From Planctomycetota bacterium (lineage in GTDB: Bacteria; Planctomycetota; Phycisphaerae; Phycisphaerales; SM1A02), in NCBI GenBank assembly GCA_027618565.1, contig JAQCEQ010000016.1, forward strand, positions 1 to 57,367: DNA of 57,367 nt, in the 5' to 3' direction. Below, in pieces: positions 1 through 57,367 of the stretch. The position numbers and the translations under genes are program-made. How positions within the stretch are numbered: position 1 is the first letter of the stretch; every line of letters starts with the position of its first letter. Below the pieces are notes generated by a model. The model did no database searches and was not told the DNA's origin. It saw only the letters and a list, made by a program, of their open reading frames with translations.

Positions 1-460
1 GCGCATCTCGTGCTGGCGCTGGGATGTCATAGGGACACAGCAGCGGATCAACTTCCCAGACCTTCTTGATCAGGTTGGATCATTCTTGATCAGCTCGCGC
101 CACGATCGTGACGGAATGCGCCGCGGCTTGAGCGCACGATGCTCGATGATTTCAATCGCCGCGCTTGCGAGCGCACCACACCCCTGCTGCGCTGCTGCCG
201 CGGACTCGCACGCGGCCTCCTCCGCACGCTTCCTGCGCTGGCCGCGCATCTTGTTGGAATACCAGCCGTAGTAACGCACCATCTGAAAGCGCTTATCCGA
301 AATGTGCTGCGTGATCGCCGCGATGAAATCGCATGCCGTGAATACCTGAAAGTTGCGCTTGATCTTCGCGTTCATTCCCGAGCGATAGAGAATCGAATCA
401 CCCGAACGATTCACCTGCATCTTCGCCACGGAGAACGGATTGCGAACAATGTATTGCTAG
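1..460 (-). pseudogene. IS91/IS801-type transposase remnant, C-terminal part
   Basis: Reading leftward from about 460, the translation has the late catalytic-region features of IS91-like (Transposase_32) proteins: an RNPFS segment, then MQVN..G.SILYRS, then TQHISDKRFQMVRYYGWYS, then a basic RGQRRKR stretch. The N-terminal zinc-binding and HUH parts are absent. The frame is lost near 70-100, where CTGATCAAGAA occurs twice, 20 bp apart; skipping one copy restores the expected ELIKKVWEVDPLLCP. A second frame change near 10-25 would restore an HEMR motif, as in intact relatives. The element also runs off the window edge. It is therefore a decayed fragment, not an active transposon. An open frame of 119 codons from the ATG at 429 survives but is not expected to be functional. 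Confidence 0.8.
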
Positions 461-1275
461 ATAGAGCCATCGCTTGGATACCCCAAAGCAATAGCAATAG
501 AAGCACAGGCACGCCATACCTTAGACGCCTCGTCCTCGCTGAGATATTTACGAAAGCTTCCGATATTATTGAAAAGCGGCTGATTGATCTGCATGTTTCT
601 ATAGGAAGTATGCGGAATCTTTGTGCCGTATTCTGATTCATCAAGGGGTAATTGCCCACTTGTAATTTCAGTAGTCTCGGGTTCTGAATGACCTGACTTC
701 AGTTCCTCGGTTGTGGGTTCATTTTTGACATACCATTCGACAGGCTCATCGTGAAAATTAAGTTGCTCAGTTTCAAAACTGAAGCCTAAGAAATCCATGA
801 CTCGAGTCATTGTCAGCTCGGGTTGAGTCACTAGATCTTCATACAAAATCGAGATGCATTGAGGATGCTTTGCCCAGCGCAACACGCGTCTGTTATCAGA
901 TTTCCATCGTCTAATTGATTTGCCGATATTCCCGTAGCGCCGTTTCAGCGAGGCCACAGTATCCTTGGGGTTTCTTGAGATCAAAACGATCTTTGTTGAT
1001 GGCGCGCAATCTAAAATAAAGCGTAAATTGCGAACATGCTTTGGCGTTTTTTCAACCCAAAAGCGTAAGCCTTCCGAGGCTGTTTTTTCCTCAAACTTTA
1101 AGACATTGTTCCGGTATTTTGTGTAGTTTTCTTTTCTGGCGATACCAGTCTCAACTGGAAGACCGTATATCTGCGGATGAGCTGCAATGATCCGCGTTAA
1201 AATAGATGTTCCTGAATGGCCACACCCGCAGACATGAATACCACCGTTAAATTTTTTTCGCCAGAGTCTCCACAT
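457..1275 (-). CDS. Sulfotransferase family protein
   Basis: This 272-aa protein looks like a PAPS-dependent sulfotransferase. The 5'-phosphosulfate loop is near residues 17-24 (CGHSGTSI), and the 3'-phosphate signature is near residues 95-110 (LISRNPKDTVASLKRR). WVEKTPKH is also typical of the family. Such enzymes transfer sulfate to sugars or other acceptors; the acceptor here is unknown. The coding sequence is clearly richer in A and T than the rest of the window and sits beside a transposase remnant, which suggests horizontal transfer. Its TAG stop is followed in the same frame by the transposase remnant, so the natural C-terminus may be slightly altered, although it already reaches the usual final helix. 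Confidence 0.8.
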   Translation of the reverse strand: MWRLWRKKFNGGIHVCGCGHSGTSILTRIIAAHPQIYGLPVETGIARKENYTKYRNNVLKFEEKTASEGLRFWVEKTPKHVRNLRFILDCAPSTKIVLISRNPKDTVASLKRRYGNIGKSIRRWKSDNRRVLRWAKHPQCISILYEDLVTQPELTMTRVMDFLGFSFETEQLNFHDEPVEWYVKNEPTTEELKSGHSEPETTEITSGQLPLDESEYGTKIPHTSYRNMQINQPLFNNIGSFRKYLSEDEASKVWRACASIAIALGYPSDGSI

Positions 1276-1412
1276 AATCTTGTACTAAAAAAGAATTATA
1301 GAATTACTCTCGTCTTCCCAGAGGGTTTTAATACAAGAAGTGGGCATAAAATAAATTTTCTTAGCTGTTTTGCTGCATCAGCAAGCTGTCTCTTAAGTGA
1401 GATTTATTGCAC

Positions 1413-1670
1413 ATTGATAGAAATTCGCTTTCCCAGCGTCGCGGGCGCGCGCCCGACACGTCCACTGTGAAGCGGTGATTCCATACGTTTAGTGTAACTC
1501 CGCAGTGGTAACCCCTCAGTGCCGAAATGCAAATATCGGGCGACCATGCGGCCGAGCGTAAAAACGAAAGATGGTCACTCGGCGAAATGCGGCGGACTTT
1601 CTTGTGCAATTGCTGAAGCTGTGTGCCTGGATGCTCGCCTGCGACACTGGAAAAGCGAATTCCTATCAAT
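1413..1670. repeat. Imperfect inverted-repeat pair, MITE-like element
   Basis: The arms 1413-1447 and 1636-1670 are reverse complements of each other, starting ATTGATAG then AATTCGCTTT, with about 29 of 36 positions matching. They enclose about 190 bp with no convincing gene. The arrangement resembles a small non-autonomous mobile element, or the remains of one, at the boundary between the AT-rich edge and the GC-rich chromosome. No target-site duplication is obvious. The 413-bp stretch 1276-1688 holds only this element and an AT-rich spacer (1276-1412). Confidence 0.55.
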
Positions 1671-1688
1671 CTCCAGTACCCTCCCCCC

Positions 1689-2894
1689 ATGCCCCGCCGA
1701 GTCTGCGTCGTTGCCGCGCTTCGCACGCCTGTCGGCCGCCACGGCGGCTCGCTGTCCACCATTCGACCCGATGACCTCGCCGCGCACGTGATTCGCGCGG
1801 TGGTGGACCGCACCGGGATCGACCCTGCGATCATCGACGATGTTTACCTTGGCGCCACCAACCAGGCGGGCGAAGACAATCGCAATGTCGCGCGCATGGC
1901 GTCGCTCATCGCGGGGTTGCCGGTCACGGTTCCTGGCGCGACGGTCAATCGACTCTGCGCCTCGGGGCTGGAGGCGATCCACATCGCCGCCCGCATGATT
2001 GAGTCGGGGCAAGGCGATGTCATGATCGCCGGCGGCGTGGAGTCCATGAGCCGTGCGCCGTATGTGCTGAGCAAGTCCGAGCAGGCATTTGGTCGAGGAC
2101 AGGAATTGGTGGACTCGACGATCGGGTGGAGGTTTGTGAATCCTCGCCTCGCGGCTGCGTACCCGCCCATTTCGCTAGGCGAGACCGCGGAGTGTGTGGC
2201 GCGCCAGCACGGCGTGTCGCGCGCGGACCAAGATGCCTTCGCGCTCTCCAGCCAGCAGAAGTGGGCGGCGGCTCAGGCGGCGGGCAAGTTTGACGCGGAG
2301 ATCGTGCCGGTGGAGATCCCGCAGGGCAAGAAGCCGCCGATTCGTTTCACGACCGACGAGCACCCGCGCCCCGACACGACGATTGAGAAGTTGGCGGCGC
2401 TGAAGCCGTGCTTCTCGAAGGAGGCGGACGCCACCGTCACCGCGGGCAACTCGTCCGGCATCAACGACGGTGCCGCCGCGCTGCTGCTCATGGAAGTTGG
2501 GCGCGCCGCGGCGCTTGGCCTGAAGCCCCTTGCGTTCATCGGCGCGGGCGCGTCGGCGGGAGTGGATCCTTCGGTCATGGGCATCGGCCCGGTGCCGGCG
2601 ATCCAGAAACTGGCGGCTCGGGCAGGCGTGGACCTGAAGTCCGTCGACCTCTTTGAGATCAACGAAGCCTTTGCCGCGCAGTCGGTGGCGTGCGTGCGCG
2701 CGTTGGGACTGGACGCCGCGCGAGTGAACGTCAACGGCGGCGCGATCGCGATCGGCCACCCGCTCGGCTGCAGCGGCGCACGAATCACCTGCACGCTCAT
2801 CCACGAAATGGTGCGACGCGACGCCAAGCGCGGGATGGCGTCGCTGTGCATCGGGGTAGGCCAGGGGCTGGCACTCTTGGTCGAGCGGGACTGA
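1689..2894 (+). CDS. Thiolase (acetyl-CoA acyltransferase, PcaF-like)
   Basis: This 401-aa thiolase cleaves a 3-ketoacyl-CoA with CoA to acetyl-CoA and a shortened acyl-CoA, or runs the reverse condensation. The nucleophile is Cys90 in NRLCASG. His357 (GHPLGCSG) and Cys387 (CIGVGQG) complete the active site. The early segment [16 protein letters not shown] resembles 3-oxoadipyl-CoA thiolases. The ATG at 1689 is preferred because the open frame upstream runs through the inverted repeat and gives a non-family extension of 22 residues. The gene converges on the aminotransferase of the adjacent catabolic operon (70-bp gap) and probably performs the last step for it. Substrate chain length cannot be read from the sequence. 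Confidence 0.9.
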
Positions 2895-2964
2895 GGGTCT
2901 TGGTCCCACCGATAACCGAGGGCAGACATTGGGAGCGCCACCGCGATGACCTCCCCGCGCGGAC

Positions 2965-4326
2965 TCACCCCGCCGCGACGATTCGCTTGAACCCGGCTTC
3001 CATCGCGGCGACCAAGGAGTCGACTTCCGCCTCGGCCATGGCCGTGGACAGCATTGCCGTCCCGACCAAGAGGAACCCTTCGTCAAACAGGTGGTCGAGC
3101 AGCACCTTGAGCTGGCGCGTCTCTTCGGGGCTTGCGTACGCGTCCCGGTAGTTCTGTGGCACGCGCGACTTCATGTGCACTCGGAACATGGAGCCTCCGC
3201 CAGCGACGCACGCGCACATGCCCGTTCGGCGGGCTGCCTCGCGAATCCCCGCTCGCGCGCGCTCGCCGAGCGCATTGACTCGTGCCACGGCTGCCGCATC
3301 GAAGTGCTCCATCGCCACGCGGCCTGCGGTCATCGTCATCGGATTTGCCGAGAATGTCCCCGACAGCGGGTAGAGCAACTTCGCCGCACCGGGATTCATG
3401 ACTTCCATGACCGCGGCACGGCCGGCCACCGCACCAACGGGGAAGCCGCCGCCGATCGCCTTCCCCATCGCCGTCAGGTCGGCATTCACCTCGTACCTCG
3501 CCTGGAGGCCGCCAACCTCGGTCCGGAAGGTCATGACCTCGTCGGCCACGAAGAGCGCGCCATTGGCCTGCGCCCATTCGGCAATCGCATGCACGAATGC
3601 CTTGTCCGCCGGCTCCAATCCGACTCGGTGTGGCATGAGGTCCAGCAACACGCACGCCAACTGGCTCCGGTGCTCGTTCAGCAGAGCGATGGACCGTTCG
3701 ATGTCGTTGAATGGGATCACTACGACATCATCAAGCGAAGAGCGCGGCGCGCCATGCACCAGCGGCACGTTGGCCGGATGGTCGATGCTGCCCCAGTTCT
3801 GCGGAGTCGATTCCTGGCTGGTTTCGACATAGTCGTAACTGCCGTGATACGCCCCTTCCGCCTTGGCGATCATGGGACGGCCCGTGAAGGCTCGCGCAGC
3901 CTTGACCGCCGCCATCACAGCTTCGGAGCCGGAGTTGACGAATCGGATCCGGTCAAATCCGGCGCTGCGCGAGCACATGTGCTCCGCGTGCAGCACCTCC
4001 GCCTCGGTCGCCATCATGAACGCCGTGCCGCGCGCAAGCTGTGCGGCCGCCGCTTCCACGATGGGCGGGAAAGCGTGCCCGTGAATGAGCGACGCCATGT
4101 TGTTGGAGAAATCGATGCGCGTCACGCCGTCGACGTCAGTCACTCGGCACCCACGCCCAAACGAGACATACGGCGGGTACGGCGACCGCAGCACGGTGTT
4201 GCGGCTCACGCCGCCTGGCATCACCTTCTTCGCGCGCTCGAACAGCTCGAGACTCCGGCTGGACTTCGGCTGAGAGGCGATTCCCTGCGTTGTTGCCGCC
4301 TCTGCGGGTCCTGGCTTGGTGCTCAT
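2965..4326 (-). CDS. Class III PLP aminotransferase, GSAM-like / beta-transaminase-like
   Basis: This 453-aa protein is a fold-type I, class III PLP enzyme of the glutamate-1-semialdehyde aminomutase branch. It has SGSEA near residues 132-136, the cofactor Asp262 in ADEVMTFR and the Schiff-base Lys289 in AMGKAIGGG. The beta-phenylalanine aminotransferases belong to this branch, and PGGVSR near residues 38-42 places an Arg about where those enzymes are recalled to bind the beta-amino acid carboxylate. A heme-pathway role is less likely because the neighbours are a KamA aminomutase and CoA-transferase. The ATG at 4326 follows an AAGGA ribosome site; a TTG five codons upstream is the alternative. 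It is last in the kamA-CoA-transferase operon. Confidence 0.85.
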   Translation of the reverse strand: MSTKPGPAEAATTQGIASQPKSSRSLELFERAKKVMPGGVSRNTVLRSPYPPYVSFGRGCRVTDVDGVTRIDFSNNMASLIHGHAFPPIVEAAAAQLARGTAFMMATEAEVLHAEHMCSRSAGFDRIRFVNSGSEAVMAAVKAARAFTGRPMIAKAEGAYHGSYDYVETSQESTPQNWGSIDHPANVPLVHGAPRSSLDDVVVIPFNDIERSIALLNEHRSQLACVLLDLMPHRVGLEPADKAFVHAIAEWAQANGALFVADEVMTFRTEVGGLQARYEVNADLTAMGKAIGGGFPVGAVAGRAAVMEVMNPGAAKLLYPLSGTFSANPMTMTAGRVAMEHFDAAAVARVNALGERARAGIREAARRTGMCACVAGGGSMFRVHMKSRVPQNYRDAYASPEETRQLKVLLDHLFDEGFLLVGTAMLSTAMAEAEVDSLVAAMEAGFKRIVAAG

Positions 4327-4337
4327 GTCAGTGTCCT

Positions 4338-5027
4338 TCAATGCCCACTCGGGCGCGACTCAGATCGCAGGATCGGCGCGCCGGTCCGCTCCTGCACGAA
4401 TTCGAACGAGACACCGGGCGCCAACTCGACCAATTCGAAGCCGCGCGCCGTGATGTCGATCACCGCAAGATCAGAATAGATGCGATTCACCACACCTCGC
4501 CCCGTGAGCGGATAGGTGCACTGTGTGACGAGCTTGGGCTCACCGTCCTTGGTGGTGTGCGTGGTCATCACATAGACATTCTTGACGCCCGCCACCAGGT
4601 CCATCGCGCCACCCACCGCGGGAATCGCATCGTCCGCGCCGGTGGACCAGTTTGCCAGGTCGCCGTTCGCGGCCACCTGCAGCGCACCCAGCACGCTCAG
4701 GTCCAGGTGCCCACCGCGGATCATCGCAAAACTGGTCGCCTGGTCAAAGAACGCCGCACCTGGCATCATCGTGACCTGCCGCTTCCCGGCGTTGATGAGT
4801 TCCGGGTCACCCTGCCCCGCGGCGGGCGACGGCCCCATGCCGAGCAATCCATTCTCCGTGTGATAGACCAGCGTCCGGCCCTCGGGGACACACTTGGCCA
4901 CCAGCTCCGGAATGCCAATGCCAAGGTTGACATACGAACCGTTGGGGATGTCCTGCGCGAGGCGGCGAGCGATGTCCTCGCGGGTCCAGCCGATCGCCGC
5001 GCGGGTGCCAGTCGCTGCACTGTTCAT
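4338..5027 (-). CDS. 3-oxoacid (3-oxoadipate-type) CoA-transferase subunit B
   Basis: This 229-aa beta subunit belongs to the family I CoA-transferases. It carries the catalytic glutamate in HTENGLLGMGP (Glu58), LGIGIPELVA near the N-terminus and the SFAMIRGGHLDLSVLGALQV segment. The stretch from GDLANWSTGADDAIPAVGG onward is very like PcaJ (succinyl-CoA:3-oxoadipate CoA-transferase). With subunit A it would activate a beta-keto acid to its CoA ester. Its ATG overlaps the TGA of subunit A by 4 bp, so the two are translationally coupled. The specific keto acid is not determinable from the sequence. Confidence 0.9.
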   Translation of the reverse strand: MNSAATGTRAAIGWTREDIARRLAQDIPNGSYVNLGIGIPELVAKCVPEGRTLVYHTENGLLGMGPSPAAGQGDPELINAGKRQVTMMPGAAFFDQATSFAMIRGGHLDLSVLGALQVAANGDLANWSTGADDAIPAVGGAMDLVAGVKNVYVMTTHTTKDGEPKLVTQCTYPLTGRGVVNRIYSDLAVIDITARGFELVELAPGVSFEFVQERTGAPILRSESRPSGH

Positions 5028-5734
5028 GGGTAACTCGCCCCCGCTTCATTGAGCGCCGACTCCAGCTGCGGCTGGCCGACATGGACCACGCGATCGACAA
5101 AGATGCCCTGCGTGACGATTGCTTCGGCGTCCAGCGTGCCGGCATCAACGACCGCTGCCGCCTGCACAATCGTCACCTCGGCGGCCGTCGCCATCATCGG
5201 CGCGAAGTTGCGCGCGGTGCGGTGGAACATCACATTGCCGTGCGTGTCGGCAACTCGACCCTTGATGAGCGTGAAGTCAGCGCGGAGGCCATGCTCAAGC
5301 ACATGCTCCCGTCCGTTGAACACGCGCACTTCCTTGCCTTCAGCAAGCGGCGTGCCGACACCAGTCGGCGTGTAGAACGCCGCCACGCCCGCGCCACCGG
5401 CACGAATGCGCTCGGCCAGCGTGCCCTGCGGCACCAGCTCCAGCTGAACCTTGCCCGCGCGATAGAGGTCCGGGAAGACCGTCGACCCCGCCGTCTTGGG
5501 GAACGAACAGATGACCTTGGCGACCCGCTCGGCGCGCAAGAGCGCTGCGAGCCCGACCAAGCCCGTGCCCGTGTTGTTGCTGACCACAGTCAGTCCCTTC
5601 GCGCCCTGGTCGATCAGCGCATGGATCAACTCGATTGGAGATCCTGCCTCGCCGAAGCCACCGATCATCACGGTGGCGCCGTCGAAGATGTCCGTCACTG
5701 CTTCCGCGGGACTGGCGACGCGCTTGTCGATCAT
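5024..5734 (-). CDS. 3-oxoacid CoA-transferase subunit A
   Basis: This 236-aa alpha subunit of a family I CoA-transferase begins with the usual SPAEAV.DI.DG.TVMIGGFGEAGSP region. It has the VVSNNTGTG segment, PTGVGTPLAEGKEVRVFNG near the middle and GNVMFHRTARNFAP, all in the family order and at normal length. It forms the heteromer with the gene product at 4338-5027. Its start overlaps the stop of the radical SAM gene upstream by 4 bp and its stop overlaps the start of subunit B by 4 bp. This indicates one transcript and stoichiometric translation. Confidence 0.9.
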   Translation of the reverse strand: MIDKRVASPAEAVTDIFDGATVMIGGFGEAGSPIELIHALIDQGAKGLTVVSNNTGTGLVGLAALLRAERVAKVICSFPKTAGSTVFPDLYRAGKVQLELVPQGTLAERIRAGGAGVAAFYTPTGVGTPLAEGKEVRVFNGREHVLEHGLRADFTLIKGRVADTHGNVMFHRTARNFAPMMATAAEVTIVQAAAVVDAGTLDAEAIVTQGIFVDRVVHVGQPQLESALNEAGASYP

Positions 5735-7191
5735 CGGCAGGCGGTCGCAGGGATGGCGGCGTGCGTCTCACGAGCGGACTTGACGCGCGCGTACGAATAG
5801 AGGCCCGCCTCGTCAAAGAGGACCCGGTCGTCGTAGCCGTCAAACCACAGTGCCTCGGGATTCCGGCCCACAATGCAGACCTTGCCCTTGTCGCCCGCCT
5901 TGTACGCATTGCGGAGGATCTTGAAGAACACCACGCCGTTCTCGCTGCCCTTGAGGCCAGGGATCGCCTCGTTGGTCACCGCGTTGACTTCCGTCTTGCC
6001 CTTGTAGTGCGTGATCGAGAGCCGCGCGTGAGCCTCCACTCCGGAGAGCCCCTTCTGGGACTCGTTGAGCACCTGCCAAGCGCGCTCGATCGGCACATTG
6101 AAGGCGCGGTAGGCGATGATGTCGCGGCCGCAGAAGAAGTAATGGTTTTCGCCGCCGGCGCGCTTGAACTCGCGCTGCAGGACGCGGAGCGCGTCTGGGT
6201 CGTCGTTGATCCCCTTGATGATGGGCGCCTGGTTCTCCACCGTGATCCAGCCTCGGTCGCAGATGCCGCGCATCGCCGCGCCGGTCGCGGGAATCCAGAG
6301 GGGTGCACCGGAAGTGCCGGTGAGATAGTGCCCGTCCGCGCCGCGCACAAGGAACTCGTCGGGGTGCTCGAAGTGCACCATCATGTGGAGGCCGACCTCA
6401 GGGTACGACTCATGGAAGGCGTCCAGCATGGACAGGAACGCCGCGTCAAATCGCTGCGGGTAGAAAGCCATCTCCTTGGTGCCGATGCGGATCGACTCCA
6501 CGCCCGACTCGGCGAGCGCACCCAGCCACGCCGCGATCTTGGAGTTGTTGAGGACCATTGGGTCGCCGCCGGAAAGCAGGATCTCCCGCAACTTCTCGCG
6601 GCCGCAGGTCGGGTGAAGGCCGCCATTTGCCTTGACTTCCGAGTTGAATCGCTTGATGTAGGCGGTGACATCGGGAATCGTGGCCATCCCCTTCTTGGCC
6701 ACGGTGCCATCTTGCCGCTTGATCTCCTTGCGAGCGATCAATTCCTCGCGGTAGCAAAACCGGCAGTGTGCGGAGCAGGTGGAGACCACATACATGAGCC
6801 CCATCTCGTACTTGTGGAGGAGCCCTTCGACGGGGCTGTAGTCCATCTGGTTGCCGGGATCTTCCGAGCCCTGGAGGTCCATTGTCTCGTCGGCACTGGC
6901 CTTGACCAGGCGCTGCAGCGGCGGGCTGTTGCGAGCCAAGTCGAAGAAATGCCGTGTGAGCTTGACCGGCATGCGCTTCTCAACGTCACGCTCAGTCGCC
7001 TTGAGCACGCGCAGCTGGACGATTTCGTCGGAGCTGTAAAACGAGCGCATGTCCTCCGGCGCCTTCTCGTCGAAGAAGGGGTTCAACCCATTGATGATCT
7101 CGCGTTCGTGGCGAGTGTCCTCGACCTTCGCCAGGAAGGCCTGCTCGCGCGCGGTGGGGGCGTATTCGTAGGGGTCGGATGGCGTTGACAT
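5731..7191 (-). CDS. kamA: KamA-family radical SAM amino acid 2,3-aminomutase
   Basis: This 486-aa protein has the radical SAM cluster ligands Cys139, Cys143 and Cys146 (CSAHCRFC). It also has KamA landmarks: EILLSGGDP, NQAPIIKGIND and a C-terminal HYKGKTEV that aligns with the PLP-lysine region of lysine 2,3-aminomutase (putative Lys399). The reaction would move an alpha-amino group to the beta carbon using SAM, a 4Fe-4S cluster and PLP. One of two aspartates recalled to bind the lysine side-chain amine in KamA appears to be Ser392 here, so lysine is not a safe substrate call. It is about 70 residues longer than clostridial KamA. It is first in the operon, and 225 bp of upstream DNA can hold the promoter. 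Confidence 0.8.
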   Translation of the reverse strand: MSTPSDPYEYAPTAREQAFLAKVEDTRHEREIINGLNPFFDEKAPEDMRSFYSSDEIVQLRVLKATERDVEKRMPVKLTRHFFDLARNSPPLQRLVKASADETMDLQGSEDPGNQMDYSPVEGLLHKYEMGLMYVVSTCSAHCRFCYREELIARKEIKRQDGTVAKKGMATIPDVTAYIKRFNSEVKANGGLHPTCGREKLREILLSGGDPMVLNNSKIAAWLGALAESGVESIRIGTKEMAFYPQRFDAAFLSMLDAFHESYPEVGLHMMVHFEHPDEFLVRGADGHYLTGTSGAPLWIPATGAAMRGICDRGWITVENQAPIIKGINDDPDALRVLQREFKRAGGENHYFFCGRDIIAYRAFNVPIERAWQVLNESQKGLSGVEAHARLSITHYKGKTEVNAVTNEAIPGLKGSENGVVFFKILRNAYKAGDKGKVCIVGRNPEALWFDGYDDRVLFDEAGLYSYARVKSARETHAAIPATACR

Positions 7192-7386
7192 GGGAACTTC
7201 CAGGGTGTGCCAGCCTTATCGGCTCGGTGCGAGGGCAAACGGGACGCGGTGATTCGTATCGGCGGGGTGCGAAGTCTGAGAATATACACCCCCCAAGGGC
7301 TGGATCAATGCAACTCCGTGCACAGAAATAAGTTGTGGTGTGCATCGGCCGCCTCCGCTTCCGCCCATCGATCCGGCCCAGAAGGT

Positions 7387-7421
7387 GGTGAGATTCGATC
7401 CCTTAGGGGCCGAATCTCACC
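7387..7421. terminator. Hairpin at the end of the ABC permease gene
   Basis: GGTGAGATTCG at 7387-7397 pairs perfectly with CGAATCTCACC at 7411-7421, and a small inner CCC/GGG pairing lies in the loop. The hairpin covers the permease stop codon. No U-tract follows on the permease strand, so it may be a processing or Rho-assisted end rather than a classical intrinsic terminator. The remaining 7192-7386 holds no gene and presumably the promoter for the aminomutase operon. Confidence 0.4.
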
Positions 7422-8388
7422 CCCTTCGGGGGACCCATCGCCGCACCACCTCGTCGGCCGACACGCCGATGAGCAGCACGCCGCCGATCACGGCAAACTC
7501 CAGTTCCGACCCCAGGCCCAGCAAGATGATCGCGTTGCGCAGGACTTGGAGCACCGCCGTCCCCAGGATGATGCCGACCACGCTCACGCGCCCGCCGCGA
7601 AGGCTGCAGCCGCCAAGCACCGCGGCGGCGATGGCGTACAGCTCGTAGAAGTTTCCGAAGTCGCTTGGCTGCGCGCTCCCGATGTCGAAGATGAAGAGCA
7701 TCCCGCCCGCGCCGGCGAGGAACGCGCACGCCATGTAGGCCAGCGTGGTCAGTCGAGCCGTCGGGATTCCCGAGTGCCGCGCCGCCGACTCGTTGCTGCC
7801 GGTCGCCAGGAGCCATCGGCCCCACACCGTTCTGGAGAGGAACAGCCCGGTGAACACGGCGAGCACGATGAGAGGGACCGCCGTCGCCGGGAGCCTGAAG
7901 GACTCGATCCCAGGGATCGCGATTTTCGCCAGCGCGATGTCTCGCAAGCCAGTGAACTCGCCGCGGAATCCCTGCGACTGGTCGTCGGTCATCCATCGAG
8001 CAACGCCGCGGTAGAGAAGCAATCCGCACAGCGTCACCAAGAATGGCTGCAGGCGGAGCCGCGTCACCAAGAGACCGTGCCCCACGCCAAGGAGTGCCGT
8101 CACGGCCAGCACCGCCGGCACCGCGGCCCACGGGCTCCACCCATGCTCCACCAGGAGCCACGGCGTGGCGATCCCGGCGAGGCACACGATCGAACCGATG
8201 GAGAGGTCGATACCCCCCGTGGCGATGACCAGCCCCGCGCCAATCCCAAGGATCGAGAAGAGCGCCGTCCGCTGGATGAGGTTCATCGCGTTGTACGCCG
8301 TGAGGAAGCCGCTCCCGAAGGATGCGGCGATCACGCAGATGATCACGAGCAGCACGATCAACCCGAGGTTCTTCTTCACGCCGTTCAC
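7417..8388 (-). CDS. Sugar ABC transporter permease (RbsC family)
   Basis: This 323-aa protein consists almost entirely of hydrophobic helices and has the branched-chain/ribose permease (BPD_transp_2) pattern: GAGLVIATGGIDLSIGSIV near residue 55 and later GNNES-like GSNESAARHSGI. It would form the membrane channel of a pentose or deoxysugar importer in the inner membrane. Its ATG overlaps the stop of the ATPase gene upstream by 4 bp. No periplasmic binding protein gene is next to it, so the substrate-binding partner must be elsewhere. Neighbouring mutarotase and FKP genes suggest L-fucose or L-rhamnose as cargo, which is inference from context. Confidence 0.87.
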   Translation of the reverse strand: MNGVKKNLGLIVLLVIICVIAASFGSGFLTAYNAMNLIQRTALFSILGIGAGLVIATGGIDLSIGSIVCLAGIATPWLLVEHGWSPWAAVPAVLAVTALLGVGHGLLVTRLRLQPFLVTLCGLLLYRGVARWMTDDQSQGFRGEFTGLRDIALAKIAIPGIESFRLPATAVPLIVLAVFTGLFLSRTVWGRWLLATGSNESAARHSGIPTARLTTLAYMACAFLAGAGGMLFIFDIGSAQPSDFGNFYELYAIAAAVLGGCSLRGGRVSVVGIILGTAVLQVLRNAIILLGLGSELEFAVIGGVLLIGVSADEVVRRWVPRRG

Positions 8389-9923
8389 GCCAGCACGCCT
8401 CCTGTCGCCAGGCGCAGGATCGAGGCACTGTCGATGCTTCCGCCCGCCAGCTCGCCGGCAATCGAACCGTCGTGCATCACAACGACTCGATCCGCCAAGA
8501 CCTCCAGTTCCTCCATCTCGCTCGAGGCGAAGAGCACCACGGCCCCGCCTCCCGCCGCCTCGCGAATGGCCTGGTGGATCTCGTGGCGCGCGGCGATGTC
8601 CACGCCGCGCGTCGGCTCATCCAAGAGCCAGAGTCGCGGCTTCATCGCCAACCACCTGGCAAAGAGCGTTTTCTGCTGGTTGCCGCCGGAGAGGGTCTGG
8701 ACGGCGCGATCTCGCGCGGCACTCGACATCCGAAGTCGCTCCATCGCCATCGTGACCATGCGTTGCTCAGCGGTTCGATCCACAATCCCTGCGCGCGAGC
8801 CACGCGGGAGCCACGCGACCGAGACATTCACCGCGACGGGGTCGCCCAGAAACAGCCCGTCTCGCGCGCGATCCTCGGGGACGATGGCCACACCCGCGTC
8901 GACTCGCGATGACACGGAACCCATGAGCGGCGAACCGTCCAGCATGATCTCGCCAACACAACGGGCCAGCCCGGCGATCGCCTCCAGCAGTTCCGTTCGG
9001 CCAGCACCGACCAGCCCCGCCAAACCAACGATGTCCCCGGGCGCAACGTGCAGGTCAACCGCGGCGCGTCTGCGATGGGTCGATACGACGCGGCGCAGAG
9101 TGAGCCCCCTCGTGGAGTCGCTCGTGACGCTCGGTGCGCTGGCCACTCGCGTCGTCGGCACCGCGAACGACTTCCCCACCATCAACTCCTCGATGCGCCC
9201 ACGCTTGATGTCCGCTCCCGCCAACTCCCCCGCCACGCAACCGTCTCGCAGCACCACGACCCGGTCGGCGACCCGGAGCACCTCGTTCAAGTGGTGCGTC
9301 ACGAACACGATCGCCTGGCCAGCATCGCGGAGCTCCCGCATGATCTGAAGCAGCCGCTCTGTCTCGTGCGCACTCAGGCTGGAGGTCGGCTCGTCCAGAA
9401 TCAGAATCCGGGCCCGAGCGCTGAGCGCCTTGGCGAACTCCACTTGCTGGCGCCTGGCGATGGAGAGGGACCCGCACAGGGTTGTCGGATCCACATCCAG
9501 TCCCACGCGCGCCAGCCATACAGCCGCCTCTCGCCGCATCGCCGCCGTGTCCATCCAGCCAAGTCGATGCGGCTCCCGACCAAGCATGATCGAGCCGGCA
9601 ACATCAAGGTTTTCAGCCAGATTGAGCTCTTGGTGCACCAGCGCGATGCCATGCTCGCGGGCCTCGCGCGTGTTGCGCAGCCGCAGGTCAGTTCCCCGCT
9701 CTGGCCCGTGGCCCGGTCCCTCCCCGTCCACCTCCTGCAAGGTCCCGGAGCTCGGTTCGATCACTCCAGCCAGGATCTTGAGCAGCGTGCTCTTCCCGGC
9801 ACCGTTCTCGCCCACGATTGCTAGCACTTCGCCCGCGCGCACATCCAAGCTGACCGAATCCAGCGCCTGCACCCCGACATAGTCGCGGCTCACATGGCAG
9901 GCTCGCAGCACGGTGCGTGGCAT
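8385..9923 (-). CDS. Sugar ABC transporter ATP-binding protein (RbsA/MglA type)
   Basis: This 512-aa tandem ATPase is typical of ribose/galactose importers. Domain 1 has Walker A GENGAGKST near residues 33-41 and Walker B ILILDEPTSSLS. Domain 2 has a degenerate P-loop GLVGAGRTEL, the VPEDRARDGLF motif characteristic of the family, signature LSGGNQQK and Walker B LWLLDEPTRGVD. Both are in the usual order and at the usual length of about 500 aa. The frame stays open far upstream on this strand, but the ATG at 9923 starts exactly at the family N-terminus. It powers the permease encoded immediately downstream. Its start lies head to head with the nucleosidase gene, leaving almost no room for a conventional promoter. 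Confidence 0.9.
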   Translation of the reverse strand: MPRTVLRACHVSRDYVGVQALDSVSLDVRAGEVLAIVGENGAGKSTLLKILAGVIEPSSGTLQEVDGEGPGHGPERGTDLRLRNTREAREHGIALVHQELNLAENLDVAGSIMLGREPHRLGWMDTAAMRREAAVWLARVGLDVDPTTLCGSLSIARRQQVEFAKALSARARILILDEPTSSLSAHETERLLQIMRELRDAGQAIVFVTHHLNEVLRVADRVVVLRDGCVAGELAGADIKRGRIEELMVGKSFAVPTTRVASAPSVTSDSTRGLTLRRVVSTHRRRAAVDLHVAPGDIVGLAGLVGAGRTELLEAIAGLARCVGEIMLDGSPLMGSVSSRVDAGVAIVPEDRARDGLFLGDPVAVNVSVAWLPRGSRAGIVDRTAEQRMVTMAMERLRMSSAARDRAVQTLSGGNQQKTLFARWLAMKPRLWLLDEPTRGVDIAARHEIHQAIREAAGGGAVVLFASSEMEELEVLADRVVVMHDGSIAGELAGGSIDSASILRLATGGVLA

Positions 9924-9948
9924 CGGATGGAGGCTACTCTTGCCAATC

Positions 9949-10722
9949 GTGGAAGCCCTGACGGACGATGCTGACTTCGCCCTCGCTCCGCTGCCAACTC
10001 GCACGGGGCGGCTGCTCCTCTTCGTCGCCATGCAGGCGGAGGCGGAACCAGTCGCTGCCGCACTCGCTCTCAAGAGTGTCGGCCCCGATGCATCGGGGAT
10101 GAGTGTCTGGGAGGGCAAGCGCGCTGCGACCGTGGTGACTCTGGTGACCGCTGGCCGAGATCCGCTCCTCGGAGTGGACCGCATCGGCCCGGTGAGCGCC
10201 GCATGGACACTGACGACCGCGCTCGTGGCACAACGACCGGACCTGGTCGTCAACATCGGCTCAGCCGGTGGGTTCCAGTCGCGGGGGCTGGCCGTGATGG
10301 ACCTGGTGGTTGGCTCTTGCAGCCAGTTCCACGACGCTCGCGTGGCGCTCCCGGGATTTGATCGCGCGGCACGAGCGCACACTCGCCTCTCGCTTGACGG
10401 CCGCGCCTGCAGCGAACTCGCCTCGGCACTGGGCGCGCGGCATGGCCCGGTGACGACAGGATCCAGCCTGGACGCGACGCCTGCAGAACTGGCGTGGTTC
10501 CAGGCAAGCACAGTCATGGCCAAGGACATGGAACTCGCGGCACTGGCAAGCGTCTGCCGTGCGCACGCAACTCCGCTCGTCGCCCTCAAGGGCATCACCG
10601 ACTTGGTCGATCACTCGGAGCCCACTGCCGAAGCCTTCACCAGGAACCTCGCAGCGACGACGGCACGACTGGCGATCGCGGCGCCAACCATGATCGACTG
10701 GCTCATCGGGGCTGGTCGCTAA
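9949..10722 (+). CDS. MTA/SAH nucleosidase-like phosphorylase-superfamily protein
   Basis: This protein of about 257 aa is of the purine nucleoside phosphorylase/uridine phosphorylase superfamily. LLLFVAMQAEAEPV is the N-terminal strand, NIGSAGGF is the phosphate/ribose loop, KDMELAALASVC carries the ribose-binding Met-Glu, and KGITD supplies the catalytic Asp. The order matches 5'-methylthioadenosine/S-adenosylhomocysteine nucleosidases. The start is uncertain: GTG at 9949 gives a normal N-terminus, while GTG at 9913 would overlap the divergent ATPase gene. The 3' end overlaps the convergent mutarotase gene by 20 bp. Hydrolysis of MTA or SAH is the best guess, but other N-ribosides are possible. 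Confidence 0.75.
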   Translation: MEALTDDADFALAPLPTRTGRLLLFVAMQAEAEPVAAALALKSVGPDASGMSVWEGKRAATVVTLVTAGRDPLLGVDRIGPVSAAWTLTTALVAQRPDLVVNIGSAGGFQSRGLAVMDLVVGSCSQFHDARVALPGFDRAARAHTRLSLDGRACSELASALGARHGPVTTGSSLDATPAELAWFQASTVMAKDMELAALASVCRAHATPLVALKGITDLVDHSEPTAEAFTRNLAATTARLAIAAPTMIDWLIGAGR

Positions 10723-11047
10723 GGGAGAAGACACAACGCATGTGTGACCACCAGTCTCCCGGGGCCGCCGCTGGGGACGCGCGCTGGTACGACTTCATCA
10801 GCCGCTCCCATTCATCGATCCTGGACATGGCAGCGTATCTCGCGAAGTCCCGGTCCGGATCAAACGCATCACTCGCCTGGAACACCATGAAGAGCCGCGC
10901 GCCGCTTCGGTAGATGTGCATCTCAGTGATGCCGATGTCGCGCAGAGCCTTGGCCACCTCCGGCCAGATGCGCTGGTGGTGCTGCTCATACGCCGCGATC
11001 ACCGCGTCGTCATCAATGAGGTCTAAGGCGTACGCAAACTGGGCCAC
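10703..11047 (-). CDS. L-rhamnose/L-fucose mutarotase family protein
   Basis: This 114-aa protein matches the RhaM-type mutarotase family (PF05336). It has the N-terminal YALDL, an EQHHQRIWPEV segment near residues 21-31 with the conserved His, IYRSGARLFMVFQ in the middle and a Trp-rich end. These dimeric enzymes interconvert alpha and beta anomers of 6-deoxy-L-sugars. The start is GTG at 11047. It lies divergently 72 bp from FKP and next to a ribose-type importer, so a role in supplying the beta anomer of fucose to fucokinase is plausible. Confidence 0.85.
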   Translation of the reverse strand: MAQFAYALDLIDDDAVIAAYEQHHQRIWPEVAKALRDIGITEMHIYRSGARLFMVFQASDAFDPDRDFARYAAMSRIDEWERLMKSYQRASPAAAPGDWWSHMRCVFSLSDQPR

Positions 11048-11119
11048 GCGGCGAGCGTACCGAGCGCCACGGCGCGCCTACCGGGCAGGCATCAAGGCCA
11101 ATCGGCATAGACTCGGCGC

Positions 11120-14107
11120 GTGTCGCCGCGACGAACGCAGCATCCGCAGCAGCAGCCGAGTCAGCAGCCAGTCTTCGACCTGCTCATCGTGACGGCAGCG
11201 ACCACCGCACAGGCTCGCGGCTACCGGCAGGAATTAGCGTGGCGCAAGACTCACGGCCTCCTCCCCGGCATTGGCGCAACGATGGTGTTGGCGGACCCTC
11301 GCGGCAAGCGCGTCGGCAGCGGCGGGAGCACCATTCTTGCGTTGGATGCGGCAGCGCGCCGACTGGGAACGCGCCGGGGGAGACACGGGCCCGGGACACG
11401 CCGCGTGGCCATCATCCACTGCGGTGGCGACAGCCGTCGACTCCCGGCGTTCAGCGCGCACGGCAAGGTTTTCGCGCCAGTCTCGTGCCCGCTCGGGGAC
11501 GACGAGTGCGTCCTCACCAAGACCATCGCCGATCTCTGCTCGATCGTCCCTCGGCCCGGCCAAACCATCATCGCGTCGGGCGACATGATGTTGGGGCTGG
11601 CGGGGCACGCGATCGACCTCACCGGCGGCGATGTCACGGTCCTGACCACGCCACTCCCCTTTGAACGCGCCAGCCGGCATGGTGTGTTCGCCGTCACGGG
11701 CAGTCGCATCACTTCGGCGCTGCAAAAGCCGACTCGGGCGGAGGCGCGTGCCGCGGGCGCACTGCTGGCGGGGAATCGTGCGCTTACCGACACGGGTGTC
11801 ATTGCGCTGACGGCGAGCGCGGCACAGCGCCTGTGCCAGACCACCCGCCCGCTGCTCCCCGCGCTCAAGCGCGCCGCGCTGCCGCACATCGACCTCTACG
11901 ACCACATCACGCGCGCGATGGTGCCGGGCATTGGTGCGCTCGCCTACCGCACGCCCTACGAGCAGCGTGGGGTCTGGCACGACGCGTTTGGCCAACTGCG
12001 GCAGGCGCTTCGTGGGCTCGGCCGCCGCACCCGCGCGCGGGCTTCGCTCCAACTCCATGCGCAGGTCCTCCCACACTCGCCCTTTGATCACGCGGGCACG
12101 ACGAGACAGTACCTGGAGCTGCTCACGCGAGGGAGCTCTTCCGCTCGCACGGTGCAGGCCACGCTGCATTCGCGCGCTGGGACGATTCGATCACGCGGTG
12201 CCTACGCAATAGTTGATTGCGACCTCGACACTGCGCGGCTCGGCGGCGACAACCTCTGCGTCGGCCTTGGAATGCTCGGGCGGTCGATCGCGCTCCCACG
12301 CGGCTGCTGCTGCTTCGAAGTCCCGCTGCGGGATGGCCAGGCCGTTCGGGTCCTCCACGGCATCGACGATGACTTCAAGACTCCCTTCGGCAGCGGCGGG
12401 ACCATAGGCGGCGCATCGTTCGATCGATTCACTCGCCAGCACAGCCTTGACCCGCAGATGCTCCTGGACCCCACCGAGCGGGAGTACTCCCTGTGGACTG
12501 CACGATTATGGCCAGTGCTGCGCCGTGGCGTCGATGCGTCGCGCTTCCTTCAATGGATGCTGACGCCACGAGCGCGTCCGCCCCGCGCGTGGTTGGCTGC
12601 GCCTCGGGTCAGCGTCTCGCAACTCGCGACGTTGTGCGATGGACACGCCATGCTGGCGCACCACCTTGCATGCGTTGAGTACGGTCTGGCTGCTGCGCTC
12701 CCCAGCGACATCGCCACCAATCCACACGGCTCACCGCTCGCCGCGCACGCCAGGCTCACGCGCGACGACGCGCTCGCGCAGCTGTCCGGCGGCTACTCCC
12801 AACAGTTCGCCCGCGCAACGCTCCCACTTACCAAGGCACGCTTGGTGATGGCGGGTTCGGACCTCTCACGGCGCCATGGATCGACGAAGACTGCCGATGG
12901 ATTGCAGGCCGCCGCGATGGCGCTGGTTGGGCGAGCGGTGTCGGTGAGTGAACCTGCGCGCGGGCGCACGCGCGGGCGCGGGCGTCGCCTTCGCGCGGCC
13001 ATTCCCGCCGGTACCACCGTGGAAGCTGCGTCGCCCGTCCGCATCGATTTCGCTGGCGGCTGGAGCGACACGCCTCCGATCTGCATCGAGCACGGCGGCA
13101 CGGTCCTCAACGCCGCGGTCCTCCTCAATGGCGAATGCCCGATTCGCGCCACCGCCACGCTCACCACGGAGCCGGTCATCCGCATCCGCAGCGTCGACCA
13201 AGGGTGCCGCTGCGCGATCCGCGACACCGCAACGGCGCTTCGCTTTGACGATCCCAACCGCTGGGACGCGCTCCCGAAGGCCGCCATCGCACTCACGGGA
13301 ATCGTGCCGATTGGTACGCCGTCCACACAGTCGCTCGCAGCACTCCTGCGTGCGTTCGGCGGTGGCATCGACCTCACGATCAACAGCACGGTGCCCAAAG
13401 GCAGCGGATTGGGCACCAGCAGCATCCTTGGTGCCACGATCCTCGCGGCGATTCACACGCTCTGTCACGGCGACACGCCGCCGCTCCCTGCACTCATCCA
13501 GCAGACCAGCCAGTTGGAACAACTGATCTCCACGCGCGGGGGATGGCAGGACCAAGTCGGCGGGCTCTACGGCGGCGTCAAGATTTCGCGGACCACGCCA
13601 GGGGCTGAGCAGTCACCAGCCGTCATGCCCATCACCCTGACCGCGCGCACGGAGCGCGCACTGGCCGATCGCGGCGTGCTCTTCTACACGGGCATCCAGC
13701 GCATGGCTCGCGGGCTCCTGGAGACCGTCGTGGGCAACTACTTGCTTGGAGAGCCTGGCCGACTGCGCGCGATCCCGGAACTGAAGGCCTGCGCCGAGCG
13801 CGCGGCCGTGGCACTTGGCAAGGGCGACTTCGACGCGTTCGCCGAGTGCATCAACGAGAATCGACGACTGAAACTCATCATGGATCCCGCGAGCGTCACG
13901 CCGCAGGTGCAGCGGCTCATCGATCCGCTCCTCCCTCACCTCGCCGCGTGGTGCCCCTGCGGCGCCGGCGGCGGCGGGTTTGTGTTCCTGCTGGCGAAGA
14001 GCGCGCCGGCGGCTAAGAGGGTCAGGTCCATCGCAGTGTCCGCGGCCACCTCCGTGGGCCCTCTCACTCTGACCTCCACGGGCCTGCGGATCCACCGCTC
14101 GACCTAG
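11120..14107 (+). CDS. fkp: Bifunctional L-fucokinase / L-fucose-1-phosphate guanylyltransferase
   Basis: This protein of about 995 aa has the two-domain FKP architecture. The N-terminal half is a nucleotidyltransferase-like fold: DLLIVTAATTAQARGYRQEL near residue 20, GSGGSTILAL near 72 and HCGGDSRRLPAFSAHGK near 100. The C-terminal third is a GHMP kinase with APVRIDFAGGWSDTPP-like motif 1 near residue 640 and the phosphate loop PKGSGLGTSSILG. It converts L-fucose to fucose-1-phosphate and then GDP-L-fucose in the cytoplasm. The length agrees with the Bacteroides enzyme (about 950 aa). The GTG at 11120 precedes a low-complexity Gln-rich leader; the exact start is uncertain. It would feed fucosylated cell-surface glycans from scavenged fucose. 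Confidence 0.88.
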   Translation: MSPRRTQHPQQQPSQQPVFDLLIVTAATTAQARGYRQELAWRKTHGLLPGIGATMVLADPRGKRVGSGGSTILALDAAARRLGTRRGRHGPGTRRVAIIHCGGDSRRLPAFSAHGKVFAPVSCPLGDDECVLTKTIADLCSIVPRPGQTIIASGDMMLGLAGHAIDLTGGDVTVLTTPLPFERASRHGVFAVTGSRITSALQKPTRAEARAAGALLAGNRALTDTGVIALTASAAQRLCQTTRPLLPALKRAALPHIDLYDHITRAMVPGIGALAYRTPYEQRGVWHDAFGQLRQALRGLGRRTRARASLQLHAQVLPHSPFDHAGTTRQYLELLTRGSSSARTVQATLHSRAGTIRSRGAYAIVDCDLDTARLGGDNLCVGLGMLGRSIALPRGCCCFEVPLRDGQAVRVLHGIDDDFKTPFGSGGTIGGASFDRFTRQHSLDPQMLLDPTEREYSLWTARLWPVLRRGVDASRFLQWMLTPRARPPRAWLAAPRVSVSQLATLCDGHAMLAHHLACVEYGLAAALPSDIATNPHGSPLAAHARLTRDDALAQLSGGYSQQFARATLPLTKARLVMAGSDLSRRHGSTKTADGLQAAAMALVGRAVSVSEPARGRTRGRGRRLRAAIPAGTTVEAASPVRIDFAGGWSDTPPICIEHGGTVLNAAVLLNGECPIRATATLTTEPVIRIRSVDQGCRCAIRDTATALRFDDPNRWDALPKAAIALTGIVPIGTPSTQSLAALLRAFGGGIDLTINSTVPKGSGLGTSSILGATILAAIHTLCHGDTPPLPALIQQTSQLEQLISTRGGWQDQVGGLYGGVKISRTTPGAEQSPAVMPITLTARTERALADRGVLFYTGIQRMARGLLETVVGNYLLGEPGRLRAIPELKACAERAAVALGKGDFDAFAECINENRRLKLIMDPASVTPQVQRLIDPLLPHLAAWCPCGAGGGGFVFLLAKSAPAAKRVRSIAVSAATSVGPLTLTSTGLRIHRST

Positions 14108-14128
14108 TCCCCGAGCATTCATCACAAC

Positions 14129-14145
14129 GAGCATTCCGAATGCTC
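14129..14145. terminator. Short perfect hairpin after FKP
   Basis: GAGCATT and AATGCTC flank a CCG loop 22 bp after the FKP stop, followed by ATTTC. It lies between convergent genes and could end both transcripts. The U-tract is weak, so the call is tentative. An extra GAGCATTC half-copy lies just upstream at 14113-14120. Confidence 0.4.
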
Positions 14146-14210
14146 ATTTCGCGGCCATGCTCGGCCTTTCCGGCGCCGCCTACCGCCAGCTCTTCCACTC
14201 GACCGACCCG

Positions 14211-15893
14211 TCAACAACTCTCGCGGAACAGCTCTAGCAACTCCGCCCGCACGATCGGCTTGATGCGGTAATCGTCGCAGCCGGCGGCGAGCGCCCTGTC
14301 CTGCACGAACTTCTGCCCGGTCGCGGAGATGCCGATGATCGTGCTCTTGAAGCCGAGTGCGCGGATGCGGATGGTGGCCTCGATCCCGTCGATCCCCGGC
14401 AATTGCATGTCCATGAGGATGACATGCGGCGGCGGTTCCTGGCCGGCGGCTGACGCGGCGATGAAGTCCACAGCGGCAATGCCATCGCCAACTGACTTGA
14501 CACTGCCTCCAGCCACCCCAATCCAATGCGCGTACAGCCGCTGCGTATCGGGGCTGTCCTCAACCAAGAGCACACGCCGACCACCGAGTCGAATTGCCTC
14601 GTGGCGGGAGGGCCCGCCGGTTGAAGTCGTTCTTGCTTTGGTTCGCGCCACGACGTCAGGCAAGCCTGCGGCCGCCTCTGGCGCGACTGTCCGTGCGAGC
14701 GGCGCGCGGAAGAAGAGCGTGAATCGACTCCCCCTGCCGACCTCGCTGCTCACTTCGATTCGCCCGTCGAGTGCGTGGGCGATCCGGCTGCAAATCGCCA
14801 ACCCAAGACCGGCGCCGCCGGACTCGCGGAAGAAGCGGCTCTCCATCTGCCGGAAGGGCTCGAAGAGGGACGGGATGAGCGACTCGGGAATGCCACACCC
14901 GGTGTCGCGCACCTCGATGCGGAACTCCTGCGCGCCGTCCCACGGCTGTGCGGCGACATGGACATGCACGGTGCCGCGGGGAGTGAACTTGATCGCGTTG
15001 GAGATCAGGTTCAGAGTGACCTGCCGCACTCGAATGGAATCGCACAGGACAAGTGACCTGGTCTCCTCGCACGCGCCTGACCAACTGAGTTCCACGCCCG
15101 CCGTTCGCGCCCTGACTTGCAGGGAATTCGCGGCGTCTTCGACGGCATCGACGACACTCATCTCGTCGCGAGCGACCCTGAACTGGCCCGACTCCAACCG
15201 CGAGAAGTCCAGGATGTCCGAGAGGAGCGCCAGGAGGTGGTCTCCGCTTCGCCGCAGCGTCTCCAAATACTCGCGCCGCTCGGGCTCCGGCAGGGAGGGG
15301 TCCCTCAGGAGGTCCGAGTACCCCATGATGACCGTCATCGGCGTGCGAATCTCGTGGGAGACATTCGCGAGGAAGTGGCTCTTGCTCCGGCTGGCCTCCT
15401 CGGCCTTCTCTCGAAATTCGCGCTGCACCCGCACCGCCTCGTTGAGCTGCGTCGCCAATCGCTCCAGCTCTGCCAGCTGCAGCTGCACCGCTTCCAGCAC
15501 CATGGCGTAGTCGGCGGTTCCGTCATGCGGCGCAAAATCGGAGATGCCAATGGGCCACGCCGTGCGAGACTCGGCATCCACGATCCGTGGCGAGCCCACG
15601 AACGCGTGCGCACCCCCGCCCACTTCGACATATTGCCCCCGCAATTGCGCCGCCGACCCGCGGATTCCCAGGAGGGCCACTTGCCCCACCGCGGCGGGCA
15701 CATCGCCGTGAGCGGCGAACGCCGGCCGCACCGGCTCAAAGACTTCCAGAAACAGTTTCCCACGCGCGTGACGCGCGACACCGCCAAGACTGGGACCGAC
15801 GTCGATCACCACGCCGTGCTGATCGATGACCACATGGAACGGGAACAGCGTCTGCAGAAACTGGCGGGTCGCCACGTCCAGCGTGTGGTTCAC
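14211..15893 (-). CDS. H-NOX-associated hybrid sensor histidine kinase
   Basis: This cytoplasmic hybrid kinase of about 560 aa has no membrane segment. Residues about 10-140 resemble the heme-NO-binding-associated (HNOBA) domain, including an FPFHVVIDQHGVVIDVG opening. A coiled coil follows, then HisKA with the phosphoacceptor His in NVSHEIRTP near residue 185. The HATPase domain has NLISNAIKFTPRG, DTGCGI and GAGLGLAI. A C-terminal receiver has ED near its start and the phosphorylatable Asp in ILMDMQLPGIDG. The start is GTG at 15893, whose GTGA overlaps the H-NOX stop. It is therefore the coupled output kinase of the NO sensor. No separate response regulator or output domain is adjacent. Confidence 0.88.
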   Translation of the reverse strand: MNHTLDVATRQFLQTLFPFHVVIDQHGVVIDVGPSLGGVARHARGKLFLEVFEPVRPAFAAHGDVPAAVGQVALLGIRGSAAQLRGQYVEVGGGAHAFVGSPRIVDAESRTAWPIGISDFAPHDGTADYAMVLEAVQLQLAELERLATQLNEAVRVQREFREKAEEASRSKSHFLANVSHEIRTPMTVIMGYSDLLRDPSLPEPERREYLETLRRSGDHLLALLSDILDFSRLESGQFRVARDEMSVVDAVEDAANSLQVRARTAGVELSWSGACEETRSLVLCDSIRVRQVTLNLISNAIKFTPRGTVHVHVAAQPWDGAQEFRIEVRDTGCGIPESLIPSLFEPFRQMESRFFRESGGAGLGLAICSRIAHALDGRIEVSSEVGRGSRFTLFFRAPLARTVAPEAAAGLPDVVARTKARTTSTGGPSRHEAIRLGGRRVLLVEDSPDTQRLYAHWIGVAGGSVKSVGDGIAAVDFIAASAAGQEPPPHVILMDMQLPGIDGIEATIRIRALGFKSTIIGISATGQKFVQDRALAAGCDDYRIKPIVRAELLELFRESC

Positions 15894-16480
15894 GCGCCAG
15901 CCCCGCTTCCATTCGCGGTGGTGCGGACCAGGAACACGTCGCACTCGGCACCGGCTTCGCCCTTCGCCGCAACCTGCTTGACCTCGACTCGCTCCTGATA
16001 GAGCTGCCCCATCCCCTCCAGGAGCCCGACGACGAACGGCGCCAGCCCCGGTCGGTGGGATCGATACTCCAACAACATGGCGCCCGACGGCTCGCCCGTA
16101 CCCGCCGTCGCCGGCCGGACACGGAACGACGGCGGCTTGAGCGCCGGGAAGCTCATCGCGATGCGTGCATGCATGGCATCCAGCGCCGCCATCAACTCGT
16201 AGGTGGATTGACCCGACTCGCGCATGAGCTTCCCCCAGGGTCCGCGGTCGGCGAAGGACACCCAGTAGATCCCGAACGCATGGAGCAACTCCGGCACGGG
16301 AACTCCGGTCTCATCCGAGAGCGCCCCCGCCAGCTTGTAGGTCACCTCGTCCGAATACTCGTGCATCGTCACGAAGGCGACTTCATGCACCCCCGCCTTC
16401 AACTTGACCGACTCCCATACCCCGTCGCCAAACTTATCGCGGACGAGTGCTTCCAGCGCTTGGTTGACCATTCCGTACAT
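15890..16480 (-). CDS. H-NOX heme nitric oxide sensor protein
   Basis: This 196-aa protein shows the H-NOX fold markers. The N-terminus is MYGMVNQALEALV, the proximal heme His is His104 (LDAMHARI), FPALKPPSF carries the conserved Pro, and the propionate-binding YxSxR motif is Tyr139-Ser141-Arg143. The position that holds a distal Tyr in oxygen-binding H-NOX proteins (Tyr140 of Thermoanaerobacter, as recalled) appears to be Pro148 here. An NO-selective, sGC-like sensor is therefore more likely than an oxygen sensor. It is co-translated with the hybrid kinase immediately downstream, which it should inhibit or activate on NO binding. Confidence 0.9.
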   Translation of the reverse strand: MYGMVNQALEALVRDKFGDGVWESVKLKAGVHEVAFVTMHEYSDEVTYKLAGALSDETGVPVPELLHAFGIYWVSFADRGPWGKLMRESGQSTYELMAALDAMHARIAMSFPALKPPSFRVRPATAGTGEPSGAMLLEYRSHRPGLAPFVVGLLEGMGQLYQERVEVKQVAAKGEAGAECDVFLVRTTANGSGAGA

Positions 16481-16618
16481 AGTGGGAGGCTACGGTTCCC
16501 GGCGGCCTCCCCCTGCATTGCAGGGCCCGAGGCTGCTCGGTAGCATTCGCCGCCTTGCCCACCGAAGGGTTCGGATCGACTGGTCCAAGCCTCTAGAACA
16601 CGGCAAGAAGTCAGTCGG

Positions 16619-16692
16619 CGGGGTGTAGCTCAGCTTGGTAGAGCGCTTCGTTCGGGACGAAGAGGCCGCAGGTTCAAATCCTGTCACCCCGA
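16619..16692 (+). tRNA. tRNA-Pro (anticodon CGG)
   Basis: A 74-nt cloverleaf. The acceptor stem CGGGGTG pairs with CACCCCG, the anticodon stem CTTCG pairs with CGAAG around loop TTCGGGA (anticodon CGG, reading CCG), and the T loop is TTCAAAT. The discriminator is A and no CCA is encoded. It is flanked by the divergent H-NOX gene start and the end of the propeller lipoprotein gene. Confidence 0.95.
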
Positions 16693-16804
16693 CTCACCTT
16701 CTTTCTCACCTTACTTTGGGCGATTCCGGGCGCGAACTTGCGCGAAGTCGGGCATCGCTCGGCCGCTCGAGCGCGCGGATTCGATCCCGATGAAGGCCGG
16801 GGCT

Positions 16805-17943
16805 CTACCCGCCAGTCGCGCCACGAGCCGTGGACCCGTGCGCCGGAATCAGGAATTCCGGGGGATCGGGAAGCTTGTCCACCCAAGGGTCGCCCGGCTC
16901 CGGTTCTCCTGACCCCACCTGGAATCGTCGAATCGACTTGGTGGCACGGTCGCCGACATAGACCCAGGTACCGTCGCTGCTGACGATCGACGGCTCGTCG
17001 ATCTTGATGCTCTCGGGGAGGAAACGCGCCACCGAACTCCCGCGCGAATCGGTCTTCCACACCGTCTTTGCCCCGCGGTCACCCACCAGCATCGTGTCGG
17101 TCCCGGGCAGGAAGTGCGCCTGGATGGCCTTCTGGATGCCGTTCGATTGATCCACCACGACGCGCACCTGCGTGCCAGTCGACACGTCCCATGCGGTGAT
17201 CCGAGCATCACGGTCAACGGCGTAGAGCAACCCATCCGGACCAAAGGTGATCCCTCGCGGCGTGTCCAGCCCCGTCGCCGATATCTTGGCCGAGGGGACG
17301 ATCACTCCCGGCTCGGCATGCGCCTCTGCGCCGGGGCCGGGAGAGGGGCGCCCGGGCTGGCGCCGTGCAGACCCTGGTAGCGAGTGATGGTCTGCGTGTC
17401 TTGGTTCGCGGCATACACATTGCCGTCGGGGCCAACGGCAATCTCGTACGGATGCTGCAGGCTGGGGTTGCCGGTGCCGCCCTTCACGAACACCGACACG
17501 AACGCCCGCCTCCCGTCCGGGTCGGGGAGCCCATACCGGAGGATCTGGGTGTCGTTCTTGAACGCGCTCACCACCAAGAGCGTGCCGTCGGGCAAGTGGC
17601 ACAGGCCACGAGGCAGCGTGAGCTGGTTGCCGGCCGTCACGGTCGCCGGCATGTCCACCACGGTCGTCGCGCTGCCAAACTCGTCCAGCCCGATGACATG
17701 GTTGGCATCGCTCGTCGTCCCGCCATGCATGTCCAGGTACCAAGCGGTTGTCGATCCATGCCCCCAGCCTCCACCCGTGTCCGCAGTCGAGCTGGTGCCG
17801 ATATTCGGGTTCCGTGGGTGGCGATCGCAGCCGGGGGTGAACACAGCGATGGCACAGCCGACGGCACCGATGGCGGCACCGAGGCGGAGCGTCGGGAGGG
17901 AGGCTCGCCATCCACAGGCTTGCGGTAGCTGGGTCTTGATCAC
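16805..17943 (-). pseudogene. NHL-type beta-propeller lipoprotein, frameshifted
   Basis: Two frames on this strand together encode about 379 aa of one protein. The first part (17943 to about 17320) starts with a signal peptide ending in lipobox FTPGC. It contains propeller-like repeats such as LPRGLCHLPDGTLLV and PYEIAVGPDGNVYAANQDT. The second part (about 17340 to 16805) continues with DTPRGITFGPDGLLYAVDRD and WVYVGDRATKSIRRF. The switch lies in a GC-rich run near 17310-17345, and one missing base would explain it. It is either a real inactivation or an assembly error. The product would be an outer-surface lipoprotein of the NHL/SMP-30 propeller type with unknown ligand. Confidence 0.75.
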
Positions 17944-17966
17944 GCGGGGACTGTATCTTCATCTGG

Positions 17967-18725
17967 ATGCATTCGATCGTCCCGATCTTGGCCGATGACA
18001 AGCATTCCGTCTCCGAGTTGCTTCAGCGCTTCGGCGTCGGTAGCACCAGTGCCACTACACCGAGCGTGACCGAGGGGTTCAAGACCTTCCTCGACATGGG
18101 GACCGTGGCAGATCTCCTAGTTGGATACGGCTTTGCGCTGCTCCTCGCCTCGGCCATCGCCTGGCACCCCAAGCGGATGAGTGTGCGCCGCGCGGACCGG
18201 CTCCTGGGCCGAGAAGGAATCCTTCTCCTCCTGGGGCTCATCGGGGCCACGGTCGCACTCCTGGTGATGGTCCACCCGTCGCTTGGCCTGGTGGTCTTCG
18301 GCATCGGTGGGCTGGTCCGATTCCGCACCACCCTGGATGACCCCGAGCTCACTAGCAAGGGAATCGTCACCCTGGTCATCGGTCTCGCCTGCGGAACAGG
18401 CGCCTACCTCCCCGCGACGATCGTTGCCGTCATCACCTGGGCGCTGGTCTGGTTCATCGACAACCGAGCCACCTACCGCGTACGCATCGGCACCAAGGGC
18501 GAGGCGCGACGATCACTCAACAACGAGGACGGCCGGCTCATCGCCGACATCGTGCGCGCCGAGCGGATCCATGTTGTCAACTCCGCACTCGAGGCTCGCA
18601 AGAATCGGCTCAGCCTCCACCTTCGTGCACCCGCCCACCTGGACGAGGCGCAGATCCTGGCCGCCGTCAAGTCGGCGCTGCCGGCCGATGTCGCTGCCTC
18701 GAAGGTGCGAATCGAGCTGATCTGA
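17967..18725 (+). CDS. Integral membrane protein, DUF4956/MgtC-like
   Basis: This 252-aa protein has about four hydrophobic segments between residues 45 and 165. The central segment FGIGGLVRFRTTLDDPELT resembles the conserved RFRT motif of DUF4956/MgtC-like membrane proteins. A soluble C-terminal domain of about 80 residues follows and looks like a small alpha/beta ferredoxin-like fold. Function is not known; related proteins are often next to polyphosphate or cell-envelope genes, which is not the case here. It starts 24 bp from the divergent lipoprotein gene and converges on the EF-G-like gene. Confidence 0.6.
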   Translation: MHSIVPILADDKHSVSELLQRFGVGSTSATTPSVTEGFKTFLDMGTVADLLVGYGFALLLASAIAWHPKRMSVRRADRLLGREGILLLLGLIGATVALLVMVHPSLGLVVFGIGGLVRFRTTLDDPELTSKGIVTLVIGLACGTGAYLPATIVAVITWALVWFIDNRATYRVRIGTKGEARRSLNNEDGRLIADIVRAERIHVVNSALEARKNRLSLHLRAPAHLDEAQILAAVKSALPADVAASKVRIELI

Positions 18726-18738
18726 TCGATCCGCCGCG

Positions 18739-20799
18739 TCAGGCCTCCTGCAGCACCGGCTTGAACGCCGCCATCAATTCACGCTGCGTCGACGCGGGTG
18801 CCGCCTCGTGGTGGCTCAGTTCCATCGTGTAACTGCCCGAACCCCCGGTCATCGACTTGAGCGAACTGGCGTAGGTCATGAGCTCACTGAGCGGTGCCAC
18901 CGCGCGAATGATGGCTTGCCCACTGGGCAGCGTGTCGGTGCCGTGCACGCGAGCGCGCTTGCCGCTCAGGTCGCCCACCAGTCCGCCGATGGACGCAACC
19001 GGGCAGGTCACCTCCAACGAAACGAACGGCTCCAGGAGCGTGGGCTTCGCCTTCATGATGGCATCGATGAACGCCCACTTGCCCGCCTGGATGAATGCGA
19101 TCTCCTTGCTGTCCACGGGGTGGTGCTTGCCGTCGTAGATCTCCACCCGCACACCGCGCAGCGGGTACCCGGCGAACACTCCCGTGCCCAGCACCTGCTT
19201 GATTCCCTTCTCGATCGCGGGAAAGAACTGGCGCGGCACGCTGCCGCCAACCGTGCCGTCGACAAACTCAAGTGCGGGGGCGTTGCCCTCCATCGCACCA
19301 GGGAGCGGCTCCACGCGCAGGTACACCTCGCCAAACTGCCCTGCTCCGCCCGACTGCTTCTTGTGCCGGTGATGCCCCTCCGCCTTGCCGGCGATCGTCT
19401 CGGTGTACGCCACCTTTGGCTGGTGGCTCTCCACCTCCACGCTGAACCGGTCCTTCAGCATCTGGATCTTGGACCGCAGGTGCAGGTCGCCCAGGCCATG
19501 GATCACCAGTTCCCCGGTGCCAGTCACATGTTCCACTTCAAAGGTCGGATCCTCGGCGGTCATCTTGTGGAGGGCCTCGCCCAGCTTGGCCTCCGCCGAG
19601 CGCGTCGCCGCCTCGATCGCCAGGCCGGCCATCGGCCTGGGAAACGGCAACGCCAGCAGGTGCAGCCCCGCGGGGTGCGCTTCCGTGTGCAGCGTGGCGT
19701 TGAAGTGCGTCTCGTCCACCTTGGTGATGACGCCGATGTCGCCCGCGACCACCTCGTGAGCCTCCTTCAGGTGGTGTCCCGCCGGGTGGTGCACATGCGG
19801 GATCCGCGTTGGCTTGGAATGGTCATCGATGGTGACATGGGCTCCGTGGGCCAGTGTGCCCTGGTGGACCTTGAAGAAGGCCATGCGACCCGCATACTGG
19901 TCGCTGGCGATCTTGAACACATGAGCCACCAGCGCGTCGTCGGCCTTCATCGACGGCGAGAACGACTCCGTCCGGCCGTCGTCATGGTCGATGACGAACT
20001 TGCGTGGATTCCCCTCGCAAGGGCTGGGACAGAGCTTCACGATGTCGGCCAGAAGCTGGGCCACGCCCACACCGTCCCGGGCACTCACGAAGGCGACTGG
20101 GATGATGTGCCGGGTCCGCAGGGCCCTCTCAAACGGCTCGTGCATCCTCGCGGCATCGATCTTCTTTCCGGAGAGGTAATCGTCCATCACGGCATCGTCC
20201 ATCTCGACAACCGCGTCCATCATCTGGTCGTGAAACCCCTTGACATCGCCGATGTCGGAACTGCCTGACTCGTTCTCGAAGCAGTCCACGACGCCGTGGC
20301 CATGACCGGTGGGGAGGTCCACGGGACGGCAGATCTCGCCGAACTCCTCCTGGATCGCCGCCAGCACGATCTCCTCGTCCTCCACGGCGTCGATCTTGTT
20401 GACGATGATCATGGTGGGCAGGTCACGCTGCGCACAGACGCTCATCATGCGACGCGTGACATTCTGGATGCCATTCACGCCGTCGATCACCAGCAGCGCC
20501 ACCTCCACGGCGGGCAGCACGCCGATCGCCTGTCCAAGGAAGTCGGCCGCGCCCGGAGTGTCGATGAGGTTGATCGTGCATCCGCCGTGGCTGAAGCGCA
20601 CCACCGTGGCATCGACGGTCGTGTGGAACTGCTTGCTCAACGCATCGGCGCCGGACTGCGTGTTCCCTGCCTCGACCGTCCCTTTCGTCGGAATCGCGCC
20701 GGACTCGGCGAGCAGGGCCTCGACCAAGGTGGTCTTGCCCGAGCCGGCGCCTCCTACGATTGCCAGGTTGCGAATGTCTGCGGTTGCAAGTGTGGCCAT
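18739..20799 (-). CDS. Elongation factor G-like GTPase (EF-G paralogue)
   Basis: This 686-aa translational GTPase has P-loop GGAGSGKT (residues 16-23), DTPGAADF near 80 and NKID for guanine recognition. Domains II, III, IV (GGAGQFGEVYLRVEPL, GVRVEIYDGKHHPVDS) and V follow as in EF-G. The catalytic His of the DTPGH motif is Ala84, as in other EF-G-like or EF-G2 proteins with altered switch II. It is probably not the housekeeping translocase; a recycling, fidelity or stress role is possible. The ATG at 20799 follows a strong AAAGGAGG site, so the longer open frame upstream is not used. Confidence 0.85.
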   Translation of the reverse strand: MATLATADIRNLAIVGGAGSGKTTLVEALLAESGAIPTKGTVEAGNTQSGADALSKQFHTTVDATVVRFSHGGCTINLIDTPGAADFLGQAIGVLPAVEVALLVIDGVNGIQNVTRRMMSVCAQRDLPTMIIVNKIDAVEDEEIVLAAIQEEFGEICRPVDLPTGHGHGVVDCFENESGSSDIGDVKGFHDQMMDAVVEMDDAVMDDYLSGKKIDAARMHEPFERALRTRHIIPVAFVSARDGVGVAQLLADIVKLCPSPCEGNPRKFVIDHDDGRTESFSPSMKADDALVAHVFKIASDQYAGRMAFFKVHQGTLAHGAHVTIDDHSKPTRIPHVHHPAGHHLKEAHEVVAGDIGVITKVDETHFNATLHTEAHPAGLHLLALPFPRPMAGLAIEAATRSAEAKLGEALHKMTAEDPTFEVEHVTGTGELVIHGLGDLHLRSKIQMLKDRFSVEVESHQPKVAYTETIAGKAEGHHRHKKQSGGAGQFGEVYLRVEPLPGAMEGNAPALEFVDGTVGGSVPRQFFPAIEKGIKQVLGTGVFAGYPLRGVRVEIYDGKHHPVDSKEIAFIQAGKWAFIDAIMKAKPTLLEPFVSLEVTCPVASIGGLVGDLSGKRARVHGTDTLPSGQAIIRAVAPLSELMTYASSLKSMTGGSGSYTMELSHHEAAPASTQRELMAAFKPVLQEA

Positions 20800-21015
20800 G
20801 ATGGGCCTCCTTTCAATGATGTCCGGCGTGCCGGTCGACGCTGGCCGGGGCGCACCAAGACGAGTATCGCTCAATCCTGTGATAGCGCAAACTTGGCTCC
20901 CGATTCAACGCAAAGTTTTTCCACGGGTTTCCCTCCCGGGATGCGCTACGCTCCCTCCGTTGGAGCCGACGACGCCCAAGTGCCGGCCGGAGTTGTCGTC
21001 GTTTCTGCGCGACCC

Positions 21016-22533
21016 ATGCACTGCAGACATCGAACGCCTGCGTCGCACTGGAGAACACATCGACCCTCGGTCACGGCCCTGCTCACGGCCCTGCTCGCGG
21101 TCGTCGCGGGACTGGCCGGATGCGATGCCCCCCTTCGCCAGCCCAACATCCTCCTCATTTTCTGCGACGACCTTGGTTCGGGCGACCTTGGGTGCACGGG
21201 AAGCGAACGCATTCGCACTCCCCACATCGACCAGCTTCGCGCCGAAGGCATGCTCTTCACCCAGGCGTACTCCTCGGCCTGCGTCTGTGCGCCAAGCCGG
21301 TGCTCGATCCTTACGGGGCTGTCGGGTGCACACGCACAGATTCGAGACAACGGCGAATTGCCCAATGCCGGCAACGGGAGGTTTGGCGGCCAGTGCGCGA
21401 TCGCGGCGGGCACGGCGACGATGGCTCGACAGCTGCAGCAGAGCGGCTACCGCACCGCCTGCTTTGGGAAGTGGGGACTTGGCGGCATTGCGCAGCCCGA
21501 GGGCCACCCGCTGGACCAGGGGTTTGATCGCTTCTACGGCTACCTCTGCCAGCGGCACGCGCACGACTTCTATCCTGGGTACCTCGAGAGTGACCGGGAT
21601 CAGATCGCGCTCGATCAGGGACCGGACGGCCGCGCGGCGTACTCGACCGACCTCATCACGGAAGCTTCGCTTTCTTGGATCGAGGCCCAAGCGAGGCCTG
21701 TGAGAGTTGCTCCCAACGACAACGCGCCCGCTCCACCTTGGTTCCTCTACTACGCCACGACCGTCCCGCATCTCGCCCTCCAGGTGCCCGATGAAAGCCT
21801 GGCGGAATACACGGCGCTGGGATGGGACGATCCCGCCTACGAAGGCGGCAAGGGATACAAGCCACACGCGCACCCGAGGGCGGCGTACGCCGCGATGATC
21901 ACCCGCATGGACCGCGATGTCGGAAGGCTGCTGCGCGCCGCTGCGGCCACCGGCGACGGACGGGAGACCATCGTCGTCTTCACCAGCGACAACGGCGGGA
22001 CCTTTGCGCTGGGAGGGTTTGATCCCGAGTTCTTCCAGACCAACCGTGGGCTTCGCGGAGCCAAGACGCAGCTCTACGAAGGAGGCATCCGCGTGCCGCT
22101 CATCGTGCGCTGGCGCGGCGTGACCACCCCGGGCTCCACCTGTCCCGTCCCCGTGATCGGCTACGACCTCTTTGCCACGCTGCTCGCAGCCGCCGGCGCA
22201 GTCGCCCCACACAGCGACAGCCATGACCTTCGCGCCGTCATCGAACACTGCGATCCCGACGCGCGCCCGACCGCCTTCGTGTGGGAACACCCGTCGGGAA
22301 AGGGTTGGCGTGCCGCTCGACTGGGAGACTGGAAGTGTGTCGTGCTTCGCGCGAAGGACCCGGAGAACTGCAAGGTTCAACTCTTCGACCTGGCCACCGA
22401 CCCAACGGAATCGAACGATGTCGCCAGCGCGCATCCCGAGGTCGTCGCTCGGTTCGTAGAGTTCTTCAATCAGCGCAGCCCGGCGACCGAGGCCTCCTGG
22501 GACTTCCCCCCGTTGACTCCGCCAACGGACTGA
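21016..22533 (+). CDS. Arylsulfatase-family lipoprotein
   Basis: This protein of about 505 aa is a type I sulfatase. NILLIFCDDLGSGDLGC supplies the two N-terminal metal-binding Asp residues. CAPSRCSILTG is the formylglycine motif (Cys in CxPxR), so it needs anaerobic or FGE-type maturation encoded elsewhere. FTSDNGG near residue 325 provides further metal ligands, and GGIRVPLIVRW is also typical. The N-terminus chosen at 21016 carries a signal peptide with lipobox LAGC, predicting a lipid-anchored exported enzyme. An ATG at 20941 would add 25 atypical residues. The substrate is probably a sulfated polysaccharide, as expected for planctomycetes; the exact sugar is unknown. Confidence 0.88.
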   Translation: MHCRHRTPASHWRTHRPSVTALLTALLAVVAGLAGCDAPLRQPNILLIFCDDLGSGDLGCTGSERIRTPHIDQLRAEGMLFTQAYSSACVCAPSRCSILTGLSGAHAQIRDNGELPNAGNGRFGGQCAIAAGTATMARQLQQSGYRTACFGKWGLGGIAQPEGHPLDQGFDRFYGYLCQRHAHDFYPGYLESDRDQIALDQGPDGRAAYSTDLITEASLSWIEAQARPVRVAPNDNAPAPPWFLYYATTVPHLALQVPDESLAEYTALGWDDPAYEGGKGYKPHAHPRAAYAAMITRMDRDVGRLLRAAAATGDGRETIVVFTSDNGGTFALGGFDPEFFQTNRGLRGAKTQLYEGGIRVPLIVRWRGVTTPGSTCPVPVIGYDLFATLLAAAGAVAPHSDSHDLRAVIEHCDPDARPTAFVWEHPSGKGWRAARLGDWKCVVLRAKDPENCKVQLFDLATDPTESNDVASAHPEVVARFVEFFNQRSPATEASWDFPPLTPPTD

Positions 22534-22627
22534 CCCGCGATGGCGGGGTTATGGCGCCTGCGCAGCCATGGCGCAGAGAATCCCTATGAATACTTGCTTC
22601 CGCTCCCATCGCGCCTACCTTTGGCAG

Positions 22628-24118
22628 ATGCGATCCCCCACCGCCGCGTTGTCACTTGGACTGTTCTGCGCTCTCGCGCTGGCCTCGTTGGCACCCCCCG
22701 CGAATGCGGCAACTCGATATGTCAACGTCAATCTCCAGAGTGGCGCCAATGACGGCTCGTCCTGGGACAACGCCTACCGTGGCGTCAACGGCGTGGCGCT
22801 CGCGCTTGTGGCCAGCACGAGTGGCGACCAGGTCTGGGTGGCTGCGGGAACCTACAAGCCCACGACAGCGACAACGCGCACGGCGTACCACACGCTGAAG
22901 ACGGGCGTCGCGGTGTACGGTGGGTTCGTCGGCGATGAGGCCACGCTGGAGGAGAGGGACATCGTCGCCTACGAGACAATTCTCTCTGGCGACTTGCTTG
23001 GCAACGACACGCCCACGAGCGGCTACACGGAGAACTCCTACCACGTGATCTACTGCGTCGGCACGACCACATCGGGCACGGTGGACGGCTTCACGATCAA
23101 GGGTGGATACGCCAACTCCGCGACATCGAACCAAGACAAGGGAGGCGCCGTGCTCATCCTGAGCGGCTCCGCCCCCACCTTCCGCGATTGTCGGTTTGAG
23201 CGCAATCGATGCACCTTCGGCGGCGGCGTGGGGTATGTGAACGCCTCCAGCCCCACCTTCGAGCGCTGCACCTTTGCCGACAACACCGGCGGCGGCTACG
23301 GCGGCGGCTTTGACATGTCCACCAGCGTCAACGCCACCTTCAACAACTGCCAGTTCCTTCGGAACTCCGCGGCGCGAGCGGGCGCGGTCGAGGCTTACAG
23401 CGGCACGCAGTTCAAGGCGACCAACTGCATCTTCGTGGGCAACACCTGCTCCAATTCTGGAGCCAACGCCGGTGGCGCGGTCTGGAGCGGCGTGAGCAGC
23501 ACCTCCACGCTTCGTAACTGCACATTCTCAGCGAATCAATGCACCGGGGGGACGGCGGGCGGAGGCTTCCTCAATGCCGGCGGCACCAGTTCCGTGATCA
23601 ACTGCATCTTCTGGGCCAACACCGGTTCCACCGGCTCCACGGTGAGCAACCAGATCACCAACTCCGGCGGCACGACCGCGGCGACCTACTCCACCATCCA
23701 GAATGGGTACACCGGCACCGGCAACACCAGCGTCGATCCGCTCTTCGTCGATGCTGTCGGCGGCAACCATCGATTGCAGGACAACTCTCCCTCGATCGAT
23801 GCGGGAGCCAATTCGGGCGCTGGCACCGGCAACACCGTGGACCTAGATGGCAACCCGCGGTTTGTGGACCACCCGGGCGTCGTTGATACCGGCATCGGCA
23901 CCGCACCCATCGTCGACCGCGGCGCCTACGAGTCGCAGGTCGCGGCCTCACCCTGCTCGGGCGACTCCAACGCTGACGGGCTGGTGGACGCCGTCGATCT
24001 CGCCAATGTGCTCGCCGGATGGGGAGCGAGCGGCGGTAATGGTGATGTCAATGCCGACGGCACCATCGACGGAGTCGATCTTGCGCTGGTCTTGGGGGGC
24101 TGGGGCGCCTGCCCCTAA
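22628..24118 (+). CDS. Secreted right-handed beta-helix protein with C-terminal dockerin-type domain
   Basis: This protein of about 496 aa has a signal peptide ending near PPANA. It is rich in Asn, Gly, Thr and Ser, with repeated short strands such as FRDCRFERNRC, FERCTFADNTG, FNNCQFLRNSA and LRNCTFSANQC that build a parallel beta-helix (pectate-lyase/choice-of-anchor type). The last 55 residues hold two calcium-binding dockerin-like repeats, GDSNADGLVDAVDLANVLAG and GDVNADGTIDGVDLALVLGG, each ending in GWG. Planctomycetes of the Phycisphaerae carry many such anchored proteins. No catalytic residues are evident, so an adhesion or polysaccharide-binding role is as likely as enzymatic. Upstream ATGs at 22568 and 22586 are possible starts. 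Confidence 0.82.
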   Translation: MRSPTAALSLGLFCALALASLAPPANAATRYVNVNLQSGANDGSSWDNAYRGVNGVALALVASTSGDQVWVAAGTYKPTTATTRTAYHTLKTGVAVYGGFVGDEATLEERDIVAYETILSGDLLGNDTPTSGYTENSYHVIYCVGTTTSGTVDGFTIKGGYANSATSNQDKGGAVLILSGSAPTFRDCRFERNRCTFGGGVGYVNASSPTFERCTFADNTGGGYGGGFDMSTSVNATFNNCQFLRNSAARAGAVEAYSGTQFKATNCIFVGNTCSNSGANAGGAVWSGVSSTSTLRNCTFSANQCTGGTAGGGFLNAGGTSSVINCIFWANTGSTGSTVSNQITNSGGTTAATYSTIQNGYTGTGNTSVDPLFVDAVGGNHRLQDNSPSIDAGANSGAGTGNTVDLDGNPRFVDHPGVVDTGIGTAPIVDRGAYESQVAASPCSGDSNADGLVDAVDLANVLAGWGASGGNGDVNADGTIDGVDLALVLGGWGACP

Positions 24119-24154
24119 TCACCGCAGGCGTGCCGCCGCGCCTACGATCGCGCC

Positions 24155-25450
24155 ATGGCCAAGACCGCCGCGCTGACCTCGTCCAATCGGTCCATCGCTC
24201 CCAGCATCGAGCTCCGTGAGTACGCCAGCCGACGCGAACGCCTGCTCAAGGCGCTTGACGGTCATGTGGCGATCGTTCCCGCCGGAGAGGCTGACGCGTC
24301 GCTGCACCACCCGTGGGTGCCGCACGCACACTTCACGTATCTCACCGGCGTCACTGACGAGCCGGGCGCGACACTGGTCCTGGACTCCGCTCATCCGGTG
24401 GCCTCCAAGCGATGCACACTCCTCCTGCGACCGCTCAACCCCGAGGTGGAGAAGTGGGACGGATTCCGCGCGGAACTCTCTTCCGCGCTGCGAGCCCGCT
24501 ACGGCATCTCAAGCGTGATGCGGATCTCGATGCTCCCGCGCCTGCTCCTGGAGGCCGCGCGCCGCTCCCGAAAGTTGGCAGCGGTCATGCCTTTGGCACC
24601 CTTCAACGCACCGGTCTCCTCGGACTTGGCCATCCTTCGATCGCAGGCCGAGCGGATTCCTGGCTGTTCGATCATCGATCGATCCGGGCTGATTCCGGCG
24701 ATGCGCGCCGCCAAGAGCAAGGCTGAGATCGGCTGCATCCGGCACGCGGGCGAGATCTCCGCGCACGGGTTCAACGCCGCGCTGGCAGTGATGCGCGCCG
24801 GAATCACCGAGTTTGATGTCCAGGAAGCGATGGAGCACGCGTATCGGACGAACGGAGCACGGGACACGGCCTACCGCACGATCGCGGGCTCTGGCTTCAA
24901 CGCGACGGTCCTCCATTACCACGCCAACGACCAAGTGCTGGCGGATGGCGACCTGGTCGTCCTGGATTCCGGCGCGGCCTTCGGCGGCTATGCCAGCGAT
25001 GTCACGCGCACCTATCCGGTGAGCGGGCGATTCACGGCGCGGCAGCGCGAGCTCTACTCGATCGTGCTCAAGTCACTGGAAGCCGGCATCAAGGCGTGCC
25101 GCGCTGGGACAACCCTTGGCACCATCGACGCCGCGTGCCGCAAGGTCATCAACGATGCCGGCCATGGCGATGCGTTCATCCATGGCGCCGGGCACCACTT
25201 GGGGCTGGAGGTGCATGATTCGTCTCCCGATGCGCCTCTCCCTGACGGGGCCGTGGTGACGGTCGAGCCCGGCATCTACCTGCCGGGCGAGAAGATCGGC
25301 ATTCGGATCGAGGACGACATCGTCTGCACCAAGAAGGGCCCGATCAACCTCACGGGCTCAATCCCCAAGTCGATTGCGGACATCGAGCGCGCGATGGGTG
25401 CATCCATTGGTGCCTCCAAGCGAGCCTCCGCGCGCCGCCGCCCGCGCTAG
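24155..25450 (+). CDS. pepP: Xaa-Pro aminopeptidase (M24B)
   Basis: This 431-aa protein has the two-domain prolidase/aminopeptidase P layout. The N-terminal domain spans residues 1-175. The C-terminal pita-bread domain has all five metal ligands in sequence: Asp in LVVLDSGAA, Asp in YASDVTRTYP, His in HGAGHHLGLEVHD, Glu in VEPGIYLPGEK and Glu in RIEDDIV. It removes N-terminal residues preceding proline in the cytoplasm. The C-terminal 25 residues are a basic low-complexity tail that runs into a 26-bp tandem duplication containing the stop codon. Confidence 0.92.
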   Translation: MAKTAALTSSNRSIAPSIELREYASRRERLLKALDGHVAIVPAGEADASLHHPWVPHAHFTYLTGVTDEPGATLVLDSAHPVASKRCTLLLRPLNPEVEKWDGFRAELSSALRARYGISSVMRISMLPRLLLEAARRSRKLAAVMPLAPFNAPVSSDLAILRSQAERIPGCSIIDRSGLIPAMRAAKSKAEIGCIRHAGEISAHGFNAALAVMRAGITEFDVQEAMEHAYRTNGARDTAYRTIAGSGFNATVLHYHANDQVLADGDLVVLDSGAAFGGYASDVTRTYPVSGRFTARQRELYSIVLKSLEAGIKACRAGTTLGTIDAACRKVINDAGHGDAFIHGAGHHLGLEVHDSSPDAPLPDGAVVTVEPGIYLPGEKIGIRIEDDIVCTKKGPINLTGSIPKSIADIERAMGASIGASKRASARRRPR

Positions 25451-25481
25451 TCGCCCCGCGCCGCCGCCCGCGCTAGTCCCC
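25431..25481. repeat. Tandem duplication (26-bp period) across convergent stop codons
   Basis: CGCGCCGCCGCCCGCG followed by CTAGTC occurs at 25431 and again at 25457, about 1.9 copies with 24 of 26 positions matching. CTAG is self-complementary: the first copy supplies the TAG of pepP on the plus strand and the second supplies the TAG of the phosphatase gene on the minus strand. Confidence 0.7.
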
Positions 25482-26198
25482 GCCGGGGGTTCCGTACGAC
25501 GCCCACGAGCCCTCGCCGGTCAACCGATCCCAGGCCTGCAAGACTTCGTCAAAGCTGGAAGCGATGGCGTCCGCCCCGGCCGCCACGGCGGGTCGATGCG
25601 CGTGTTCCGTGTAAGCCACAAACGCCTCCACCGCTCCCGCCTGCTTCGCCTCCAAGTCGGTGGCTCCGTCGCCCACCAGCACGATGGGCGCGTAGAGACC
25701 ACGATCGGATCGCAACTGCCGGATCGTCTGGGGCTTCCCACCCGCCCGGGCCAGGGTGCTGCTGGGATCGATCCCAGCGCACTGGCCACGACTGTCGAAG
25801 CGAAGCCGGTTGGCGTGGCAATGTGCGCCCAGGATGCCCAGCGACTCGCACACCGGCGCCACCCACTCGATGAATCCTCCGCTCACGACATGGATGCGCG
25901 ATGAACGGTGCGCGATCGTCTCGCGGTGCTTGGCGAACGACGGTGTGATGCAGCCGCGGAGGTGCTCGATGAGCGGAGGGAGCGCCTCTCGCGAGAACGA
26001 CAGCAGAGCCATCCGCTGCGCGAGGCTCTCTTGGATGGACATCGAGCCTTCCATGCCGGCACGGGTGATGGCTTCGATGCGAGCCACGACTTCGTCGCGT
26101 GTGGGCGAATGCTTGAGCACCATGCGCGCCAGCTCATCCAAGGCTTCCACGCTCACGATCGTGCTGTCAAAGTCCAGGATGAGCGTGCCGCGCCTCAT
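25473..26198 (-). CDS. serB: HAD-family phosphatase, SerB-like phosphoserine phosphatase
   Basis: This 241-aa protein has HAD motif I LILDFDSTIVSVEALDELA (nucleophile and acid Asp), motif II in HVVSGGF with Ser, and motif III/IV VGDGATDLEAKQAG. The order and the segment between motifs I and II (four-helix cap) match SerB-type phosphoserine phosphatases, which make L-serine. No ACT domain is present. The ATG at 26198 overlaps the stop of the upstream membrane-protein gene by 4 bp. Other small-molecule HAD phosphatases of this branch (for example thrH-like) cannot be excluded. Confidence 0.78.
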   Translation of the reverse strand: MRRGTLILDFDSTIVSVEALDELARMVLKHSPTRDEVVARIEAITRAGMEGSMSIQESLAQRMALLSFSREALPPLIEHLRGCITPSFAKHRETIAHRSSRIHVVSGGFIEWVAPVCESLGILGAHCHANRLRFDSRGQCAGIDPSSTLARAGGKPQTIRQLRSDRGLYAPIVLVGDGATDLEAKQAGAVEAFVAYTEHAHRPAVAAGADAIASSFDEVLQAWDRLTGEGSWASYGTPGGD

Positions 26199-27403
26199 GG
26201 CGCCTTGCCCGTCGGCGTTGCGATTGCGGCGGACTCCCGCGATGCCGATGGCGACACGGGGAGTTCTCGTACACCCAGCTCCGCGCCACACTCCGGGCAA
26301 CTGGTCCCCTCGCGCAGTCCAGCCAGCGAGTACTCGCATGAAGGGCACCGCACCAACTGCAACCCGATGAAGAATCCAAGCCCACACCGCCCGCAGTGGG
26401 AGGGTCCGGGTACCACCGGCTGCCGGAGCGCGCACGACGGGCACTCGATCCGGACGCTGCTGACGTCGGCCAGCGGTTTGCGCTTCGCGGCGCCGCGCGA
26501 GAAGAGGTGCAGGATCAATGAGCCAAGCACGCCCGTGCCGGTGAGGACGCCCATCGATGCGGCCACGCTGCCCAGCCACCGATCTGTGGCCCACCCGCTC
26601 CACGCGGCGATCGTGAGGACCGACCCCAGGAATCCCATCGCCACCAGCGTGCCAAGGTGGAGGAAGACCCGCAGAGGCGGGCCAGTCAGCAGACCGGAAG
26701 CCCGGTGCGCGATGCACAGCGTGGCCAAGGTCGTCAGCGCAATCGCGCCCGCAATGAACTGGTCGTCGTGCGCCGACGAACCGCGTCCGGGCAGAACAGC
26801 GAACCACCACAGCGCCCCAATGATGATGAGTGCCACGCCCAGGAGCCGCTCAACTCGGCCAGCGGTTGGTTCCTGCCCGTGTGGGAAGCGAAGCATCGCA
26901 CCGCACGCCAGGAGCCCTGCGCACGCTAGGACCCACCCGCGCTCACCGTCATCGGTCTTCCAGCCCCAAGCGATCGCATCCCACCAGAGAATCGCCGCGG
27001 TAGCGCCGGCCACCAGGGCCAAGCTCGCCGGACGCTGCCTTGCCGTGGCCGCCAGCCCAAGTCCCGGGAGCGCCATCGCCAGCCACGCGATGAGGAGTAG
27101 TGCCGTGACAAAGACTTCATTCTCGTAGCGACTGGGGATCGCGTTCCAGATTCCGAGGATCGCCACCATCGTGTCCACGACGATGACGGAGGCCCACGCC
27201 GTGGCGACGGGAGGCAGCGATCGAGGATCTCCAAGCCTGCCGATGGGCGTGAGCAGCGCGCTGGCTACCGCCAGCACAGCCGCCGTTCCGGTCAGTTGCC
27301 AACCCCAGTTCGCGCCGCCGGCAAAGATCGCGATCACGGCACAGGCGGCCGTGGCAGCCAGCGAGTAAAGCAGCGTCCGCACGAAGATCGCGCGCATGTT
27401 CAT
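26195..27403 (-). CDS. Multi-pass membrane protein with C-terminal zinc ribbons
   Basis: This 402-aa protein has roughly eight to nine hydrophobic helices from residue 10 to about 300. A cysteine-rich tail follows with pairs IECPSC..RQ, HCGRCG, VRCPSCEYSL and TSCPECGAEL, which looks like two zinc ribbons facing the cytoplasm. I do not recognise a named family. Zinc-ribbon-tailed membrane proteins of this style are frequent in planctomycetes and are mostly uncharacterised. It is translationally coupled to the SerB-like gene downstream, which may simply reflect dense packing. Confidence 0.65.
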   Translation of the reverse strand: MNMRAIFVRTLLYSLAATAACAVIAIFAGGANWGWQLTGTAAVLAVASALLTPIGRLGDPRSLPPVATAWASVIVVDTMVAILGIWNAIPSRYENEVFVTALLLIAWLAMALPGLGLAATARQRPASLALVAGATAAILWWDAIAWGWKTDDGERGWVLACAGLLACGAMLRFPHGQEPTAGRVERLLGVALIIIGALWWFAVLPGRGSSAHDDQFIAGAIALTTLATLCIAHRASGLLTGPPLRVFLHLGTLVAMGFLGSVLTIAAWSGWATDRWLGSVAASMGVLTGTGVLGSLILHLFSRGAAKRKPLADVSSVRIECPSCALRQPVVPGPSHCGRCGLGFFIGLQLVRCPSCEYSLAGLREGTSCPECGAELGVRELPVSPSASRESAAIATPTGKAP

Positions 27404-27426
27404 GGAGCCAGACTACCCCGATCACA

Positions 27427-27499
27427 AGCCGCCAGCCGGACTTGAACCGGCAACCTTCCGCTTACAAGGCGGGAGCTCTACCAATTGAGCTATGGCGGC
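27427..27499 (-). tRNA. tRNA-Thr (anticodon TGT)
   Basis: A 73-nt cloverleaf read leftward. The acceptor stem GCCGCCA pairs with TGGCGGC, the D arm contains AATTGGTA, the anticodon loop CTTGTAA gives TGT, and the T loop is TTCAAGT. The first anticodon-stem pair appears mismatched (C-A). No CCA is encoded. It lies 10 bp downstream of mnmG on the same strand and may be processed from the mnmG transcript. Confidence 0.92.
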
Positions 27500-27508
27500 G
27501 CGTGCGGC

Positions 27509-29554
<2,046 letters not shown>

Positions 29555-29598
29555 CGCGGAATCGTAGTGGCACGGGCCGCTACTACCATGCCCGCCCC

Positions 29599-31044
29599 AT
29601 GTACAAGGACATCAAGGTTGGCCATGTGTCTCGCTCTCCCGTCGTACTCGCGATCACCACGGATCGAAGGAAACCGCCGCACGCCTACCGATCGAACAAG
29701 AACGCCATCGTGGCCATCCGCGCACCCTTGTCCACTGCCGAGGCGGGCCAGCTCAGTGGCGATCGATTCTTCCTCGTGCTTGGGTTGGGTCACTCGAAGA
29801 AGCTGACCACGCGAGTCGCGCGCCAAGCCGGCGCGCGCTTCGTCGCGGCGCTGGACAAGGCCGGACTGGACCGCGTCGTCCTGGTCTCCGACGAACTGGA
29901 CGCGAAGCTCGGCCAGGCCTTGGGCGAAGGGATGGGGCTGGCCAACTGGTCATTTGACGCGCACTCCGGGACCGCGACCCGCCTGTCCAAGGCCACGCGA
30001 TCGCTCACCATCGAGGGCGGCGACACGGTCCTCCACAAGGCGCTCGCCAAGGGGCTGCGCCTCGCCGCCAGCGTGAACATCGCCCGCGAGTTTGCCGCCA
30101 CGCCTCCCAACATCTGCCGGCCGACCTGGGTGGCGCAACTGGGGAAGAAGTTGGCCCGCAACACCACGCTCACATGCAAGGTGATCGATGCCAAGCAGGC
30201 CGCGCGCCTGGGGATGGGCGGACTCCTTGCGGTCGGGCAAGGGAGCGACTCCCCGCCGTGCCTGGTGGTGCTGGAGCATCGTCCCGCCCGCGCGCGCGGG
30301 CCGCATGTCGCGCTCGTGGGCAAGACGATCACCTACGACACCGGCGGCTACTCGCTCAAGGTGAACAACGGCATGCGCGGGATGAAGTACGACAAGTGCG
30401 GCGGCGCGGCGGTGATCGGCGCCATGCACGCCATCGCGGCGGCCAAGTTGCCCGTGCGCGTGACGGCCGTCCTGGCGTGCGCCGAGAACATGGTCTCCAA
30501 CAACGCCTACCGCCCCGACGACATCATCACGATGCACAATGGCGTGACGGTGGAAGTCACCAACACCGACGCCGAGGGCCGGCTGGTGCTGGCCGACGCG
30601 CTCTCCTGGGTCTGCAAGGTCGCGAAGCCCGACGTGGTGGTGGACGCCGCCACGCTGACTGGCGGTGTGGTCACGGCGCTGGGGTCGTTCTGCGCGGGCT
30701 ACTTTTGCGAGGACAACGACCTGCGGTCGGCGCTGGAAGCGTGCGCAAACGACACCGACGAACGCCTCTGGAGGCTCCCGTTGTGGGACGACCACCGAGA
30801 CTTCATGCGAAGCACCCACGCGGACATCCTCAACAGCAATCCCGCGCGCTCGGCGCACCCCATCCAGGGCGCTGCGTTCCTCAGTTTCTTTGTCGATTCC
30901 AAGACGCCGTGGGCGCACATCGACATCGCCGGCACCGCCAACACCGAGAGCAAGAGTGATCCCACGGGCGCGGGACCGACTGGCTACGGCGTGCGGCTCC
31001 TCAGTTCGCTGGTGGACCGACTCGCCAAGCGCGGCTCACGCTGA
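29599..31044 (+). CDS. pepA: Leucyl aminopeptidase (M17)
   Basis: This 481-aa protein has the M17 catalytic core. GKTITYDTGGYSLK supplies the metal Lys and Asp, MKYDKCGGAAV an Asp, and the hallmark NTDAEGRLVLADAL holds the Asp, Glu and Arg of the active site. Two metals bind and N-terminal residues are removed from cytoplasmic peptides. All metal ligands recalled for bovine/E. coli enzymes are present. It is divergent from mnmG with 44 bp between starts. The C-terminus ends inside a short stop-codon duplication. Confidence 0.92.
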   Translation: MYKDIKVGHVSRSPVVLAITTDRRKPPHAYRSNKNAIVAIRAPLSTAEAGQLSGDRFFLVLGLGHSKKLTTRVARQAGARFVAALDKAGLDRVVLVSDELDAKLGQALGEGMGLANWSFDAHSGTATRLSKATRSLTIEGGDTVLHKALAKGLRLAASVNIAREFAATPPNICRPTWVAQLGKKLARNTTLTCKVIDAKQAARLGMGGLLAVGQGSDSPPCLVVLEHRPARARGPHVALVGKTITYDTGGYSLKVNNGMRGMKYDKCGGAAVIGAMHAIAAAKLPVRVTAVLACAENMVSNNAYRPDDIITMHNGVTVEVTNTDAEGRLVLADALSWVCKVAKPDVVVDAATLTGGVVTALGSFCAGYFCEDNDLRSALEACANDTDERLWRLPLWDDHRDFMRSTHADILNSNPARSAHPIQGAAFLSFFVDSKTPWAHIDIAGTANTESKSDPTGAGPTGYGVRLLSSLVDRLAKRGSR

Positions 31045-31071
31045 GGGCGCGGGTCACGCTGACGGGGAGAG
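31036..31071. repeat. Short direct duplication over convergent stop codons
   Basis: TCACGCTGA occurs at 31036-31044 and 31054-31062 with 18-bp spacing. The first copy ends with the TGA of pepA; the second begins with TCA, the reverse-strand TGA of rpiB. The 9-mer contains a stop on both strands. Confidence 0.55.
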
Positions 31072-31521
31072 CGCGGGGTCGTGACCTTCCTCGATCTGCC
31101 CGATCTTGGCCACGCGTCTGGCGTGGCGCCCGCCCTCAAAGTCGGTCTTCATCCATACATCAAGGATGCGCTTGGCCAGCATCGGCCCCGTGAGGTCCGC
31201 GGACATGCACAAGACATTGGCGTCGTTGTGGGATCGACTCAGCTGCGCGCTGAGCTCGTCGCCCGCCAGTGCGGCGCGGATGCCGTGCACCTTGTTGGCG
31301 GAGATGCACATGCCGATGCCGGTGCCGCACACCAAGACGCCGCGATCGGCCTGACCGTGCGCCACCGTGTTCGACACTTGCCACGCCGTGTCCGTGTAGT
31401 CCACGGGGCGCCCCGAAGTGTCTCCAAGAACGGTCGTGGCGTGTCCCAACGACTGGAGGTGCGCCGACAGCGCCGCGATGAACTGGGTGCCGCGGTGGTC
31501 GGATCCGAGGGCGATGTTCAT
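31054..31521 (-). CDS. rpiB: Ribose-5-phosphate isomerase B
   Basis: This 155-aa RpiB/LacAB-fold protein has MNIALGSDHRG at the N-terminus, the catalytic Cys in VCGTGIGMCISANKVHGIRAAL near residue 65 and SRSHNDANVL around residue 98. It interconverts ribose-5-phosphate and ribulose-5-phosphate in the pentose phosphate pathway. It is translationally coupled (ATGA overlap) to the upstream low-molecular-weight phosphatase, the same pairing as ywlE-ywlF in Bacillus. Confidence 0.92.
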   Translation of the reverse strand: MNIALGSDHRGTQFIAALSAHLQSLGHATTVLGDTSGRPVDYTDTAWQVSNTVAHGQADRGVLVCGTGIGMCISANKVHGIRAALAGDELSAQLSRSHNDANVLCMSADLTGPMLAKRILDVWMKTDFEGGRHARRVAKIGQIEEGHDPALSPSA

Positions 31522-31970
31522 GGGTGAAGCATCTCCGAAAGTCGCGCCGGAAGCAACCCGGCCAATTCCTGGGCCACACGCCTGTACTCGAGCACGCCCA
31601 GCCCCACCGGGTCATCCACTTCCTCCGGTGCCAGCGCCAGTTCACACCGCCGCAGCCCCGCTCCTGCCAGTGCCTGCACGGCCTCCACATGCGCCTGCGC
31701 CATCCCCAATACCGCATCAGCGCCCAGGGCCATCGCCCGCGAGACTCGCTTGCTTCTTCCATCCAGGTGAATCCCCATCTCCGCCAGGACCTTGTGGGCG
31801 TCTGAGGCGTAGGGATTCCCGTCCACGGCCCAGGTCCCCGCACTCGCAAAGAAGATGTCGCCGGCATTGACCCCTTGAACCCGCCCGCGCTCCACCAAGT
31901 CTCGGGCGATCGCCTCAGCCATTGGCGATCGGCAGGTGTTCCCCGTGCAGACAAAGAGAATGGTGCGCAC
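31518..31970 (-). CDS. Low-molecular-weight protein phosphatase, YwlE-like
   Basis: This protein of about 150 aa has the P-loop CTGNTCRSPMAEA (CX5R, nucleophile near residue 8) and the general acid Asp in EVDDPVGL. The Thr in CTGNTC is the residue recalled to distinguish YwlE-type protein-arginine phosphatases from tyrosine-specific members, which have Ile or Leu there. Arginine phosphatase activity is therefore possible. The start is GTG at 31970, which gives the family N-terminus; the open frame upstream is unsupported. It overlaps rpiB by 4 bp. Confidence 0.85.
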   Translation of the reverse strand: MRTILFVCTGNTCRSPMAEAIARDLVERGRVQGVNAGDIFFASAGTWAVDGNPYASDAHKVLAEMGIHLDGRSKRVSRAMALGADAVLGMAQAHVEAVQALAGAGLRRCELALAPEEVDDPVGLGVLEYRRVAQELAGLLPARLSEMLHP

Positions 31971-32069
31971 GCGCAGATGGTAAGAGATGCACGCCCGCCA
32001 CATGGGCTCGCCGCTCACGCGTCCATGAGCCAGGCGGTACGCTCAACCAGCACCCTCCCGAGAACACTC

Positions 32070-32377
32070 ATGGAAATCGAGTTCCTGGACGCCGCCGAGG
32101 CTCGGGCCCGCCTGAAGCCTCTGGACATCTCCATCGCTGCCGATGAGTTGGGAGTCACGGGCATCGTGATCGGTGATGCCATCGCCTCATCCGGGACCTC
32201 ACGGCAGCGATCCTCGAGCACGGGGAGGGACCCCGCAACGGGCTGTTGATCTGTGCGACATCCGGGCTCCTGGCCATTGACATCACCCCGCCGGGGGAGG
32301 TGGCGTTCGATGTCGCCAGCGAGTTGCTGGCCATCGAGATCCGCGCACTCGCGGAGCACATGCGGGCGCCCTCATGA
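32070..32377 (+). pseudogene. Small conserved-looking protein interrupted by a one-base frameshift
   Basis: Starting at the ATG at 32070, the frame encodes MEIEFLDAAEARARLKPLDI and about 15 further residues. From about 32186 the sensible coding continues in another frame as LIRDLTAAILEHGEGPRNGL, then LLAIDITPPGEVAFD, to a TGA at 32375. The total length is one base short of 103 codons, so a single missing base near 32180-32187 explains it. No function is recognised. It may be an assembly error rather than a dead gene. Confidence 0.55.
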
Positions 32378-32398
32378 CGGCTCGGTGGGGTGACTCCG

Positions 32399-32743
32399 CT
32401 ACTGCACGAGAGTCGATCCATCCGACATCCACTCCGAACCGCACGACACACAGGTCGTCCCCGGCCGCGCCGACGTCACTCCGCGCACCAAGACCTCGGC
32501 CCCGCAGAGCGGGCATTGACCCAGCGCGAGTCGCTTGCGACTGAGCGCCCGCTCCAAGGCTTGCGCCAGCGCCGCCGCGGGAACGACCACGGCCAGCCCG
32601 AAAATCCCCAGAAAGACCAGCACCAGCGATCCAAGCGGGAACAGGAACATCAGGACGAACGCCAGGCAGAACAGGGCGACATAGGCCAAGAGCGCGACGA
32701 CGCCAAAGTTGGAATTGAAGGATCGCAGGGCGTTCAGGAACAT
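32399..32743 (-). CDS. Small membrane protein with a zinc ribbon
   Basis: This 114-aa protein starts at the ATG at 32743. Two hydrophobic helices span residues about 13-60. The tail contains GQCPLCGAEVLVRG and TTCVSCGSEW, two Cys pairs forming a likely zinc ribbon. No named family is recognised. It lies divergently from dnaN. The frame is open beyond the start, but the extra sequence is Cys- and Pro-rich and unlike coding sequence. Confidence 0.55.
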   Translation of the reverse strand: MFLNALRSFNSNFGVVALLAYVALFCLAFVLMFLFPLGSLVLVFLGIFGLAVVVPAAALAQALERALSRKRLALGQCPLCGAEVLVRGVTSARPGTTCVSCGSEWMSDGSTLVQ

Positions 32744-32886
32744 CGGCTCCGGAAGTGTAGGGCTGGATCGCGGCGGGTTACACTCCCCCTTGGGGTTCCG
32801 CCCCCGGACGACCACAATCCATGGCAAGCACGAAGCACACGAGCCGCACGAAGAGTCCGGACCAACCTCCTGAAGGACTGTCACCA

Positions 32887-34017
32887 ATGACCACCACAAC
32901 CGACGGACTCCACCTCATCTGCAATCGACCCGCGCTCGTCGAGGCGCTCGCCATGGTCAGCGCGGTCGTTCCAAGCCGCAGCCCGGCCCCGGTGCACATG
33001 TGTGTCAAGCTCGAAGCCTCCAATGGCACGCTCACGCTCAAGGCGACGGATGCGGAGATCGGGCTGGACCTGCACCTGCCCAGCGTCGAGATCAAGTCGG
33101 AGGGCGAGGCGCTCCTGCCCGCCGAGAAGTTCAGCCAGATCGTCCGCGCGATGGATGACGCCACGGTCAAGCTGGAACTGCACCGGCACGCGGCCACGCT
33201 GCAGGGTGCCCACAGCACCTTCAAGATCTTCGGGCACGATCCCGCCGAGTTCCCCGGCACGGCCGACACAACCACGGCTGTCCCGGACTTCCAGATCAAT
33301 GCCGGGCAACTGCGCCGGATGATTGTCAGGAGCTCGTTTGCGGTGGCCACGGACAACACGAGGTACGCCATCGTCGGCGTGCTCTTCGAACGCAAGGGCC
33401 GCCGCCTGCGCCTCGTGGCCACCGACGGCCGCCGGATGGCCATGGTCAAGGGCGACTGCGCCTCCCCGGCCGACGGCGATGCACACTTCATTGTTCCCGC
33501 GAAAACGATGGGTGTCCTCAACCGCCTCCTGGATGACCCCGAGACCACCGTGCGCGTCAGTCGCGACGGCAACCGAGTCGTCTTCGAGGTGGGCGACTCA
33601 GCCACGCTGGTGACCTCGCTGGTGGACGGGAATTTCCCTCCCTTTGAAGAAGTCATCCCCAAGGATCTTGATCGAAGGGCCACCTTCGACTCTTCGGAAT
33701 TGGCTGGCGCGATCAAGCGCGCCGCGCTCCTCACCAACGAGGAGAGCCGATCGATCAAGTTCTCCTTCGAGTCCACGACGCTGACCCTTCAGAGCCACGC
33801 CGCCGACATGGGCGAGGCCGAGATCATTGTGCACGCATCGGCGTTTGAGGGTGAGCCGATGGTCGTGGGCTTCATGCCCGCGTTCCTCCTCGATGTGCTG
33901 AGGATCGTCGAGAGCACGGAGATCACCCTGGAGATGAAGTCGTCCAAGAGCCCCTGCCTCATCAAGGTCGGGGCGGACTTCCTCTATGTGCTGATGCCAA
34001 CCGCGCTGGGATCGTGA
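32887..34017 (+). CDS. dnaN: DNA polymerase III beta subunit (sliding clamp)
   Basis: This protein of about 376 aa has three clamp domains. Landmarks are LPAEKFSQIVR in domain 1, SSFAVATDNTRYAIVGVLFE and LVATDGRRMAM in domain 2, VDGNFPPFEEVIPK, and FLLDVLRIVES with a terminal YVLMPTA in domain 3. The ring tethers replicative polymerase to DNA. The ATG at 32887 has a GAAGGA site and gives standard length; the ATG at 32821 would add 22 polar residues without a ribosome site. No dnaA, recF or gyrB is adjacent and no DnaA-box cluster was noticed. Confidence 0.93.
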   Translation: MTTTTDGLHLICNRPALVEALAMVSAVVPSRSPAPVHMCVKLEASNGTLTLKATDAEIGLDLHLPSVEIKSEGEALLPAEKFSQIVRAMDDATVKLELHRHAATLQGAHSTFKIFGHDPAEFPGTADTTTAVPDFQINAGQLRRMIVRSSFAVATDNTRYAIVGVLFERKGRRLRLVATDGRRMAMVKGDCASPADGDAHFIVPAKTMGVLNRLLDDPETTVRVSRDGNRVVFEVGDSATLVTSLVDGNFPPFEEVIPKDLDRRATFDSSELAGAIKRAALLTNEESRSIKFSFESTTLTLQSHAADMGEAEIIVHASAFEGEPMVVGFMPAFLLDVLRIVESTEITLEMKSSKSPCLIKVGADFLYVLMPTALGS

Positions 34018-34056
34018 TCGATCCAGCTCCTGTGCACCGCCCCGCGTCCGCGGGCG

Positions 34057-34704
34057 CTACTTCTTGTACTTGATGCCGCAGCCGTAGGACTGCGTCTTGG
34101 CCGGCGAAGGCGTCTTCCCAGCCTTGATGGCGGTCACCGCGCTCACGACATAGTTGACATTCGCGTCGCCTTCCTTCTCGTTGTCAAAGGCGCCCGCATA
34201 GGCAAGCGTCCCTTTGGCATCGATCACGAAGCAGTGCGGCGTGGTCTTGGCGCCGAAGAGGTGCCCCGCGGTCCCCTCGCCATCGATGAGCGCCGTGCCG
34301 TTGATCTTGTGCTTCTCCAGGTACTTCGCGCTCTTCTCGGGCCTGTCGGCATCCTTGGCGGTGCTGTTGATGAAAAGGAAGACCACGTCCGCGTCGACCT
34401 TCTTCGAGTCCGCCACCATCTTGGCCACCAGCCCGTCCTCCATGACCCCACGGCACACCGGGCAACCCTCGTTCATCCACTCAAGCACGACGATCTTGCC
34501 CTTGTAGTCCGCGAGCGAATGCTCCTTGCCCGACGCGTCCTTGAGCGTGAATGCGGGGGCGGTCTCGCCGACCTTGGCGCCCGACGACCGCGTGGGACCG
34601 CCCTGCTGGCTCTGCGCGGCAGCCGGCACAGGGAGGACAGAGAACGAGAGAACCGCGGCAAAGACGGCGGTCGCGACGGGGAGGATGAGCGAGGATGGCT
34701 TCAT
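34057..34704 (-). CDS. Exported thioredoxin-fold redoxin
   Basis: This 215-aa protein has a signal peptide (hydrophobic core near residues 5-25, cleavage around AAA-QS). An AhpC/TSA-redoxin fold follows: KVGETAPAFTLKDASG, then the active site NEGCPVCRG (CxxC). A further Cys is in TTPHCFVIDAKG. It resembles the peroxiredoxin-like subfamily whose motif follows LEW.N..CP. It probably acts in the periplasm as a thiol-disulfide reductase or peroxidase. It is coupled by a 4-bp overlap to the DsbD-alpha-like gene, an apparent electron-transfer partner. Confidence 0.85.
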   Translation of the reverse strand: MKPSSLILPVATAVFAAVLSFSVLPVPAAAQSQQGGPTRSSGAKVGETAPAFTLKDASGKEHSLADYKGKIVVLEWMNEGCPVCRGVMEDGLVAKMVADSKKVDADVVFLFINSTAKDADRPEKSAKYLEKHKINGTALIDGEGTAGHLFGAKTTPHCFVIDAKGTLAYAGAFDNEKEGDANVNYVVSAVTAIKAGKTPSPAKTQSYGCGIKYKK

Positions 34705-35687
34705 GGCGTGGGCTCCTGGGGTGGTGCGGCCAGATCGACTGGCCTGGACGGGGTCACCGGGACTCCAATCGAAGGATTGGTCCGCAGCGCCGACATCGGG
34801 ACATTGAAATCTACCGCAAGCGCTCGATTCCCCGCCCGGAGGACCACGCCGTGGATCCGGAGGCCGCTCGCGGCAGGGTCTGGACGCTGGCCAGCGTCGA
34901 TCTCGATGTCGGCGGGGCGAATCGTGGCAGAAACCTTGAACGACGCGCCCCCATCGCTCGTCGTGGCGCCAAAGGGCCCGGTGGAGCTGGGCGCCACGGC
35001 GGATGGCAGATCCAGCAGGAGTAGCCCCTGCGCGTCGACCCCCGGGACCGTGAACTCCATCACGCCCTCGAATGGCCCGCCGGTGCCATCGCTCCCCATC
35101 AGGCGCAGCGTCGATCCGCTCGGCATCGGCGCAGGGAATCGCGCCTCGACGGCCGCGTCCATCGGCTGCGCCTTCCCGACGTCCATGGCCTTGATCTCCA
35201 GCGCCGACCCGCGTTCGCACTTCTCCTGGCACACCAGCCACGAGGCGTCCACGGTCACCAGTGGAGGCAGGGTCGGTGGGGACTCGATCCCGGTCACCGC
35301 TGGCTCGACCGAGACGAGCAGCGAACAGGTGCCATCAAACCCGAAGGCGGTCGCCGCTCCCTCCCGAATCACCTTCGGCGTGCCAAATCGGGTGGCTCCC
35401 TGCTTCCATGTGGGAGGGAGGGTGAGCTGGACGCGTGGCGGCTGTCCCACCTCGCCCGGATTGCTCCACGAGAGATGCCAGCCCGGCTGGGGAGTGAGCT
35501 CGATGAGCACGGCGGGACCGTCAGCATCGCGCCAGGTGCGGTCAACCCGCATGGTGACGCGGCCGCCGGCGCCTGATTCTGCCGCCGTTCGCGGAGCCCC
35601 CGACGCAAAGAGCGGGCGGGCGGCGGCCGTCGCCACCGCGGTTCCGATCGCAACCCTCAGGGCACTTCCAAACAGAGCAAGCCTCAC
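34701..35687 (-). CDS. DsbD N-terminal-domain-like exported protein
   Basis: This 328-aa protein has an N-terminal signal sequence and an immunoglobulin-like DsbD-alpha/ScsB-type domain. Residues about 45-150 contain PQPGWHLSWSNPGEVGQPP. The WLVCQEKCERG motif matches the VCxxxC of this domain. It lacks the transmembrane and thioredoxin parts of full DsbD, so it would need another membrane electron source or act as an independent thiol carrier. Its stop overlaps the start of the redoxin gene by 4 bp, so the two are a periplasmic redox pair. Confidence 0.75.
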   Translation of the reverse strand: MRLALFGSALRVAIGTAVATAAARPLFASGAPRTAAESGAGGRVTMRVDRTWRDADGPAVLIELTPQPGWHLSWSNPGEVGQPPRVQLTLPPTWKQGATRFGTPKVIREGAATAFGFDGTCSLLVSVEPAVTGIESPPTLPPLVTVDASWLVCQEKCERGSALEIKAMDVGKAQPMDAAVEARFPAPMPSGSTLRLMGSDGTGGPFEGVMEFTVPGVDAQGLLLLDLPSAVAPSSTGPFGATTSDGGASFKVSATIRPADIEIDAGQRPDPAASGLRIHGVVLRAGNRALAVDFNVPMSALRTNPSIGVPVTPSRPVDLAAPPQEPTP

Positions 35688-35710
35688 GGCGATACTCTAG
35701 CCCCACTGCC

Positions 35711-36172
35711 ATGAGACACCGAGTCGCCATTCTCGTCGTGAGCTGGGCCTGCTTCGCCACCGCGATTGTCGCTGTTCCAGGCTGCGGGAACAACATCAGC
35801 GACAAGAACCTGAAGTACATCCCGTTGATCGAGGTGGACCAGCTGCTCCACCCGCGGGGGTCGCTCTTCCATGCCGCGGTGCCCGGCGTGTGGGTCGATC
35901 CCCGGCTGACCAAGTCCTACGTGGAGGGGCACATCCCAGGTGCGATCAGCATCCCGTTCCCGGAGATGCTGACCGTCGCCGATCAGGAACTGGGCGGCGG
36001 CAAGTACGGCGCGATCATCATCTACGACACCAACTACGACGACATCCTTGGCAAGTCCGGCGCCAAGCGACTCATGGAGATGGGTTTCAAGGAGGTGTAC
36101 AACCTCCAAGGCGGCCTGGAGGCGTGGAAGCAGGCGGGCCATCCGCTGGTGACTGGCCCGAACCCGAACTAA
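35711..36172 (+). CDS. Rhodanese-like lipoprotein lacking the catalytic cysteine
   Basis: This 153-aa protein has a signal peptide with lipobox VPGC near residue 25. The rhodanese-type domain is marked by VDPRLTKSYVEGHIPGAISIP and FKEVYNLQGGLEAWKQAGHP. Where active rhodaneses have a Cys after the central strand, this one reads IIIYDTNYDD, so sulfur transfer is not expected. A binding or scaffold function at the membrane is likelier. It is divergent from the redox pair (23 bp) and converges on atpG. Confidence 0.8.
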   Translation: MRHRVAILVVSWACFATAIVAVPGCGNNISDKNLKYIPLIEVDQLLHPRGSLFHAAVPGVWVDPRLTKSYVEGHIPGAISIPFPEMLTVADQELGGGKYGAIIIYDTNYDDILGKSGAKRLMEMGFKEVYNLQGGLEAWKQAGHPLVTGPNPN

Positions 36173-36200
36173 GTACACGCTCGACTGCGCGGGCTGGGGA

Positions 36201-36278
36201 GTCCGCGCTCTACTCCAGCGCGGCGGGTCCGCGCTCTACTCCAGCGCGGCGGGTCCGCGCTCTACTCCAGCGCGGCGG
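36201..36278. repeat. Three perfect 26-bp tandem repeats forming hairpins at the atpG end
   Basis: The unit GTCCGCGCTCTACTCCAGCG plus CGGCGG is repeated without error at 36201, 36227 and 36253. Each unit contains CCGCGCT and AGCGCGG around a 7-nt loop, a perfect 7-bp stem. The third copy holds the last codons and TAG of atpG (Ala-Ala-Leu-Glu-stop), so the other two are duplicates of that gene end. It lies in the convergent rhodanese/atpG gap and may act as a transcription barrier. Confidence 0.85.
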
Positions 36279-37131
36279 CGCCGGACACGATCTCCGTGAG
36301 TTCCGTGGTGATGCGACCCTGGCGGGCGCGGTTGAAGTCGCGCTTGAGCGTCCGTCCAAGGCCTGAGGCGTTGTCGGTCGCGGCCTTCATCGCCACCATG
36401 CGCATCACGCTTTCGCTCACGATCGAATCGTTGAACGCCTGGAAGAGCGAGACCTTGACGGCGCGAGGCAGGAGCTCGTTGACCAGCGTGGCGGCGTCGG
36501 GGCTGAATTCAAAGACGGCCGAGGCAGCGGCCTTCTCGCCCTCGCCCCCGGGCATGGAGATCGGCAGCAACGGCATCGACTCAGCCACCTGGCGGCTGTT
36601 CGTGATGAACCGCGTGTAGACCACATACACGGCATCGACGATGCCGCCAGTGAACTGGTCCATCAGTCGCTGCGCCAGCTCCTGCACCTGTTCAAAGGTG
36701 GGCTTGTCGCCGATGTCGATCGTCTCCGCGACGGAGATATTGGCGAAGCGGAAGTACGAGAGCCCCTTCTTGCCCGCCGCGAATACTTCCACCTGCTTGC
36801 CCGCCGCCTGGCGCTCCTTGATGAGCCGGTGCGCCGTGCGCAGCGAGTTGCTGTTGTAGGTCCCGCAGAGGCCGCGATCCGACGAAATCACCAGGACGAT
36901 CTCACGGCCCGAAGTGCCCTTTGCCTTCAAGAGCGGACTCTCGACATCTCCCGCCGCAGCAGCCACCTGGACCACCAGCGTCCGGATGCGGTCGGTGTAC
37001 GGCCGCGTGGCGCGCGAACGAGCCAGGCTCGCCGTGAACTTGGCGGTCGCAATCATCTGCATGGTCTTGGTGATCCGCTGGATCGTGCGGACCGCCACCA
37101 TGCGCTTCTTGATCTCTCGAATCCGTGCCAT
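36262..37131 (-). CDS. atpG: F-type ATP synthase gamma subunit
   Basis: This 289-aa protein has the N-terminal helix MARIREIKKRMVAVRTIQRI with ITKTMQMIATAKF, SSDRGLCGTYNSN, and the C-terminal signature RITTELTEIVSGAAALE. It is the rotating central stalk of F1. The gene is not flanked by atpA or atpD, which usually surround it; neighbours are a rhodanese and a PhnP-like hydrolase. No clear ribosome site is visible before the ATG at 37131. Its 3' end is inside the 26-bp repeats. Confidence 0.93.
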   Translation of the reverse strand: MARIREIKKRMVAVRTIQRITKTMQMIATAKFTASLARSRATRPYTDRIRTLVVQVAAAAGDVESPLLKAKGTSGREIVLVISSDRGLCGTYNSNSLRTAHRLIKERQAAGKQVEVFAAGKKGLSYFRFANISVAETIDIGDKPTFEQVQELAQRLMDQFTGGIVDAVYVVYTRFITNSRQVAESMPLLPISMPGGEGEKAAASAVFEFSPDAATLVNELLPRAVKVSLFQAFNDSIVSESVMRMVAMKAATDNASGLGRTLKRDFNRARQGRITTELTEIVSGAAALE

Positions 37132-37284
37132 TGGGGGTGGGAATGGTACACATTCTCGGACCTACCGCGCCCTGGTGCCTTCATGCCCGCCGGTTCGGTT
37201 CCAGTCACACATCCTGACGGTGGCTTTGGCGAGTTTTCCTCGCCGTTCCCACCGCCAGAAACGCATCGGGGCGATGAACTGAAC

Positions 37285-38127
37285 TTAGTTGAGGACCTGG
37301 CCGTCGAATCCTGGAGAGATCCCCTCCGGGAGCCGTGCGAGCAATTCCTCGTGCGTTAGGTCATGCGCCAGATGCACCAGGATCGTCCGCCCGGCGCCAA
37401 GGCGCCCCGCCGCCTCAACTGCTTGTGCGATGGTGAAGTGGGTCGGGTGGGGTCGATCCCGCAGGGCGTCCAGGACAAGCGTCCGCACACCCGCAAGTGC
37501 CTCGGCGGCCGCGGCCGAGATCTCCGAGACATCGGTGCACCACGCCAGAGGGAAGAGTTCTCCGCCAGTTCCCTCAGGCGCGTCAATCCGGAAGCCAAGC
37601 ACCGACATGCGCCCGTGCAGCAATTCCACGGCGGTGACACGCAAGCCGAAGCAGTTGAATGGCTCGTCGGGGCGAACATCGCGCGTCTCAATCTCCGCAA
37701 CCCAGGAATCGTCGCCGTTGGGGCCTGGATCGCCTCCCAGGATGTGTGCGTAGATCGTGCGCAGCGATTGCAGCGTCGGTGCATCAGTGGTGAGCCGGAT
37801 CGGACCGTGCTGCATCACGTTGTAGCGACGGGTCTCGTCCAGCCCCCAGACATGGTCGACATGCGCGTGCGTCACCAAGATCTCGTCCGCGCGCGTGAGC
37901 TTCGCGCGAAGCGCCTGCTCGCGATGGTCGGGGCCGCAATCCAGCAGGATGCACCGGGACTGGCCGCCGGCGTCGATGAACTGCAGCGCCCCCGCCGTGC
38001 GCGAGCGGCGGTCGCGCGGGTCGCCGCTGGTGCAGACGCGGCACTCACACCCGATCGCCGGCACGCCCGAGCTGGTGCCGGTGCCGAGAATGGTGAGCCG
38101 TGCGTCACTGATGGGTCGAGCCGTCAC
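37285..38127 (-). CDS. MBL-fold metal-dependent hydrolase, PhnP-like
   Basis: This 280-aa protein opens with LTILGTGTSSGVPAIGCECRVC, where the paired Cys recall PhnP-type phosphodiesterases. It then has the metal motif VTHAHVDHVWGLDE and later metal-binding Asp/His (CTDVSE, LVHLAHDLTHEE). The family hydrolyses cyclic phosphodiesters; the substrate here is unknown. The start is GTG at 38127, overlapping the thiE stop (GTGA), so it is co-translated with the thiamine gene. The 153-bp gap to atpG holds no gene. Confidence 0.83.
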   Translation of the reverse strand: MTARPISDARLTILGTGTSSGVPAIGCECRVCTSGDPRDRRSRTAGALQFIDAGGQSRCILLDCGPDHREQALRAKLTRADEILVTHAHVDHVWGLDETRRYNVMQHGPIRLTTDAPTLQSLRTIYAHILGGDPGPNGDDSWVAEIETRDVRPDEPFNCFGLRVTAVELLHGRMSVLGFRIDAPEGTGGELFPLAWCTDVSEISAAAAEALAGVRTLVLDALRDRPHPTHFTIAQAVEAAGRLGAGRTILVHLAHDLTHEELLARLPEGISPGFDGQVLN

Positions 38128-39194
38128 CGGCTGCTCCCAATGGCTTCGCTCGCGATGCCGCGCGGATGGATGGCCTCCAGGATGCGCGCGGTCGCGTCGC
38201 CGGGCGAATCCGCACCGCAGATCGCCGCGCTCACCGCCACCCCGCGCGCTCCCGCGGCGGCTACCAGCCGTGCTTCGTCGGGGCCGATGCCGCCAATGGC
38301 CAGGTGCGGGAGCGTCGCGGCGGCACCCAGCCCCGCCAAGACATCCCGAAGGAGCGAGGGCCCGGCCGCGGCCAGATTCGGTTTGGTGCCGGATGGAAAC
38401 ATCGGGCCGATGCCGATCATGTCTGCGCCGGCGATGGATGCCGCGCGTGCCTCCTCAACGGAATGCGTGGTGAGGCCAATCAAGAGCGTGCGGCCGGCAA
38501 GTCGCCGCGCGTCGGTGATGGACATGTCCGTCTGACCCAAGTGCACGCCGTCCGCGCCCGCTGCCATCGCCACATCCACGCGATCATTCACGATGACGGC
38601 GGCACCGTACGCGCGCGCGAGTTGGGCCACTGCACGCGCGTGCGCCACGAGGTCCGCGCCCTCCATCGACTTCTCTCGAACCTGCACCGCGTCGCAACCT
38701 GCGCGAAGCGAGGCTTCGAGGACTTCGCGCCACGGCCGTCGGCAGGAGTCGCGCGTGAGCAAGAGGCACAGGCTCCATTGCCGCGCGCGACCGGAGCCGA
38801 GGGAAGTCACGATCGACTGCACCACCGCGTAGGCGTCGTAGCGGATCCGCTCCATCGCCTGCGCTGCCGCCGGGTCCGACAGTTTGAGCGCCTCCTCCAG
38901 CGTCCGCAACGACTCACAGAGCCTTGCTCCATTGGCTTCGGCCAGTTCGGCGATGCCGGCCCGCTTGGCCTCGCACGCACCTGACCTAGAACACCCCGCA
39001 TCTCCCGCCACATCGCGAGCCGCGATGAATCGACCAGCATCGAGCGAGGAGAGCACGCCAGTCATCCGATGCCGCAGCGACTTGCACTCACCCGCCAGCG
39101 CGTCGGCGGCGGGGCCAAAGCGCGCGATGTCCTCCAGGACGCGCAGCGCCTCCATGGCCCGGTTTCGGTTGGCATCCAACAGTCGATGCAGCAT
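38124..39194 (-). CDS. thiE: ThiD2-ThiE fusion: HMP-phosphate kinase / thiamine phosphate synthase
   Basis: This 356-aa fusion has a ThiD2-type domain at residues 1-125. It begins with [20 protein letters not shown] and is described for this family as a monofunctional hydroxymethylpyrimidine-phosphate kinase. Residues 140-345 are a ThiE TIM barrel: [49 protein letters not shown], and IGGIGPDEA. The fusion would make HMP-PP and join it to the thiazole phosphate. No TPP riboswitch is seen in the 100 bp upstream. It is coupled to the PhnP-like gene. Confidence 0.88.
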
Positions 39195-39295
39195 GGCGAA
39201 GAACCGACAAGGCTAGTCGTGTGGGGCTATGCTCACGAACCCAGGTCTCGAGACCTTGGCCACTGACTGGCACCCGCCCCAACCTGGAACACACC

Positions 39296-39934
39296 ATGGC
39301 CTACCCCTTCACGCTGCCGGAACTCCCTTACGCCGATGATGCCCTGGAGCCCGCGATCGATCGCCAGACCATGGTGATCCACAGGACCAAGCACCACCAG
39401 GCGTACGTGACCAACCTGAACAAGGCGCTGGAGTCGCAGCCGGAACTGCAGGCGCTCTCCATCGATGACCTGTGCGCGCGAATCAACTCGCTGCCGGACG
39501 CGGTGAAAACGGTGGTGCGCAACAACGGCGGTGGCCACTGGAACCACTCGGCGTTCTGGACGATGCTGGCCCCCTCTGCCTCGAAATCTGCGCCCAGCAC
39601 CAATCTTGGCGCGGCGATCAATGCCGACCTGGGCGGCATGGACGAGATGAAGAAGGCCTTCGCCGCAGCAGCCGCGGGCCGTTTCGGATCCGGTTGGGCG
39701 TGGCTCATCGTCAAGTCCGACGGCCGGCTGGCGATCACTTCCACGCCAAACCAGGACAACCCGCTGATGGTGGGTGTTGCGGATGCCACCGGCACGCCGA
39801 TCCTGGGTCTGGATGTCTGGGAGCACGCGTACTACCTGCACTACCAGAATCGCCGCCCCGACTACGTCACCGGCTTCTGGAGCGTGGTGAATTGGGACGA
39901 GGTCTCCCGCCGCTACGCGCAGGCGCATGGGTGA
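39296..39934 (+). CDS. sodA: Superoxide dismutase (Mn/Fe family)
   Basis: This 212-aa protein begins [15 protein letters not shown] and carries all four metal ligands: His in [10 protein letters not shown], His in [12 protein letters not shown], and Asp and His in [16 protein letters not shown] Gln in TPNQDNP is where Mn-type enzymes usually place their active-site glutamine, so Mn or cambialistic use is favoured over strict Fe. No signal peptide is seen, so it is cytoplasmic. The ATG at 39296 gives the family N-terminus. Confidence 0.93.
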
Positions 39935-39970
39935 CCCCACCGCCCTCCCCACGCGAGCCTTGCAGCGGGC

Positions 39971-40651
39971 CTAGTTCCCTGACTTCACGCTGTCAATCAT
40001 CGCGTCAAACCCGGCGCGGTTGGATTCCACCGTCGCGCTCGGCCCGATCAGCCGGATGAAGACCGTTCCCGACGGCGCTTGCACGATCGCGCCAAGCTGC
40101 GCCATTCCCTGCCGTGGTGCCGCCGCGCCCATGCCTTGGTAGGCGCCGGCAAACTCCATCACGATCACCTTGAGGCCGTTGACTTCCCGGTCCTCGCGCT
40201 CAAACGGTGCGGCGTTTCCATCGCCGCCGCGGAACTGCCGGCGCCAGCGCTCGATGTTGGCGTCCAAGGCTCCGCCATCGCCAGCGGCAAAGAAGGAGAA
40301 GACCAATTCGCCACCGGAGCCTGAGCCGTCGGCGGGAACCGCGTACTGCAGCGTGCGGAAGGCCATCGACGGAGCCTGCCAGGTCCAGGTCGCCGGCTTG
40401 GGCATGGACAGCCCGGCGATCTCTATGACCGACGGATCGCTGGTCGATGTCGAGAGGACCCCAGTCCCCGGGTTGATCTCGGGCGCGCCGGAATCGCCCG
40501 GCGTGGCGGCGGTCGCACCGCCATTCGTCACCGGTGGCGTGGGCGGCGTGGGCGGCGTGGGCGGCGTGGGCGAGCCACGATCGGAGCACGCGAGCGCCAG
40601 CAGCGCGGCGGAACTGATGGCGGTGGCTTGGGCGATGCGTCGTCGTGACAT
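39971..40651 (-). CDS. Putative lipoprotein with Pro-Thr repeat linker
   Basis: This 226-aa protein has a signal peptide ending in lipobox LALAC near residue 22. A PTPPTPPTPPTPP linker coded by 9-bp repeats follows, then a globular domain of about 160 residues with FSFFAAGDGGALDANIERWR and REVNGLKVIVMEFAGAYQG. The domain looks like an uncharacterised family that senses or binds something at the envelope. No catalytic motif is seen. It is divergent from the amidohydrolase gene with 21 bp between starts. Confidence 0.65.
   Translation of the reverse strand: MSRRRIAQATAISSAALLALACSDRGSPTPPTPPTPPTPPVTNGGATAATPGDSGAPEINPGTGVLSTSTSDPSVIEIAGLSMPKPATWTWQAPSMAFRTLQYAVPADGSGSGGELVFSFFAAGDGGALDANIERWRRQFRGGDGNAAPFEREDREVNGLKVIVMEFAGAYQGMGAAAPRQGMAQLGAIVQAPSGTVFIRLIGPSATVESNRAGFDAMIDSVKSGN
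40534..40570. repeat. 9-bp repeats (GGCGTGGGC) encoding the Pro-Thr-Pro linker
   Basis: About four head-to-tail copies of GGCGTGGGC encode the PTPPTPPTPP linker of the lipoprotein on the minus strand. The copy number can change in steps of three residues without breaking the frame. Confidence 0.8.
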
Positions 40652-40672
40652 GCCCCAATCGTAATCGCTCTC

Positions 40673-42307
40673 ATGACCACTAGTATTTCGCGCGTGCCCA
40701 GCCGGATCGCCATCGCCACGCGCGGCATCTTTGTTCCTGAGCCGAGCTCGCACCGCTGGATCGTGGTGGAGGACGGGATGGTCGCCGCCCTGGAGGCGTC
40801 CGAGCCTCGCGGGGCGCCTCTGTGCGATGCGCCTATGGGCTTTGCCTGCCCCGGCTTCTTCGACAGCCACCTGCATCTCTTGCTTGCGGGATCGTCATTG
40901 GCCCAACTCGATCTCTCCGGCGTGCGATCTCGCGCGGAGTTCGAGCACGCGATCTCCAAGGCGCACGCTGCGCTGCCGCCGGATCGATGGCTGCTTGCCC
41001 GCGGATGGAATGAGGCCAACTTTGCTGGTTCCGCGGCGCCAGGTCAGTCCCCCGATGCCTCGTGGCTCTCTGCAGCCGGCAACCGCCCCTGTGTCGCCTG
41101 GCGAATCGACCAGCACGCGTGCGTGGTGAACCAGCCGGTCCTGGAACTCCTCGGCGGCGCGCTGGATGACTGCTCCGAGAGCGAGTGCCCCCGCCGTGAT
41201 GGCCGACCCATCGGCATCCTCCGCGAGGGCGCTGCGTGGCGGGTGCTGATCCCGCGGCTCCCCGCCCCCACCACCGACGAACTGGATCGTGGGCTGGATC
41301 ATGCCCAGCGCGTCCTCCTCGCCAACGGCATCACCAGCGTGGGCAGCATGGAGTACGCCGACTGGGTCGATCGCGTGCTGCTGCCCCGGCGTGACACGCT
41401 CTCTCCACGAGTCCATGTCACGATGCTGGACCGCGAATGGCCGGTGGATGTGGACGATGTCGTGCGGCGTGCGCGCCAGTCCACCTCGCGCCTTCGCTTC
41501 GTTGGGTGCAAGTCGTTCGCCGACGGCACGCTGGGGAGCCGAACGGCGTGGATGCAGGCTCCATACGCCGACTCCGATGGGACGACACACGGGGCATCGC
41601 GCGGCGCACCGCTTGAGTTCACCGCGGATGGGCGGCTCGCAGAGTGGATGGCGCTGGTCGCTGCGGCGGGACTCTCCCCAAGTGTTCACGCCATCGGGGA
41701 CGCGGCCTTGGCAGCGGTGCTGGATGCCGCGGACACCGCCAGGCTGGGACGCCACGTGCTCCGCATCGAACACGCGCAGACCGTGGCGCCAGCGGGCATC
41801 GCGCGCCTCGCCCGCCACATCGTGTCGATGCAGCCGCTGCACAAGGCCGACGATGCACGCATCGCACAGGCGCGACTCGGCCTGGCGCGACTCGACCGAT
41901 TCTTCCCCTTTCGCCGCATCGCGGACTCAGGCGCGCTCCTCGCCTTTGGCAGCGACTGGCCCATCGCGCCGCCGAATCCGATCGAGGCGATGCGCACCGC
42001 AATCACGGGCCGGACCGTCGACGGTGATCGATTCCAGCCCGAAGAGTCGCTCACGCCGATGGAGGCACTCCGTGCGACCACGCTCGACGCCGCGCGGAGC
42101 CTGCGAGCGCACAGCGACCTCGGTCACCTCACGCCCGGCGCGCGCGCCGACATCACGATTCTCGATCGCGATCCACTGACTTGTGATTGGTGGAACAACC
42201 CGCCCCGGGTGGTGGCGACGATCATCGATGGGACGTTGGCGTGGCAGGCTAAGGCAGCAAGTCAGCCGGGATCCCAGCGATTTGCGCCGCCAGCGCCTGC
42301 ATCCTGA
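40673..42307 (+). CDS. Amidohydrolase, YtcJ-like
   Basis: This 544-aa protein belongs to the amidohydrolase 3 (YtcJ) family. It has PGFFDSHLHL (HxH metal motif), VGCKSFADGTLGSRTA with the bridging Lys, SVHAIGDAA and RIEHAQ with the metal His residues, and FGSDWPI with the catalytic Asp. The terminal GARADITILDRDP is the usual small beta-domain signature. The substrate is not predictable. Its last 59 bp overlap the convergent M50 protease gene. Confidence 0.87.
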   Translation: MTTSISRVPSRIAIATRGIFVPEPSSHRWIVVEDGMVAALEASEPRGAPLCDAPMGFACPGFFDSHLHLLLAGSSLAQLDLSGVRSRAEFEHAISKAHAALPPDRWLLARGWNEANFAGSAAPGQSPDASWLSAAGNRPCVAWRIDQHACVVNQPVLELLGGALDDCSESECPRRDGRPIGILREGAAWRVLIPRLPAPTTDELDRGLDHAQRVLLANGITSVGSMEYADWVDRVLLPRRDTLSPRVHVTMLDREWPVDVDDVVRRARQSTSRLRFVGCKSFADGTLGSRTAWMQAPYADSDGTTHGASRGAPLEFTADGRLAEWMALVAAAGLSPSVHAIGDAALAAVLDAADTARLGRHVLRIEHAQTVAPAGIARLARHIVSMQPLHKADDARIAQARLGLARLDRFFPFRRIADSGALLAFGSDWPIAPPNPIEAMRTAITGRTVDGDRFQPEESLTPMEALRATTLDAARSLRAHSDLGHLTPGARADITILDRDPLTCDWWNNPPRVVATIIDGTLAWQAKAASQPGSQRFAPPAPAS

Positions 42308-42977
42308 ACATGACTTGCGAGGCCGCGTTGCTCATGACATCGTCCAGGCCTAGGAGGAACACGGCGAGCAGGGCGAAGAAGGAGTACTGCTGCACCCGGG
42401 GATCCGCATAGAAGCGCCGTGTGCCGGGCACCAACCCCATGGCGACTCGAGAACCATCCAGCGGTGGGATCGGGATGAGGTTGAACATCGCCAGGAACAC
42501 ATTCAGGTAGATCCCCATCGCAAGTCCGTGCTGCAGGTTGCCAAACAGCGGCTCGGTCCGCGGCCCGAACCAGATCCATGCGTACCAAAGCGCCGTTGCG
42601 ACGATCGCCAAGACAATGTTCACCAACGGACCCGCGAAGGCCACCGTCGCCACGCCGCGCCAGCCCGAACGGAATCGCGACGGATTCACCGGCATCAAGC
42701 CCCACGCAAACCCGATGACCGCAAAGAAGAGCAGGCTCATCGGCGGCATGTGCACCAGCGGGTTGAGCGTCATGTGGCCCGACTCGCGGGGCGTCTCGTC
42801 CCCCTCCCGGATGGCGGCGACGCCGTGCCCAAGTTCATGCAGGCAGATCGATCCGATCACCCACACCACCCATGCAAGGAGTGCCGCCCAGCCCTGTGTC
42901 TCAAGGACATTGGATACCCACCAGCCGTTCATGCCCCATAAGGTCGGCACGAAGGGTGTGTTGACTGGAATCGGCAT
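42249..42977 (-). CDS. Site-2 protease-type M50 membrane metallopeptidase
   Basis: This protein of about 242 aa has five or six membrane segments. The zinc motif CLHELGHGV (HExxH) is in the second helix, and FNLIPIPPLDGSRV near residue 175 supplies the third ligand (NxxPxxxLDG type). It resembles the short SpoIVFB/S2P-like branch without CBS or PDZ domains. It would cleave a transmembrane substrate inside the membrane; none is evident nearby. The start is the ATG at 42977 or 42932. The 3' end overlaps the amidohydrolase gene antisense. Confidence 0.85.
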   Translation of the reverse strand: MPIPVNTPFVPTLWGMNGWWVSNVLETQGWAALLAWVVWVIGSICLHELGHGVAAIREGDETPRESGHMTLNPLVHMPPMSLLFFAVIGFAWGLMPVNPSRFRSGWRGVATVAFAGPLVNIVLAIVATALWYAWIWFGPRTEPLFGNLQHGLAMGIYLNVFLAMFNLIPIPPLDGSRVAMGLVPGTRRFYADPRVQQYSFFALLAVFLLGLDDVMSNAASQVMFRMQALAAQIAGIPADLLP

Positions 42978-43147
42978 CTGGAGCGGGGCTTGGCTGCCGG
43001 CCCCGACTTTGGTAGATTGCCCCGTTCGCACCCGCGACCCGTAGAGGCGGCGCACGGTCCCGATCGGGACCCGACACCACCTCAGGAGGCGGCGCCAGCC
43101 ACTGTGGCCGGCACCTCCCAGGGGCGCGCCTGACGAGGAATCTCTTC

Positions 43148-43450
43148 ATGGTTGTCCTTCGACTCAAGCGCATGGGCCGTGCCCATTCACCGTTCTATCG
43201 CCTCAACGCGATGGACAAGCGGTCGCCGCGTGACGGCGCCGTCATCGAACAACTCGGCTGGTACCAGCCCAGCGCCCCCGCCGGCAAGCAGTGGGAACTC
43301 AACGCCGAGCGCATCAAGCACTGGCTGAGCGTCGGCGCGCAGCCTTCCGAGACCGCGTCCGACCTCTTCAAGAAGGTGGGCATCAACGCGGTGGTCGGCA
43401 AGAACAAGAAGCCGATGTCCAAGCGCACCACCGCCAAGCACGCCGTCTGA
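43148..43450 (+). CDS. rpsP: 30S ribosomal protein S16
   Basis: This 100-aa protein has the S16 pattern VVLRLKRMGRAHSPFYRLNA and MDKRSPRDGAVIEQLGWYQP, with a basic tail. An AGGAA ribosome site precedes the ATG. A GGAGG...CCTCC hairpin lies in the leader at 43085-43118. It heads rpsP-trmD-rplS. The rimM gene, usually between rpsP and trmD, is missing here; 49 bp separate the two. Confidence 0.95.
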   Translation: MVVLRLKRMGRAHSPFYRLNAMDKRSPRDGAVIEQLGWYQPSAPAGKQWELNAERIKHWLSVGAQPSETASDLFKKVGINAVVGKNKKPMSKRTTAKHAV

Positions 43451-43499
43451 CGCGACACGCGTCGCACTGCAGCGCGTTCCCGCGCACTCCTCGCACCCC

Positions 43500-44255
43500 A
43501 TGCCACTGCGCATCGACATCCTGACGCTCTTCCCCGAAGCCATGCCCGGGATGCTGTCCTCCAGCATCCTCGGTCGCGCCATCGAGGCGGGGTTGCTCAC
43601 GGTGCATGTGCATGACATGCGCGACTGGGCGGACAACAAGCACAATAAGGTGGACGATCGCCCCTTCGGCGGCGGCCCTGGAATGGTGCTGATGCCCGAA
43701 CCGGTGGCGGCGGCCGTGGAGGCCGTGGATGCGATGGCCACTCCCAAGGCTCGACGCCTCTCGCTCTGCCCCGCGGGTCGAAAACTCGACCAGCGGATGG
43801 TGGAGGAACTCTCGCGCGGGGAGCGATTGCTCCTGGTGTGCGGGCACTACGAGGGGATCGACCAGCGCGCCATCGATGCGCTCTCGCTGGAGGAAGTCTC
43901 CGTGGGCGACTTCGTCGTCTCGGGCGGCGAACTTCCGGCGCTCCTCCTGGTGGACGCGATCGCCCGGCTCCAGCCGGGCGCCCTTGGCCATGACCAGAGT
44001 GCCTCGGAGGATTCGTTCACGCTGCATGACGACGCCGGCCACCACCTGCTTGACTGCCCTCACTTCACCCGACCCCGCGAGTGGCGCGACCGCGCCGTTC
44101 CCGAGGTCCTGCTCTCTGGCGACCATGCGGCGATCGCTGCCTGGCGTCGCGCGCAGTCGACGGCCCGCACCCGCGACCGTCGCCCCGACTTGCTCTCATC
44201 GCGCCCCGGCCTCACTCCGGGGCGCGCAACGGGACTTGCTCCCACAGGAAACTGA
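43500..44255 (+). CDS. trmD: tRNA (guanine-N1)-methyltransferase TrmD
   Basis: This 251-aa SPOUT-class methyltransferase has RIDILTLFPEAM, DDRPFGGGPGMVLMPEPV, the SAM-knot segment LLLVCGHYEGIDQRAID and SVGDFVVSGGELPALLLVDA. It methylates G37 of tRNAs such as tRNA-Pro(CGG), which is encoded at 16619 in this window, and prevents +1 frameshifting. The C-terminus is slightly longer than usual and Arg-rich. It is followed by rplS after 1 bp. Confidence 0.95.
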   Translation: MPLRIDILTLFPEAMPGMLSSSILGRAIEAGLLTVHVHDMRDWADNKHNKVDDRPFGGGPGMVLMPEPVAAAVEAVDAMATPKARRLSLCPAGRKLDQRMVEELSRGERLLLVCGHYEGIDQRAIDALSLEEVSVGDFVVSGGELPALLLVDAIARLQPGALGHDQSASEDSFTLHDDAGHHLLDCPHFTRPREWRDRAVPEVLLSGDHAAIAAWRRAQSTARTRDRRPDLLSSRPGLTPGRATGLAPTGN

Positions 44256-44256
44256 C

Positions 44257-44697
44257 ATGAACCGCACCGAAGTGCTCGAATCCATCGTCTCCGGCCAGCT
44301 CAAGGCCGCCACTGACCTTCCCGCCCTCAAGATCGGCGACACGATCGACGTCCACTACCGGATCGTCGAAGGCGACAAGGAGCGCGTCCAGATCTTTCAG
44401 GGCGTTCTCATCGCCATGAAGGGTCGCGGCATCAACCGCATGATCACCGTGCGGCGCATCGTGGCCAACGAGGGCGTGGAGCGCATCTTCCCGCTCAACT
44501 CGCCGCGCATCGCCAAGATCGACGTGATTCGCCACGCGGACACGCGCCGCGCGAAGCTCTACTACCTCCGCGACCGCACCGGCAAGAGCCGACGCCTCCG
44601 CGACGAGCGTCGCGGTGCCACGGCGAAGCCCGTGGCCAAGGCTGCTTCGGCCAAGCCCCGCACCAAGAAGGTCGCCAAGTCCGGCGCCGCCAGCTGA
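44257..44697 (+). CDS. rplS: 50S ribosomal protein L19
   Basis: This 146-aa protein contains IGDTIDVHYRIVEGDKERVQ, FQGVLIAMKGRGINRMITVR and ERIFPLNSPRIAKIDVIRHA, the standard L19 sequence. It ends with a Lys/Ala-rich extension of about 30 residues. It starts one base after the trmD stop and has an AGGAA site inside trmD. Confidence 0.95.
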   Translation: MNRTEVLESIVSGQLKAATDLPALKIGDTIDVHYRIVEGDKERVQIFQGVLIAMKGRGINRMITVRRIVANEGVERIFPLNSPRIAKIDVIRHADTRRAKLYYLRDRTGKSRRLRDERRGATAKPVAKAASAKPRTKKVAKSGAAS

Positions 44698-44705
44698 TCG
44701 CGTCC

Positions 44706-45080
44706 GTGCGCGTCAAGCTTGCGAAGCGATTTTCCTTTGAGGCCGCGCACTGGCTTCCCACCTTCCCGGAAGGGCACAAGTGCCGACGGCTCCATGGTCA
44801 CTCGTTTCATGTGACCGTGGTCGTCGCCGGAGAGGTGCCCGAGCAGGCGGGCTACCTGGTGGACTACGCGGATATCCGTGCGGCGACTCGTCCCATCGAG
44901 GAGTCGCTGGATCACCGGCTGCTCAATGAAGTTCCCGGCCTGGAGAACCCCACCGCCGAGCACATCGCCAAGTGGATCTGGGACCGACTCGCCCCGTCGC
45001 TTCCACTGCTGAGCGAAGTTCGGGTCGAAGAGACCTGCACCAGCGAGTGCCTCTATGCCGGACCTGATGCAGATCGTTGA
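44706..45080 (+). CDS. queD: 6-carboxy-tetrahydropterin synthase QueD-like
   Basis: This 124-aa protein of the PTPS/QueD fold has zinc ligands His in FEAAHWLP and two His in RLHGHSFHV. A Cys precedes them (HKCRRLHGH), LDHRLLNEVPG carries the catalytic Asp-His, and VRVEETCTSECLYAGP supplies the substrate Glu. QueD makes the CPH4 intermediate for queuosine and 7-deazaguanine. The start is GTG at 44706, 8 bp after rplS. queE/queC are not in the window. The 3' end overlaps the next gene by 26 bp. Confidence 0.85.
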   Translation: MRVKLAKRFSFEAAHWLPTFPEGHKCRRLHGHSFHVTVVVAGEVPEQAGYLVDYADIRAATRPIEESLDHRLLNEVPGLENPTAEHIAKWIWDRLAPSLPLLSEVRVEETCTSECLYAGPDADR

Positions 45081-45654
45081 AGCCGGCGAACCCGGGTCCG
45101 ACTCGTGGTCCATCGAGTCCGCTCCCGGACAACCGTGGGCACGGTTCGATCCCACCAATCCCGCCGATCCTGCGTGGGAGCCGTCACCACTCCCGCCGGG
45201 CATCACCAGGATCATCCGATCGGGATCGACCTGCGGCTGGCCCGAGCCTGCCGATCCGGGAAACTGGACCTCGAAGGCGCAGGCCGCGTGGCCGAAGACG
45301 CTGGAGCGATTGGCACGGGCCCACACCGAACGCCATCCGCTCCTCCTCCTCCCCGATGCCCGTGACTTGGTGTCCGATGCTCCCGGCACGCTTCGCGTCG
45401 CGTTGGGAGAGGATGGCTCCGGCGGCGGGCTTGGGGGTGTGGCACTCGATCCAACACGCCTGCTGGTTGGCTCGCTCCTTGCTTCGGAGCACGACCGGCG
45501 CGACTTCCTGGACAGACTCGCACGCGTCGTCGTGCCCGCGTGCCGGCTGCTCATCGTGACCCAGCCTGTCGGTCTCGGCGTGCTTGTGGAGGCTGCCCGA
45601 AGCGCTGGAGTGCCGGTCGCGATGGGTGGCTCAGCCAGACACAACCTGGCCTGA
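45055..45654 (+). CDS. Uncharacterised protein, about 199 aa
   Basis: I do not recognise the family. The first half is rich in Pro, Trp, Ser and Gly. The second half looks like an alpha/beta fold: HPLLLLPDARDLVSDAPGTL, then LLVGSLLASEHDRRDFLDRL, VVPACRLLIVTQP and VEAARSAGVPVAMGG. The gene overlaps queD by 26 bp in another frame, which supports co-transcription, and shows no signal peptide or membrane segment. A role linked to queuosine is only a guess. Codon usage fits the neighbours better than the opposite-strand frame. Confidence 0.55.
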   Translation: MPDLMQIVEAGEPGSDSWSIESAPGQPWARFDPTNPADPAWEPSPLPPGITRIIRSGSTCGWPEPADPGNWTSKAQAAWPKTLERLARAHTERHPLLLLPDARDLVSDAPGTLRVALGEDGSGGGLGGVALDPTRLLVGSLLASEHDRRDFLDRLARVVVPACRLLIVTQPVGLGVLVEAARSAGVPVAMGGSARHNLA

Positions 45655-45753
45655 GAAACTCGCAGGCCACGCCCGAGGCCGAGAATATGGTTGACGCGGC
45701 GCGCGGTCGGGCGGTCTACCATACCCTGCACGCATGGAGGCTTCGTTGTACCG

Positions 45754-46437
45754 ATGATGCCCAAGTCGCACGCCTCGACCACCCAAACTGCCGGTCACTC
45801 CGGGGGTGCGTCGGTCCTTGACGCCAAGGTCCTGGTGCTCAACAAGCACTTCGCGCCTCTCCGGATCGTGGATGCGCGCCGGGCGTTCACCATGCTCTGC
45901 CGTGCCACCGCCGAGGTGGTGAGCGTGGAGTCCAACACCTATGTCTCCTACTCCATCCAGTCCTGGGCCGAGGCGGCGGAGTTTCAGCGCGCCTTCGAGG
46001 TCGACGACCACGACTGGGTCAGCACGCCCAGCGTGGTGATCGCGGTCCCCAAGATCGTCCGTCTCCTGGGGTACGACCGCCTGCCTCGAGAACTGGTCAA
46101 GCTCAATCGCCGCAACATCTACGCGCGAGACGGCAACAAGTGCCAGTACTGCGGGAAGCACTATTCCACCCGGGAACTCACGCTGGACCACATCCTTCCG
46201 CGCGTGCAAGGCGGCGGGAACACCTGGGAGAACCTCGTGTGTGCGTGTGTCAAGTGCAACGCGCGCAAGGGTGGTCGCACCCCAAGGCAGGCCCACATGG
46301 CACTGATTCGGGTCCCCTTCCGGCCACGGCGCAATCCTGCGATCACCGTGCGACTGGGCAGCAAGCGCTACCAGTCCTGGAAGAACTTCCTGGACGAGGC
46401 CTACTGGACGATCGACCTCTCCGACACCGAGGAGTGA
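45754..46437 (+). CDS. HNH endonuclease family protein
   Basis: This protein of about 227 aa has the N-terminal segment VLVLNKHFAPLRIVDARRAF and a C-terminal HNH domain. That domain contains CQYCGKHYSTRELTLDHI, GGGNTWENLVCACVKCNARK with the catalytic His-Asn and two Cys pairs binding zinc. Stand-alone proteins of this exact layout are widespread in planctomycetes and cyanobacteria. Their biological target is unknown, and no restriction or mobile genes are adjacent. The ATG at 45754 is preferred; an ATG at 45757 and an upstream start at 45691 are possible. Confidence 0.85.
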   Translation: MMPKSHASTTQTAGHSGGASVLDAKVLVLNKHFAPLRIVDARRAFTMLCRATAEVVSVESNTYVSYSIQSWAEAAEFQRAFEVDDHDWVSTPSVVIAVPKIVRLLGYDRLPRELVKLNRRNIYARDGNKCQYCGKHYSTRELTLDHILPRVQGGGNTWENLVCACVKCNARKGGRTPRQAHMALIRVPFRPRRNPAITVRLGSKRYQSWKNFLDEAYWTIDLSDTEE

Positions 46438-46442
46438 CGGCG

Positions 46443-47948
46443 CTACGACCAGATCGCGAAGTTGAGGGCGACGACGAGGCCGTTGTTGATGCCGTGGGCC
46501 ACCATGGGACCGATCAGGCTCCCCCGCCACACGCGACCGATGCACAACGCCAGCGCCGTTCCCATGAGGACTGGGGCGAAGAGCACGCCCTGCGGGTGAA
46601 TGGCGGCGAAGATGAAACTGGACACCATTGCGGCCGCGATCAATCCGCCCCATCGGCCCATGGGGGACCATCTCGCCCGGAAGGAGTCGAAGAGCGCGCC
46701 TCGGAAGAAGATCTCCTCCACGATGGGCGCCGCTATCGCGGCTAGCACCAAGACCAGGACCATCGATAGACCTCCCGCACGAATCTCCTCGATGATCGGA
46801 TGCGACGGCGGCGGCGCGCCTGCGCCGGCGAGCGCCTCGTAGGCGGTGGCGAGGACCATGAACACGATGAACCCGCAGAGGACCAGCGGCAGCATCATGC
46901 AGTAGATGGCCAATCCCGAGGCGACTTCGCGAATGATGCTCCGCCCGGCATTCAGGCCCAGCGCCGTGCGCATCTCGCTCCAGGGAATCCCCTTCTTGAG
47001 CGGCCACGCCAGTGCCACGAACGGAATCATCATGAGACCCATCTGAAACACCAGGCCAAGCCACCCCATCGACTCGTTGACCTCCACCGTGCCGATGTCG
47101 GTCTCCTCCGCACCCTTGCTGCGGAAGGTCCACAACGCGACCAAGTTCAGCCCCCCCGCGGTGACGAGGTAGATCGCAAAGACCTCGGCAGCGCACCAGC
47201 GTGCGCGTTCCGTGCCCGCCGCCGCCGGAACGCCGCGTGCCGCCGAATTCACTCCCACCACGATCAGCAGAACGAGCCCGGCCATCCCAGACAGCAACAC
47301 GATGACGCCAAATGCGATGAGGGTCATGATCGACTGAACAGCCGACGACCGCAGCGTCTCAGCGTTTCCGCCTGGCTGCATGCCCTGCGCGAGCCCGTGG
47401 AAGTAGCCCAGCGACTCGATCGCCTGCCACTGCTCCGGGTTCATCGGCTGCCCTTCAACAGCTTGCCGAGTGGCTTCGACACGAGCCAACGCTGCTCCGC
47501 GCCACTGCTCCCCCACCGTCGCAGCGACTTCCTGCGCAGACTGCACGGCCGCCAGTGCCGGCGCAGGCTGTCCGGAGAACGCCTCAAAAATCGCCAGCCC
47601 GCAACGCTGGTCGATCGATCCGGCTTGCCACTGGGCCTTCGTCGGCCCCAGCTCGGACGCCAACGCTCCACGCGTCGATGGATCGTCCAGCAGTGCCTCC
47701 AGTCCCACCAGCATCTTGGCGGTCAGCTCGTCCTGCATGCTGACGGGTGCCAGCAACTTGACTTCCTCCGGAGACATCTCGCTCAGTCCGATGTCCGCGG
47801 CACCCGTTGCCGAGTCCTCAGTGGGGATCAGCCACCCCTTTCCCATGCCTATCCAGAGGAAGCAGCCCAGCACAATCGCAGGCCACAACCACGGAGCCCC
47901 GCGCCGCGGATCAGTAATCTGGCGTTCCGGGACGGAAGGATTGGTCAT
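46443..47948 (-). CDS. CPBP (CAAX/Abi) family intramembrane metalloprotease
   Basis: This 501-aa protein has one N-terminal membrane segment (residues 23-42), a soluble Gln/Ala-rich region of about 150 residues, then about eight helices. The CPBP motifs are in the last third: APIVEEIFFRGALF (EExxxR), SSFIFAAIHPQG (FxxxH) and HGINNGLVVALN (HxxxN/B). These Rce1-type proteases process prenylated or bacteriocin-like peptides in eukaryotes and bacteria; no substrate is visible here. The N-terminal soluble insert is unusual for the family. Confidence 0.87.
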   Translation of the reverse strand: MTNPSVPERQITDPRRGAPWLWPAIVLGCFLWIGMGKGWLIPTEDSATGAADIGLSEMSPEEVKLLAPVSMQDELTAKMLVGLEALLDDPSTRGALASELGPTKAQWQAGSIDQRCGLAIFEAFSGQPAPALAAVQSAQEVAATVGEQWRGAALARVEATRQAVEGQPMNPEQWQAIESLGYFHGLAQGMQPGGNAETLRSSAVQSIMTLIAFGVIVLLSGMAGLVLLIVVGVNSAARGVPAAAGTERARWCAAEVFAIYLVTAGGLNLVALWTFRSKGAEETDIGTVEVNESMGWLGLVFQMGLMMIPFVALAWPLKKGIPWSEMRTALGLNAGRSIIREVASGLAIYCMMLPLVLCGFIVFMVLATAYEALAGAGAPPPSHPIIEEIRAGGLSMVLVLVLAAIAAPIVEEIFFRGALFDSFRARWSPMGRWGGLIAAAMVSSFIFAAIHPQGVLFAPVLMGTALALCIGRVWRGSLIGPMVAHGINNGLVVALNFAIWS

Positions 47949-48103
47949 TCGATGATGGTACGGAAGGTCCGAGAACCTATCCAGCAGCGGCTTGACCCTT
48001 GACAGAAACTCCCAATCGGCTAGATTGCCCGATTCGCCGATTGGGCGACCCAGGCGGAGCTCGGAGCAACGCGCTGGACGACCCGACCGAGCTGGAGTTG
48101 ACG

Positions 48104-48568
48104 ATGCCACGACAGACTTTCTTCGCTAAACCAGGACAGATTCCCACCGCGTGGCGCCATGTGGACGCCGAGGGCAAGGTCTTGGGTCGCCTCGCGACGG
48201 AAGTCGCCACCGTGCTCATGGGCAAGCACCGCCCCGAGTACACGCCCAATGTGCTGTCGGGTGATTGTGTGATCGTGACCAACGCCTCAAAGATCGTCCT
48301 GACGGGTCGCAAGGGTGAGCAGAAGACGCTTCGCCGCTGGTCGGGCTACCCGGGTGGGCTGCGCGTGCAGAAGTACGAGGACTTGCTGCAGTCCAACCCA
48401 GAGCGCATGGTGACAGCCGCGATCCTGCGCATGGTTCCCCGCGGTCGACTTGGCCGCCGCATCGCGCGAAACCTGCGCGTGTTCGCCGGGCCGGCGCACG
48501 ACCACCAGGCCCAGTCACCGATTCCCTTCGACGCGAAGCCGACACCGGTGATCCAGAAGTCCAACTAA
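48104..48568 (+). CDS. rplM: 50S ribosomal protein L13
   Basis: This 154-aa protein has AWRHVDAEGKVLGRLATEVA, LMGKHRPEYTPN, GDCVIVTNASKI and PGGLRVQKYEDLL with VPRGRLGRRIARNL, the standard L13 run. The ATG at 48104 has a GGAG site; the open frame upstream is leader. The leader contains a TCGCC...GGCGA inverted repeat near 48035-48050 that could be regulatory. It is followed by rpsI after 41 bp. Confidence 0.95.
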   Translation: MPRQTFFAKPGQIPTAWRHVDAEGKVLGRLATEVATVLMGKHRPEYTPNVLSGDCVIVTNASKIVLTGRKGEQKTLRRWSGYPGGLRVQKYEDLLQSNPERMVTAAILRMVPRGRLGRRIARNLRVFAGPAHDHQAQSPIPFDAKPTPVIQKSN

Positions 48569-48609
48569 CGCTGCATCCACCGCCACCAACGCACACCGAA
48601 TCTCATCCC

Positions 48610-49059
48610 ATGCCCGAGACCACCATCGAATCGACTCCCGCCACCTCGGTCGCGCTGCGCGGCCCTGACCGCTACGGCTGGTACTGGGGAACCGGCCGCC
48701 GAAAGGCTGCCATCGCCCGCGTCCGCGTGAAGTCCGGCAAGGGTGAGTTCACTGTCAATGACCGTCCGTTTGAGGAGTTCTGCGTCGATGTCCGCGATCG
48801 CCAGATGGTCGGCGCCGTGTTTGAGTCCACCAGCACCAAGGGCCAGTTGGAGATCCGCGCCACGACGACGGGCGGTGGCACGACCGGGCAGACCGGCGCG
48901 CTCATTCTTGGACTTGCCCGTGCACTTCGCGAGTTCAATCCCAACCTTGAGGGTGCCCTGCGCGAGCAAGGCTTCCTGACGCGCGACGCCCGCCGCGTGG
49001 AGCGCAAGAAGTACGGCCAGCCTGGCGCGCGCCGTCGGTTCCAGTTCTCCAAGCGCTGA
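48610..49059 (+). CDS. rpsI: 30S ribosomal protein S9
   Basis: This 149-aa protein contains GTGRRKAAIARVRVKSGKGE, TGGGTTGQTGALILGLARAL, and the terminal RKKYGQPGARRRFQFSKR typical of S9, whose basic tail reaches the P-site tRNA. It has an N-terminal extension of about 28 residues. It is the second gene of the rplM-rpsI operon and is followed by a strong intrinsic terminator. Confidence 0.95.
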   Translation: MPETTIESTPATSVALRGPDRYGWYWGTGRRKAAIARVRVKSGKGEFTVNDRPFEEFCVDVRDRQMVGAVFESTSTKGQLEIRATTTGGGTTGQTGALILGLARALREFNPNLEGALREQGFLTRDARRVERKKYGQPGARRRFQFSKR

Positions 49060-49090
49060 TCGAGTCGGCACATCCCCTGCATTCGTTCAT

Positions 49091-49126
49091 GCGGAGGCGG
49101 CCCACGACGGGTCGCCTCCGCTTTTT
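49091..49126 (+). terminator. Intrinsic terminator of rplM-rpsI
   Basis: GCGGAGGCG at 49091-49099 pairs perfectly with CGCCTCCGC at 49113-49121, and TTTTT follows immediately. It begins 32 bp after the rpsI stop. It is the clearest Rho-independent terminator in the window. Confidence 0.9.
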
Positions 49127-49203
49127 CGTACCGTGCCGCCAGGCCGCCGACACACGGCGACCCATTGCGCGAATGACCCCTTGGTTCCATCAGATTGTGC
49201 CGT

Positions 49204-50817
49204 TCAACGGCGCTTCTTGATGGCACCTGGCCCCGAAACGCACAATCGCTCCCAGGCGCGCAGCACGGCGCCGGCCTTCGCGGGGATTCCCCCCGCCAAC
49301 TCAAGCGCCGAGACCGGTGCCACGCCTCGCAGGCCCAGTCGGGCCGCAAGGCGTGCACGCGCGGTGTCCGTCGATGCCGCAGGGGCGATCGACTCCAAGC
49401 GATGGAGCACACGAAGTCCCCTCGAGTCCAGTCGCAGGTCCCAGGGCCAGGCCTCCGCAAACCAGTCGCCTTCCGGCGGTGCGGCCGACAGCCGGGCGAA
49501 GCCGCGGACCTGGTCGCGAATCGGCGTCAGCACACGAGAGAACGCCAGAGGCGCAGCCCGCCGCGCGGGTATCCCTGTGGGCGTGACCAGCTCGCGGAGG
49601 ATCGCACCCACCGTGGCCTCACGCGCCGACTTCCACAGTCGCTCGCGGAGCGCGCGCGGCAGCGCCTCGGGAAGCTGTCCCAGCTCGCGCCTCGCTCGCC
49701 GCAGCAGGTCGAGTGCGATCTCGTTGGCGAGCGACCGGAGGATGAGGGTCGCCCATCGAACAAGCGTCTCCGCAGCATCGATCCGAAGCGATTCGGCGCT
49801 GGTACCGGCCATGACTCGGGCATTTCCCAGCAGCGCGCGGGCGGCATCCAGGCGCACACCGGAATCCCGTTCCACTTTGCGCGCTGCGGCCGCAGGATGC
49901 ATGGACGACGGCGCACCCCAAGGCCAACGCGGGAGCTGCGATCCCAGTCGCGGTGCCGCTCGCCAGCGGGAGAGTGTTTCCTCCGTCGCCGGCGATGCCG
50001 CCACCAGCGTCGCCGGGATCGATGCGAGCAGCCACTCCGCGCGGGCGCGGCGGACCATGGTGCCCACTCGTCGCACCGGGATGCCCAGCCTCCCGGCGAT
50101 GCGCGTCTGGTCGATGCCCCGCAGCCACATTCGCCACGCAATCCTTCGGACGGCCCCGACGGCGCGGTGATGGACCTGGCGCCCAAGCGCGCGGCGGATG
50201 GCGTCGCGACTCCGTGGCGAGTGCCGTGCCAACGCGGGGACGATCATTCGCAGCGTGACACCAGCCGAATGAAGGTGCGCTGCAGACTCGCGAAGGTGAG
50301 CCCGCTCCAGAGTTCCAACCCGCGGGGAGATCGCCCGCCTCCCGCTCCTGCCGCCGACCAGGAGCACGTGTGACTCCAGCTCGTCCCACCCAATCTTCGG
50401 GATCCTGAGTTCTTGTCGACCACCGATGCTGCGCCAGACGGACGGAAGCCACTCGCGACGCCAACGACGCACGGTGCGCCGAGTCACGCCACAGAATTGA
50501 GCCGCGTCCTCTTCGCTGCGATCGGAGTCAAGCACTGGCGCCGCCGCACCCGCGCTGGCGCGCAGCACGAAGGCAAGCACGGCGCAGAGAGCTGCGCGCG
50601 CCGGGACCGACCCACTGCCATAATCGCGCGCTTCGGTCCCCGTGATGGCCTTGAGGAGGTGGGGAACAGCCACGATCGGGGCATCGTCGGCCAACAGCGC
50701 CCCCGCAGTCGCGAGCGCCCGCTCCACCAGCCGTTGCTTGCCCTTCGCGGGGGTGAGTCGCAGGTCCCTCGCCAATCGGGCGAGTGCGTCCAGGCTGATC
50801 GCGGCTGGTCGCCCCAT
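49204..50817 (-). CDS. Unrecognised 537-aa protein with helix-turn-helix segments
   Basis: No family is recognised. The protein is almost entirely alpha-helical and Arg/Ala-rich. A helix-turn-helix-like segment EDAAQFCGVTRRTVRRWRRE lies near residue 105, and a second, sigma-region-4-like segment, TRIAGRLGIPVRRVGTMVRR, lies near residue 240. A later region, around residues 310-400, has LDAARALLGNARVMAGTSAE and AETLVRWATLILRSLANEIA. It has no signal peptide or membrane helices. It starts 16 bp after alr on the same strand. A DNA-binding regulator or repeat-scaffold role is inferred from the HTH segments only. Confidence 0.6.
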   Translation of the reverse strand: MGRPAAISLDALARLARDLRLTPAKGKQRLVERALATAGALLADDAPIVAVPHLLKAITGTEARDYGSGSVPARAALCAVLAFVLRASAGAAAPVLDSDRSEEDAAQFCGVTRRTVRRWRREWLPSVWRSIGGRQELRIPKIGWDELESHVLLVGGRSGRRAISPRVGTLERAHLRESAAHLHSAGVTLRMIVPALARHSPRSRDAIRRALGRQVHHRAVGAVRRIAWRMWLRGIDQTRIAGRLGIPVRRVGTMVRRARAEWLLASIPATLVAASPATEETLSRWRAAPRLGSQLPRWPWGAPSSMHPAAAARKVERDSGVRLDAARALLGNARVMAGTSAESLRIDAAETLVRWATLILRSLANEIALDLLRRARRELGQLPEALPRALRERLWKSAREATVGAILRELVTPTGIPARRAAPLAFSRVLTPIRDQVRGFARLSAAPPEGDWFAEAWPWDLRLDSRGLRVLHRLESIAPAASTDTARARLAARLGLRGVAPVSALELAGGIPAKAGAVLRAWERLCVSGPGAIKKRR

Positions 50818-50832
50818 GCGCCTGCGCCTAGG

Positions 50833-52110
50833 TCAGCCGATGCTCGCTTGAGCGTGTCGAGTGGCGCGCGACTCCACGGTGCCGAGCGTGGCGAACTCGC
50901 CACCGGGCACGGCCTGGTGCACACGAGGAATGCGTGGGCTCATTCGGCAGAAGAGTTCATAGGGGCGAATCCCCGCCAGTTCGGCCACTCGGGCGACATG
51001 CGTCGGGGCGGATCGATCCGACCCGTACACCTCGACAGCCGCATGGATGGCTCGCTGCGGATCCGCACTCCACACGCTGCTGTCGGTGAGGTCGACGGCG
51101 ATCTGGTCCATGTTGACGGCACCGACGAGCGGTGCGACGAACCAGCCGCCGGCCACGCCGCGCACGCGCACCGCGGGACCGCTCCCTGGATCACCCGTAC
51201 CGGTCGTGGAGGGGAACCCGTCCGCATATCCCACGGGCACAATTCCAATCGTGGATCTCCGCCGTGCCGTCCAGAGCGAACCGTATCCGACGCTCTGACC
51301 CGCCTCCACTCGACGCACCTGCACGATGCGGCTGTTCCACCTCACGATGGGCTCGAAGGCTTCGACCACGGCTCCGTCGCCGGCACGAGCCCCGAGCAGC
51401 GGGAGTTCGTCGGACGCCAAGCCGGTCCATGCCAGGCCGAACCGAACCATCGACCGGTGCGTGGCGTGGTCGCGCAGGAGAGCATGGGAATTCGCGGCGT
51501 GGATCACGCACTCCTTCGGGATCGCGGTGCCCGACCGCCTGACGAAGTCGTCCAGCGAACGCAGCTGCTGCGCCGTGCGCGCCGGATCCATCCGCGCGTC
51601 CGTGAAGTGCGTCATCACGCCCGCCAGCTCCAACGAGGCGTGCGAGCGGAGGGCCGCCACCACCTCATCGGCCTCGTCGCCGCAGCAACCGCCGCGGGAC
51701 ATGCCAGTGTCAAACTCGAAGTGAACCGGGAGCCGGAGCCCAAGCGCATCGGCGATGGCACCGAGCGCATGCGCGTGCGCCAGGTCGTGTACCACCAGGT
51801 GAAGCCTCTTGGCCAGCGCCAGCTGGTGCAGCTTGGAAGCGCGCGGGATCGACCGGATCGGCATGAGCGCAAGGATCGGCGCTCGCAGGTCCAGGTCGGC
51901 CAGCGCCTCGGCCTGTGCGGCGTTGTAGACGGCCAGCATGTCCACGCCGGCGCGCACCATCGTGGTCGCCAGCTCGGGAGCCCCCAGCCCGTAGGCATCA
52001 GCCTTCACCACCGCGCAGAGCCCGCAGTGCGGCCCCACCTCGCCGCGCAGCCGAACAACATTGCGCACGAGGGCGTCGAGGTCGATCTCGATGGTGCTTT
52101 CGTGGCTCAT
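50833..52110 (-). CDS. alr: Alanine racemase
   Basis: This 425-aa fold-type III PLP enzyme has the cofactor Lys in AVVKADAYGLG near residue 36. FEFDTGMSRGG and VGYGSLWTA carry the conserved Arg and the catalytic Tyr, and VGAVNMDQIAVDLTD is in the beta domain. It supplies D-alanine for peptidoglycan. It is slightly longer than usual because of a C-terminal tail of about 30 residues. It is divergent from the helicase gene with 52 bp between starts. Confidence 0.93.
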   Translation of the reverse strand: MSHESTIEIDLDALVRNVVRLRGEVGPHCGLCAVVKADAYGLGAPELATTMVRAGVDMLAVYNAAQAEALADLDLRAPILALMPIRSIPRASKLHQLALAKRLHLVVHDLAHAHALGAIADALGLRLPVHFEFDTGMSRGGCCGDEADEVVAALRSHASLELAGVMTHFTDARMDPARTAQQLRSLDDFVRRSGTAIPKECVIHAANSHALLRDHATHRSMVRFGLAWTGLASDELPLLGARAGDGAVVEAFEPIVRWNSRIVQVRRVEAGQSVGYGSLWTARRRSTIGIVPVGYADGFPSTTGTGDPGSGPAVRVRGVAGGWFVAPLVGAVNMDQIAVDLTDSSVWSADPQRAIHAAVEVYGSDRSAPTHVARVAELAGIRPYELFCRMSPRIPRVHQAVPGGEFATLGTVESRATRHAQASIG

Positions 52111-52162
52111 CGACGGTGCATTTGTATCGACTTCCGGGCTCTGGTAGCATGACCCGCCTCAC

Positions 52163-53506
52163 GTGGATCAAGAGATCTTCGACACATCCAAGACGTTTGC
52201 GGATCTGGGGCTCTCCGCCAGCCTGCTCAAGGGGCTGGAGGAGGCGGGCTACAAGCATCCCACCCACATCCAGAGCCAACTGATCCCGGCAGCCCTGTCG
52301 GGCCGATGCTGCCTGGGTCAGGCCAAGACCGGCACCGGCAAGACCGCGGCCTTTGCCCTCCCGGCGATGGAGATGATCCAGCCGGGAGACGCCTTCTCGT
52401 GCCTGGTGCTGGTCCCGGTCCGGGAGCTCGCGGTGCAGGTCCACTCGCAGTTTGAGGCCCTTGGCCGGGTCACCGGTCTGCGCAGCGTGGCCATCTTCGG
52501 CGGCGAACCAATCCCCAAGCAGGTTGACCGCCTCAAGCACCGGCCCGAAGTGGTGGTCGGTACGCCCGGGCGGATCATGGACATGAACCAGCGCGGGCTG
52601 CTCCCCTACGGGCACATCCGCATGGCCATCCTGGACGAGGTCGACCGCATGCTCGACATCGGGTTCCGGGACGACATCCGGAGGATCCTGGGCTCGCTCA
52701 AGCAGAAGCCACAGACGATCTTCGTGAGCGCCACGATTTCCGACGAAATCGAAAAACTTGCGCGTTTCTACATGAAGGACCCGGTCAAGATTGCGTCGGT
52801 CGCCGCCAGCCTCACCGTTTCGCAGGTGAACCAGTCCCATTGCGTCGTGGAGCCGTGGGACAAGCGGCGGATGCTCCTGCACCTGCTCAAGTCCAACAGC
52901 CCGGAGCTGGTGGTCGTCTTTTGCCGCACCAAGCGGACGGTGGACATCGTCGCGGAGTTCCTCTGCAAGCACGGCATCGATGCACACGCCATCCACGGCG
53001 ACATGTACCAGCGCAAGCGCGATGCCGTGATGGGCAAGCTTCGCACCGGCACGCTGGGAGTCCTCGTGGCCAGCGACCTGGCCTCGCGCGGCCTGGATGT
53101 GGACGACATCTCCCATGTCGTGAACTACGACATCCCCGAGGATCCCGAGGTGTATGTCCACCGCATCGGCCGCACGGCCCGCGCGGGGCGACAAGGCACC
53201 GCGTGGACTTTCGTCTGCCCGGACCAGGGTGAGCTCTTTACCAACGTGGAGGCGCTGGCCAATGTGGAGATCCCACTGTTCACACCCGAAGGATTCACGC
53301 CCGGGCAAGTGCCGTCGGAAGTCCAGGCGAAGCGCGAGCTGGATCGGGCGCGGCGCGAGAGTTCCGACAAGGGGAAGTCGCGCGACATAACCGTGGCGAC
53401 CACGATCGATCCCGGGGACGCGGCTCGATTCCCCGGTGGCATCGTCCCCGTGGCGCCGCCCGCGCGTCGGTTGGGCGGACGACTGGCGACTCGACGTCGC
53501 CGATGA
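52163..53506 (+). CDS. DEAD-box family ATP-dependent RNA helicase
   Basis: This 447-aa protein has all core motifs: Q motif FADLGLSASLLKGLEEAGY with HPTHIQ, motif I AKTGTGKT, PVRELA, GTPGR, motif II DEVD in place of DEAD, SAT, and the C-terminal HRIGRTARAG. It would unwind RNA in ribosome assembly or mRNA decay. The basic C-terminal tail is short. The start is GTG at 52163. DEVD variants exist in active family members, so activity is not excluded. Confidence 0.9.
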   Translation: MDQEIFDTSKTFADLGLSASLLKGLEEAGYKHPTHIQSQLIPAALSGRCCLGQAKTGTGKTAAFALPAMEMIQPGDAFSCLVLVPVRELAVQVHSQFEALGRVTGLRSVAIFGGEPIPKQVDRLKHRPEVVVGTPGRIMDMNQRGLLPYGHIRMAILDEVDRMLDIGFRDDIRRILGSLKQKPQTIFVSATISDEIEKLARFYMKDPVKIASVAASLTVSQVNQSHCVVEPWDKRRMLLHLLKSNSPELVVVFCRTKRTVDIVAEFLCKHGIDAHAIHGDMYQRKRDAVMGKLRTGTLGVLVASDLASRGLDVDDISHVVNYDIPEDPEVYVHRIGRTARAGRQGTAWTFVCPDQGELFTNVEALANVEIPLFTPEGFTPGQVPSEVQAKRELDRARRESSDKGKSRDITVATTIDPGDAARFPGGIVPVAPPARRLGGRLATRRRR

Positions 53507-53519
53507 CCTGAGGCACGAC

Positions 53520-54437
53520 ATGCCGTTGCGCATCCATCCAGAGGTCGAGGGGGCGATTCTCGACGGCCGCCCCGTCGTGGCGCTGGAGTCCACCGTCCTG
53601 ACGCATGGGTTGCCGATGGGCGACGGTCCGTTGGAGAATCTCGGCGTCGCGAGAATGTTGGAGGCCGAGGTGCGCGCGCACGGCGCAGTTCCTGCGACGA
53701 TTGCGGTGATTGAGGGCGTGCTTCACGTCGGGCTGGATCCCGACGGGCTGCACGGCCTGTGCGCGACCGCGGGGCCAATGAAGCTGAGCGCCCGGGATCT
53801 GGGAGTCGCTGTCGCGAAGGCACACACCGGCGGCACGACGGTCGCCGCCACGGTGACCATCGCCCACCAAGCCGGAGTCCGTGTGCTGGCCACCGGAGGC
53901 ATCGGTGGCGTCCATCGAGGTTGGGCTGGGTCGATGGATGTTTCCGCCGATCTTGCTGCGCTCGCCCGCACCGCAATCTGCTGCGTGAGCGCCGGGGCCA
54001 AGAACTTGCTGGACCTGGATGCCACGCTGGAGTGGATCGAATCCCTCGGGATCGCCGCCGTGGGGCATGGGACCGATTGGCTCCCCCACTTCACGTCCGT
54101 GGGTGACGCCAGCCGGCCCCTGCCAACGCGAATCGACGAAATTCCGAGGCTGGCAGCCGCCTGTCGGGTACACTTCGGGCTCTGCCGGAGTGCGTTCTTG
54201 GTCTTCCAGGATCCGCCCGCAGAACACGCGCTTCCATCGAACCTGTGCGATGCCTGGACATCGCAGGCGATTGCCGAAGCCCGTGCCGGGGGAGCCTGCG
54301 GCTCCCTCGAGACCCCGTTCGTGCTGCGCCGCGTCGCGGAACTCAGTAGTGGTCGAAGTGTGCAGGCCAATGTCGCCCTCCTTCGATCCAACGCAGCGCT
54401 CGCAGCCAAGATCGCGTCCGAACTCTCCAACCCCTGA
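53520..54437 (+). CDS. psuG: Pseudouridine-5'-phosphate glycosidase
   Basis: This 305-aa protein matches PsuG. It has VVALESTVLTHGLP with the active-site Glu, TVAATVTIAHQAGVRVLATG and GGIGGVHRG, and a Lys in SAGAKNLLDL corresponding to the Schiff-base lysine. The enzyme splits pseudouridine-5'-phosphate to uracil and ribose-5-phosphate. The partner kinase PsuK is not adjacent. The ATG at 53520 gives family length. It is followed directly (0 bp) by rho. Confidence 0.92.
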   Translation: MPLRIHPEVEGAILDGRPVVALESTVLTHGLPMGDGPLENLGVARMLEAEVRAHGAVPATIAVIEGVLHVGLDPDGLHGLCATAGPMKLSARDLGVAVAKAHTGGTTVAATVTIAHQAGVRVLATGGIGGVHRGWAGSMDVSADLAALARTAICCVSAGAKNLLDLDATLEWIESLGIAAVGHGTDWLPHFTSVGDASRPLPTRIDEIPRLAAACRVHFGLCRSAFLVFQDPPAEHALPSNLCDAWTSQAIAEARAGGACGSLETPFVLRRVAELSSGRSVQANVALLRSNAALAAKIASELSNP

Positions 54438-55775
54438 ATGACCGTGACCATCGAGAAGACCGCCGAAGAGGCTCAGCCTGTCGTCACTGGTGACGCTCCC
54501 GCTGCCACGCAGCACGACGGCGCATCCGCCGCGGCCGATTCGTCGACGCCCAGGCGCAATCGACGCCGCCGCAAGAAGCCAGTGCAACTGGACGCGGACG
54601 GCAATCCGATCGCCCCTCCGCAGCCACAGGCATCCCCGCCGCCACCGGAGCGCGCCGTCGGCGTGCTGGATCTCACCAACGACACCGATCCGCGGATTCG
54701 CCAGTGGAAGGACGGCTTCGTCGTCAACCCCGGCGACCCCATCGTCCCGCCGGAACTGGTGAAGGAGGCGGACCTGCGGCACTCGCAGTTCGTGGAGATC
54801 GAAGCGCTGCCAAGGAAGACTCGACGACGACGCGCGGGCGACATCCGCAATACGCGCCTGGTCGCCACCAGCATCGTCTCCGTCGAGGGGCTGCCGTTTG
54901 CGCAATACGAGGCTCGCCCCAACTTCAATTCCTTGACGGCGCTGGACCCTCAACCCCGCCTGACGCTTGAGTACAAGGGCTGCCCGCCGGCGTGCCGATT
55001 GATCGACCTCTTCTGCCCCATCGGCTACGGCACCCGAGGCCTCATCGTGTCGCCGCCCAAGGCGGGCAAGACGATCCTCCTCCAGCAGATCGCCTTCGGC
55101 ATCAAGCACAACCACCCCGAGGTGGAGCTGATCGCGCTCCTGATTGACGAACGTCCGGAGGAAGTCACCGACTTCCGGCGCAATGTCCCCGCCACGGTGC
55201 TGGCCAGCAGCAGCGACCAGGATGTGGAGAGGCACACCCAGATGGCCATTCTCGCCGTCGAGCGCGCCAAGCGCATGGCGGAGGGCGGCAAGGACGTAGT
55301 GGTGCTGCTTGACTCGCTCACGAGACTGGGGCGGGCGTTCAACAACAACAGGCGGTACTCGTCCAGCGGCCGCACGATGTCGGGCGGCCTGGACTCGCGC
55401 GCCCTGGACTTGCCCAAGCAACTCTTCGGTGCGGCGCGCAAGGCGGAGGAGGGCGGATCGCTCACGATCATTGCCTCATGCCTGGTCGACACCGGCTCAC
55501 GCGCCGACCAGATCATCTTCGAGGAATTCAAGGGCACTGGCAACATGGAGCTGATCTTGGATCGATCCATCGCCGAGCGCCGCATCTACCCGGCGATCAA
55601 TCTCGCCGCCAGCGGCACGCGCAAGGAGCACCTCTTGATGGGTGAGAACGAACTCAAGACGATGACCGCACTTCGTCGACGGCTGCTCACGATGCCCCCG
55701 CCGATTCAGATGGAGCAACTGCTCTCCGCCATGGCGCGCGCGGAGAGCAACGAGGCACTCGTCGGGCGAGCTTGA
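54438..55775 (+). CDS. rho: Transcription termination factor Rho, N-terminally divergent
   Basis: This 445-aa protein has a well conserved Rho ATPase ring: PPKAGKTILLQ (Walker A), ALLIDERPEEVTDF, LLDSLTRLGRAFNNN (Walker B/Q loop), and GGLDSRALDLPKQLFGAARK with EEGGSLTIIA. It also has FEEFKGTGNMELILDRSIAE. Residues 1-70 are a disordered basic and Pro-rich region, and the usual helical Rho_N domain is not seen. The OB-fold region (about 73-165) keeps a GVLDL start but has lost the FGFLR RNA-binding pattern. Termination activity is likely, but primary RNA binding must differ. It starts immediately after the psuG stop. Confidence 0.88.
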   Translation: MTVTIEKTAEEAQPVVTGDAPAATQHDGASAAADSSTPRRNRRRRKKPVQLDADGNPIAPPQPQASPPPPERAVGVLDLTNDTDPRIRQWKDGFVVNPGDPIVPPELVKEADLRHSQFVEIEALPRKTRRRRAGDIRNTRLVATSIVSVEGLPFAQYEARPNFNSLTALDPQPRLTLEYKGCPPACRLIDLFCPIGYGTRGLIVSPPKAGKTILLQQIAFGIKHNHPEVELIALLIDERPEEVTDFRRNVPATVLASSSDQDVERHTQMAILAVERAKRMAEGGKDVVVLLDSLTRLGRAFNNNRRYSSSGRTMSGGLDSRALDLPKQLFGAARKAEEGGSLTIIASCLVDTGSRADQIIFEEFKGTGNMELILDRSIAERRIYPAINLAASGTRKEHLLMGENELKTMTALRRRLLTMPPPIQMEQLLSAMARAESNEALVGRA

Positions 55776-55797
55776 CGCGGCGGCGGTGATGGCCAGT

Positions 55798-55819
55798 GCA
55801 CTCGGTCTCGACTGAGTGC
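55798..55819. terminator. Hairpin between rho and murA
   Basis: GCACTC at 55798-55803 pairs with GAGTGC at 55814-55819 in the 47-bp convergent gap. The stem is short and no T-run follows, so it is a weak terminator candidate for both genes. Confidence 0.3.
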
Positions 55820-55822
55820 CTG

Positions 55823-57241
55823 CTACGCCTCCGACTCAACCGGCGCGATCGCCGGGGCACCCGCCACGGCGGCGATGGTCGCCGAGGCCAGGGCATCGGC
55901 ACCGCTCTCGGCTGGCCCAGCCATCCCGCTCGTGGGATCGGCGGCCAGCGTCTTGTCATCGACCCGCTGGATCGCCGCGCCCAGCTTTCTCAACTGCGCG
56001 TCCATCCGGTCGTAGCCACGGTCGAGGTGGTACACGCGCTGCACGACGGTCTCGCCCTCGGCGGCCAGGCCAGCCAGCACCAGGCACGCACTCGCGCGCA
56101 GGTCGCTGGCCATCACGGGTGCGCCGTAGAGCTGGCCGGAACCCTCCACCACGCACACGCTGCCGTGTCGGGTGATCTTCGCGCCCATGCGGCCAAGCTC
56201 CGCTACATGCAGGAATCGCTCGGGGTAGATCTTCTCGTTGATGATCGAGTTCCCGTCCGCCATGCACAGGAGCGCCATGAACTGCGCCTGCAAATCGGTG
56301 GGAAAGCCGGGATGCGGCTGCGTGGTGATCTGCGTTGCTCGCAGGCGGCGCTCGCTGGTGATGCGCACGGTGCACGCGCGAGGGTCGGCATCGGGAGTGA
56401 TCCGATCCACATGCACGCCAATGGCCTGGAGCCGGTCGATCGCGGCCAGGAGCGAATCCCACGGGAATCGATCCAGGATGACTTCGCCATTGGTGATCGC
56501 CGCCGCGATGGCGTAGGTGCCGGCCACGATGCGGTCGGGCATGACCTCGTGCGTCACGCCACGGAGTGCCTCCACCCCCTTCACCACGATGCGCGGGCTG
56601 CCTGCACCCTTGATCCGAGCACCCATCGCGTTGAGCATGGTGGCCAGGTCCACCACTTCGGGCTCGCATGCAGCACACTCAATGGTCGTGATACCGCGGG
56701 CCAAGGTCGCCGCGCTCATCACATTGGCCGTCCCCAGAACGGTAGAACCAAACGGCCCGCCCAGGAACACGGTGGTGCCCTGCAGCCGGTCGCAACTCGC
56801 ACGGATGTAGCCAGACTTCATCTCGATCTTGGCACCCAGTGCCTGCATCCCGCGTAGGTGCAAGTCGATCGGACGGTCGCCGAAGGAGCACCCACCGGGC
56901 ATGGAGATGACGGCCTCGCCTCGACGCGCAAGCAGCGGCCCCATCGTGCAGATGCTGGCTCGCATCGTCTTCACCAGGTCGTAGGGCGCGACGGAGTTGG
57001 TGCGATCCACCGTGTGCAGCGTCGTGCTGCCGTCCGCCACCACAGCGCTGCACCCCAGTCGCCCGAGCAACTTGTGCATGCTCTTGAGGTCCGAGTGATC
57101 CGCCGCGCCGCGAAGCACGACGGGTTCGTCGGTGAGGAGCGCCGCCGCCATCAGTGGCAGCGCGGCGTTCTTCGCACCTTCAACCGTGATCCGACCGGAG
57201 AGCCGCCTGCCGCCTTGCAATACAAAACAATCCATCAGCAT
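55823..57241 (-). CDS. murA: UDP-N-acetylglucosamine 1-carboxyvinyltransferase
   Basis: This protein of about 472 aa catalyses the first committed step of peptidoglycan precursor synthesis. It has [21 protein letters not shown] with the substrate Lys, and [21 protein letters not shown] with the PEP-attacked Cys118 (fosfomycin-sensitive form). [17 protein letters not shown] and the terminal [17 protein letters not shown] are also typical. The alternating inverted alpha/beta repeats of the EPT fold are complete. The tail of about 40 Ala/Pro-rich residues is extra. The start is the ATG at 57241 or 57235; both follow AAAGGCAGG. Confidence 0.94.
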
Positions 57242-57367
57242 CCTGCCTTTCGAGTGCCCGGAATCTATCGTCGGCATTCGTTGGCGTGTGGCTGGAGCCG
57301 CACGGCAGCAAAACTCGGGCGAACCTGTCATTTCCCCGGGCGCCGCCACGGGGCGCCTGCGGGTCGA

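What the first reader, a model, noticed from the sequence alone, without database searches (positions are those of the whole stretch)
1689..7191. Candidate pathway turning an alpha-amino acid into a beta-keto acid and then acetyl-CoA
The sequence shows a KamA-family aminomutase, two CoA-transferase subunits, a class III aminotransferase and a thiolase together. The first three genes are joined by 4-bp overlaps, the aminotransferase gene follows 11 bp later, and the thiolase is convergent. Read as chemistry: aminomutase makes a beta-amino acid, beta-transaminase makes a beta-keto acid, CoA-transferase activates it, and thiolase releases acetyl-CoA plus an acyl-CoA two carbons shorter. A biochemically described lysine route in Pseudomonas via N6-acetyl-beta-lysine and 3-oxo-6-acetamidohexanoate uses this step order. 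The PcaJ- and PcaF-like subunits suggest 3-oxoadipate as another candidate intermediate, which would come from 3-aminoadipate. The gene set as one operon is, as far as I know, not an established pathway.
Basis: partly seen in the sequence, partly recalled or inferred. Interest (0 to 1): 0.8.

Follow-up and report, generated by a model that had tools for sequence, protein, structure and literature searches.

The report
Radical-SAM amino-acid route to beta-ketoadipate
A conserved bacterial gene set appears to shift the amino group of an acidic amino acid, remove it, and feed the remaining carbon into the last two steps of the beta-ketoadipate pathway, a breakdown route I could not find described.

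Summary
In detail: KamA-like radical SAM protein, CoA-transferase A and B, class III aminotransferase and a convergent thiolase lie where stated. In 80 named loci, wherever there is room, CtA follows KAM in 77 of 77, CtB in 70 of 70, the aminotransferase in 64 of 64, the convergent thiolase in 52 of 60. The four-gene block recurs in 12 of 14 more distant loci. A Mesorhizobium plasmid has a version with a glutaconate-type CoA-transferase; one planctomycete has a different beta-transaminase and a thiolase over the PcaF cut-off.

Lysine is unlikely as substrate: both Asp that hold lysine in lysine 2,3-aminomutase are absent, the first replaced by Arg in 88 of 88. CoA-transferase and thiolase group with PcaIJ and PcaF-type enzymes. 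Best reading: 2-aminoadipate -> 3-aminoadipate -> 3-oxoadipate -> 3-oxoadipyl-CoA -> succinyl-CoA + acetyl-CoA. The scheme is well supported by inference. The substrate is not proven: glutamate and N6-acyl-lysine remain possible, and no 2-aminoadipate source was found in this genome. Nothing was tested biochemically.

The parts
5731..7191 (-). KAM: KamA-type radical SAM, PLP-dependent aminomutase of an unnamed subfamily; proposed 2,3-aminomutase for an acidic alpha-amino acid
   Evidence: NCBIfam KamA family E 1.2e-25, below all curated cut-offs; C139/C143/C146, R148, R356 and K399 in 88 of 88 aligned proteins; R356 opposite lysine-binding D293 of 2a5h
5024..5734 (-). CtA: CoA-transferase subunit A, PcaI type
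   Evidence: TIGR02429 323.8 bits over cut-off 128.5; nested among PcaIJ of pca operons
4338..5027 (-). CtB: CoA-transferase subunit B, PcaJ type
   Evidence: TIGR02428 291.5 bits over cut-off 243.55; E58-N59-G60 near-invariant (catalytic role of the Glu recalled); tree
2965..4326 (-). AT: class III aminotransferase, proposed beta-transaminase (ATG start; TTG at 4341 possible)
   Evidence: best solved match 6k8h at 381 bits, ahead of GSA aminomutases at about 200 bits; carboxylate-binding Arg in 76 of 76
1689..2894 (+). THL: thiolase of PcaF type, convergent with the operon
   Evidence: pcaF 548.9 bits, under cut-off 597; C90, H357, C387 and the GWRF covering loop near-invariant
7281..7308 (-). 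promoter-like site upstream of KAM (9 of 12 matches; consensus only)
   Evidence: 3 promoter-like sites in 1500-7600, 0.6 expected from shuffles; not evidence of function

Best explanation
The five genes encode one catabolic pathway. (1) KAM, a radical SAM and PLP enzyme, moves the alpha-amino group of an acidic amino acid, most likely L-2-aminoadipate, to C3, giving 3-aminoadipate. (2) AT transaminates it to 3-oxoadipate. (3) CtA/CtB takes CoA from succinyl-CoA to form 3-oxoadipyl-CoA. (4) THL cleaves this to acetyl-CoA and succinyl-CoA, which restores the CoA donor. An amino acid thus joins the last two steps of the beta-ketoadipate pathway by a route that needs no aromatic ring cleavage. 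Shown here: gene identities, conservation, residue patterns and phylogenetic placement. Inferred: every reaction, the substrate, and the order of steps 2 and 3 (the transaminase could act on the CoA thioester, as Kat does in lysine fermentation).
For: Synteny: CtA 77 of 77, CtB 70 of 70, AT 64 of 64, convergent THL 52 of 60; four-gene block in 12 of 14 more distant loci. Swaps that keep the chemistry: a glutaconate-type CoA-transferase in Mesorhizobium; a transaminase closest to beta-phenylalanine aminotransferase (4ao9, 403 bits) and a thiolase over the PcaF cut-off (647.9 of 597) in one gene row of G081. KAM: R148 and K399 kept, R356 in place of D293, in 88 of 88. In 9 of 9 lysine-type relatives both Asp are present. 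A published case, glutamate 2,3-aminomutase, also lacks the Asp pair, having Lys and Asn there (PMC3965090, passages). CtAB nests among PcaIJ of pca operons (supports 99 and 100), apart from a Sco group (92). THL lies in a PcaF-type clade (100) and carries the PcaF covering loop with R148 and R65 (PMC7337054, passages). The best-ranked thiolases in the plasmid collection that I looked at are from Deinococcus (58% and 56%), the second inside a pcaD-H-G-B operon.
Against: No source of 2-aminoadipate was found in this genome: no lysine 6-aminotransferase match at E 1e-60, and that family occurs in 7 of 22 KAM-positive relatives against 10 of 79 others (Fisher p 0.051). The saccharopine-type family does not track KAM (16 of 22 against 51 of 79, p 0.61). 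The window thiolase scores below the PcaF cut-off (548.9 of 597). The thiolase clade also holds a Comamonas fatty-acid thiolase without the loop, and a Thermus thiolase with the loop lies outside any pca operon. The Arg at the D293 place also occurs in two other uncharacterised KamA types, so it may not mark this substrate. THL is not within about 5 kb in 8 of 60 close loci (2 of the 8 have it farther off). Among 14 more distant loci it matches in L137 (54%) and, less alike and not convergent, in L132 (43%); 12 show no match, one of them (L139) for want of room. L138 has KAM without CtA, CtB, AT or THL. The structure model was poor in the active site (mean pLDDT 61.7).
Confidence: 0.52

Rival explanations
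1. Same scheme with L-glutamate: beta-glutamate, 3-oxoglutarate, 3-oxoglutaryl-CoA, then acetyl-CoA and malonyl-CoA (or acetoacetate after spontaneous decarboxylation).
For: R356 suits any acidic side chain (inference); known glutamate 2,3-aminomutases also lack the Asp pair. Glutamate needs no special supply.
Against: CtAB and THL group with enzymes of the C6 acid 3-oxoadipate, and one cluster holds a thiolase over the PcaF cut-off. KAM scores only 73.3 of 650 bits against the glutamate 2,3-aminomutase model and has Arg and Ser/Ile, not Lys and Asn.
Confidence: 0.17
2. Lysine or N6-acetyl-lysine route: beta-lysine or its acetyl form, 3-oxo-6-acetamidohexanoate, then 4-acetamidobutyryl-CoA and acetyl-CoA.
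For: N6-acetyl-lysine would need no Asp pair (inference).
Against: Both lysine-binding Asp are absent: Arg at the first place in 88 of 88, Ser392 and Ile393 at the second in 88 of 88. No further gene recurs at a fixed place beside the cluster.
Confidence: 0.12
3. The chain exists but for another alpha-amino acid (for example another acidic, phosphorylated or polyhydroxy one); the RpiR regulator with its SIS domain could hint at a sugar-phosphate-like signal.
For: Divergent RpiR gene in 39 of 68 close loci with room (domains); substrate not fixed by sequence.
Against: PcaIJ and PcaF kinship. No match to this regulator in the window's genome, though that search had no positive control, and none beside KAM in the sister record L033.
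Confidence: 0.15
4. The aminotransferase is the heme-pathway GSA aminomutase and the cluster is a chance neighbourhood.
For: HemL is its best NCBIfam model, and no protein over the HemL cut-off was found in this genome.
Against: 301.5 of 527.3 bits; nearer to 6k8h and ForI than to GSA aminomutases; the genome has no ALAD/HemB match at E 0.001; it follows KAM in 64 of 64 close loci with room.
Confidence: 0.02
5. CtAB and THL are simply the tail of aromatic degradation.
For: Kinship with PcaIJ and PcaF.
Against: Intradiol dioxygenase family PF00775 has no match in this genome and none over its cut-off in 17 of 22 KAM-positive relatives; no further gene recurs at a fixed place at the locus. G081, the genome of L137, does have such a dioxygenase, on another contig.
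Confidence: 0.02

Closest known systems
Lysine 2,3-aminomutase (KamA, 2a5h) and glutamate 2,3-aminomutase
   Same: Radical SAM family, CxxxCxxC cluster, PLP lysine, Arg for the alpha-carboxylate
   Different: Below all curated cut-offs; neither Asp-Asp (lysine) nor Lys-Asn (glutamate) in the side-chain site; Arg and Ser/Ile instead; longer protein
Beta-ketoadipate pathway end steps (PcaI, PcaJ, PcaF)
   Same: CtAB nests in PcaIJ; thiolase of PcaF type with its covering loop
   Different: Fed by an aminomutase and a transaminase (inferred), not by ring cleavage; thiolase gene convergent; window thiolase under the PcaF cut-off
Beta-transaminases (6k8h; beta-phenylalanine aminotransferase 4ao9)
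   Same: Class III family; carboxylate-binding Arg in the PGGxxR motif
   Different: Ring-contacting Val and Tyr of the Variovorax enzyme are Thr or Ala (74 of 76) and Met or Val (75 of 76) here
Lysine fermentation with Kat (HemL-like acyl-CoA beta-transaminase, PMC3149608, passages)
   Same: Uses aminomutase, HemL-like beta-transaminase, CoA-transferase and thiolase
   Different: Two aminomutases, a dehydrogenase and a cleavage enzyme; runs through acetoacetyl-CoA; Kat acts on CoA esters only
Pseudomonas lysine route via N6-acetyl-beta-lysine
   Same: Same order of reaction types
   Different: Needs a lysine-type aminomutase and an acetyltransferase, neither supported here

Membership tests
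Lysine 2,3-aminomutase | Curated cut-off of TIGR03820 (525.4 bits) | tested here: not met
   68.9 bits
Lysine 2,3-aminomutase | Two Asp that bind the lysine side chain (D293, D330 of 2a5h; numbers recalled, role in PMC3965090 passages) | tested here: not met
   Arg356 and Ser392/Ile393 in their places; second place depends on gap placement
KamA-type radical SAM aminomutases | CxxxCxxC, carboxylate Arg, PLP lysine | tested here: met
   C139, C143, C146, R148, K399 in 88 of 88; roles of R148 and K399 recalled for lysine 2,3-aminomutase
KamA-type radical SAM aminomutases | Aminomutase activity | not testable with these tools
   needs enzyme assay
Glutamate 2,3-aminomutase | Cut-off of TIGR04368 (650 bits) and Lys/Asn in place of the Asp pair | tested here: not met
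   73.3 bits; Arg and Ser/Ile
PcaIJ 3-oxoadipate CoA-transferase | Subfamily models and grouping with pca-operon enzymes | tested here: met
   Over both cut-offs, which also cover ScoAB; nested with supports 99 and 100
PcaIJ 3-oxoadipate CoA-transferase | Activity on 3-oxoadipate | not testable with these tools
   needs enzyme assay
PcaF 3-oxoadipyl-CoA thiolase | Equivalog cut-off of TIGR02430 (597 bits) | tested here: not met
   Window 548.9 bits; the thiolase of the G081 cluster meets it with 647.9
PcaF 3-oxoadipyl-CoA thiolase | Cys-His-Cys triad and long covering loop with R148 | tested here: met
   C90, H357, C387, GWRF loop, R65 (PMC7337054 passages)
Beta-amino-acid transaminases | Arg that binds the beta-amino acid carboxylate (R41 of the Variovorax enzyme, PMC9850050 passages) | tested here: met
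   76 of 76 aligned; alignments
HemL GSA aminomutase | Cut-off of TIGR00713 (527.3 bits) and presence of the heme pathway | tested here: not met
   301.5 bits; no HemB match in the genome

The most novel reading that the evidence does not exclude
KAM is the first member of a 2-aminoadipate 2,3-aminomutase family. With AT, CtAB and THL it forms an undescribed route from 2-aminoadipate, and so perhaps lysine, through 3-aminoadipate into the beta-ketoadipate pathway. The route is common in Phycisphaerales, occurs in other planctomycete families, and a KAM-AT-CoA-transferase version lies on a rhizobial plasmid predicted to be conjugative.
Probability: 0.48. Interest if true: 0.72.

Novelty: new variant of a known kind. 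Interest (0 to 1): 0.6.

Why it matters
If true, it links radical SAM amino-acid chemistry with the beta-ketoadipate pathway. It would give a function to a KamA subfamily found in many uncultured planctomycetes and name a metabolite, 3-aminoadipate, that is nearly absent from the literature searched (listing only: 2 papers for six spellings, neither on catabolism by its title). It also makes a well-defined enzyme set testable in vitro, with possible use for making beta-amino dicarboxylic acids.

Tried and rejected
AlphaFold model of KAM from 22 orthologues: mean pLDDT 61.7 and below 50 around the active site, so no fold search was made from it.

Saccharopine dehydrogenase family PF16653 as marker of a 2-aminoadipate supply: found in 67 of 101 genomes, no link with KAM (16 of 22 against 51 of 79, p 0.61). 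For the own-genome hit, the ORF I took it to lie in had no NCBIfam match at E 1e-15. Lysine 6-aminotransferase: borderline link, no match in this genome. For this count I took the 17 genomes with 272 bits or more, of which 12 are over the curated cut-off, and left out G098 (235 bits). Intradiol dioxygenase: no link (5 of 22 against 17 of 79, p 1.0); the two genomes under the family cut-off, G091 and G098, were left out.

R47 of the aminotransferase (ATG numbering) as a second carboxylate binder: rejected, only 60 of 76.

Paper searches: (aminomutase with CoA-transferase and thiolase) listed 10 papers, of which I took up PMC3149608. One search (the named intermediate of the lysine route) found none. 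(3-oxoglutarate, beta-glutamate, 3-aminoadipate, 3-oxoadipate with aminomutase) listed 3, 2 and 2 papers, none on such a route by title and abstract start; these I saw as listings only. Absence from print is claimed only for these searches in the held open-access library.

Rows dropped or invalid: L031 and L025 were read in a wrong frame by my scripts and are not counted. L025 is valid and L031. For the CoA-transferase tree 15 loci were asked for besides the window and L137; L106 and L129 fell out by my length filter or for want of a called ORF.
Full report
OBSERVATION. The five genes are present at the stated coordinates with the stated overlaps, gap and convergence. Family scans give a KamA-type radical SAM protein that falls below all curated cut-offs, a CoA-transferase pair over its subfamily cut-offs, a class III aminotransferase and a thiolase best matched by, but under the cut-offs of, 3-oxoadipyl-CoA thiolase models.

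CONSERVATION. In 101 genomes (own and 100 relatives), 22 hold a close KAM orthologue (68-100% identity, the window's own included, two of them in pieces) and 10 more only a distant KamA protein. In a sample of 392 genomes of the phylum, 22 hold one at E 1e-60 or better, 9 of them already in the first set. A scan of one genome per species confirmed 225 encoding stretches, of which the best 80 were kept. Of these 80 records 73 are titled as planctomycetes, 55 of them with a Phycisphaera-type name; the other 7 titles include two verrucomicrobial, one alphaproteobacterial and one Chitinophaga name, which I did not check. In those 80 loci, counting only those with enough sequence, CtA follows KAM in 77 of 77, CtB in 70 of 70, AT in 64 of 64, and a convergent thiolase lies within about 5 kb in 52 of 60. 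A divergent RpiR-type regulator (HTH_6 and SIS domains) lies upstream in 39 of 68. The window has no such gene there and has sugar-type ABC transporter genes upstream; its sister L033 shares the permease and also lacks the regulator beside KAM. Clustering of ORFs in 95 loci found no other gene at a fixed place apart from what look like shadow ORFs on the opposite strand; further clusters were scattered, in at most 10 loci, and were not family-searched.

FARTHER RELATIVES. Of 14 loci taken from genomes at order (1) or phylum (13) distance, 12 keep KAM-CtA-CtB-AT. L137 (genome G081, same order) is rearranged: the strand opposite to KAM carries RpiR, CtA, CtB, a thiolase and a different class III aminotransferase, read in that order. 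L138 has KAM and RpiR but none of the others within 18 kb. A thiolase match appears only in L137 (54%) and in L132 (43%, not convergent), and RpiR in 8 of 14. A Mesorhizobium plasmid (NZ_AP023244.1) has KAM (64% identity), a ferredoxin, an AT orthologue (58%), a CoA-transferase and a GlxA-type regulator.

REPLACEMENTS. The Mesorhizobium CoA-transferase beta subunit is of the glutaconate CoA-transferase type (best solved match 1poi), not the PcaJ type. The L137 aminotransferase is closest to beta-phenylalanine aminotransferase 4ao9 (403 bits) and other beta-transaminases, and is only 32-34% identical to AT proteins. The L137 thiolase passes the PcaF equivalog cut-off (647.9 of 597). Different solutions for the same step beside the same aminomutase are good evidence for the step itself. 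This is inference from gene context, not an assay.

KAM ACTIVE SITE. C139, C143 and C146, R148 and K399 are in all 88 aligned proteins. They match the cluster cysteines, the carboxylate Arg and the PLP lysine of lysine 2,3-aminomutase (alignments; residue roles recalled). The profile alignment to 2a5h sets R356 opposite D293, counted from the printed alignment; that stretch of the alignment is weak on its own (3.7 bits), and the alignments agree with it. With eight planctomycete proteins near the lysine 2,3-aminomutase model (L143-L150, 466-506 bits against a cut-off of 525) and L030, 9 of 9 show Asp at both places, whereas KAM shows Arg and Ser/Ile (the second place depends on a gap). Two other KamA types (L025 and L027; L026, L028, L029, L031, L032) also have Arg at the first place. 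In glutamate 2,3-aminomutases the two Asp are Lys and Asn (PMC3965090, passages seen). A basic residue at this site therefore has one published parallel with an acidic substrate.

AMINOTRANSFERASE. The best solved match is the Sphaerobacter enzyme 6k8h (381 bits), then ForI (326 bits), with GSA aminomutases near 200 bits. The Sphaerobacter enzyme acts on aromatic and aliphatic beta-amino acids (PMC10589169, passages). R41 of the Variovorax enzyme binds the substrate carboxylate (PMC9850050, passages), and R36 of the Sphaerobacter enzyme is suggested to do so (PMC10589169, passages). The equivalent Arg is in 76 of 76 aligned sequences. Valine and tyrosine that touch the aromatic ring in the Variovorax enzyme are mainly Thr or Ala and Met or Val here. 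The heme reading is unlikely: 301 of 527 bits and no HemB match in the genome. A protein over the HemL cut-off occurs in 1 of 22 KAM-positive and 30 of 79 other genomes (counted); this genome has none.

COA-TRANSFERASE AND THIOLASE. I looked at seven plasmid loci with the closer relatives of CtA or CtB: 6 of 7 have an IclR-type regulator gene beside the pair, and 4 of 7 have pcaF directly downstream; Pseudosulfitobacter and Tistrella have no thiolase beside it and Paracoccus has another thiolase two genes on. In a tree of both subunits (28 taxa, LG+G4, 1000 ultrafast bootstraps, rooted on E. coli AtoDA by choice) the KAM-linked pairs nest in this PcaIJ group (supports 99 and 100), apart from a Sco group (92) whose Bacillus member lies beside 3-hydroxybutyrate dehydrogenase. 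Among thiolases of the plasmid collection, the two highest rows listed are from Deinococcus (58% and 56%, rows taken at even steps of the ranking), the second inside a pcaD-pcaH-pcaG-pcaB operon and the first beside a CoA-transferase gene. In the thiolase tree (28 taxa) the KAM-linked thiolases fall in a PcaF-type clade (100), and that of L137 falls among PcaF/PaaJ proper (100). They share the covering loop with GWRF, and R65. In PcaF, T143-G146 and R148 of this loop contact the acyl chain (PMC7337054, passages). Against a strict reading, a Comamonas fatty-acid thiolase without that loop also falls in this clade on a long branch, and a Thermus thiolase with the loop lies beside a benzoate-CoA ligase gene, not in a pca operon. 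So clade and loop alone do not prove specificity.

SUBSTRATE. An acidic side chain in KAM and 3-oxoadipate-type enzymes downstream point to 2-aminoadipate. The cycle would be balanced, because thiolysis of 3-oxoadipyl-CoA returns the succinyl-CoA spent by the CoA-transferase (established chemistry of the beta-ketoadipate pathway). Against it, I found no source of 2-aminoadipate in this genome: no lysine 6-aminotransferase match and only a distant member of the saccharopine dehydrogenase family. Other sources, such as an aminoadipate semialdehyde dehydrogenase, were not searched for. Lysine 6-aminotransferase is weakly enriched with KAM (7 of 22 against 10 of 79, p 0.051), and three families were tested, so this is not significant. 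The aromatic origin of 3-oxoadipate is unlikely, because PF00775 has no match in this genome and none over its cut-off in 17 of 22 KAM-positive genomes; G081 does have one, on another contig.

ORDER OF STEPS. Kat, a HemL-like transaminase of lysine fermentation, acts only on CoA thioesters (PMC3149608, passages). AT could likewise act after CoA transfer; the sequence does not decide this.

NOVELTY. Searches of the held open-access library for 3-aminoadipate in six spellings found 2 papers, a meteorite study and a review of secondary metabolism (listings only). A search joining 2-aminoadipate, lysine degradation, 3-oxoadipate and aminomutase listed 2 papers holding three of the four terms, neither on such a route by title (listings only). 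The pathway is a new combination of known enzyme kinds with an uncharacterised aminomutase subfamily.

Noticed in passing
L091:9025-9882 and equivalents in 39 of 68 loci: Divergent RpiR-family regulator (HTH_6 plus SIS) upstream of KAM in many relatives; no match in the window's genome, a search without positive control.
   Followed up: partly
window 7417-10598: Sugar-type ABC permease and ATPase genes upstream of KAM on the same strand; L033 shares the permease.
   Followed up: no
window 11120-14107: Long ORF (995 aa) that by eye resembles a bifunctional fucokinase/fucose-1-phosphate guanylyltransferase (recalled, not searched).
   Followed up: no
window 457-1275: Small sulfotransferase-like protein (Sulfotransfer_3).
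   Followed up: no
L113 18137-19049: The place of the CoA-transferase alpha gene of the Mesorhizobium plasmid has no annotated gene; a 242-aa ORF there matches CoA_trans weakly (46 bits), so the gene may be incomplete.
   Followed up: partly
L113 1-9875: BREX defence genes lie on the same plasmid, upstream of the KAM cluster.
   Followed up: no
L138 8327-9757: KAM with RpiR but without CtA, CtB, AT or THL within 18 kb.
   Followed up: no
L077 and L081: Two copies of the cluster in one assembly (ALOHA_ZT_32), with a thiolase found beside only one of them; genome G049 likewise has two KAM copies.
   Followed up: no
G000 whole genome: No HemB match and no HemL over its cut-off; KAM-positive genomes rarely hold such a HemL (1 of 22), which may reflect heme auxotrophy.
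   Followed up: partly
L025-L029, L031, L032: Two other KamA types with Arg at the lysine-Asp place, functions not known to me.
   Followed up: partly
G027:C90:73163-74434: An AT-like protein (334 bits to the HemL model) in a genome without a KAM match.
   Followed up: no
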